A stretch of DNA of 39,156 nt, taken from positions 1 to 39,156 of the forward strand of contig WAPT01000019.1 of the NCBI GenBank assembly GCA_015520605.1, read 5' to 3'. The notes beneath the pieces are model-generated. The model made no database searches, was not told the origin of the DNA, and saw nothing but the letters and a program-made list of their open reading frames with translations. Source of the stretch: Nanobdellati archaeon. GTDB taxonomy: Archaea; EX4484-52; WAPT01. Positions 1 to 39,156 of the stretch are shown one piece after another. Positions within the stretch are counted from its first letter, which is position 1. Each line of letters opens with the position of its first letter. Made by a program: the position numbers and the translations under genes.

Positions 1-10
1 CTACTTATTG

Positions 11-964
11 TTAATCCCTTATACCTTCAGGTGTTATTCTGAAGACCGCTTCTCCATCAGGTAAATGTGGAGAATCAACAAGCCTCGCGATTCTTTTGTC
101 TCCCTTACCTTTCCTTAAGTAGATTCTGAAAGTGGCTGCGTGATGTAGAACATGACCGCCAACCGCCTCAGTCGGATCGCCAAATATGACATCTGGTTTT
201 GCCATCACTTGGTTTGTTATGTAAACAACACAGTTGTATGTGTCAGCGATTTTTTGCATTGTATGAAGATGCTGGTTGAGCTTTTGTTGTCGTGACGCGA
301 GAGCACCTCTACCCACATACTCAGCTCTGAAGTGGGATGTTAAGGAATCTATAATTATCAGTTTTATCTTATATTCTTTGATTATGTCCTTTGCCTTTTC
401 CACGAGCAAAATCTGGTGGTCTGAGTTGTAGGCTCTACCCACAAACACATTCTCAAGCGTTTTTTTCGGATCCAGCCCCAAGGCGTTTGCCATCTGTTCT
501 ATTCTCTCAGGCCTGAATGTGTTCTCAGTATCTATGAATAAAGCATTACCGTTAAGTCCTCCCTTCTCTTTTGGAAGCTGAACATTTACCGCGAGCTGAT
601 GCGCGAGCTGTGTTTTTCCGCTGCCGTATGCTCCGTAACATTCCGTTATTGACTGCGTTTCCAGCCCACCGTGCAGGAGAGCATCAAGCTCCTTACTACT
701 TGTTGTAAGTTTGTTAACACTTTTCCTCTTTTCCAGCACAGCTAGCCCGGTTTCGAAACCCATGTCCAAAGCTTCTCTGGCGGCGGATATGATCTTTGCA
801 GCAACACCCTCTCCGATTTCCGCCACAGCAGCAAGCTCGGCTGGAGAAGCGGTCGCTATCACCATGAGATCCGTGTAGCCGGCTTCCATTAACTTTTCAG
901 CTATCTTTGGCCCGACTCCTGGGAGATCCTCGACGGAGGTTATCTTTTCCTTCATACTCTCCAC
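11..964 (-). CDS. radA: DNA repair and recombination protein RadA
   Basis: N-terminal HhH ([19 protein letters not shown]), Walker [17 protein letters not shown], Walker [33 protein letters not shown]; archaeal RadA/Rad51 signature. Confidence 0.97.
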
Positions 965-965
965 C

Positions 966-2000
966 CTAATTTTCTAAAAAGGCTTCAACTTCGTGTATCA
1001 ACGATGTTAACAGTGATGTATACTCCACATCACTAACCCTCATTGTTACCAGCTCCGCAAACTCCGTCAACTCATTCTTCCTAATCACACCTCTGAACAC
1101 AAATTCTTTCCCTATAATTGGGAGCACATAATCCTCAAAAAACTTTTTTTCACCCATGGTTTTAATTTTTTCCTCGATTTCATCAACACCCATGTTAAGC
1201 AATCTCCCAACATCCTTTCTAAATGCGACAAAGTTTATGGACGCAACACCATCATCGATTACTCCGCTTAAAATAAGAAGCTTATCTGGTTTTACTTCGC
1301 CGTGTTCCTCACATCTCATACCTTCCTGGAGTTTGGTTTTGCAACTGGGGCAGAGATAATGGATGACGGGGCGTTCAAATACAAGCGAAATGGCGGCTCT
1401 CGCAATTACTGCATCTCCTTCCTTTACCTGCCCGAGGTTCACACGTTTGTAGTTTCTTTTTTGAACGAGTTGAGCTGTCACAGCATTCTCCGGTACTTCT
1501 ATTTCAATCGGGACATCGAGCTTTTTAATTGAACCTTGCTTGCCAACCCGTACCTCTATTCCACCAAAATCATCCTCTCTTGTGTATCCGTTGATGATCT
1601 CTATTACATCCCCTTCTTTCACATCCTTCAGCATCTCGACCTTTTCGTTCCAGATGGATACTCTGACAACACCAGTCTCGTCCCCTGCAAGGAGGTTAAT
1701 AACCCTTCCTGTTTCATTGTTCTCTCTCGAAAACTCCCTGGAGGGGTAGATACGGAGCACCTTAACACACAGATTCACGCTGTTCAAACCGGAAATGAGG
1801 TTCCTTATCTTTAGCACCTTTGGCTTCTTCTTGACAAGCTCAACTCCGAGCTCCTTCCCCACAATTATTATCGCCCCAGCCCTTGACACCAAACCTCCGA
1901 ATTCCTCAATCTTTTCCTCAATCCTTTTCAGAACTCCCTCTCTGGAAATTCCCGCTGTCTCAACTATCTTCTCTATTAGTTCCTCCTCATTAATCTCCAT
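966..2000 (-). CDS. Replication protein A-like single-stranded DNA-binding protein (OB folds, zinc finger)
   Basis: OB-fold-like segment [35 protein letters not shown]; zinc motif [17 protein letters not shown]; abuts radA. Confidence 0.85.
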
Positions 2001-2085
2001 GGTGGATTTTTCAGATCCATATATTTAAAATACTCACTCACACCACTGCCGATACTGCAGACAGGGTGCCGATAGAAGGATTCAA

Positions 2086-4380
2086 CTACCCAAAGTAGCC
2101 CAACTCTTCCGGCTTTCTTAGCTCCTTTATCCTTTCTATTTTCCTCTTGAAGGACTCTATGTCGTTTTTGGTGAGGGAGGGCTTTATGACGTTCATCGCT
2201 TCTTCAAAATGTCTCATACGCACCTTTTTTGCATTTATCTTCTCTCTCAAAGTTATCAGCGCAGCCTCCCTGCATAGCGCTTCAATGTCGGCTCCTGTGT
2301 AATTTTCAGTTCTCTCCGCTATCTTCTCCAGATCAACATCGTCAGCCAGAGGCATATTCCTTGTGTGAACTTTAAGGATCTCAAGTCTGGCTTTCTGGTC
2401 TGGAGGGGGCACATAAATGTGCCTGTCGAACCTTCCTGGCCTCATTAAAGCTGGATCAAGCACCTCCGGCCTGTTTGTTGCACCTATAACTATAACACCA
2501 CCAAGTCCTTCCAGCCCGTCCATCTCCGCAAGGAGCTGTGTCACAACACGTCCCATGACCTCGTTTTCGGTTGTGAAGCTTCTTTTTGATGCGATAGCGT
2601 CAATCTCATCTATAAAGATTATAGACGGAGCCACCTGCCTTGCCTTTCTAAAGATCTCCCTTATCCTCTTCTCGCTCTCCCCTACCCATTTGGAAAAGAT
2701 CTCCGGTCCTTTTATATAAATGAAGTTGGCCTCGCTCTCATTGGCCACAGCCTTAGCTAACAATGTCTTTCCCGTTCCAGGAGGCCCATAAAGAAGCACA
2801 CCCTTTGGCGGTTTTATACCCATTCTCTTGAACGCTTCCGGGTGCTTGAGTGGCCACTCCACCATCTCTCTAAGCTGCTGCTTCTGCTTCTCAAGCCCAC
2901 CTATATCATTCCATCTTACTTTTGGCACCTCAATCATAACTTCACGCATCGCACTTGGTTCAACAACCATCAAGGCATTCTTGAAATCCTCCATGGTCAC
3001 CTGTAACTTCTCCAGCACTTCTGGTGGGAGCTCATCTTCGTCCAGATTAATCTCGGGGAGCACCCTCCTAAGAGCGGACATTGCAGCCTCCTTCACAAGC
3101 GCCGCCAGATCAGCCCCAACATAACCATGGGTTATATCGGCTATCTTCTCCAGATCAACATCGTCAGCCAGAGGCATATTCCTTGTGTGAATCTGCAGTA
3201 TTTCAAGCCTCCCGTTTCTGTCCGGCACACCGATCTCTATCTCCCTGTCAAACCTTCCCGGTCTTCTCAAAGCTGGGTCAAGCGCGTCAGGTCTGTTTGT
3301 TGCTCCTATGACTATTACCTGTCCTCTGCTCTTCAACCCATCCATACATGCAAGAAGCTGCGCGACTATTCTTCTTTCAACTTCCCCGGTAACATCCTCC
3401 CTTTTTGGGGCTATGGCGTCAATCTCATCTATGAAAATTATAGACGGAGCGTTTTCTTCAGCTTCTTTAAATATGTCTCTTATCTTCTTCTCACTTTCTC
3501 CATACCACTTACTTGTTATTTCCGGCCCGTTGATGGAAATAAAGTAAGCACCGCTCTCATTGGCCACAGCCTTAGCTAACAATGTCTTTCCCGTTCCAGG
3601 AGGCCCATAAAGAAGCACACCCTTTGGCGGCTCTATGCCCAGCCTCTCAAACAGTTCTGGATGTTTCAACGGGAGCTCTATCATTTCCCTTACCTTTCTC
3701 ACAGCTTCCTTAAGTCCACCTATATCTTCATAGGTTACCACAGGAACAGCGCCCTTCTCTTCTGCAACATCCACGCTTTGACTAAGAACCTCAACTCTCG
3801 TATTTTCTGTTATTATCACTATACCGGATGGCTCGGTCTTAACAACCCTAAAGAGCACCTCTCCAAAACCAAGAGCAAAGAGCTCATCAATTCCGAAGCC
3901 TGTGAAGAAATCGGATCTGTATGGATGGCCTCTCCTTCTTGGTGCGGGCAGAATTATATCGCCCTTAACCATAACTCTTCCCAACAACACCCGTTTCATA
4001 TGCTCTCCTGGGATGTGAACCACAACTCCCTTCTGCGCCGGAGCAAGTACAACCTTCTTGGCTTCTTTTATCTCAGCCTTTCTCACCACAACTGTCTCGC
4101 TGACGGAAACTCCAGCATTCCTCCTCGTATAACCGTCCATCCTTATTATGTCCAGTCCCGCATCGGAAGGATACGATCTGAGAGCTATGGCCGCTGTCTT
4201 TCTTTTCCCCTCTATCTCTACAGGCTGGCCTTCTTTCACTCCTATTTCGGCGAGTCTCCTGAGGTCTATTCTAACAATTCCGATGCCTATATCTGATTGC
4301 GCGCTGCTCGGTATCTCTCCAACCTTGAGTCTTATTTCCTTTTTCTTGCTTCCTCTATTTTCCCTTCCCTCTCCAACCAT
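2086..4380 (-). CDS. CDC48/VCP-type AAA ATPase (two AAA modules)
   Basis: Two [18 protein letters not shown] Walker A motifs, two [11 protein letters not shown] Walker B motifs, N-terminal CDC48 double-psi-barrel-like region. Confidence 0.97.
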
Positions 4381-4434
4381 AAGTACTCTATTTGTTATAC
4401 TGAATTTTTAAATATTGGAAGAAAAAGCTACCAC

Positions 4435-5136
4435 ATGGTGAATGTCCTCAAGCTGAGGTGGGAACAGTTAAATGTTTTTCTTGGGGGAGGAGTGGAAAAG
4501 GGCATAATAACCAACGTGTACGGTGTTGCTGGCGCTGGCAAAACCAACTTTGCGCTTGAAGTGACGATAGCAGCACTCCTTGAAGGAAAAAAGACAGTGT
4601 TCATTGACACGGAGAGAAACTTTTCTCCAGAAAGATTTTTGCAGATGCATCCCAGAAAGGAAGATCTGGAAAGAGTGCTGATCTTCGAGCCATTCTCCTT
4701 CTACGAGCAACATAAAGTTATTCTAGAAAAACTTCCCGAAATCCTAAAGAAGGAGGATGTTGGTGTTGTTATCATAGATTCCATGGTGGCTCTTTATAGA
4801 CTTGAGATGAGGCACGAGAAAGCACAAGAAGTCAATGCTATGCTCAGCGAGCAGTTTGTGCAGCTTGCTAAACTTGCAAAGTATCACAACATTCCCGTGG
4901 TGGTGACATGTCAGGTTTACACACCCTTCGACACAGAGGAGCTTGAGATAGTGGGGAGAGACATCCCGAAATACTCATCGAAGTGCATGATCCTGCTTGA
5001 AAAGAAGAACTTCAACGAAAGGAGAGCAACTCTTATGAAACATCGCTACATGCCCGAGGGAGTATCCATCGATCTCAAAATAACAAATAAAGGTCTTACG
5101 CCCGCCGGATCAAGGAAGTTTGCTATCTTTAAATAG
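4435..5136 (+). CDS. radB: DNA repair and recombination protein RadB
   Basis: MVNVLKLRWEQLNVFLGGGVEKGIITNVYGVAGAGKTNFALEV; RecA fold without HhH domain, ~230 aa. ORF-track start (4297) is upstream; ATG at 4435 preferred. Confidence 0.9.
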   Translation: MVNVLKLRWEQLNVFLGGGVEKGIITNVYGVAGAGKTNFALEVTIAALLEGKKTVFIDTERNFSPERFLQMHPRKEDLERVLIFEPFSFYEQHKVILEKLPEILKKEDVGVVIIDSMVALYRLEMRHEKAQEVNAMLSEQFVQLAKLAKYHNIPVVVTCQVYTPFDTEELEIVGRDIPKYSSKCMILLEKKNFNERRATLMKHRYMPEGVSIDLKITNKGLTPAGSRKFAIFK

Positions 5137-5163
5137 GTTTAAACACACAAAAATTAATGAGGG

Positions 5164-5748
5164 ATGGGGGTTATGGTATCTCTCTTTGACATCTTCAACA
5201 TGTCGAATGTCATAAAGAGAGGGAAATTTAGGATCTTTGGGAACTTAGAGTCCAACATCTATTTTGACGTTTCTGAGATCCTGAACAATCCACGCAACTT
5301 TGACATCCTCACCGATATGCTCGCTGATAGCGTCATGGCGATGAACCCCGACAGAGTGGCCGGGGCTTACACTTCCGGCATACCTCTTGCAACCGCCATT
5401 TCTCTCAAAACCAACATCCCCATGGTTTTCATAAGGCGAGAGCCAAAGGAGTACGGACTAACCCGGAGAATCGAGGGGAAATTGGAAGAAGGCGATCATG
5501 TTGTGCTTGTTGATGATGTTTTTACATTCTACGAGTACAATTTGCCATACATCGAGGCTATAGAAGAGGCAGGAGGAATCGTAACATACATGCTGGTAAT
5601 CGTGGACTTTGAGGTGCCGGAAGAGAAAAAGAAGCTTGCGAGGAAAGGTGTAGACCTCGTATCCCTCACAACCGTGCGGGAGATTGTGAACAAGATGAAA
5701 AAGCGTGGATTTTTACCCCAAGATTTCAAGGTCGAGCTAGAGTGTTAG
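5164..5748 (+). CDS. Orotate phosphoribosyltransferase-like (PyrE-like) protein with degenerate PRPP loop
   Basis: PRTase-like fold: YTSGIPLATAISLKTNIPMVFIRREPKEYGLTRRIEGKLEEGDHVVLVDDVFTFYEYN; the OPRT-style K-x-x-G..IEG loop is kept, but TTGG/S after VxVDDV is lost. Confidence 0.75.
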   Translation: MGVMVSLFDIFNMSNVIKRGKFRIFGNLESNIYFDVSEILNNPRNFDILTDMLADSVMAMNPDRVAGAYTSGIPLATAISLKTNIPMVFIRREPKEYGLTRRIEGKLEEGDHVVLVDDVFTFYEYNLPYIEAIEEAGGIVTYMLVIVDFEVPEEKKKLARKGVDLVSLTTVREIVNKMKKRGFLPQDFKVELEC

Positions 5749-7803
5749 CTTCTTTTTACTTCTTTTTTTGCAGCTGGGGTCTAAGCAGATGAACCAATGA
5801 GAGCTCTTTTTGCCTTTAGTTCGCATAATGACTCTTATAATGGGAGTACCACAGGTTTCACACACCCTCCCCGTCGGTATTATTTGACCTTTGGTTGGAA
5901 GAGGATAAGAAATTTTACATTTAGGATATGTGTCACATGACACAAATCTCTTGCCAGATTTTCCCTTTCTTATTATAAGATTGCCTCCACATTTACACTT
6001 GCCGAGTACACGCTCCTTGGATTCCATATCTTTTATGGAATACACAAGTTCCTTCCCCAACTCTTCCTCCTTTTCCTTGAGTTTATTTAGCACAGATATA
6101 AGATGGTTCTTTGCCTCCACCACTATTTCATCACTTTTTGCGATTCCTTTGCTTATTTTCTCAAGCTTTTCCTCGAACTCACGAGTTAGTTCTTCGTCCA
6201 TAATTCTTTCAGCATACTCCTTCAATATTGTTACGACCTTCTCTCCGATGGGAGTTATCTCTATTTTATTACCCTTTATGTACTTTCTTTCATATAGGTG
6301 GTGCACTATTTCAGCTCTTGTTGCCTTCGTTCCGAGGTTTCTCTTTTCAAGCTCCCTCACGAGAGAGGCAGCGGTGTATCTGTCTGGTGGAGTAGTCATT
6401 TTCTTTTCAAGCTTTACCTTATCTACGGGGTAGGTGCCATTAAGGGTGAATGCCGGCAGCTCAATCTCTTTACTTCTCAAGTAGGGTTTGTATGCTCTGT
6501 ACCAGCCTTCATGAACCACCTGCACTCCCGTTGCGATGAATTTGGCGCCATTGGCATCAAAAACAACCTTTGTGAGCATTTTTTCAGCAGGTTCCATGAA
6601 ACAAGCAAGAAACCTTCTTACGATGAGATCATAAATTTTCGCTTCATTTTTACCTAGATTTTGAGGAACCTCTCCTGTGGGGTGGATGGCCGGATGTGCT
6701 TCATCATCCTTCTTCCCTTCCTTAGGAATCAGAAGACGCTTGCTTAACAACTCCGCCACAACACTTTGATATTGTGAGATCTTTGATATACCATGCAAAA
6801 TCTTGTGAAAGTCAATTGTTCTGGGAAGCTTCTGCGAGCTCGTTCTGGGGTAGGAGATTAGGGACATTTCATAAAGCTTCTGCGCTATGTCCTGTGTCTG
6901 TTTCGGGCTGAGCTTGAAGAGCGCGTAAGCTTCAGCCTGCAAGTCGTTGAGATTGAACGACGCGGGTGGGTTGTGTTTCTTTTTCTTCCTGTTTATCTCA
7001 GCAACCCTAGCGTGTTTCGTTGCTTTCACCTTTCTGTGGAGATCTCTTGCAACAACCTCTTTTTCTATCTTACCTCCTTCATATTCTGCTTTTACCCCCA
7101 TTACCTCTATGCTGAGCTTCCAATAGGGTGTTGGCATAAACTGCCTTATCTCAAGCTCCCTGTCGTAAACTATCTTCAATGCAGGCCCCTGAACCCTCCC
7201 GCTGCTCAGTATGAAGTGTCTTCCTGCCTTTTTTACTGCGCTCATCAGAGCTCTGCTTACATTAATCCCCCAAAAATAATCTAAAATGTGTCGCGTGACA
7301 CCCGCTTCTGCAAGCCCGAAGAGAATGGTCGGTTTGGCATTCTCATACGCTTTAACAAGGTCGTCCTTTGTCAGGGTGGAGAAAAGCATACGCTGTGCAT
7401 TTTTTCTGTTACATATAAAGCGCAGGATGTTGAATCCGATAGTCTCGCCCTCAATATCGTAGTCTGTGGCTACGATTATCTTCTTGGACTTGTTGCTGAG
7501 CATTTTTATGGCAGAAATGTATTCTTTAGTATATGTCGCACTCTTACCGACAACATACAGCGGTTTCCACTCGACATCGAATACAGGGTAGTGGTTATAC
7601 GCTACCTTCTCCCTTTCCGCCAGCCCAAAAAGATGCCCTGCAGCCCCCACAACTGCTATTTTTTTGCCCTTCCTCTCTATCTCAAAATAAGGAACCTTGC
7701 CGTGCCTTTTCGTTATAATCTTTGATTCCGCAAGTGCCTGCGCTATCTTTCTTGCACTGGAAGGCTTCTCAGCTATGATGAGCTCATCGTACATTTCCAT
7801 CAT
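5737..7803 (-). CDS. topA: DNA topoisomerase I (type IA)
   Basis: Toprim start MYDELIIAEKPSSARKIAQAL, EGETIGFNI, active-site SYPRTSSQKLP, C-terminal zinc ribbons (CKCGG..CDTYPKC, CETCG..CLDPSC). Confidence 0.95.
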   Translation of the reverse strand: MMEMYDELIIAEKPSSARKIAQALAESKIITKRHGKVPYFEIERKGKKIAVVGAAGHLFGLAEREKVAYNHYPVFDVEWKPLYVVGKSATYTKEYISAIKMLSNKSKKIIVATDYDIEGETIGFNILRFICNRKNAQRMLFSTLTKDDLVKAYENAKPTILFGLAEAGVTRHILDYFWGINVSRALMSAVKKAGRHFILSSGRVQGPALKIVYDRELEIRQFMPTPYWKLSIEVMGVKAEYEGGKIEKEVVARDLHRKVKATKHARVAEINRKKKKHNPPASFNLNDLQAEAYALFKLSPKQTQDIAQKLYEMSLISYPRTSSQKLPRTIDFHKILHGISKISQYQSVVAELLSKRLLIPKEGKKDDEAHPAIHPTGEVPQNLGKNEAKIYDLIVRRFLACFMEPAEKMLTKVVFDANGAKFIATGVQVVHEGWYRAYKPYLRSKEIELPAFTLNGTYPVDKVKLEKKMTTPPDRYTAASLVRELEKRNLGTKATRAEIVHHLYERKYIKGNKIEITPIGEKVVTILKEYAERIMDEELTREFEEKLEKISKGIAKSDEIVVEAKNHLISVLNKLKEKEEELGKELVYSIKDMESKERVLGKCKCGGNLIIRKGKSGKRFVSCDTYPKCKISYPLPTKGQIIPTGRVCETCGTPIIRVIMRTKGKKSSHWFICLDPSCKKRSKKKLTL

Positions 7804-9095
7804 CGCTTGGACTTTGGCTCAATTTTCTTTATTCCATTCATGTATGGCCACAACACTTTAGGAATGTCCACACTGCCATCTTCATTCTGATAATTTTCAA
7901 GGATAGCACACATGGTTCTCTCCGTTGCTATGCCAGTACAGTTAAGGATGTGTACATAGCCCTTCGGTTTGCTTCCCTCTTTTTCCCTCCACTTTATGTT
8001 AAGCTTCCTAGCCTGATAATCTGTGCAGTTGCTCCCACTCACCACCTCTCTATACTTTTGCTGAGCCGGAAACCAAACCTCTATATCGTACTTTTTGGCA
8101 GCATTATCGTTCATCTCTCCGGAACATATATTTACCACCCTGTACGGCAGTCCCAGCTCCTGGTAGAACTCCTCGGCATTCTGAATCATCCTTTCATGCC
8201 AGTCCCAGCTTTCCTCCGGCAGGCAGAATACTATTTGCTCAACCTTGTCGAACTGGTGCACCCTGAAGATGCCTTTGGTATCTTTTCCATGTGCTCCAGA
8301 TTCCCGCCTAAAATTAGTTGAGAACCCCACATACTTAAGTGGGAGCTCATCCTTCAGAAACGTCTCATTCATGTGGTATGAAAGGATCGATTGTTCTGCT
8401 GTGGCTATGAGGTAGGCATCCATGCCTTCAACCTTGTATAGAGTTTCCTCAAAATCAGCAAGTTCTGAGGCCCCTTTCATGGCCTCACCACTTATCATAT
8501 ACGGCGTCCAAAGTGGTATAAATCCCTTGGCCGTTAGCTTATCGAAGGCATACCTTATTAAAGCGAGGTTGAGCAGCACGAGCTCGTTTCTTAGGTAATA
8601 GAACCTTGATCCGATAACCTTGGCAGCTCTGGCAACATCAGCAACATCGAGGATCTCTATCAGATCAGCATGCCCTTTTGGCTCGAAATCGAATCTCTTG
8701 GGATTTTCCCATGTCCTAACCACAACATTATCTTCCTCGCTCTCACCCACAGGCACGCTCTCATGTAGTATGTTTCCTATTCTGTAGCGGAGCTCATCTC
8801 TCTTCTGGAGGAGCTCGGCAGCTTTCTTCTCAAGCTCATCAACCCTTCGCTTTAGATCCTTCATTTTTTGAGCAAGATCCTCGGGAGTTGAACTTCTTTC
8901 TTTTCTCCTCTTTGCAACTTCGGAAAGAATCCTGTTCCTCTTCTCTCTCAGCTTCTGAAGCTCCCGTATGCTTTCCCTCCATTTTGCATCGTACTCCAAC
9001 ACTTTGTCCACTATGGACGGGTCTTTGAATCTTTTTCGCTCGGATTCCTTAACTATTTCGGGGTGTTGCCTTATGAAGTCCATGTCGAGCATCAC
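7800..9095 (-). CDS. serS: Seryl-tRNA synthetase (common type)
   Basis: N-terminal coiled-coil arm, class II motifs (FRRESGAHGKDTKGIFRVHQFDKVEQ, HILNCTGIATERTMCAILENYQ); start overlaps the topA start codon region by 4 bp. Confidence 0.96.
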   Translation of the reverse strand: MMLDMDFIRQHPEIVKESERKRFKDPSIVDKVLEYDAKWRESIRELQKLREKRNRILSEVAKRRKERSSTPEDLAQKMKDLKRRVDELEKKAAELLQKRDELRYRIGNILHESVPVGESEEDNVVVRTWENPKRFDFEPKGHADLIEILDVADVARAAKVIGSRFYYLRNELVLLNLALIRYAFDKLTAKGFIPLWTPYMISGEAMKGASELADFEETLYKVEGMDAYLIATAEQSILSYHMNETFLKDELPLKYVGFSTNFRRESGAHGKDTKGIFRVHQFDKVEQIVFCLPEESWDWHERMIQNAEEFYQELGLPYRVVNICSGEMNDNAAKKYDIEVWFPAQQKYREVVSGSNCTDYQARKLNIKWREKEGSKPKGYVHILNCTGIATERTMCAILENYQNEDGSVDIPKVLWPYMNGIKKIEPKSKR

Positions 9096-9140
9096 ACATC
9101 ACCAAGAACCTTTTAATAATTCACCGAGTGTTAAATTTTT

Positions 9141-9782
9141 ATGGGTTTATTGTCTTTCTTCTTTAGAAACAAAAAGGTCGAGAAACTGGAAACTGATGTG
9201 AAAAACATAAAAAATGAGCTTGAAAGTATAAGAACCGAGATTGAAAACACGAAAGAGCTGCTTTCATCTCTGAGTTCGGCGATAAAGCTACTTGACTCAA
9301 AATTAAAAAAGGAAGCGGAAAAGTTCAACATCAAGATGGAAGAGGTTGAAGAAAAAATATCTATCTTGATCAGATCAACTAAAATCGGGGTTGAAGCTAA
9401 AAAGGAAGTAGAAAGCATAAAGTTAAAGATAGAAGAGTTGGAAAAGTTGGTGGAGAACAAAAAAATTCGTGAAAAGAAAAAAGGATCAGAACGTAAAATT
9501 CCTGATGTGGGGATCGAAGACCGCGCTTTGTCACCGCAATCATCCGACTTCATGAAAACACTATCCCACGCGGAAAGAGAAATCATTTCTGTTTTGCTAT
9601 CTTCGGAAATTCCGCTTAGCTATGAGGAGATTGCGGAAAAGTGCGGTAAGTCACCCAGCACTGTCAGAGATCACATAAACAGTATAAGGAGAAAAGCCGA
9701 CATCATTGAGGTTGTCGAAGCTCCGGACAGAAAAAAGCTCTTCAAGATAATACCTCTCGTGAGGAAGGAGCTGATTTTCTAG
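9141..9782 (+). CDS. Coiled-coil protein with C-terminal helix-turn-helix domain
   Basis: Long heptad-rich N-terminal region; C-terminal LSHAEREIISVLLSSEIPLSYEEIAEKCGKSPSTVRDHINSIRRK HTH. Confidence 0.8.
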   Translation: MGLLSFFFRNKKVEKLETDVKNIKNELESIRTEIENTKELLSSLSSAIKLLDSKLKKEAEKFNIKMEEVEEKISILIRSTKIGVEAKKEVESIKLKIEELEKLVENKKIREKKKGSERKIPDVGIEDRALSPQSSDFMKTLSHAEREIISVLLSSEIPLSYEEIAEKCGKSPSTVRDHINSIRRKADIIEVVEAPDRKKLFKIIPLVRKELIF

Positions 9783-9790
9783 CTTGGTTG

Positions 9791-9865
9791 TTTTGTCGAA
9801 TTTTTCGACACAACTTCGACAGACATTCGACACAACTTCGACACAAACGTAATTTTTCGACACAA
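9791..9865. repeat. 75-bp direct repeat, copy 1, containing TTCGACA boxes at 11-bp spacing
   Basis: Matches 9921-9995 at 74/75 positions; TTCGACA at 9804, 9815, 9826, 9837, 9856 and inverted TGTCGAA at 9794. Confidence 0.95.
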
Positions 9866-9920
9866 CTTTTTTATAGAAATCAGCATGCATTAACCCACCA
9901 ACATTTTGACAACTAAATCT

Positions 9921-9995
9921 TTTTGTCGAATTTTTCGACACAACTCCGACAGACATTCGACACAACTTCGACACAAACGTAATTTTTCGACACAA
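9921..9995. repeat. 75-bp direct repeat, copy 2
   Basis: Same as 9791-9865 except one T to C change (9816 vs 9946); offset exactly 130 bp. Confidence 0.95.
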
Positions 9996-10052
9996 GAATG
10001 GTACGATTAACGAACATAAACTTACTAAAAACGGTGCTAGTATGTTTTAAAT

Positions 10053-11141
10053 TCATCGGGTGATCTCCACACTTTTAATGAACTCGTAGAGTTCCTTCGC
10101 CTTCCTGTTCTTCTCGAAGTGCTCTCGTATTGGTTTGATTAAGCCCTCCAAATAGCTTGCTACCGCCATCTTCAAGTCAAGAGGGTGAAGCTTGCCTTCT
10201 TTGTAATCCTTTTCCACCTCTTCGTATGACCCGTAGATACTGTCTCCGCCGTATTTTGGAGGTCTTTCAACCTTAAAATCGCTGAATGCTCTGAAAATTA
10301 TGTGCTTCACGTACTCGAGTACTGGATTATCTTCCACGACTCTCGCAGGACAGTAAGCCTTTTTAAGTTTCCTCACAATTTCTTCATAGCTGTCGTGAAC
10401 GAAGATGGCAGAATCCGGCTTACTCTTGCTCATTTTTGAAGATATTTCCTTGTCTATTTTTTCGTTCTTGTCAAACCCCTCGGTCTTTTTCGGGCCCTGC
10501 AGACCCATAAGCATGTGGTGGCTCACTATTACGGGCTTCCTCCATTTCAGTTTATCCGCGATCTCTCTCGCTAGCATGTTAACCTTTCTTTGATCAAGCC
10601 CAAGCTGGCAGATATCCACATCCAGCTGAAATATGTCGGCACACTGCATTGACGGATAGAACAGGAACGCGGTCGGGTTGCTGAGCTTTCCCACTCTCCC
10701 TGCTATTGTCAGGGCTCTTAAACCCCTCTGAATTGTGTGGTTCTTTGCTATCAGTATGACCTTCTTCCAGTACTCGGGATCATCGAAGAACTCTTTGTGC
10801 CAGATAACTTCAACCTTATTCATGTCAACTCCTGCAGCTTTCCACACCTCGACAAAATACTCACCACACTTCCTTATTTTTTCAAGATCCCCACATAGTT
10901 TGTTGTTTATCCATGCGAACGTATCAGCAAGTAAAAGTTTGAAATGCACGCCAGCTTTCATGAGATCTCTGAGTAGGAGGGGCCTAAACACCCCTACAGG
11001 CAAGTGCGCGAGCCCGCTCGGCTCAAATCCGTCGTATGCCGTAATTTTTTCTTTCGTCTCGACAAGTTCCCTCAGCTCAGCTTTGGTTACTATCTCTTCC
11101 CCCACCCCGGCTATCAACTCAAACCTCGTTTCGGCATCCAT
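10053..11141 (-). CDS. tyrS: Tyrosyl-tRNA synthetase (archaeal/eukaryotic type)
   Basis: YDGFEPSGLAHLPVG HIGH region, SSKMSKSKPDSAIFVHDS KMSKS motif, MQCADIFQLDVDICQLGLDQRKVNMLARE. Confidence 0.95.
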   Translation of the reverse strand: MDAETRFELIAGVGEEIVTKAELRELVETKEKITAYDGFEPSGLAHLPVGVFRPLLLRDLMKAGVHFKLLLADTFAWINNKLCGDLEKIRKCGEYFVEVWKAAGVDMNKVEVIWHKEFFDDPEYWKKVILIAKNHTIQRGLRALTIAGRVGKLSNPTAFLFYPSMQCADIFQLDVDICQLGLDQRKVNMLAREIADKLKWRKPVIVSHHMLMGLQGPKKTEGFDKNEKIDKEISSKMSKSKPDSAIFVHDSYEEIVRKLKKAYCPARVVEDNPVLEYVKHIIFRAFSDFKVERPPKYGGDSIYGSYEEVEKDYKEGKLHPLDLKMAVASYLEGLIKPIREHFEKNRKAKELYEFIKSVEITR

Positions 11142-11181
11142 GAAGTAGGGTTAAGTAATTTTACCCTTTAAATTTATTTTC

Positions 11182-12201
11182 ATGATCGAGATAGATGGGA
11201 GTGTGGGGGAAGGTGGGGGCCAGATAGTGAGGGCAAGCGTAGCTTACTCCTGCTTCACAGGCAAGCCCGTAAGGATATTTAATATCCGCGCTAAAAGACA
11301 AAACCCAGGATTGAGAAGACAGCACGCAACGGCAATAAAGATTCTTGCAAAAATCTTCGACGCAAATGTAAAGGGCTGCGCTGTTGGTAGCAGAGAGGTC
11401 GTCTTTGAGCCATCCGGAAAAGTAAGAAGCGGAGCTTACACTTTTGATATTGGTACTGCAGGCTCCATAACTCTTGTTCTACAGGCCCTTACGTTCGCGC
11501 TGATGGGTCGCGACTCAAAGATAACTCTAACAATCAAGGGCGGCACAGATGTTCCCTTCTCTCCAGCGTTCGATTACTTCAACCACTGCTACCTCAAACT
11601 GCTATCAGTTTTTGGATACGATGCAAGCGCCGAGGTTGTGAGAAGAGGTTACTATCCAGCGGGAGGTGGCGTCGTGAAGTTCACGTTTAACGGACATGAA
11701 CCAAAGCCAATGGTGCTGGATGAATGTGAAGAAAATCCCACAAGCGTGAACATATTCGCATCCGCATCTGCTGCTTTAAAGGCGGCCAGAGTTTGTGAAA
11801 GGATGGTCGCTCGTGCAGCAAATCTGATACGTAGGGAGCTGAAAGGTATTGCGGTGAGCACGCACATACACTACTCTGATTCCCTGTCCCCAGGAGCAAC
11901 TCTTTGCATAGTTGGCGGTGCATTACCCTCAAAAATCATCGGTGCTGATGAACTGGGAAGAAAAGGAACACCTTCGGAGAAGGTCGCTGAACTATGCGTG
12001 GCCAAATTCCTTGAGGAGTACAGCTCTGGATGCGTGGATTCTCATCTTGCAGACCACCTCATTCCTTTCCTTGCGGTGTGTGGTGGTGTTATAAAAACAT
12101 CCAGAATAACCACACACACATCAACCATGATCTGGCTTGCTAAACGATTTCTTGATGTGCAATTTGAAGTGGACGAAGGAAAGGTTGTAGTCTTACAATA
12201 A
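11182..12201 (+). CDS. rtcA: RNA 3'-terminal phosphate cyclase
   Basis: MIEIDGSVGEGGGQIVRASVAYSCFTGKPVRIFNIRAKRQNPGLRRQH; SRITTHTSTMIWLAKRFL with the conserved C-terminal His. Confidence 0.95.
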   Translation: MIEIDGSVGEGGGQIVRASVAYSCFTGKPVRIFNIRAKRQNPGLRRQHATAIKILAKIFDANVKGCAVGSREVVFEPSGKVRSGAYTFDIGTAGSITLVLQALTFALMGRDSKITLTIKGGTDVPFSPAFDYFNHCYLKLLSVFGYDASAEVVRRGYYPAGGGVVKFTFNGHEPKPMVLDECEENPTSVNIFASASAALKAARVCERMVARAANLIRRELKGIAVSTHIHYSDSLSPGATLCIVGGALPSKIIGADELGRKGTPSEKVAELCVAKFLEEYSSGCVDSHLADHLIPFLAVCGGVIKTSRITTHTSTMIWLAKRFLDVQFEVDEGKVVVLQ

Positions 12202-12244
12202 CAAATAAAAACATTATTATATTCCCTCTTCCAAACATAGTAAC

Positions 12245-15200
12245 ATGTTAATAATGAAAAGAAAAAATTATTTACTCACTTTAATCTTCCCGATAACTTT
12301 GATAGTATTAATAATGTTGTTTTCTCATACATCTTTTAGTGACAAACCAAAAAACTCCGAACTTTTTGAACTACAACAAGCCATTAGGAATGACCCTAAA
12401 ATCCTCGGTATTAAAGATCTACCAGCTTTTATTCAGGAAATGAGGCATAGAGGCATAGAACTCTCCGAGAAAAATATAAATAGTGTCAAAGTTCCATTAA
12501 TTATATACTTCACAAAAAGAGCCAATCCTGCATTGATTAAGCGACTTTTGAGACTGGGTGTCAACATTACTTCCTTGTCGCCTTCTAAACGTGTGGCTGT
12601 GGTGAGGGCATCTCTAACAACCCTTCAAGTATTGGAAAAAATGCCCGGTATTGAAATTGTTGAGTTGCCAAGAGCTTACAGAATATCTAGCACCGAATCT
12701 GTGTCTCTTATCAGAGCAGATGAGGTATGGAATGTCAGGGCGGGAAATACAAACATTACCGGGAAAGGCGTTACTGTGTGTGTCATTGATACTGGTATTG
12801 ACTACACTTATCCCGAATTTGGAAATTGTTCTACACTTTATAAACCAGCTAACAAAAGCGTGAGCGTAATTAATTATTTTCTCAATATTACCGGTCCTGC
12901 AGCAGAGAACATAACGATATCCATACCCAACTTCACAGTATATTCTGTTCATATCCTCCGATACGCGGTTTACCCTGGAGATTATCTTCGATTTTACAAT
13001 ACCAATGGTACTCTGATTAAAACAATAGCTAATGGTAGTGCGGACTACGATGTGTGGACGAACCCCACAACCACCCATAATGTTACTGCGGAGATTAACT
13101 TTACGAATCCCAACTCCTTTCTAATCATAGATATGGTCGCAAACGGAACGATGGTTCCTGAGAGTCTCTCCGTATGCAAGAAGTTCGTAGGTGGTTATGA
13201 TTTTGTGAATAATGTCCCAATCCCGAAAGATGATGTTTATCACGGTACTGCGGTTGCGGCCATCATAGGGGCGAACTCATCAACGCTCAAGGGTGTTGCA
13301 CCGGGAGTGCGTTTTGCCATTCTAAAAGCATGCGATAAACACGGATTATGCTATGACGATACAATACTGAGTAGTATTTATTGGTGCATAAATAATACCA
13401 AAAAGTACAATATTTCAATTATCTCTATGAGTTTGGGCGACAACACAACCTATAACAATTCTTGTGATGATTATGAACCTATTCTTTCAGATGCGATTCA
13501 TATTGCAATTAAAAAAAACATAACCGTCGTAATTGCGAGCGGAAATGAAGGTGATCGGTACGGGATTTCCTCGCCTGCATGCATCTCCGGAGTAATTCCC
13601 GTTGGAGCAACAACCAATAACGACGCCATAGCTCATTTCTCTAACAGGGGTCCAGCTTTTGATTATTTTGTTCTGGCCCCGGGGGTTAATATCTACGTAC
13701 CAGAACTGTTGGGCATGTATGGTTATGTCAACGGTACTTCTTTTTCGGCACCGCACGTTAGTGGAGTGGTCGCCCTGATGCAACAGTTTTACAAAACGAT
13801 TTACGGCAGACTTCCACTTCCGTCTTTAATCGCTGAAAAGTTAGTTTCAACCGGGGTTAAGCTTTTTGATAACGCTACTGGCATCGAATACCCGAGGGTG
13901 GATGCGTATGCTGCCGTTCTCTCCCTCGATCCAACTCCCCCCAAGATCTCCATAATTTCTCCTCAAACTTCAAGACTTATCATCAACAAAACGTTTTTGA
14001 ATGTCACCGCTTCGGTTGTGGATAATTTTGCTTTGAAGAATGCGAGCGTACTTTTGAAGTATGATGAGGAGCAAAAATGGAATGCAGTTTTCAATGAAAC
14101 TTATGTTGGAAATGTGAGAAATGACACGATAACGGCGGACGTTAACTTCCCACAGGATGGGTTCTACACATTGAAATTCGAAGCTTGCGACTACGCGTCC
14201 TGCAACAGCTCTACAACCATATTCACGGTGGTCGATACAACACCACCTTCTCTCTCAATAAATCTAACAAACGGCACGACCTACAAAAGCTCTTCGTTAC
14301 CAGTGTATGTAAGATGCACAGACATCACACCCATTACCAACATGAAAATCTGCATAAACCAATCATGCGTTAATGTCACCTGTGCGAATGGCGGGGCAAG
14401 AATCCTTCTTCAGAATCTCACCGACGGGTGGCATTCGATCTATGTCAGAGCAAGGGATACTGCAGGAAACAACGGCATCAGCCCGACATATTTCATTAAA
14501 GTAATGGAAAATCCAAAGCTTGAATTGAAACTTCCCAAGAAAAACGGAACCCTTCTGAATCGGAGTTGGATGAACTTCAGCGTGGAGGTAAGGGATAACT
14601 CAAATCTCTCAGCGGTATGGATTGAGATAAATTCCACCATTCAGAATATAACTCTCATACAAAATCTTACACGCACGAACATACCTTACAATGTCTCTTT
14701 GGCTGATGGAGAAAACAACTTGACCATATGCGTGAACGACACGTATGGTCTCATCACATGCTCTGCGGTATTGATCGCGGTTGATACAACACCACCGATC
14801 CTCGTCGTCAACGGTTTTGATCGAGGAAATATAATGACCAGTGGGGCTCTCAAACTCAACGTTTCCGTTGAAGATACTCCCTTCAACAATTTTAGCTGTA
14901 ATCTGATACTGCAAAAGAACTATAATACACTGTGGCATCCGGTTATGAGTGGGAGCATACAACCTTCTCTGTCCAACAATGATGAAACTTTTACAAATCG
15001 ATCCATTATAAAAACACTTTCCGATGGTATGTATAAAATTAACATTAACTGCACCGACGAAGCTGGTTTGAAAACGACGTTCTCAAGGATATTTTACGTC
15101 GATACGAGGCCACCTTCATTCAGATTTCTGACTAGCCCCAATACAAACACGATCAGAGACATAATCTACACAAACGTTTCAATTCTTAACATCACATTCA

Positions 15201-16573
15201 CTTTCGGAGATGGAGGTACGGGAATAAAGAGCTTGATGATTGAAAATGTGAGCGCGAACACTACAACAACGCTATTAAATTTAACCAATAACGACTTCTG
15301 TAACCTTACTCAAAAAAACATCACAACAAGTATTATTTTTAACGGGAACTCTTCAGAACAAACGTTTAAAATAAAAGTTGAAGATTTTGCCAACCACACA
15401 CTTGAACGCACTTTAACCTTTTTTTACGACAGCTCTCCCCCACAAATAACGGAGTTTTATGTACCCGAAAAGGTTTACAGGGGCACAAAAATAAAAACCA
15501 TAGCTATTTGTAAAGCACGCGATAACGACGGGATTTATAAATTGGAAATATCGGGAGATACATCGTCTGTAGGAAAAAAAGTAGCGTACTGTTGCGCTTA
15601 TGATCTCTCTCTAAACGTCAGGTGCGTTAATAAAACATTCTATGTTTATGTATCTTCATTTTCTCCATCACCGAAGCCCGCATTTTTAAAATCGGCGCCA
15701 ACGGCAATCCAGAATATGACAGAGAGTACACAGGACAACAACACAATGAAGATCATCGAAAACGGCGGTATGCTCGTGGAGCTCTATGTAAGCAAAACAG
15801 GAAAAACAATTGTTGACATAACTCCTGAAGAGAGAATAAGAGCGAAAATCCCTCTTTCAAAAATAGCTCTCAGAACTTCGAGAGAAGCATGGATAGATAT
15901 AGCTCTTAAGCCTGTTGATCCACACACGCTTCCGAAGGATCTTGGGAATGAGTACGAGCCAATCCGGGCATTTGAGATTACCGTAAGCAACGCTTCCGCT
16001 GTGAATTATGTACAATTAGATATCGTGGTGGATGTGAATATAGCTGCCACTTACTCCTACAATCTTATGGCATTGGTCGTGGAGGAAGATGGCAGTTATT
16101 CTTTCCATCCCTTGAAGTTTGCTGGTGTTGAGGGAGGAAATGCGCACTTCCTGTTGAGGATGGAGCATTTTTCGACAGTCTACATTCTCGGGAAAAGACT
16201 TGTGGAGACAACTCGACAAGAAAGCAATTCCAGCTATTTAGGCAGGTGGAAACCTATGGGTAAACAGATCGGAGAGAACCAAACATATCATGCTGAAAAA
16301 GGAGCGAATAAACACAGGAGAAGTGGACTAATTGTTGGTATCTTTGCACTCGTTTTGGTCGCGTTCTGTGTCCTTATTCTCACAATCATTTATAGAAAAC
16401 ACTACAAAGAGAAGAAACAGAACTACGCTCTTTCACCCCAACTCATCAAAAAACTGGAACTCCTCCAGCTCAGGGTGAGAGAACTTGAAGGAAGAGCAGT
16501 GTCACAGGAAGAAAGGGAAAGACTAAGAGAGCTTTTGGCGGAGATCGAGACGCTCAGAAAGCGTGTCATGTAA
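12245..16573 (+). CDS. Large membrane-anchored S8 (subtilisin-like) serine protease with Ig-like stalk repeats
   Basis: Signal peptide, VCVIDTGIDYTYPEFG (Asp), DDVYHGTAVAAIIGA (His), VVIASGNEGD (Asn), NGTSFSAPHVSGVVALM (Ser); repeated DTTPP.. modules; C-terminal TM GLIVGIFALVLVAFCVLILTIIY followed by a coiled coil. Confidence 0.92.
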   Translation: MLIMKRKNYLLTLIFPITLIVLIMLFSHTSFSDKPKNSELFELQQAIRNDPKILGIKDLPAFIQEMRHRGIELSEKNINSVKVPLIIYFTKRANPALIKRLLRLGVNITSLSPSKRVAVVRASLTTLQVLEKMPGIEIVELPRAYRISSTESVSLIRADEVWNVRAGNTNITGKGVTVCVIDTGIDYTYPEFGNCSTLYKPANKSVSVINYFLNITGPAAENITISIPNFTVYSVHILRYAVYPGDYLRFYNTNGTLIKTIANGSADYDVWTNPTTTHNVTAEINFTNPNSFLIIDMVANGTMVPESLSVCKKFVGGYDFVNNVPIPKDDVYHGTAVAAIIGANSSTLKGVAPGVRFAILKACDKHGLCYDDTILSSIYWCINNTKKYNISIISMSLGDNTTYNNSCDDYEPILSDAIHIAIKKNITVVIASGNEGDRYGISSPACISGVIPVGATTNNDAIAHFSNRGPAFDYFVLAPGVNIYVPELLGMYGYVNGTSFSAPHVSGVVALMQQFYKTIYGRLPLPSLIAEKLVSTGVKLFDNATGIEYPRVDAYAAVLSLDPTPPKISIISPQTSRLIINKTFLNVTASVVDNFALKNASVLLKYDEEQKWNAVFNETYVGNVRNDTITADVNFPQDGFYTLKFEACDYASCNSSTTIFTVVDTTPPSLSINLTNGTTYKSSSLPVYVRCTDITPITNMKICINQSCVNVTCANGGARILLQNLTDGWHSIYVRARDTAGNNGISPTYFIKVMENPKLELKLPKKNGTLLNRSWMNFSVEVRDNSNLSAVWIEINSTIQNITLIQNLTRTNIPYNVSLADGENNLTICVNDTYGLITCSAVLIAVDTTPPILVVNGFDRGNIMTSGALKLNVSVEDTPFNNFSCNLILQKNYNTLWHPVMSGSIQPSLSNNDETFTNRSIIKTLSDGMYKININCTDEAGLKTTFSRIFYVDTRPPSFRFLTSPNTNTIRDIIYTNVSILNITFTFGDGGTGIKSLMIENVSANTTTTLLNLTNNDFCNLTQKNITTSIIFNGNSSEQTFKIKVEDFANHTLERTLTFFYDSSPPQITEFYVPEKVYRGTKIKTIAICKARDNDGIYKLEISGDTSSVGKKVAYCCAYDLSLNVRCVNKTFYVYVSSFSPSPKPAFLKSAPTAIQNMTESTQDNNTMKIIENGGMLVELYVSKTGKTIVDITPEERIRAKIPLSKIALRTSREAWIDIALKPVDPHTLPKDLGNEYEPIRAFEITVSNASAVNYVQLDIVVDVNIAATYSYNLMALVVEEDGSYSFHPLKFAGVEGGNAHFLLRMEHFSTVYILGKRLVETTRQESNSSYLGRWKPMGKQIGENQTYHAEKGANKHRRSGLIVGIFALVLVAFCVLILTIIYRKHYKEKKQNYALSPQLIKKLELLQLRVRELEGRAVSQEERERLRELLAEIETLRKRVM

Positions 16574-17552
16574 GGTAATCAAGCAGTATCTCTCCCATTT
16601 CCTTTGTGGTCTGCGCCATCATGCTCAGACTCTCCACTATGTTGGTCATGAGCAGTGCCGTTTTCTGAGTGGTGGACAGCAGAGCTCTTCTTAACCTCTC
16701 CAGCTGGACATTGAGAAACGCAATACTCTCATCAACTATGCAGTTCGCGGCATCCCTCTCATTCAGAGATAAAGCTACGCGAACACTATCTACAAGTTTT
16801 CCGAGTTTGAGTAGAGCATCCTGCAGTACCATAACATTCCCGGCTGTAGTTCTTTCATCAAGCAACTTGATGGAGTGTCCGGCAACGCTCTCAACGCAGT
16901 CCCCCATGGTTTCGAGCTTCTGTAGAAGTGAATTGTAACCCACGACCTTCCTGAATTCTCTCAGAGTCGGAAAAGTCTCATAACCCATTAAATTTAGCTG
17001 CCGTCTTGCAAAGAGCACCAGCTTATCAATGTCATCGTCCATTTCCGTTACGGCGCTAAGAATTCTGGTGTCCCTGCTCGCTATCCCGTCCACTAGACTG
17101 CGTATCATTGCGGAAACAAGAGCACAACACTTCTCAGCTATGTCTTTTATGTCTATGAGCTCAGACGCACCCGCACCCACCACCGATATTTCCAAGAAAT
17201 TCTCACCCTCCGTTATGTTCACCCCGAATAGGATGGATTCGAGATCCTTTTTCATTCTCCTTCTTATATCCCACAGATCAAGACCAACAGCCTTTATTGT
17301 GTCGTACCCCTGCACATATTTTGCAACGATTTCCCTCACAAGCCAGCTTTCATTCTTCTGATAGATCACTTCGCATGATTTTTTGTGAGGTGGTATGTTT
17401 TTTCTCACTATCATATGTTCCCTTTCGGGAAGGTACTCGAGAATGAGGCAATCTCCCCGATTAATTCCATTTGCCCTGACCCAGTTCTTGGGCAACGATA
17501 CTATGAGCGTATTTTTCCCCGTTTTCTGAACCTTCCTTGTTTCTCGCTCCAT
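16566..17552 (-). CDS. PhoU-domain regulator with N-terminal AbrB/SpoVT-like domain
   Basis: RKVQKTGKNTLIVSLPKNWVRANGINRGDCLILEYLPE (AbrB-like) followed by a helical PhoU-like repeat region. ATG at 17552 preferred over ORF-track 17612. Confidence 0.85.
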   Translation of the reverse strand: MERETRKVQKTGKNTLIVSLPKNWVRANGINRGDCLILEYLPEREHMIVRKNIPPHKKSCEVIYQKNESWLVREIVAKYVQGYDTIKAVGLDLWDIRRRMKKDLESILFGVNITEGENFLEISVVGAGASELIDIKDIAEKCCALVSAMIRSLVDGIASRDTRILSAVTEMDDDIDKLVLFARRQLNLMGYETFPTLREFRKVVGYNSLLQKLETMGDCVESVAGHSIKLLDERTTAGNVMVLQDALLKLGKLVDSVRVALSLNERDAANCIVDESIAFLNVQLERLRRALLSTTQKTALLMTNIVESLSMMAQTTKEMGEILLDYLT

Positions 17553-17685
17553 CTTTTTATACCCATTCCACATTTTGTAAATAAATAGAGGTATATATCT
17601 AACAATACACAACTCAAAAAAGTTTAAAAAAGTATATGTTGAGACTCTCTATGTCCTTTTATTTCTTTTCAGTCGGTGGTAAAAT

Positions 17686-18003
17686 ATGCAGGACGTGCTT
17701 TTAAAGATCCGGGAGGCTGAGGAAAAAGCAAAGAAAATCGTGGAGGAGGCTGAAAAGAAAAAGGAAAAGATAATTTTGGACGCCAAAGAAGAGGCGGAAA
17801 CACTTTTAATCAAAAAACAGGAGGAATTAAAAGCTGAGAGGGATGAAATACTTAAGGAGTTTGAGAAGAAGCTCAAAAAGAAAAAGGAAAAGATAATAAA
17901 AAATGCAAGGAAAGAAGCAGAACTTCTCGAGAAAAAATACTTCAAGGTGAAGGAGAGGGCAATGAAAAAAGCGCTTCAAGCTTTCCTCGAGGCTTACGTG
18001 TGA
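17686..18003 (+). CDS. atpH: A-type ATP synthase subunit H
   Basis: Short, highly charged coiled-coil protein at the head of the A-ATPase operon. Confidence 0.85.
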   Translation: MQDVLLKIREAEEKAKKIVEEAEKKKEKIILDAKEEAETLLIKKQEELKAERDEILKEFEKKLKKKKEKIIKNARKEAELLEKKYFKVKERAMKKALQAFLEAYV

Positions 18004-18009
18004 TGTTCT

Positions 18010-19872
18010 ATGCTCCGCACGGAAAGGATGTACAAGGTAACCATAGCATGCGCGAAAAAGTACATGGAGGAAGTCATAGAAAGTCTTTACAACCTCGGAT
18101 GCCTTCATATAAAAGAGTATGAAATGACCGATAGTTTCTTCGACATAGGGAAACCATTTGAAAGGGCTGAACGTATCTCGAAACTTCTACTGAAGTTGCG
18201 CAATCTTCTCAACACACTTTCCGCGGTTGAGAACTGTGATCACAAGAAAAAAGGAGAGTTCAAAACCTTCGTCGAGCTGGAAGAGTGGTGCGATAAGCTT
18301 GCCGAGCGTGTTGATGGGCTGAACCTTCGCATCAAGGAGCTGGAGGACGAGATGTCAAAGATAAGATCACAGCTCCAGCAGCTCCAGCTGATCGAGAAAC
18401 TTGGTTTAAATCCACGCGAGCTATGGGATTACGAGACGATAGAGTGGAGAATTGTGCACACAAGGAACAAGGAACTTTTAAGCAATCTCCAAAAAAACAG
18501 GGAGAAGTTTGTTGAGCTCCGTGTTACCGAACACGAGAAGGGGTGGCTCATTGCCACATTCTACAAGAAGGAAAACAGGAGGGATGTGGAGAAAATCCTT
18601 GCAAGATATGATCACAGAATTGTGGATGTTTCGGATATTAGTAATCTTGATGTTTCGGTTGCCGAACTCAGAAAGAAACTTCTTCGAGAAAAAGAAGAGT
18701 TGCGCAGCCAAATTGAGAAGCTCAAAAGAGAACTGAAAAAACTCGCCACGGAATCCACACCCGTGCTTCGGTACTGGATCAATGTCCTTCAGGAAGAGGC
18801 GGAAAAAGCAGAAGCGCCTCTGAAGTTTGCATCCAGCGAGAACGCTTTCATAATCTCTGGATGGGTTCCAAAGAAAAACTCGGAAATACTCAGAAAAAGT
18901 CTTGAAAAGATAACTAACGGAAAGGTATTCATTAGATTTGATGAAATTGATGAACGGAAAGAGGATGCCCCCGTAAAGTTCGCTCATCCTAAAGGAGTAG
19001 ATAATTTCCAGGCGTTGATGGAAATGTACTCCTTCCCCAAATACAGTGAAATAGATCCCACACTCTTTGTCGCGATAACATTTCCTATTTACTTCGGATT
19101 TATTTTGGGTGATGTTGGTTATGGTCTTGCGTGCCTTTTTGCTTTTCTCCTTATAAAGAAAAAAATGCCACAACTCAAAAAAATTGTCAATGTTTTCATT
19201 TTCAGCGCTGTGGTAACGATCTTCTTTGGTTTCATCTATGGTGAGTTCTTCGGAATGAACGAAATTATGGGGTTCAGACTTCCGACCCTGATACACAGAG
19301 TACATGATACCATGACGCTACTGTATCTGGCGGTGGCGATAGGTATTGTACATGTGAACCTCGGCTTCATACTTGGTGCCATCAATGAGTACAGGCTCTA
19401 CGGGATCAAAAAAGCATTGCTGGAAAAGATAAGCTGGATCCTAATTGAAGTTGGTGCCGTGCTGTGGTATTCATCCTCCAAATCTTACATCTCCCTGCCG
19501 TGGGAACTCGGCGCTTCAGTAACAATTATCTCGGTTTTAATGCTTGCTGTGGGGGAGGGTATTAAGGGTGTGGTTGAGCTTCCGACCCTCTTCAGTCACA
19601 CTTTGTCATATGCACGATTGATGGGTGCTGGCGTTGCATCAGCTGGCTTGGCCATGGTTATAAACTCTACTGCCACCGGCTTTGTCGCCAAAGGCCCAGT
19701 CTACATAATTTTTGCGATAATGCTTGTTGTCTTCGGTCACATATTCAACATAATGCTTGGGATACTCGAGGGGTTCCTCCATTCCATTAGGCTTAACTAT
19801 GTGGAGTTTTTCACAAAGTTTTTCATCGGTGGTGGTTTTCCTTATAATCCCTTTGGGAGAAAAAAGGAATGA
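18010..19872 (+). CDS. atpI: A-type ATP synthase subunit I (a subunit)
   Basis: MLRTERMYKVTIACAKKYMEEVIESLYNLGCLHI; C-terminal multi-TM region with SHTLSYARLMGAGVASAGLAMVIN. Confidence 0.95.
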   Translation: MLRTERMYKVTIACAKKYMEEVIESLYNLGCLHIKEYEMTDSFFDIGKPFERAERISKLLLKLRNLLNTLSAVENCDHKKKGEFKTFVELEEWCDKLAERVDGLNLRIKELEDEMSKIRSQLQQLQLIEKLGLNPRELWDYETIEWRIVHTRNKELLSNLQKNREKFVELRVTEHEKGWLIATFYKKENRRDVEKILARYDHRIVDVSDISNLDVSVAELRKKLLREKEELRSQIEKLKRELKKLATESTPVLRYWINVLQEEAEKAEAPLKFASSENAFIISGWVPKKNSEILRKSLEKITNGKVFIRFDEIDERKEDAPVKFAHPKGVDNFQALMEMYSFPKYSEIDPTLFVAITFPIYFGFILGDVGYGLACLFAFLLIKKKMPQLKKIVNVFIFSAVVTIFFGFIYGEFFGMNEIMGFRLPTLIHRVHDTMTLLYLAVAIGIVHVNLGFILGAINEYRLYGIKKALLEKISWILIEVGAVLWYSSSKSYISLPWELGASVTIISVLMLAVGEGIKGVVELPTLFSHTLSYARLMGAGVASAGLAMVINSTATGFVAKGPVYIIFAIMLVVFGHIFNIMLGILEGFLHSIRLNYVEFFTKFFIGGGFPYNPFGRKKE

Positions 19873-19883
19873 GGTGAGGTTGA

Positions 19884-20108
19884 ATGGTAGGGGATGTTGG
19901 TCTCATAGCCATAGGTGCAGGACTTGCTATTGGACTTGGAGCTATAGGTGCAGGACTTGCCGAAGCAAACATAGGAGCTGCGGCAGTAGGAGCGTTTACA
20001 GAAAAAGAAGATCTGTTTGTAAAAGGCCTTATCATGACGGTGATTCCAGAAACACTTGTGATATTCGGGATGGTGATAGCGATAATGCTGATGCGTCTTG
20101 CACACTGA
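19884..20108 (+). CDS. atpK: A-type ATP synthase subunit K (proteolipid c subunit)
   Basis: 74 aa, one hairpin: GLIAIGAGLAIGLGAIGAGLAEANIGAAAVGAFTEKEDLFVKGLIMTVIPETLVIFGMVIAIMLM. Confidence 0.95.
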   Translation: MVGDVGLIAIGAGLAIGLGAIGAGLAEANIGAAAVGAFTEKEDLFVKGLIMTVIPETLVIFGMVIAIMLMRLAH

Positions 20109-20151
20109 CAAACTCCTGAGCTTTTTAATATCTTGAAACTGGGGGTAAACA

Positions 20152-20706
20152 ATGTCAGCTGATGGTGTGGTGGAGGAAATATTGAGCTCAGCGAGGGAAA
20201 AAGCATCCGCCATTTTAAGAGATGCAAAAAAAGAGGCGAGAGAAATAATAAAGAGAGCAGAGGGGGAAGCAAAGCAGTACGAGGAAAGCTTCAAAGCGGA
20301 AACGGAGAAAATCCTCGAGGAAATAGAGAAAAGCGAGATAGCATCGGCAAAACTCGAGGCATCCAAGATAAAGATGAACACGAAAAAGAGAATCATAGAG
20401 GACTTTCTGAACAGTGTGCTTGAAGAAATAACGTCACTTAAAGAGAAAGAAGATTTGCTCAAGAGTCTCGCAGAGAAGGTAAAGGGAGAAATAGAGGTCG
20501 GTAGAATTTACTGTAATGAAGAGGAGAAAAAAATCATCAGGAAGCTCTTTCCGAAAGCAAAGATATCCTGTGTAGTGTGCAAAGGTGGCTTCATCGCCGA
20601 GAGCAGGGACGGAGAGGTATCCATAGATCTTACTTATGAAACTCTCCTGAGAAACATAAAAAGGAAGATACTAAAGATACTGGAAAAAGAACTTGAGTCC
20701 GCGTGA
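20152..20706 (+). CDS. atpE: A-type ATP synthase subunit E
   Basis: Position in operon; coiled-coil N-terminus SSAREKASAILRDAKKEAREIIKRAEGEAKQYEES. Confidence 0.93.
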   Translation: MSADGVVEEILSSAREKASAILRDAKKEAREIIKRAEGEAKQYEESFKAETEKILEEIEKSEIASAKLEASKIKMNTKKRIIEDFLNSVLEEITSLKEKEDLLKSLAEKVKGEIEVGRIYCNEEEKKIIRKLFPKAKISCVVCKGGFIAESRDGEVSIDLTYETLLRNIKRKILKILEKELESA

Positions 20707-21779
20707 GCATCATGCAACCCATAGACATCTTGGGCAGGATAAGCTTTGGAAAGTACCCCTATCTTGCAGCAAGGATGCGAGCAATGAAAAGCAAGTTGCT
20801 CACAAGGATTGACTACGAAAAGATTTTAAAGATGGACCTCTACACAATGGCGAAGTTTTTAGAAGAAAGGGGTTACTCCATCGACGAGGAAATCATAAGG
20901 GGGGGTTTTAAGGTTGAAGATGTGATTGAACTTGCTGCAAATGAAAGCCTTGAGTCCTGCTTCAGAAAGCTTCTGTTCATTACAGCCGGACAGACAAGAA
21001 AAATAATTCTTGCTTACGTGGTGAGGTACGATATTGAGAACATAAAAACATTGCTGAGAGGAAAGCTCGCGGAGGAGAGCGTTGAAAACCTTAGAAATCT
21101 CTGGATTTGTGGGGGTCTTCTATCGAAGGAGAAACTCGAGGAGTTATACATGCTTGACGATATCCATGAGATCTTCAGAAGGGTCAAATTACTCAAGATA
21201 GACCGAGAACTTAAAGAAGCGATAGACACTTTCAATACACAAGAAAGAGTTGATGTGCTGGAAAATGTTATTGACAAGAGGTACTTCAACTTCCTCCTCA
21301 AATACTCACAAAAACTTCAAAAAGACGGAAAAACACTTCTCCAGTTAATAAAAATTAGGTTCGATGTGCTTAACCTCAGAACCCTATACAGACTCAAAAG
21401 AGAGGGCGCTGGAAAGGAAGAAATAATGAAGTGGGTTTATCCTTCGGGATTGAAGCTGAAGATGAGAGATATAGAGCGGCTGGCCGCAGCACCCGATTTA
21501 AAAGCTCTGCATGAGATGGTACTGAACACCCCCTATGGAACGGTTCTGGACGGTGTTGATATTTCCGAATCTCTTATCGAGGTCGAGCTGAGACTTGATA
21601 CATATCTTCTCAACTTCGCCTCAACACTCATGCACACAAACCCCATCTCGATAGTACCCGTGATCGCTTACCTCATGATGAAGGAAGCTGAGACGAGCAA
21701 TATAAAGCTAATAGCAAGGGGAAAGGCGAGAGGCGTAAATGAAGAGTTCATAAAGAAATACTTGGTGATTTATTCATGA
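20703..21779 (+). CDS. atpC: A-type ATP synthase subunit C
   Basis: YPYLAARMRAMKSKLLTRIDYEKILKMD; C-terminal NPISIVPVIAYLMMKEAETSNIKLIARGKARG. Confidence 0.95.
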   Translation: MSIMQPIDILGRISFGKYPYLAARMRAMKSKLLTRIDYEKILKMDLYTMAKFLEERGYSIDEEIIRGGFKVEDVIELAANESLESCFRKLLFITAGQTRKIILAYVVRYDIENIKTLLRGKLAEESVENLRNLWICGGLLSKEKLEELYMLDDIHEIFRRVKLLKIDRELKEAIDTFNTQERVDVLENVIDKRYFNFLLKYSQKLQKDGKTLLQLIKIRFDVLNLRTLYRLKREGAGKEEIMKWVYPSGLKLKMRDIERLAAAPDLKALHEMVLNTPYGTVLDGVDISESLIEVELRLDTYLLNFASTLMHTNPISIVPVIAYLMMKEAETSNIKLIARGKARGVNEEFIKKYLVIYS

Positions 21780-22096
21780 CATTCGGAAAGGTTTATGTTG
21801 TGGGTACTCCGGAATTCACGCTCGGATTCAGACTTGCGGGTGTGAAGGATGTTATTGAGACACCCCCCGAGGACACGGAAACTTTCGAAAAGGTCATAGA
21901 AGAGATCATTAACAAAGGGGATGCAGCTCTCATAATCACGACCGAGGAGGAGTTTAGAAAGCTGCCAAAAAGGAAAAGAGAAATACTGGAAAAACTTACC
22001 GCGCCCATAATCATACCTCTATCTGAGGGGGAGATAAGCACAGAAGCCCTCAGAAAAAGAATCATAGAGGTGGTCGGAGTAGACCTCTTTAGGTGA
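21776..22096 (+). CDS. atpF: A-type ATP synthase subunit F
   Basis: VYVVGTPEFTLGFRLAGVKDVIETPP; operon position. Confidence 0.95.
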   Translation: MTFGKVYVVGTPEFTLGFRLAGVKDVIETPPEDTETFEKVIEEIINKGDAALIITTEEEFRKLPKRKREILEKLTAPIIIPLSEGEISTEALRKRIIEVVGVDLFR

Positions 22097-22125
22097 GACC
22101 ACAATCTTAGAAGAGGTGGTTTTTC

Positions 22126-23874
22126 ATGGCAGGTAAAAATGTTGGCTTGATCTATAGGGTTGCCGGCCCTGTGGTTGTAGCTAAAAACATGCAAGCAAAG
22201 ATGTACGATGTGGTTAGGGTAGGATATGAGAGGCTTATGGGTGAGGTCATTCAGATAAGTGGGGATAAGGTTGTCATTCAGGTTTATGAGGACACCACAG
22301 GCATTAAGCCAGGAGAGCCTGTTGAAAACACAGGAAAGCCTTTGACGGTCACACTTGGACCAGGACTTCTTGCTAACATCTACGATGGTGTGCAACGCCC
22401 TCTTAGTGTGTTGAAGGAGAAAGCAGGCGATTTTATAACGAGAGGTATAGAAGCATTTGCTTTGGATGAAGAGAAGAAGTGGGATTTTGTGGCGACCAAA
22501 AAGAAGAATGAGTATGTTAGACCTGGAGATATCATAGGCTATGTGGTGGAGTTCAACACCCAGCACAGGATAATGATACCTCCAGACTACAGAGGAGGGA
22601 AGATAGTCGAAATAAAATCCGGGAAATTTACCGTCAATGATGTTGTTTGCAGGCTTGATAATGGGGAAGAAATAAAGCTGTGTCACGAGTGGCCGATAAG
22701 GAAGCCACGCCCTTACAGGAAGAAGCTGAAGCCGGAAGTACCCCTAATAACTGGGCAGAGGATTTTAGATGCGCTCTTTCCGCTTACGAAAGGAGGCACT
22801 GCTGCAATACCCGGCCCATTCGGAGCCGGAAAGACCGTGACACAGCAGACTCTTGCCAAGTTCAGCGATGCCGACATAGTGGTCTATATCGGGTGTGGAG
22901 AGCGTGGAAATGAAATGACTGAGGTACTGGAAGAGTTCCCGCAGCTTGAAGATCCGAGAACCGGAAGACCTCTGATGGAAAGGACAGTGCTGATAGCTAA
23001 CACATCAAACATGCCTGTCGCAGCAAGAGAAGCATCCATATACACTGGTATAACCATAGCTGAGTACTACAGGGATATGGGTTATGATGTTGCTCTTATG
23101 GCCGATTCCACATCAAGATGGGCTGAGGCGATGAGAGAAATTTCCAGCAGGCTTGAAGAAATGCCGGGGGAAGAGGGTTATCCCGCTTATCTTCCCGCAA
23201 GGCTTGCTGAGTTTTACGAGAGAGCAGGCAGGGTCGTGCCTCTGGGTACAGATGAGGTGGGGTCTGTGACCATAATCGGAGCCGTATCCCCTCCTGGTGG
23301 AGACTTCAGCGAGCCTGTAACACAGAACACACTTAGGGTTGTTAAGGTTTTCTGGGCTCTGGATGCCAAGCTCGCTCACCGAAGACACTTCCCGGCAATA
23401 AACTGGCTTACATCTTATTCGCTTTACCTTGACACACTTGAACCTTGGTTTGCTGAAAAAATAGCGAGCGACTGGATGGAGCAGGTGAAGAAAGCTATGG
23501 AGATCCTGCAGGAGGAGGAGAAACTGCAGGAGATTGTGCAACTCGTTGGTAGTGATGCCCTTCCTCCAAGGGAAAGGGTAATTCTTGAAGTCGCGAGGAT
23601 GCTGAGAGAGTCGTTCCTTCAGCAGAATGCATTCCATGAAATTGACAGGTACTGCCCACCACAGAAAACCTATAGGTTGTTGAAGCTCATACTGCGCTAC
23701 GATACTCTCGCGAAGCATGCCCTCGAAAACAATGTGCTCGTTGAGGACATACTGAATGTTAAAGCAAAGAGGAAGATAGCGGAGCTTAAATTCGTAAAAG
23801 AATACGAGAAGGCTATGGATGAGATTGAGAAGGAGATGGAGGAGGAGTTCGAAGCTTTGGTAAGGGGTGAGTGA
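22126..23874 (+). CDS. atpA: A-type ATP synthase subunit A
   Basis: [60 protein letters not shown]. Confidence 0.98.
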
Positions 23875-23876
23875 TC

Positions 23877-25298
23877 ATGGCCAAAGATGTTGCGAAGCTC
23901 AAGGAATACAAAACGATAGAAAGAATCGCGGGTCCCTTGGTTTTTGTCAAGAAAGTTAAGGATGTGGCTTACGGAGAGGTAGTGGAGGTCATACTTGCAA
24001 ATGGCGAGAGGAGATTAGGACAAGTTTTGGATAGCTCCGAGGATGTAGTGGTGGTGCAGGTTTTTGAGGGAACAAGCGGAATGGATAAGGAGAACACAAA
24101 GGTGCGTTTCACGGGAGAGGTGATAAAACTTCCAGTCTCTATAGAGATGCTCGGAAGGATTTTCAACGGTAGAGGAGAGCCAATAGACGGCGGACCAGAA
24201 ATCGTGCCGGAAAAGGAGATGGACATAATTGGAAGTGCCATAAATCCTTACTGTAGGGCTCCACCATCAGAGTTCATACAGACGGGAATCTCAGCTATAG
24301 ATGGCATGAACACTCTGGTTAGGGGGCAGAAACTGCCTATATTCAGCGGGTCTGGGCTCCCTCACAACGAAATAGCACTTCAGATAGCAAGACAGGCCAA
24401 GGTCGTTGGTGAAGATGAGAAGTTTGCCGTCGTTTTTGCAGCAATGGGTATAACTCACGAGGAGGCGCAGCGCTTCATCGACGAGTTTGAGGAAACAGGA
24501 GCTCTTGAGAGAGCTGTGGTATTTCTTAACCTTGCTGATGATCCTGCAGTTGAGAGACTCCTCACACCGAGAATAGCTCTCACAACGGCGGAATTTCTGG
24601 CCTTTGATAAGGACATGCACGTGCTGGTTATCCTCACCGACATGACCAACTATTGCGAGAGCCTTCGTGAGATCTCAGCCGCAAGAGAGGAGGTGCCTGG
24701 CAGGAGAGGTTACCCGGGTTACATGTACACAGACCTCGCGACAATTTATGAAAGGGCGGGGAGGATTAAGGGTAAGAAAGGGAGCATAACCCAGATCCAG
24801 ATCCTCACCATGCCGGGAGATGATATTACCCACCCCATCCCAGACCTGACCGGTTACATCACTGAGGGACAGATTGTGTTGAGCAGAGAGCTTCACCGCA
24901 GGGGAATATACCCGCCCATAGATGTTCTGCCGTCCCTTTCAAGGCTTATGAATGCAGGGATAGGGGAGGGAAAAACAAGGGCGGATCACAAACAGGTCTC
25001 AGACCAGCTCTATGCACTCTATGCAGAGGGCAGAGATTTGCGCGGATTGGTTGCCATTGTTGGTGAAGAAGCTTTATCCGAAAGGGATAAGCTCGTGCTA
25101 AGGTTTGCAGAGCGCTTTGAAAAGGAGTTCGTGCAGCAAGACAAGCACGAGGATAGAAGCATCGAGAAAACTCTGGAAATAGCATGGAGTCTGCTATCCA
25201 TGCTGCCGGAGGATGAACTGACAAGAGTATCGCCCGCGTTCAGGAAGAAATACTACAAGGGTAGAACTAAGAAAGAGAAAAAAGAAGAGAAGGGATGA
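23877..25298 (+). CDS. atpB: A-type ATP synthase subunit B
   Basis: [72 protein letters not shown] at 23877; GTG at 23871 is an alternative start. Confidence 0.98.
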
Positions 25299-25333
25299 TA
25301 CACAACAAAAATTAATCAAGGTGTGTAACTCCC

Positions 25334-25960
25334 ATGCTTGATGTGAAACCAACGAGATCGGAGCTGCTCAATCTGAAAAAGAAAATACAGCTTGCAAAGT
25401 CAGGACACAAGCTACTCAAGAAAAAAAGAGACGGCATGATAATGGAATTTTTCCGCGTACTGGAAGAGGCAAGGGAGGTGATGAAAGAGACAGCAGAACT
25501 TTACAAAGTGGCAAGAGAGCGACTGATTCTTGCAGAGGTTACTGAGGGTGCGACGAAATTAAGATCCATTTCCTTAGCTGTTCGACCTTTTCCGCCCGTT
25601 AAGCTCACGACATCCAACCTGATGGGAGTTAAGGTATCGCGCATTGAAGTGGAAGGCGGAGAATTACATATGCTGGAGAGAGGTGTCGGACTGTTGAGCA
25701 CGAAGGCGAAGATAGATGAGGCCTCATATTACTACAGGTTGTTGGTGGAAAAACTAGTGAAATACGCTGAATACGTTTCATCCATCCAGAAATTACTGGA
25801 TGAAATAGAAAAAACAAAAAGAAAGGTTAACGCACTTGAATACAACATAATCCCACGATTAGAAGATGCGGCTAACTTCGTCAGACAGAGACTTGAAGAG
25901 ATGGAAAGAGAAAATGTTTTCAGATTGAAAAAAGTAAAGAGTAAGAAGCGGAGAGCATAA
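25334..25960 (+). CDS. atpD: A-type ATP synthase subunit D
   Basis: VKPTRSELLNLKKKIQLAKSGHKLLKKKRDGMIMEFF; C-terminal KRKVNALEYNIIPRLEDAANFVRQRLEEMERENVFRLKKVK. Confidence 0.97.
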   Translation: MLDVKPTRSELLNLKKKIQLAKSGHKLLKKKRDGMIMEFFRVLEEAREVMKETAELYKVARERLILAEVTEGATKLRSISLAVRPFPPVKLTTSNLMGVKVSRIEVEGGELHMLERGVGLLSTKAKIDEASYYYRLLVEKLVKYAEYVSSIQKLLDEIEKTKRKVNALEYNIIPRLEDAANFVRQRLEEMERENVFRLKKVKSKKRRA

Positions 25961-25965
25961 TCGTT

Positions 25966-26184
25966 TCACTTTCTCTCCTTAAGTTTCCAGTAAACTTTCT
26001 TGCTTTCTCCGATCCTCGCTATCCTGTATTCGCAATCTATCTTCCCAGCATCCTTGAGTCTGTAACAGTGCGTGTTCGCGGTGCTCCAGCTTATCCCCAA
26101 CTTCTTTGCTATTTGGTATGTGGTGAGCGGTTCTTTCGCTTCTTTCAGCACTCTAATTATAGCGTTATCTATGCTTTCGGGCAT
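25966..26184 (-). CDS. Small winged-helix transcriptional regulator
   Basis: MPESIDNAIIRVLKEAKEPLTTYQIAKKLGISWSTANTHCYRLKDAGKIDCEY wHTH. ATG at 26184 preferred to the ORF-track TTG at 26229. Confidence 0.85.
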   Translation of the reverse strand: MPESIDNAIIRVLKEAKEPLTTYQIAKKLGISWSTANTHCYRLKDAGKIDCEYRIARIGESKKVYWKLKERK

Positions 26185-26197
26185 GAAAAAACACCAT

Positions 26198-26213
26198 TCT
26201 CGACGTATCGAGA
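26198..26213. promoter_or_regulatory. Candidate operator palindrome TCTCGA-CGTA-TCGAGA upstream of the wHTH gene
   Basis: 6-bp perfect arms with 4-bp spacer, just upstream of the ATG at 26184; minus-strand TATA-like TTTATATAG at 26246-26254. Confidence 0.5.
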
Positions 26214-26546
26214 TATAAACCTGATTCAAAATAAGACCACAACCTCTATATAAAGATTTCGGTTTTGAATAGTTGATTTATTGATGTTCTTACTTTTATT
26301 TTTTCCTTCCGACAAAAATACCCGTAAAACACATCTCCTTTATAATAAAATAAAACCTGCTTATCACAATACCTTAACTAATGTGATCTATATATTCGGA
26401 TAAAATACGCAACTAAGCATCTGTTTTCGAATCTCATGAACTAAGCAAGTTTGATTTCAAAAAAATATTTTAAACTATTCTTCTTTCTTGTTTCACGACT
26501 TTCCCTGTGGGTGATTTATTTTAAAGTTTTTCATTAAGGTAAGTTT

Positions 26547-26762
26547 ATGGAAACATTAGTAAATAAACGACCTGGGGTGTATGTTGTTAAAGACGTTTTA
26601 GGAGGCTATTGGTGTAAACAGAAACTTTATGAACTTGGCATATGTCCTGGAAAAGAAATAAAATTAATAACTTTTTGGCATAAAGGAGCGGTGTTGATTA
26701 GGGTTGAAAATACTAAAATAGCACTTGGTAGGCGCATGGCCAGTAAGATAATTGTGGAATGA
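26547..26762 (+). CDS. feoA: FeoA-domain ferrous iron transport protein
   Basis: 71 aa SH3-like: YWCKQKLYELGICPGKEIKLITFWHKGAVLIRVENTKIALGRRMASKIIVE; followed by feoB. Confidence 0.88.
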   Translation: METLVNKRPGVYVVKDVLGGYWCKQKLYELGICPGKEIKLITFWHKGAVLIRVENTKIALGRRMASKIIVE

Positions 26763-26860
26763 TGTTTTTATCGTGGTATGTCGGTGGTACTGCCAAATCT
26801 GATCATATAAAATAATTAAGACGGGCGATTGTATTGATGCTAATATATTCTAAAAAATTT

Positions 26861-26876
26861 CAATTAATTTTAATTG
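26861..26876. promoter_or_regulatory. Inverted repeat CAATTAA-TT-TTAATTG between feoA and feoB
   Basis: 7-bp perfect arms, 2-bp spacer, ~60 bp upstream of the feoB start. Confidence 0.35.
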
Positions 26877-26937
26877 CACGTATTTATTTGATGCTTGTCC
26901 TTTTCACAACAAAACATTAACATAAAAGGGGTAAATG

Positions 26938-28872
26938 ATGAGTGAAAATATATTGATAGTGCTGGTTGGACAGCCAAACGTTGGAAAAACAACATTATTT
27001 AATGGACTAACTGGAAATAAGCAATCCGTAGGGAATTGGCCGGGGGTTACTGTTGAAAAACGCGAGGGTGTGTTGAAAATCAACAACAAGGAATTTAATG
27101 TTGTCGATTTGCCCGGGATTTATTCGTTAATCTCAGATTCTATAGATCAAAAAATAGCAAGGGATTTTTTAATAAATAATGATGATGCAATCATTTTAAA
27201 CATTATTGATACTCCAAACATAAATAGAAACTTATACCTGACCTTGCAGCTAATTGAGATGGGAAAAAGCCCGATTTTATGTTTGAATTTAATCGATGAG
27301 GCCGAAAGATTCGGGATATTTGTTGATGATAAAAAACTTAGCAAAAAACTGAACTTACCAGTCATAAAGATATCTGGCAGGTATAATTTGGGAATAGACA
27401 AATTAAAAAAAGCAATCTATAACTACGAGCCAAGGGAACCCAACACGATAAAGTATTCCCCGCTACTAGAAGAATGCATAGGCGAGATTATCGAAAAACT
27501 AAATAACACACAACTCGACAAATTTTCCAAACTCCCGAAAAGATGGATAGCAATATCGTTACTTGAGGGAGATCCAGAAATCTTAGAGACATTTAAAAAT
27601 AATGACGAGATCATAAATCACGTAATAAAATTAAAAAAAAGAGTCGAGAATGAAATAAAGCACGATATCGAGAGTTATATTGTTGAAGAAAGATACCGTG
27701 TTTGCGACGAATTATTGAGAGATGTGCTGGCTTTCAATGAGGTCTATGATGATATTGATGTCATTGTTGTGCACCCGGTTTATGGTACTATAATTTTTGT
27801 AGGCGTCATGTATTTAATGTATAATCTCGTTTTTGGTATCGGAGGGATTGTTTCGAAGATGATAAAGGAGTTTTTTGAATTCATTAGTCAGATTCTAGCT
27901 AATATTTTACCGCCTGTATGTAAGGGATTCATTATTAATGGTTTGTTGGCGGGAGTTAGTGCCGTCTTGGCATTTTACCCCCAGATAGTTTTGATTATGC
28001 TTTTCATATCGCTCTTGGAAGATTGCGGGTATCTCGCAAGAGTTGCTGCGTTGACACATTCGGTAATGTCGAAGTTCGGTCTGAGCGGAAAATCGGCTGT
28101 ACCGATGATTTTAAGTTTTGGGTGTAACGTTCCCGGCATAATGGCAACACGAATAATTGAGGATTCAAGGGAGAGGTTATCGACAATATTGGTGACTCCT
28201 TTAGTGCCATGCTCGGCGAGATTTGTGATTATTGGGTTTTTGGCAGGAGCTTTCTTTGCATCACATAAGACGTTATTCACTTTGTCGATATTACTGATGT
28301 CGTTAAGTTTGATGTTCATAGTGTCTTTTTTGGTTGAAAAGCTTTTATTCAAGGAAAATATCGATTTGTTCATATTTGAACTTCCTCCATATAGAGTACC
28401 AGATTTGAGAAACGTCTTGAAGATGACATGGGAGAGAAGTAAAGAATTTTTAATAAAAGTAGGGACAATAATCGCACTAGGTTCTCTAACTTCCTATTAT
28501 ATTTTCAACTATCCGAACATGAGAGAAAGTTATGCGGCAACTATCGGGAAGGTTCTTGAGCGTATAACCTCTTTAATGGGGTTAGATTGGAGAGGGGCAA
28601 TGGCATTAGTATTCGGAATATTCGCAAAAGAACTGGTTGTTTCTACACTGAACATTGTTTATGGAAATGTCACCAATTATTTAACTCCTTTGGAGGCATT
28701 TGTTCTATGTTTGGTTTCAGTTATCTACATCCCGTGTTTGGCAACAATTGCTACCATTTATACGGAAACTAAGAGTATAAAGTGGACATTATTTGAGATA
28801 TTTTACAACCTAATCCTTGCGACTACGATAGGCATCATTGTTTACCATCTTGGAAAATTACTTGGATTTTAA
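26938..28872 (+). CDS. feoB: Ferrous iron transport protein B
   Basis: G domain VGQPNVGKTTLFNGLTGNKQSVGNWPGVTVEKREG, DLPGIYSL, NLID; membrane gate motifs LEDCGYLARVA, LSFGCNVPGIMATRII, TPLVPCSARF. Confidence 0.97.
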   Translation: MSENILIVLVGQPNVGKTTLFNGLTGNKQSVGNWPGVTVEKREGVLKINNKEFNVVDLPGIYSLISDSIDQKIARDFLINNDDAIILNIIDTPNINRNLYLTLQLIEMGKSPILCLNLIDEAERFGIFVDDKKLSKKLNLPVIKISGRYNLGIDKLKKAIYNYEPREPNTIKYSPLLEECIGEIIEKLNNTQLDKFSKLPKRWIAISLLEGDPEILETFKNNDEIINHVIKLKKRVENEIKHDIESYIVEERYRVCDELLRDVLAFNEVYDDIDVIVVHPVYGTIIFVGVMYLMYNLVFGIGGIVSKMIKEFFEFISQILANILPPVCKGFIINGLLAGVSAVLAFYPQIVLIMLFISLLEDCGYLARVAALTHSVMSKFGLSGKSAVPMILSFGCNVPGIMATRIIEDSRERLSTILVTPLVPCSARFVIIGFLAGAFFASHKTLFTLSILLMSLSLMFIVSFLVEKLLFKENIDLFIFELPPYRVPDLRNVLKMTWERSKEFLIKVGTIIALGSLTSYYIFNYPNMRESYAATIGKVLERITSLMGLDWRGAMALVFGIFAKELVVSTLNIVYGNVTNYLTPLEAFVLCLVSVIYIPCLATIATIYTETKSIKWTLFEIFYNLILATTIGIIVYHLGKLLGF

Positions 28873-28893
28873 AAGTTAAAAAAGAACAAATCT

Positions 28894-29523
28894 CTACTTG
28901 TTTGTATCTATTTCTATAGCCTTTCTTATCTGGTGAAGCAGCTCAGCTGGGCTTTTGATCGGATACTCAAGTTTGTCGAGTATCTCTTCTATTGGCCTGC
29001 CCTTTATCACGAGTCCACCGAGTCTGTTTTTCAGTGTGTTCTTTTCCACTGGAAAGTCTGCCCCCTTGAGCCTTGATAGCACATGTACCGCCCATTCGGC
29101 ACCTAAGCTTTTCACAGCCTGCTTAGTTATTTCTATTGCGAGGTTGATCTCATCCCTGCCTGCCATGATCTCTTGGTAAGCGAGCTTTGCAAGGGCCCCC
29201 GCTGTGTGTGTTCTCCTTTCCTCGTCCTTCTCCGCTACAATTTCCTCACCCAACTTTGCTTTAAGCACCTCAGGATCAGCTCTTAACATGTTCTGCACAC
29301 TCTGTTTTGTCATACCTAGCAATGACGCTATGGTTTCGGCGCTATAACTCTTATCCTTAGCATACACTATGGCATAGCTGGCTGCCATCAAGCTTGGAAG
29401 CCATGTTAAATTGCGGTGCTCCACAAGCTTTTTTGGCCCGCCGAGTATCTCTATACTCTTAAGAAAAACTCTCATTGCCTTTGAATCAACATCCTCCACA
29501 ACGGGCTTAACCTCCACTACCAT
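28894..29523 (-). CDS. KaiC-associated probable regulatory protein (near-KaiC domain type)
   Basis: HTH-like AETIASLLGMTKQSVQNMLRADPEVLKAKLGEE; 7-bp overlap with the KaiC-like gene in the same direction. Confidence 0.75.
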   Translation of the reverse strand: MVVEVKPVVEDVDSKAMRVFLKSIEILGGPKKLVEHRNLTWLPSLMAASYAIVYAKDKSYSAETIASLLGMTKQSVQNMLRADPEVLKAKLGEEIVAEKDEERRTHTAGALAKLAYQEIMAGRDEINLAIEITKQAVKSLGAEWAVHVLSRLKGADFPVEKNTLKNRLGGLVIKGRPIEEILDKLEYPIKSPAELLHQIRKAIEIDTNK

Positions 29524-30437
29524 GACTCACCACCCCCTCCAAATTTGAGTGTGCTCTGCTTCTGCGCTTCCTTTAATAGCTCATCAAGAGAAGGCCCCAC
29601 CCTCACAAGCCCCGTCTCAGTTATCTCGAATATGTGTGTCTTAGTGTCGTGCCCGCACATCCTGCAGCCGTCAATTCTGATCAGCCTAACTATTGAGCCG
29701 ATCGGTCTTCTGTAAATATTTGCAGCATATCTACTCATAATCAGCTCTTTGGAAAGCACAATGGAACAATCGACGATGTGGCTAACTGCATAGCCTCCAG
29801 CTGCCTCAGCGGTCAACTCTTCATGCCCGCTCCTCTTTTGTGATACGAAAAGAGCTGTCTGATGTTTCAGCTTCATAAAGTTGAACAACCTTCTCACTAC
29901 ACTCCTGGCCATCATTTCCTTAGCTTCGTAAAGTCCTGTTACAGAGTCTATGACTACAGACTTGGTCTCATAAGTATCTATGGCATACTCCAACGTGTTC
30001 AGCAAACTTGAAATGTCCTCCCTCAAGATTGCGTGTGTAGCAGCATCCACCATGATTATGTTGTCCTCTATCTCATCCCATCTGATTCCCATGGCCTTTG
30101 CTCTCTCCTTAAGACCCATGCTGACGAAAGCAGCAGGAGATTCGACGGTCACAAAGCAAACTTTGTACCCTCTTGAAGCTTGTGTAACCGCGAACTGCTC
30201 AACCATGAGGCTCTTACCGGTGTCAGAAACACCCGTTATGTTGACCACCGCCAGGTAAGGTATTCCGCCTAGGGGGATCTTCTTAACCTTACCGTCCTCA
30301 ATCTTCGTTGTGAAGAACATCTCGTCAAGCCCTTCAACACCAGTCGGAATCCCAAAGAGTTTTGGGGCTCTCTTGCCAACTTCCTCTAGTGTTTCCACAG
30401 CCCCCTCTATGACTTTCGGTTGTCTTGCCCCAACCAT
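29517..30437 (-). CDS. KaiC-like RecA-superfamily ATPase
   Basis: GVSDTGKSLMVEQFAVTQASRGYKVCFVTVESPAAFVSMGLKERAKAMG Walker A region; SVVIDSVTGLYEAKEMMARSVVRRLFNFMK Walker B region. Confidence 0.88.
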   Translation of the reverse strand: MVGARQPKVIEGAVETLEEVGKRAPKLFGIPTGVEGLDEMFFTTKIEDGKVKKIPLGGIPYLAVVNITGVSDTGKSLMVEQFAVTQASRGYKVCFVTVESPAAFVSMGLKERAKAMGIRWDEIEDNIIMVDAATHAILREDISSLLNTLEYAIDTYETKSVVIDSVTGLYEAKEMMARSVVRRLFNFMKLKHQTALFVSQKRSGHEELTAEAAGGYAVSHIVDCSIVLSKELIMSRYAANIYRRPIGSIVRLIRIDGCRMCGHDTKTHIFEITETGLVRVGPSLDELLKEAQKQSTLKFGGGGESW

Positions 30438-30520
30438 AATTTATCATTCGGTGAGAAATTTTTTAAATGAAAAGTTGAAAGCAAAAAAACTTTATATTGG
30501 GGTTAGAACAACCATTCATT

Positions 30521-31183
30521 ATGTTTCTGAAAGGAAAGAAGCTCAATATAGTGATCATGGGCGGTGGGAAGCTGGGAGAGCATGTGGCCAAGGTCATGGA
30601 ATCCAGAGGGCACAAAGTGAATGTTATAGAAAAGAATGAAGAAAAAGCCAAGTCCCTCTCAACAAAAATAAGCGGAGTCGTGATAAACGGAGATGGTACC
30701 GACATTCTCGTGCTGAAGGAGGCGGGAATAACAAAGGCTGACGTTTTTCTCGCTCTCAGCGGGGATGACAAGGCAAACCTTATGGCCTGCGAGATTGCAA
30801 AGAGTTTTAACATCCCCAAGATAGTTGCAGTGGTTAATCAACCGGGTAACGAGGAGCTCTTCGTGAAGCTGGGTATAGGTAACATAGTGCCTGTCACGCA
30901 GCAGGTCGCCAATGCCGTTGAGAACATCATAATGAGTGATGGAAGCAGGATAATAGGTGAAATCGCCAACGGTGCCGTGAAGATAGCGGAGCTGGTCGTG
31001 AGTGAGAACTCAAAGTATGTCGGAAAAAGGTGGAGCGACATAAAGGACTTTTTTCTTGCAGGGGTGTGGAGAAACGGGACATACATTTTTCCCCATAATC
31101 ACCTGAAAATCGAGGCCGGAGATGTACTTCTTGTCGTTGCCAGAACGAAGGACATGGAAAAAATAGCCAGCAGGTTGGGATGA
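30521..31183 (+). CDS. trkA: Trk potassium uptake system protein TrkA (RCK domain)
   Basis: LNIVIMGGGKLGEHVAKVMESRGHKVNVIEKNEEKAKSL NAD-binding and TrkA-C region; ATG at 30521, ~28 bp from TATA-like ACTTTATATTG, consistent with a leaderless transcript. Confidence 0.94.
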   Translation: MFLKGKKLNIVIMGGGKLGEHVAKVMESRGHKVNVIEKNEEKAKSLSTKISGVVINGDGTDILVLKEAGITKADVFLALSGDDKANLMACEIAKSFNIPKIVAVVNQPGNEELFVKLGIGNIVPVTQQVANAVENIIMSDGSRIIGEIANGAVKIAELVVSENSKYVGKRWSDIKDFFLAGVWRNGTYIFPHNHLKIEAGDVLLVVARTKDMEKIASRLG

Positions 31184-31186
31184 GTT

Positions 31187-32551
31187 ATGAAAAATGTCCT
31201 CGTCTATCTCGGAATGTTACTTCAGCTTGTATCTGTGTTCCCGCTTATCCCGGGAGTATTTGCATTGATACATGGTGAGTTCGGCTATGCATTTTACACA
31301 GTATCACTTCTCTATATATTTCTGGGGGTGATTCTCGAGAAGTACTTCGGAAAGGGCGGTTACGAGGATCTCTCATTTTCCGACGCATTAAAACTTACTG
31401 CACTATCGTTCATAATTATACCTGTTATCGGGGCAATACCTTATCACATCATGACGAATATGAGTATTACAGATGCCATGTTTGAAAGCATCTCTGGTTT
31501 TACGACCACAGGCCTAACGGTGATTAATGACCCTTCAACCCTTCCGAAATCTCTTCTCTTGTGGAGAAGCATGACACAGTGGATGGGTGGAATAGGTATA
31601 GTCATAGTTTTTTTGGGGATAATAAGGGAGGTCTCGACCTCCACCCTCAATATTTTCTCAGCGCAAAACATAGAGAAAAAACTGGGATATGATATCTTAT
31701 CGCTATCGAGAAGGATTTTCCACCTCTATATTTTACTCACAACTTTTGGCGTGGTGCTCTTTTTCCTCTCATCCAGAAACATTTTTCTCGCGGTCAACTA
31801 CGCGTTAACTTCCATCTCCACGGGAGGGTTTCAGCCCGTAAAGAGCTTTCCTACAGACCCTCCAATGCTTCTCTCAGCGATAGTGATGATGCTTGCGGGC
31901 AGCATCAGCTTCCTCCTGCTGGAGGATGTATTCAGGGGAAAAATAAGAAAGGCTATCACCTCTCCCCAGATTATATGGATGTCGGTATTTCTCTCCACTC
32001 TCGCAGCCTATACTTTTTTGAAAACGAAAAACATCATTCTCTCAACCTTTCAGATCGTTTCGGCTCTAACAACAACAGGATACCAAACAGCTAACTTCTC
32101 AGCAATTCCTGAGGTGGTGTTTTTCGTTTTTATCATCGCAATGATAATCGGAGGGAACACAAATTCCACCGCAGGCGGTATAAAAACGGAGAGGGCGGGG
32201 CTTGTGTTCTCCTGCATAAGATGGAGCGTTAAAAGAGCGAGCCTTCCGAGAAGAGCCATAATCCCTGTGAGGTTTGGAAGAAGGATCGTGGAGGATGAGG
32301 AGCTCAAACTTGCGCTTATCTTCATCACAACCTACCTCGCTTTCGGTACGCTTGCCTCATTCGTTATATCTCTCGATAATGTACCTTTCAGACATGCGCT
32401 TTTTCAGTCCTTCTCCGCCATAGGAACCGTGGGGCTGAGCAGCGAGAGTATAGCCGGCTATGGTTTGTTATCCAAACTAACACTTATGGTACTCATGCTT
32501 TTTGGAAGGCTGGAGATATTCCCACTGCTTGTTTTGATGGTTAAAGACTGA
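31187..32551 (+). CDS. trkH: Trk potassium uptake system membrane protein TrkH
   Basis: SISGFTTTGLTVI selectivity-type loops, WRSMTQWMGGIGIVIVFLGI, TSISTGGFQPV, GGNTNSTAGGIKTER; downstream of trkA. Confidence 0.96.
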   Translation: MKNVLVYLGMLLQLVSVFPLIPGVFALIHGEFGYAFYTVSLLYIFLGVILEKYFGKGGYEDLSFSDALKLTALSFIIIPVIGAIPYHIMTNMSITDAMFESISGFTTTGLTVINDPSTLPKSLLLWRSMTQWMGGIGIVIVFLGIIREVSTSTLNIFSAQNIEKKLGYDILSLSRRIFHLYILLTTFGVVLFFLSSRNIFLAVNYALTSISTGGFQPVKSFPTDPPMLLSAIVMMLAGSISFLLLEDVFRGKIRKAITSPQIIWMSVFLSTLAAYTFLKTKNIILSTFQIVSALTTTGYQTANFSAIPEVVFFVFIIAMIIGGNTNSTAGGIKTERAGLVFSCIRWSVKRASLPRRAIIPVRFGRRIVEDEELKLALIFITTYLAFGTLASFVISLDNVPFRHALFQSFSAIGTVGLSSESIAGYGLLSKLTLMVLMLFGRLEIFPLLVLMVKD

Positions 32552-32566
32552 GGGGGTGATTATTGT

Positions 32567-34069
32567 ATGAAGCTGCGAATCAAACCGCTTGATTTGAACG
32601 CGAGGTATTCAATTGCTGTGGTGAACGCCAAGGATGCCTACAGACTGGGGGTTCATGCGGGAGATAGAATCGCCATAAAGTACGGAAACGAGGTGAAATA
32701 TGCGATTGTGGACACAACCTCAACACTGGTTGGTGAGGGCGAACTTGGCATAACGAGGGATATGTTGGAGTGCGGGGTAGATGAAAACCGCATAGTTGAG
32801 GTTGAGCCTGTGGCAAAACCACGGGCAGTTGAGCTCATAAAAAAGAAACTCTCTGGAGAGGAAGAGCTGAGCGAAGCGGAGATTAAAGAGATAATGCGGG
32901 ACATAGCGAATGACATGTTATCTGATGTCGAGGTGGCGGCATATATCTCAGCGGTCTATACCCACGATTACAGTGAGAACGAACTCCTCGCTGTCATAAA
33001 GGAGATGGTATCTGCAGGACTGACAGTCGAATGGAGCGCAAAGCACGTTGCGGATAAGCACAGCATAGGAGGTGTGCCCGGAAACAGGGTCTCGCCCATA
33101 GTGGTGTCTGTGGTTGCGGCATCGGGAATATTAATACCCAAAACATCTTCAAGAGCGATAACCTCCCCGGCCGGAACAGCCGACACGATGGAAGTTGTGT
33201 GTGATGTGAGCTTCAGCATAGATGAAATAAAAAAGATCGTGAAGAGAACCAAGGGCTGCCTTGTGTGGGGCGGTGCCCTTGACCTTGCCCCCATAGATGA
33301 TAAACTGATAAGGATAGAGAGACCTCTCTCGCTCGATCCGAAGGGACAGGTGCTGGCATCCGTGCTCTCCAAGAAGAAGGCAATAGGCGCAAAGCAGGTG
33401 GTCATAGATATACCTGTGGGGAACGAGGCCAAGGTGAGGAGCATGGACAGCGCAATAACGCTTGCAAGGAGATTCAAGAGAGTGGGCAGGAAACTTGGGA
33501 TGGATGTTGAGTGCACCATAACGAGGGGTGAGGAGCCCATAGGAAGGGGTGTCGGGCCGGTGCTTGAGATGCTGGACATAATGAGAATTCTCAACAATGA
33601 TGTATCCGAGCTTCACGATCTGAAAATGAAAGCCGTGATGCTCGCCGGAACCTTGCTTAAAATGTGCGGTAAGGGGGATGAACGTGTAGCGCTGAAGATT
33701 ATAGAGAGTGGAAAAGCGCTGAAAAAATTTGCCGAAATAGTTGAGGCGCAGAACGGAACCATAAACATCGATCTTGAGAGCATGGTCGGAGACAAAACGT
33801 ACGATTTTGTGGCAGAGCAAGATGGTGTGGTGCTCGACATAAGCATAAGGAGTATAGCTTCGATAGCAAGAATCGCAGGCGCTCCTGCTGATAAAGGTGC
33901 CGGTGTCTACATGTTCGTTAAGAAAGGTGAGGAGATTAAGAAAGGGCAGCGGCTCTTCAGGATCCATGCGGAAAGTGCCGTGAAGTTGAGGAATGCTGTA
34001 CGCTATGCAAAGGAGAGCATGCCTGTGCTGGTGGGGAGGAGAGAGGATCTGTTGCTCAGAAAGATATAA
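32567..34069 (+). CDS. AMP phosphorylase (archaeal thymidine phosphorylase family)
   Basis: KHSIGGVPGNRVSPIVVSVVAASGILIPKTSSRAITSPAGTADTMEV signature; ~500 aa with N-terminal extension typical of archaeal AMP phosphorylase. Confidence 0.93.
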   Translation: MKLRIKPLDLNARYSIAVVNAKDAYRLGVHAGDRIAIKYGNEVKYAIVDTTSTLVGEGELGITRDMLECGVDENRIVEVEPVAKPRAVELIKKKLSGEEELSEAEIKEIMRDIANDMLSDVEVAAYISAVYTHDYSENELLAVIKEMVSAGLTVEWSAKHVADKHSIGGVPGNRVSPIVVSVVAASGILIPKTSSRAITSPAGTADTMEVVCDVSFSIDEIKKIVKRTKGCLVWGGALDLAPIDDKLIRIERPLSLDPKGQVLASVLSKKKAIGAKQVVIDIPVGNEAKVRSMDSAITLARRFKRVGRKLGMDVECTITRGEEPIGRGVGPVLEMLDIMRILNNDVSELHDLKMKAVMLAGTLLKMCGKGDERVALKIIESGKALKKFAEIVEAQNGTINIDLESMVGDKTYDFVAEQDGVVLDISIRSIASIARIAGAPADKGAGVYMFVKKGEEIKKGQRLFRIHAESAVKLRNAVRYAKESMPVLVGRREDLLLRKI

Positions 34070-34082
34070 CAACCTTGACTCT

Positions 34083-35297
34083 TTACTCCACTATTCTTTC
34101 CTCTCCTATGAGATTCAGAACCTCATGTATCACGTCCTTTGCATGGATCCTGGAAAGAAGACCGCAGTGACAATCTCTCTCCCCGAACCTGAAACAGTTA
34201 TCGGCCCTCACACCCTCGCCGTGAATAAGGAGTGGAACATCATCACCGCTATGGTCCATTAAACTGCACGGAGTGGAATGGTCGCCCGTCACCACAATAA
34301 CACCGTCCACACCATAAATTTTGCTGAGAGCTTTATCAAACCTCTCTATGAACTCCTTTTTGCCGATGGCATCTCCGTCATGTCCGAACAGGTCGGTGGC
34401 TTTAACATGGAGAAATATAAAGTCATAGTTTTTGAGAGCATTCTTTGCTGCAAGAATCTTTGCATCTACATCGGTGTTCTTCGTGCCGGAGGCACCCCTC
34501 ACATTCAAGACATCCATTCCGAAATATCGCGCAACACCCTTGTAAAGTCCAGCACCCGCTATGCAGCAGGCCTTCAGATCATACCTCTCTCTGAAACTCT
34601 CAGCACTTCTGTACTCTCCAGCCCCCCTTACCAGAAGGTAGTTTGCGGGAGGCAGGCCTTTCTTTTCCCTCTCCCTGTTCACATCATGAGTTGAGAGGAT
34701 CCCGGCAGCTTTATCGATATATTTCTGCAGGAGTTTTGCGGTTTTTACGGCATCGGGGTTTCTGGTTTTGGGCTTTATTTTTAGTGGTTTTCTGCCGGTT
34801 TTGTGGGGATCATTTCCCTCAATCTCACTGCTTAGCCCCGAGCCCCTAATTATCAGTGCCGCCCTGTGTTCCACCCCGGCTTTAAGGATGAACTGCACAC
34901 CATCGATCTCCATCGTCAGATCTTTCTCAAATACGCTTACATCTTCTATTCTCCCAGCTCTCCTGTCCATAATTTTACCGTCCTTAATTGTGGCAAAGTT
35001 CACCCTCAGCGCGATATCACCTTTTTCGAGCTTCGCACCGATTCCCAGGGCTTCAAGCACACCCCTCCCCGGGTAGAACTCGCGGAACGGGTGGTAACCG
35101 AAAAGCTCGAAATGCGCCGGACCGGATTCAACGACAATTCCGGGATCTATCGGCACGTGAAAACCACAAATACCTTCCCTTGCAAGGTAATCCATAAAAG
35201 GTGTTGATGCGGCCTCCAGCGGCGTCTCCCCGTAAAGCTCTTTACACGGCCTGTCTCCGAGCCCGTCAAGAACGATGAAAATTATTCTGAAAGTCAT
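34083..35297 (-). CDS. apgM: 2,3-bisphosphoglycerate-independent phosphoglycerate mutase, archaeal type
   Basis: MTFRIIFIVLDGLGDRPCKELYGETPLEAASTPFMDYLA; HVKATDLFGHDGDAIGKKEFIERFD; TGDHSTPCSLMDHSGD. ATG at 35297 (or 35306) preferred over ORF-track 35339. Confidence 0.94.
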   Translation of the reverse strand: MTFRIIFIVLDGLGDRPCKELYGETPLEAASTPFMDYLAREGICGFHVPIDPGIVVESGPAHFELFGYHPFREFYPGRGVLEALGIGAKLEKGDIALRVNFATIKDGKIMDRRAGRIEDVSVFEKDLTMEIDGVQFILKAGVEHRAALIIRGSGLSSEIEGNDPHKTGRKPLKIKPKTRNPDAVKTAKLLQKYIDKAAGILSTHDVNREREKKGLPPANYLLVRGAGEYRSAESFRERYDLKACCIAGAGLYKGVARYFGMDVLNVRGASGTKNTDVDAKILAAKNALKNYDFIFLHVKATDLFGHDGDAIGKKEFIERFDKALSKIYGVDGVIVVTGDHSTPCSLMDHSGDDVPLLIHGEGVRADNCFRFGERDCHCGLLSRIHAKDVIHEVLNLIGEERIVE

Positions 35298-35406
35298 AAT
35301 AATCATGATGACTTTAAGGAAATATAAAAGTTTATCCAAAGAACAAAAGACTGATTGTGTGTTTCAAGAATAAAATATGTTATATTTCCATAACTCATTT
35401 AAGACT

Positions 35407-35721
35407 TCACTTATAACATCCCGGCGATGTTCCGTGGAGTATCTCCTTACAGGTCACATCTCCACAGGTAACTCCACTACACTGGTCTCCACATGGATCG
35501 TCGGGTCCTGTGATATCCTGTATGTATGTGTTGTCGGGATGTTGCAAACAATAACTTACTATACATGATGCACATGTTGCGGGGTCTCCAACAGCACTCG
35601 TACTTTCTCCAAACCTCGTGGATGATCGTCCGAAGAGCGCCATAACCACCATAGCCACAGCTATTACGACCACAATGGTTATAATAAGCGTCACTGGCAT
35701 TGAGAGGCCCTTCTTTTTCAT
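35407..35721 (-). CDS. Small Cys-rich type IV pilin-like secreted protein
   Basis: MKKKGLSMPVTLIITIVVVIAVAMVVMALFG class III-type signal, then a short domain with 8 cysteines (CASC, CGDQC, GVTCGDVTC). Confidence 0.65.
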   Translation of the reverse strand: MKKKGLSMPVTLIITIVVVIAVAMVVMALFGRSSTRFGESTSAVGDPATCASCIVSYCLQHPDNTYIQDITGPDDPCGDQCSGVTCGDVTCKEILHGTSPGCYK

Positions 35722-35789
35722 GGGTATTCTTTTTGTCCTAGATTATATATAAAAATTTCGTTGTGAAAAGCGTATGTTATGTTTTTCTA

Positions 35790-35866
35790 GGGGCCGTAGT
35801 GTAGCTTGGTTATCACTCCGGCCCGGGGCGCCGGCAACCCCGGTTCAAATCCGGGCGGCCCCACCA
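35790..35866 (+). tRNA. tRNA-Pro (GGG), 3' CCA encoded
   Basis: Acceptor GGGGCCG/CGGCCCC, anticodon stem CCGGC/GCCGG with loop CCGGGGC (anticodon GGG 35825-35827), T arm CCCGG-TTCAAAT-CCGGG, discriminator A + CCA. Confidence 0.96.
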
Positions 35867-35900
35867 ATGTTTAGCACATTGCAACGTGGTTGGGCAGAAC

Positions 35901-36137
35901 TCATAATCGTTCATGTACTTTTATATTCTCGCTCCTCCACCTTTCCATGTGTCCTTTTTCATCCACAACCAGAATCTCCACGCCATCGTTGTTTATCATG
36001 AGCTTGCAGGTGATCTTTTCATTCCTGATTTTTACCGCACCCGCTATTGGGTGTGGGAGAAGGATTTTGTGCTTCACGATGTCGTAATTCTCATCGAAAC
36101 AGTTCGCCTCTATCAAAAGAGCCCTTCTCCTCACCAT
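35901..36137 (-). CDS. Small conserved-looking hypothetical protein
   Basis: 78 aa soluble-looking ORF (MVRRRALLIEANCFDENYDIVKHKILLPHPIAGAVKIRNEKITCKL..) in an intergenic slot; no family recognised. Confidence 0.5.
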   Translation of the reverse strand: MVRRRALLIEANCFDENYDIVKHKILLPHPIAGAVKIRNEKITCKLMINNDGVEILVVDEKGHMERWRSENIKVHERL

Positions 36138-36232
36138 TCCAACCCACCTATTTAATCACATATTAATGATAACATTTTAATATCGAGGAAAATTTAAAAA
36201 CATTACTCTTGTATCCTCACAAACACCATGTT

Positions 36233-38353
36233 CTATATTTCCACAGAAGTCAATCTTTCACCCCTCATCATATTTTCTATTGTTCCCACGCGGAAGAGAA
36301 AACCGCGAATGTTCTCTTTTTTCTTTATTTTTGCCAAATTCTGCAGGAATCGGTTGAGATTCTTCCTGTCCGCAACGAGCACAAACCCCACTTCACCCGC
36401 CTTGTTTAGAAGTTCGCGAACAGAATCTTCATCCGTATCCAACAATAAGAAAATCTTTTTGCTGTCCTTCTCAACAACGATTATTTTTGTGGAGGACTCC
36501 GCGACACACCACCCCCTACCTCTCATTTTTTTAATAAACCTTTCAAACACATCAATGCTTGTTATGTCTTCAGTTTCATCATCTCTAACAAAAATTCTCA
36601 ATGCAGGAATCCAATTCTCCCTTATGAAGTAAATGTGAGCATTCTGACCGTTGAGGATTATCTCTTCAAAGTCCACCACTCCCTCCTCTACCAGATCTCT
36701 CATCAGTCTTTTGAAGGTGGTGCCCGACATCCCCATGTTTTTGTAAAGGTCCGATGCCTTTGCAGCTTCAAATCTGGCCAGTTTCTTCAGCATGACTATC
36801 TGTCTTGTGTTGAATTTTTCCTTTAACTTTTCCACAATCTCCGCGGAGGAGTATGTGTGTTCGCCTTCTTTTTCTTTTGTCACCTTCTTGTCTTTTTCTT
36901 TCATTTTATCCACTTTCGATGCATCATCTGTTTCAGACTCAGAGGTAAGCAAAAACCCTCCGCCTTCCATGAAATCCCTTAAATCACCATCTCTCACTTT
37001 TCCCTTCTCTATTTCCACCTTAGGAAACCTCATGTAGAAGGGTTTGGTAAACTCGATTTTCCTGCAGAAAACAAGACCTTCACCCACTTTCAGTCTCCTC
37101 AGAAAGTCTTTCTCCTCCTCTCCCACGAGGTTGAGCATGCAGGCAGCATCATCAACATCACTTGCGTGTTTCGTCTCAAGTCCGAGGTTCATGTATAGCT
37201 GCGTTGAAGTGTTCCCTAAAGCGGTATAGGACATGAGAGATGGGTGCTGATCCGTATAGATTATTCCCACACCCAGCTCCCTGATTTCCCTGAAAATGAC
37301 ATCCGTAACAGTTTCCGTGCCTAGTTTTTTGGTTTTCTCCCTGTTCAGGATGTGATGTGCTTCCTCCACAACAATGACAGCGTTCAGCTCTTCCTTTTTA
37401 CTGTTCACAAGCAGCCAGTCCCTCAGCCACTGCAGCATGACTTCTATGAAAAACGTTCTGTCGTTGGAGGAAAGCGCATCAAGTTCTAACACCGTCACGC
37501 ACGGCTGGAAAAAAAGCTCAGCGGGGTTAACGCTTCTCTTGGGGTTAAAAGCCTCGCCTATCTCTCTGTAGCAGAGTGAGTCAAGAGCTCTTTTAGCCGT
37601 TGCGGCCCAGTTCCTCTCTCTGGCGGACGTAAAAGCATCCTCGTTCGCATAAATCCACGCTCTTATGTCCTTCAACCTTATTTCTTTGTGGGGACTCATA
37701 GACTCTATTTCATCGAGAGCTCTCAGAACAATATACCTTCCACCTCCCATCATCCAGTAAGCATGGTCGAAGATCTCTGCAAATTCTTTACTCCATTGGG
37801 AAAACGGGACGTTTTCTGGAGGCATCACGGGGTTAAAGTAGAAAGGCGACACATTTCTTCCTACGGTATAGATGCGCATTTTCTCCCTGACTTCGTGGAG
37901 CTGGAGAAGATCCCTGTAATTCCTTTTGGAGAAGTCGAAGATCACCACGGGCACATTTTTCTTCGCAAGCTCCAGAACCAGGTGCTGTACTAGAGTGGTC
38001 TTCCCGTAACCTGTAGAGCCAAAGATACCTATGTGGTGGAGAAGCACATCCATTGGCAGGAGAAATGACGACAGCTTTATGCCTCCGTAGAGGACGTCTC
38101 CCACATAAATGTCTCCTGCTTCAGCAACCTCCTTCGGGGGAGGCTCAAAAATAACGAGGTCTTTTTCAGGCATGAGGGAAAGCATTGCAGCTTTTATAGC
38201 ATCCACGAGGTCTTCCAGAAAGCTTCGGGTTTTCTCATCTCCCGAAAGATAGAGAACCTCAAGCTCCACAACCTTATCCCTACCCAAAACGGGTGCGAGC
38301 TTCTTGACCTCTCTTAAAAATGTTGTCGCTGTGCCCACCACCTCACTCACCAA
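36233..38353 (-). CDS. HerA/FtsK-superfamily ATPase with C-terminal wHTH and uncharacterised domain
   Basis: Walker A GIFGSTGYGKTTLVQHLV, Walker B AVIVVEEAHHILNREKTKKLG, RELGVGIIYTDQHPSLMSYTALGN; wHTH RFEAAKASDLYKNMGMSGTTFKRLMRDLVEEGVV; additional ~120-aa C-terminal region. Confidence 0.88.
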   Translation of the reverse strand: MVSEVVGTATTFLREVKKLAPVLGRDKVVELEVLYLSGDEKTRSFLEDLVDAIKAAMLSLMPEKDLVIFEPPPKEVAEAGDIYVGDVLYGGIKLSSFLLPMDVLLHHIGIFGSTGYGKTTLVQHLVLELAKKNVPVVIFDFSKRNYRDLLQLHEVREKMRIYTVGRNVSPFYFNPVMPPENVPFSQWSKEFAEIFDHAYWMMGGGRYIVLRALDEIESMSPHKEIRLKDIRAWIYANEDAFTSARERNWAATAKRALDSLCYREIGEAFNPKRSVNPAELFFQPCVTVLELDALSSNDRTFFIEVMLQWLRDWLLVNSKKEELNAVIVVEEAHHILNREKTKKLGTETVTDVIFREIRELGVGIIYTDQHPSLMSYTALGNTSTQLYMNLGLETKHASDVDDAACMLNLVGEEEKDFLRRLKVGEGLVFCRKIEFTKPFYMRFPKVEIEKGKVRDGDLRDFMEGGGFLLTSESETDDASKVDKMKEKDKKVTKEKEGEHTYSSAEIVEKLKEKFNTRQIVMLKKLARFEAAKASDLYKNMGMSGTTFKRLMRDLVEEGVVDFEEIILNGQNAHIYFIRENWIPALRIFVRDDETEDITSIDVFERFIKKMRGRGWCVAESSTKIIVVEKDSKKIFLLLDTDEDSVRELLNKAGEVGFVLVADRKNLNRFLQNLAKIKKKENIRGFLFRVGTIENMMRGERLTSVEI

Positions 38354-38894
38354 CGAGTATCTTGTTTATCTTTGAAATTATCGCATACTGCTCCTCCAGC
38401 ACGTTAACTTCATTTGTTATGGTTGTCGTATCTCTCCAGTAGCTCACCTCCTCCCTTCTCAGCTGAGATTTCAAAGCAGAAATATCGGCCATAACATCTC
38501 TTATGTCTTCGGGCTTTGTCATTTTTGCCATCAGTCTTTCTTTCTCCGCTATCTCGGCCTTTATGTCCTCAACGATCTGCTCGTGAATTCTTTTCCTACT
38601 CTCCAGCGCATCTCTCAGATCCTTTATCCTTTTCTCCAAAAACTTGCATCTTTCTCGTATTGTTCCGACAACTTCTTCTACTTTGAGCTTTAATTCGTCA
38701 ATGTCTTCTGTCGTTTCAGCCTCCAGTCTTGTCGGGTGTACGTGCACGTCCCTCCTGACCACTACCTTTTCTTCTGCTTGTTCTCTTTCCCTCCACACGT
38801 TTGCAGGGGAAAAAAGAGTATCTTCCTCTTTGAACATTTCCCTGTAGATCTTTTCTGACTTGTGTTTCTCTGTGCGATAGTACCGCTCCTCCAC
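38343..38894 (-). CDS. Coiled-coil partner protein of the HerA-like ATPase
   Basis: 183 aa, GTG start, strongly helical/charged; 11-bp overlap with the downstream ATPase gene, same strand. Confidence 0.7.
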   Translation of the reverse strand: MEERYYRTEKHKSEKIYREMFKEEDTLFSPANVWREREQAEEKVVVRRDVHVHPTRLEAETTEDIDELKLKVEEVVGTIRERCKFLEKRIKDLRDALESRKRIHEQIVEDIKAEIAEKERLMAKMTKPEDIRDVMADISALKSQLRREEVSYWRDTTTITNEVNVLEEQYAIISKINKILVGE

Positions 38895-38979
38895 ACCACC
38901 ACCTGTCTCAGCTGTCCCAGCTTACGGTAATTTGGTGAAAGAACGTTTAAAAATCTGAGGGAAAATGAGAGTAGGCATA

Positions 38980-39132
38980 TCAACAGAGAAAAGCCAGATA
39001 ATGCGGGATAATCCTGTGTTCCGGGACATGGGGATCCATAATGTAGTTGTACTTATCGACTTGTTCTGTCTCAATCGAATCGATTATCTCTACTTTCTGG
39101 CTTTCCTCTCGCTCCCGATGCCCGTCTGCCAT
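38980..39132 (-). CDS. Possible short ORF at window edge (50 aa or C-terminal part of a longer gene)
   Basis: Minus-strand reading MADGHREREESQKVEIIDSIETEQVDKYNYIMDPHVPEHRIIPHYLAFLC*; polar and charged, frame stays open to the window edge. Confidence 0.3.
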   Translation of the reverse strand: MADGHREREESQKVEIIDSIETEQVDKYNYIMDPHVPEHRIIPHYLAFLC

Positions 39133-39156
39133 GGTGCAGCGGGCGGGAGGCGAACA

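Follow-up and report, generated by a model that had tools for sequence, protein, structure and literature searches.

A phased TTCGACA array beside a coiled-coil wHTH gene: a candidate centromere-like anchor on an archaeal chromosome

The DNA analysed here (the window, a stretch of 39,156 nucleotides) carries a dense array of TTCGACA boxes between two convergent genes, the upstream one of which encodes a coiled-coil protein with a winged helix–turn–helix (wHTH) domain. The features of the locus are as follows.

7800..9095, minus strand: serS, divergent neighbour (context, outside the device)
9141..9782, plus strand: coiled-coil/wHTH gene, 213 aa, presumed binder of the array (from the ORF, HTH matches, homologues and an AlphaFold model)
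9791..9865, plus strand: array unit 1, 75 bp, with one inverted and five direct TTCGACA boxes
9794..9810, no strand assigned: inverted pair TGTCGAATTTTTCGACA at the head of unit 1 (its counterpart in the congener G001 is TGTCGAAATTTTCGACA)
9804..9843, plus strand: four direct boxes at exact 11-bp spacing (9804, 9815, 9826, 9837)
9856..9862, plus strand: fifth direct box, 19 bp past the fourth
9866..9920, no strand assigned: inter-unit spacer, not conserved in G001
9921..9995, plus strand: array unit 2, 75 bp, with one mismatch (the box at 9945, TCCGACA)
10053..11141, minus strand: tyrS, convergent neighbour (context only)

Read directly from the sequence, exact TTCGACA boxes start at 9804, 9815, 9826, 9837, 9856, 9934, 9956, 9967 and 9986 in the forward orientation and at 9794 and 9924 in the inverted orientation; together with the mismatched twelfth box at 9945, this gives a total of 11 exact boxes and one imperfect box. 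Successive spacings within unit 1 are 10, 11, 11, 11 and 19 bp, and the spacers separating the four direct boxes alternate CAAC / GACA / CAAC (CATC / GACA / CATC in G001). The two units, at an offset of 130 bp, are 99% identical. A preliminary description of this stretch had reported the same count of boxes, a 75-bp unit recurring 130 bp downstream with one mismatch, and a position between the convergent HTH gene (ending at 9782) and tyrS (ending at 10053); each of these is borne out by the direct reading and the open reading frames. Its proposal that the boxes occupy one helical face holds for the phased 10-11-11-11 core, but not for the array as a whole, as the fifth box (at 19 bp) and the two units are not all co-facial.

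TTCGACA is matched 19 times in the window, compared with 5.1 ± 2.3 times in dinucleotide shuffles (0 of 100 shuffles reached 19), and 11 of these 19 matches are concentrated in 205 bp. Pattern scans over the whole of the window genome (27 contigs, 863 kb, 91% complete) found the 11-bp-phased pair TTCGACANNNNTTCGACA four times, in every case at the array, with no match to a reversed-pattern control; TTCGACACAA is present in eight copies at the array and one elsewhere. The genome scan for 11-bp-spaced TTCGACA that had been recommended at the outset thus confines the phased pair to this locus. Genome-wide dispersal of the 75-bp unit, which had been named as a finding that would count against a specific function, was not observed; there is a single array per genome.

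In both congeners compared (G002 and G001) the array immediately follows the 3′ end of the HTH gene and precedes tyrS; their HTH proteins are 82% and 48–50% identical to that of the window, respectively. The G001 array contains 14 exact boxes, mostly 11 bp apart, whilst the G002 assembly breaks within the array, leaving array halves at two contig ends. The array has therefore been kept whilst its neighbouring protein diverged to 48–50% identity, and its absence from close relatives, which the preliminary description had considered would speak against it, is not what is found. These observations bear on the possibility that the array is a neutral or selfish tandem repeat, or the remnant of a mobile element. 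The two near-identical 75-bp units do point to a recent duplication, and the G002 assembly is interrupted within the array; however, the presence of the same box at the same site in so diverged a congener, the different phased repeats found at the corresponding place in other families (below), and the absence of the array from elsewhere in the genome largely refute this reading, which we consider hardly credible. The conserved synteny similarly disfavours the landing site for mobile elements that had been suggested.

The product of 9141..9782 has a short hydrophobic/aromatic N-terminus (MGLLSFFFRNKK), a long coiled coil (approximately residues 3–116), and a C-terminal wHTH (approximately residues 143–200). 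A single-sequence AlphaFold model (pTM 0.33) has helices at residues 3–61, 66–79 and 81–116, followed by HTH helices at 143–153, 161–168 and 172–185. Pfam HTH families match the protein with E values of 7e-6 to 2e-4, mostly just below the curated cut-offs. Pfam and NCBIfam searches returned generic HTH or coiled-coil matches only, with no ParB-type (CTPase) domain; the 25 matches listed include no MerR family, and neither these searches nor the model revealed an AAA+ or other catalytic domain. A sequence search of the PDB yielded only designed coiled coils, viral fusion proteins and generic HTHs, and Foldseek, run with the single-sequence model, gave no match below E 0.09. No described family name covers the protein, and no paper on a coiled-coil wHTH family of this type was found in the open-access literature searched. 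The combination of a wHTH and a long coiled coil in one protein is retained across the homologues, as is the pattern of the N-terminal stretch, i.e. hydrophobic/aromatic residues followed by basic ones. The N-terminus does not stand out in its hydrophobic moment, and over the first ten residues 28% of control N-termini are as hydrophobic, so these properties lend weak support to membrane binding. In G002, a coiled-coil protein that has a similar N-terminus (MVLDFLFGKKK) but lacks an HTH is encoded on contig C14 (approximately 4342–4707; L066), about 3 kb from cdc6.

The metagenome-assembled genome LFW-46 has been placed in the GTDB phylum EX4484-52, a DPANN lineage that is sister to Nanohaloarchaeota (PMC8561730); the window genome, which belongs to the same order as G013, is likely a member of this phylum. 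A profile of the HTH protein found homologues in 17 of the 34 genomes of the order, many of which are incomplete, and in all 7 of those with at least 90% completeness and at most 5% contamination. The repeat beside the homologue differs from family to family, being ATCGATTA in f7, CATAACTA in f4, ATAGTATCG in f6 and GTTATAAC in f3. The gene order serS/HTH/array/tyrS/rtcA is retained with a changed box in the f6 genome G033, in which a truncated second copy of the HTH domain is also present between the full gene and the array (L046, 11781–12023). In the f3 genome G010 the boxes are also intragenic: seven copies of GTTACAACA, in frame and exactly 21 bp apart, encode a linker (NNVTTP...) in which the Asn codons between the invariant boxes vary.

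The pairing extends to a second, much larger archaeal phylum, the small genomes of which suggest that it too belongs to DPANN. The family profile was matched in 81 of 284 genomes of this phylum, and G338 encodes a relative that is full-length and shares the N-terminal motif, with a 3′ array of GTCGACTA beside its gene. Strong 3′ arrays are also present in G568 (CATTATAATG) and G493 (GTGACAC). The box-like clusters of f169 and its relatives are situated 5′ of the gene or within its linker codons. With G338, G568 and G493 set apart, the box counts at 13 of 30 loci equal or exceed a level reached by at most one in 60 shuffles. In f169 many clusters are modest and several are no better than shuffles, so the association of gene and array is common rather than universal; moreover, some homologues (in G255, G238, G521 and others) have no array in the flanks read. 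A scan for clusters of short repeats that took no account of gene positions placed the top cluster at the coiled-coil wHTH gene in 10 of 16 contigs or stretches, and did not favour the gene in G010 (in which AT-rich clusters rank higher), G608, G451 or G606.

In f169 and G451, a second coiled-coil wHTH gene (gene B) is convergent with the first (gene A), and its coding sequence contains an ORB-like box and tandem short repeats. Its coordinates in the respective records are as follows.

L143, 299465–300103: gene B
L144, 312777–313454: gene B
L148, 160859–161515: gene B
L145, about 240044–240661: gene B

The window's own box, TTCGACAC, occurs five times inside gene B of G601 (L148, 161314–161364) and five times at the corresponding place in G599 (L169, 2687–2738), both being genomes of a different phylum. 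The recognition helix of the G601 protein B shares an RD motif with that of the window protein. A code relating recognition helix to box was looked for and is not claimed, because protein B of G591 pairs the same RD motif with a different repeat, TGTTGGAA. In four genomes (L143, L144, L148 and L145) a small protein of 86–88 aa, the sequence of which suggests by eye a PRC-barrel type, is encoded between gene B and cdc6.

The varied placement of the boxes informs on whether the protein is simply a transcription factor, with the array serving as its operator or as a 3′ regulatory element in autoregulation or local gene control. Its C-terminal domain resembles the HTHs of ordinary transcription factors, and boxes do lie upstream of the gene in some f169 genomes. 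Nonetheless, the 500 bp preceding the HTH gene contain no boxes in the window genome (G000), G001, f7, f4, f6 or G338. The array is located between convergent genes here, and is 3′, 5′ or in the linker codons according to lineage, an arrangement predicted by no promoter mechanism and hence not that of a promoter operator. Autoregulation is therefore improbable, in agreement with the earlier judgement that an ordinary promoter-operator role is unlikely.

Origins of archaeal chromosomes are marked by ORB repeats adjoining cdc6 (PMC4010727). In eight second-phylum genomes, 2.3–8.2 kb separate the coiled-coil wHTH gene from cdc6; the corresponding distances are 20.5 kb (G001), 31 kb (G338) and 92 kb (G010), and ascertainment of such values favours long contigs. 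With one genome taken per family, and the gene and cdc6 on one contig, the linkage has a Fisher P of ~2e-5, or of ~8e-4 when three families with the two on separate contigs are entered as P = 1. All of the genomes are assemblies from uncultured organisms, and several are incomplete. ORB-like boxes, defined as matches with up to 3 mismatches to TTCCANNGGAAANGAANGGGG (our own working consensus), occur in at least 15 second-phylum genomes no more than ~1 kb from the gene, against a chance expectation of ~0.005 per 2 kb; they are sometimes located inside the convergent gene B, where they encode STGNEG.

Within the 39-kb window no ORB-like sequence was found at up to 3 mismatches. Two are present on contig C12, which also carries cdc6, such that cdc6 is not adjacent to the array in the assembly. 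C12 and the window abut within ~10 bp of G001 sequence, a synteny that places cdc6 at ~21 kb and the ORB-like pair at ~29 kb from the array. Analysis of GC skew, proposed earlier as a means of locating an origin, was informative in part: G010 shows a clear minimum near cdc6 and no change of sign at its array, whereas in G001 and the window the skew is dominated by gene orientation and is thus uninformative. The suggestion that the array itself consists of origin iterons was rejected for the window genome on the basis of the positions of its ORB-like boxes and cdc6.

A broader role in replication control is conceivable, with the protein acting as a wHTH initiator or regulator on an iteron-like array, in the manner of archaeal cdc6/ORB and Sulfolobus WhiP/oriC3. 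The location of a gene beside cognate, lineage-specific repeats is a signature of replicator–initiator pairs (PMC4010727), and the proximity of the second-phylum locus to ORB-like boxes, one of them embedded in the neighbouring gene B, is consistent with such a role. However, the protein lacks an AAA+ or other catalytic domain, the window genus has its ORB-like boxes and cdc6 at a distance of ~21–29 kb, and the G010 array is ~90 kb from cdc6, the ORB-like boxes and the skew minimum. We regard replication control as rather unlikely.

It is also possible to envisage a nucleoid-associated or architectural element of limited reach that plays no part in inheritance and instead bridges DNA locally or insulates the convergent genes from one another. 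Bridging would suit a coiled coil and phased boxes, and UBP, a nucleoid-associated protein of archaea, is active at origins (PMC12141716). There is, however, one array per genome as opposed to hundreds of UBP sites, which equally disfavours the nucleoid organiser of the preliminary description, and insulation alone would give no reason to expect the locus so repeatedly near cdc6 and ORB-like boxes. This reading is very improbable.

On balance, the sequence evidence leads us to favour a reading in which the array and the protein are a cognate pair that would anchor the chromosome in a centromere-like manner, with no linked NTPase. The occurrence of a single array, its gene-linked protein, a box that changes with it, the free position of the array and the linkage to the origin together make an anchor cassette a better fit than either an operator or a nucleoid-organising role. 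A partition or centromere site is likewise the best-fitting of the functions originally listed, because a dedicated putative binder is adjacent, protein and array are conserved together, and the locus is linked to the origin. Neither this linkage nor the change of box alongside the protein from lineage to lineage featured in the preliminary description.

In the mechanism we propose for the anchor, the coiled-coil wHTH protein would have as its cognate site the array that follows its own gene, with its dimers or oligomers sitting side by side on the helically phased boxes via their C-terminal wHTH domains. The coiled coil would join the bound proteins to form a rod or patch. The short hydrophobic N-termini, clustered as a consequence of phased binding along the array, may tether this patch to the membrane or some other cellular structure. 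Since the locus is near the replication origin, the complex could serve as a centromere-like anchor by which the origin region is positioned or partitioned, with no NTPase encoded alongside. ParA/MinD-type ATPases are encoded elsewhere in most of the genomes tested, and a motor of this type may act in trans.

Several known systems offer precedents for parts of this mechanism. The staphylococcal plasmid pSK1 has cis repeats near par; the ram sites of Bacillus RacA lie near the origin and serve in pole anchoring; and parC of plasmid R1 consists of two clusters of 11-bp direct repeats bound by the small protein ParR. The locus described here resembles R1 parC/ParR in its two clusters of 11-bp direct repeats and small predicted DNA-binding protein, but ParR is a ribbon-helix-helix protein coupled to the actin-like ParM, neither of which is present here. 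Like the present protein, pSK1 Par is a single wHTH and coiled-coil protein with no NTPase partner in its cassette (cited in PMC11500499). The wHTH of pSK1 Par is, however, N-terminal and of MerR type, with a disordered C-terminus, whereas here the wHTH is C-terminal with no recognised MerR domain; furthermore, pSK1 Par is a plasmid system, whilst the present locus is chromosomal, archaeal and origin-linked. RacA likewise combines a wHTH with a coiled coil and uses repetitive centromere-like sequences (PMC11500499), but its wHTH is N-terminal and MerR-type, and its sites do not form one phased array beside the gene.

The streptococcal protein RocS shares with the window protein a DNA-binding wHTH, an oligomerising coiled coil and a membrane-binding end (putative in the present case) (PMC11500499). 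RocS has the reverse order of parts, the sections cited describe no gene-linked array for it, and no sequence relation to it was found. Bacillus Noc has a short N-terminal membrane-binding stretch and recruits specific DNA to the membrane (PMC4331003); it differs in its ParB-family fold and in having ~70 NBS sites around the chromosome, as opposed to one phased array and no ParB domain here. In its set of parts (hydrophobic end, coiled coil, wHTH) the present protein resembles RocS and, leaving aside the coiled coil, Noc, and for both of these the clustering of N-termini is described as switching on weak membrane binding (PMC4331003; PMC11500499). The present protein does not belong with pSK1 Par, RacA, RocS or Noc, because the domain order, the MerR or ParB fold, or the dispersed sites differ; our best reading, by analogy, is that it would work like these proteins whilst being unrelated to them by sequence.

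The archaeal systems compared differ principally in the partner proteins. SegAB has centromere-like sites near the gene that are enriched near an origin (PMC12284271). SegB is, however, a ribbon-helix-helix protein with the ParA-type SegA alongside and dispersed, conserved 13-bp palindromes, none of which were found here; the present protein is helical with a C-terminal HTH and has no ParA-type neighbour. AspA of pNOB8 is a wHTH protein that binds a site next to its own gene and multimerises along DNA (PMC5120986), and a predicted wHTH with a gene-linked array is likewise present at the window locus, but AspA needs the ParB and ParA of the same operon. No parA or parB is adjacent here, the neighbours being serS and tyrS; in the window genome, PF13614 matches are confined to contigs C24, C15 and C9, with none on the window contig (C19), which also distinguishes the locus from a ParABS arrangement with a ParA ATPase beside the DNA-binding gene. 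Membership of SegAB or AspA-ParBA therefore does not hold, as neither ParA nor ParB is encoded adjacently.

The form of the archaeal chromosomal centromere, and which partition systems a given archaeon has, are listed as open questions (PMC5120986), and a 2024 review describes archaeal segregation only via ParA/SegA-type machinery (PMC7617429). Judged from sequence, the array and its origin-linked putative binder look like an unrecognised handle by which the chromosome could be held or sorted. More tentatively, they may represent an undescribed, fast-evolving centromere or anchor system widespread in DPANN, composed of one coiled-coil wHTH protein with no linked motor and of an origin-linked cognate array that wanders (3′, 5′ or in linker codons) and has a lineage-specific box. 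If the anchor reading holds, these reduced archaea would have a minimal motor-free anchor in which protein and site co-evolve fast, the locus would help to mark origins in DPANN genomes that are hard to assemble, and there would be a case of DNA-binding sites inside the coding sequence of their own binder. The anchor reading is directly testable because each gene has its predicted site alongside.

A further motif, GTGAGAGTT, was observed near the gene in other lineages. It has 35 exact copies in 66 kb near the gene versus 7 in 601 kb of other sequence, and its concentration at the coiled-coil wHTH gene, within 1.5 kb, is seen in 18 of 22 genomes. The carriers include G010, G013, G008, G005, G024, G338, G608, G591, G601, G606, G535, G459 and G475, amongst others (records L041–L045, L091–L101, L110, L143–L150 and L163–L174). 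The window genome does not carry GTGAGAGTT, which, unlike the boxes, is invariant between lineages.

Follow-up and report, generated by a model that had tools for sequence, protein, structure and literature searches.

A conserved pair of genes in DPANN archaea encodes a HerA/VirB4/FtsK-superfamily ATPase and a coiled-coil protein

The gene pair and its conservation

The stretch of DNA analysed here (the window, 39,156 nucleotides) makes up contig 19 of an archaeal genome of 0.86 Mb. It contains two adjacent reading frames on the minus strand, coding for an ATPase and a coiled-coil protein, at exactly the positions given in a preliminary description of the sequence (Table 1). That description reported an overlap of 11 bp, which is correct if the TTG at 38353 is the start of the ATPase. 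Translation might instead begin at an in-frame GTG, at 38350 or 38341, giving an overlap of 8 bp or none respectively, and the length of the overlap is therefore uncertain.

Table 1. Positions of the two genes and of the domains and motifs of the ATPase within the window
Feature	Position	Strand	Basis or remarks
Coiled-coil partner gene	38343..38894	(-)	183 aa, GTG start; upstream of the ATPase in homologues; alignment, heptad period
HerA/VirB4/FtsK-type ATPase gene	36233..38353	(-)	706 aa from TTG; alternative GTG starts at 38350 and 38341
Overlap of the two reading frames	38343..38353	(-)	11 bp with TTG 38353 as ATPase start
N-terminal helical domain, residues 1-75	38129..38353	(-)	AlphaFold2 helices 2-18, 20-23, 25-37, 40-60; conserved in homologues
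P-loop motor core, residues 76-465	36959..38128	(-)	DUF87; Foldseek
Walker A GSTGYGKT, residues 112-119	37997..38020	(-)	G112, G117, K118, T119 invariant in 29/29
Walker B strand ending EE, residues 325-331	37361..37381	(-)	E330, E331 invariant in 29/29
Low-complexity linker, residues 466-505	36839..36958	(-)	pLDDT ~30; fastest-evolving segment
Winged helix-turn-helix, residues 506-590	36584..36838	(-)	AlphaFold2; MarR-type Foldseek matches; HTH families in 20/27 members
Most likely a degenerate restriction-endonuclease-like domain, residues 591-706	36236..36583	(-)	Topology, live relatives, motif lost

Among 61 genomes searched, 11 from the window's order, the window's own included, carry strong homologues of the ATPase (91 to ~41% identity), and the coiled-coil protein is present in exactly these 11. 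Around 20 further loci were found in a scan of public genomes, nearly all of them labelled Aenigmatarchaeota; the window's nearest named relative is a 'DPANN group archaeon'. The coiled-coil gene lies upstream of the ATPase and on the same strand at every locus for which there is upstream sequence, in two archaeal phyla. Of 31 non-redundant loci, about 23 have the two genes overlapping, frequently by 4 bp, or no more than 18 bp apart, and this retention of tight spacing supports the translational coupling proposed earlier. At one locus (L035:6311-7520, genome G013) the pair is split by two genes on the opposite strand, one of which resembles an AbiEii-type nucleotidyltransferase.

Comparison with the close relative L033 gives dN/dS of 0.116 for the ATPase and 0.104 for the coiled coil, indicating purifying selection on both. 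Within the ATPase the values are 0.062 for the motor, 0.111 for the winged helix and 0.162 for the C-terminal tail. It is concluded that the ATPase and coiled-coil genes form a real, conserved unit.

Relatives occur in 11 of the 34 genomes from the window's phylum and in 25 of the 156 from its sister phylum, nearly always in one copy. The distribution of the pair is patchy, and because it is missing from genomes that are up to 93% complete it is not essential to the whole group. In a quick tree, sequences from the window's phylum group together (88% SH-aLRT) and cluster by family. A comparison of neighbourhoods across the loci found no conserved neighbours beyond the two genes themselves. A survey for defence islands had been proposed in the preliminary description; the homologue loci show no island around the pair in the window's clade. 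Two scans of viral contigs gave no relatives and a phage search gave only weak matches, confined to the motor core, on which grounds a viral origin was rejected.

Three other regions of the window deserve mention. Positions 28894-30437 encode a KaiC-like ATPase (TIGR03878) followed, with a 7-bp overlap, by a near-KaiC regulatory-domain protein (TIGR03879), which is a known archaeal pairing. The gene at 35407-35721 encodes a small protein of secreted or pilin-like type, which combines a Cys-rich body with a short hydrophobic segment at the N-terminus and for which there was no Pfam match; locus L032 has a similar-looking gene at the equivalent position. A 1442-aa subtilisin-family protease with Ig-like domains (Peptidase_S8, 8.1e-42), probably secreted or attached to the cell surface, is encoded at 12245-16573.

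Domains of the two proteins

The ATPase matches Pfam family DUF87 (E=3.8e-12). The HerA/FtsK-type Walker motifs noted previously are borne out by this match and by the invariance of the P-loop and Walker B residues in an alignment of 29 homologues, in all of which two arginines and the glutamine of strand 4 are likewise invariant. The AlphaFold2 model of the ATPase has a mean pLDDT of 80. Foldseek comparisons of its motor core gave TM scores (normalised to the target) of 0.73 for the C-terminal domain of DndH, 0.72 for VirB4 and 0.57 for Sulfolobus HerA (SsoHerA). The motor is a P-loop ATPase of the HerA/VirB4/FtsK superfamily, with all the catalytic residues kept.

At the N-terminus the model has four helices followed by a β hairpin; it shows this short helical domain and no HAS β-barrel. 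The best NCBIfam match is CedD, which is below threshold at 66 bits (cut-off 600), as is HerA at 31 bits (cut-off 800). The best match in PADLOC is mad8 (1.7e-15), a 314-aa profile that covers the motor core only. Neither protein has a membrane segment, the maximum 19-residue hydropathy being 1.46. Bacterial plasmid DUF87 ATPases were considered as relatives and rejected: they have the motor core alone in common with the window protein and their architectures differ.

A DUF87 domain was also seen in a quite different setting. Contig 8 of genome G010, from the same order, contains tandem giant open reading frames (L131:6519-10700(-) and the adjoining frame, L131/L132), of 1393 aa and, within the stretch read, at least 9702 aa; a search of the genome gives a 12145-aa open frame. 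They are rich in Asn, Ser and Thr, surface-like, and have related C-termini, and the 1393-aa frame has a HerA-type DUF87 ATPase domain (1.1e-11) near its end. G004 and G028 have similar frames of 3107 and 3106 aa whose ATPase matches are weak.

After the motor core, residues 470-500 are modelled at a pLDDT of ~30, in agreement with the low-complexity linker described previously, and the winged helix and α/β tail expected after it are both present in the model. The C-terminal 198 residues are predicted with high confidence (pLDDT 91.5). The tail had been described as α/β and unassignable. The first of these holds, while the second can be revised: the DSSP order of elements in the model after the winged helix is α-β-β-β-α-β-α-β, which corresponds to the restriction-endonuclease-like core α-β3-α-β. 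Foldseek gave no direct match between the tail and a nuclease structure, its matches being mostly MarR-type winged helices, and the endonuclease-like assignment therefore rests on topology and on relatives. The only high-ranking match spanning both the winged helix and the tail, AF2093 (2ph7), has an rmsd of 17 and was discarded as uninformative. Pfam has no family for the tail of the window protein.

The relatives in question are two distant proteins, L093 and L094, which share the N-terminal domain, motor and winged helix with the window protein. They end in GAAVDILVTKDGQRTAIEVETGK and GKAVDLVASKDGRRIAIEIETGK respectively, where the D...ExE nuclease motif is intact, and the L094 tail weakly matches Mrr_cat in Pfam (E 0.014). 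L093 (67% GC) may be a contaminant contig, as may L094, and the two are used here as relatives and not as evidence of host. A protein from another archaeon, L127, has a similar nuclease motif at its end. In an alignment of the window family with L093, 2 of the 29 members retain the catalytic D and none retains the first E. The profile match between the tails of the window family and of the live relatives is weak (pairwise P 0.0024, probability 12%). An endonuclease-like topology, together with a motif that is present in relatives and lost in the window family, therefore suggests that the tail is most likely a disarmed restriction-endonuclease-like fold, lacking catalytic residues, which probably now only grips DNA.

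The L127 locus (5590-12627) comes from a 1.7-Mb single-contig genome. This relative with a live nuclease tail lies in a different multi-gene cluster, which includes a small membrane protein, and the coiled-coil partner was not detected there.

The partner protein has two stretches free of Pro and Gly, residues 78-127 and 129-181, with a 3.5-residue hydrophobic period that was equalled in one of 500 shuffles. This agrees with its earlier description as a coiled coil. It matches nothing in Pfam or the PDB. A remote version of the partner also lies ahead of the ATPase in each of L092, L094, L125 and L126 (profile E 1.3e-6, 5.6e-18, 1.1e-6 and 1.4e-5 respectively), and the pairing is therefore older than the window's clade.

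Comparison with known DNA motors

HerA acts with NurA in archaeal end resection, and carries an N-terminal HAS barrel. The window protein has in common with HerA the P-loop motor fold, the Walker motifs and the lack of a transmembrane segment, but has neither the barrel nor a NurA neighbour, and adds the winged helix, the putative dead nuclease domain and the coiled-coil partner. Its identity as HerA was rejected, given its helical N-terminus and the HerA-type genes and NurA found elsewhere in the genome. With CedB/CedD and VirB4, which function in DNA import and type IV secretion, it shares the motor core, and CedD is its best NCBIfam match; however, it has no transmembrane segment, VirB4-type N-terminal domain or channel genes.

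HerA/FtsK motors have been captured recurrently by defence systems (PMC10853773), and these 'HerA/FtsK capture' systems, including DndH, combine such a motor with a winged helix and active or inactive endonuclease domains, as in the window. The window pair differs from them in having no SWI2/SNF2-like, methyltransferase or Orc/CDC6 parts or partners, and in not being found in mobile neighbourhoods. The resemblance to mad8 of the MADS system is limited to the motor core, and the only conserved neighbour of the module is the coiled-coil gene.

The analogy with FtsK would extend to the motor, the flexible linker and the C-terminal winged helix, although the window protein has no membrane domain, its linker comes after the motor, and it has an additional nuclease-like domain. 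In FtsK, the C-terminal winged helix loads or orients the motor on dsDNA.

We found no description of a HerA-like/coiled-coil pair from DPANN archaea in the open-access literature, and no characterised family to which both proteins belong; the existence of such a family is what, according to the preliminary description, would overturn its reading. The motor is of a known kind, and its pairing with a dedicated coiled coil and a putatively disarmed nuclease domain is undescribed in the open-access literature and the libraries searched.

Possible cellular roles

The most likely interpretation, to which we give a probability of about 0.5, is that the pair encodes a soluble dsDNA translocase with a coiled-coil adaptor, acting in chromosome maintenance. 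The two proteins would form one cytosolic complex in Aenigmatarchaeota and in the window's phylum, its DPANN sister, with the ATPase as a ring-forming, ATP-driven translocase and the coiled coil as its obligate subunit. The coiled coil would be an adaptor, probably bound to the short helical N-terminus of the motor, while the winged helix and dead endonuclease-like domain, on their flexible linker, would probably load the motor onto dsDNA or set its orientation there. Such maintenance could consist of repair, fork clearance or segregation. This role is favoured because of clade-wide retention, purifying selection and the absence of an island. Also consistent with the overall model are the invariant motor residues, the nearest solved folds (HerA, DndH and VirB4, all DNA-translocating), the coiled coil adjoining the ATPase even in L092, L094, L125 and L126, the tail topology and live-nuclease relatives, the single copy, the taxonomy-like tree, and the lack of conserved neighbours, viral relatives and hydrophobic segments. 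Counting against it are the patchiness, which fits defence too, the defence-type genes beside distant relatives, and a nuclease-like assignment made from topology, position and a weak profile match. The preliminary description had offered DNA translocation, defence or segregation: translocation is well supported by family membership, segregation has only a housekeeping-like distribution behind it, and defence is supported only indirectly, by the surroundings of distant relatives.

Defence is ranked next, because live-tail relatives adjoin defence-type genes and capture of HerA/FtsK motors is well established (PMC10853773), but we regard it as unlikely for the window pair. In this reading the winged helix and dead nuclease domain would sense DNA from an invader, along which the motor would travel, and an effector encoded elsewhere would be triggered or recruited by the coiled coil. 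L094 combines a live nuclease tail with the coiled coil, and the genes around it resemble TmtA, a mad2-like methyltransferase, an SNF2 helicase and a Rad50/LmuB-like ATPase; L093 is near a C5 methyltransferase; and both the mad8 match and the patchy distribution would fit. However, the window's clade has no defence neighbours, effector or live nuclease, its sequences track taxonomy with no sign of jumping, and there are no phage or viral relatives that would point to an arms race. The distant live-nuclease relatives beside defence genes do make a defence ancestry likely, and the pair would probably descend from a motor-nuclease system through loss of cleavage.

Both remaining possibilities are less likely than chromosome maintenance or defence. 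A role like that of the Ced and VirB4 ATPases, moving DNA through the membrane in uptake or transfer, is improbable: the motor fold is equally near VirB4 and HerA, CedD leads the NCBIfam matches and in the relative L091 a long stretch is added at the N-terminus and a neighbouring gene codes for a membrane protein, but neither window protein has a transmembrane segment, no CedA-like or pilus gene is conserved beside the pair, and the window protein lacks the TM domain and NTD of CedD (PMC11868833).

As described earlier, the surroundings of the module yielded no NurA, Mre11 or Rad50. This is uninformative with regard to NurA, because the window's genome carries HerA-type genes and NurA elsewhere (NurA on another contig, C21). 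A lineage-specific replacement of HerA-NurA in end resection, to which a HerA-like motor adjoining a putative former nuclease domain and the lack of a NurA in some carriers (G008, G013) might point, is very improbable given these retained genes, a tail without catalytic residues, and no association of NurA with the module (6 of 11 carriers and 17 of 23 non-carriers have it; Fisher p=0.43).

To our knowledge, few archaeal DNA motors besides HerA have been characterised. DPANN genomes are small, and a motor pair retained in them under strong selection is therefore likely to be useful. We tentatively suggest that the chromosome-maintenance complex could be a dsDNA pump with two obligate subunits, which DPANN archaea domesticated from a motor-nuclease defence module whose nuclease was disarmed, and which now works as an FtsK-like chromosome motor alongside HerA-NurA. 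If the tail is indeed a disarmed nuclease, the family would exemplify the conversion of a defence-like motor-nuclease into machinery of the cell.
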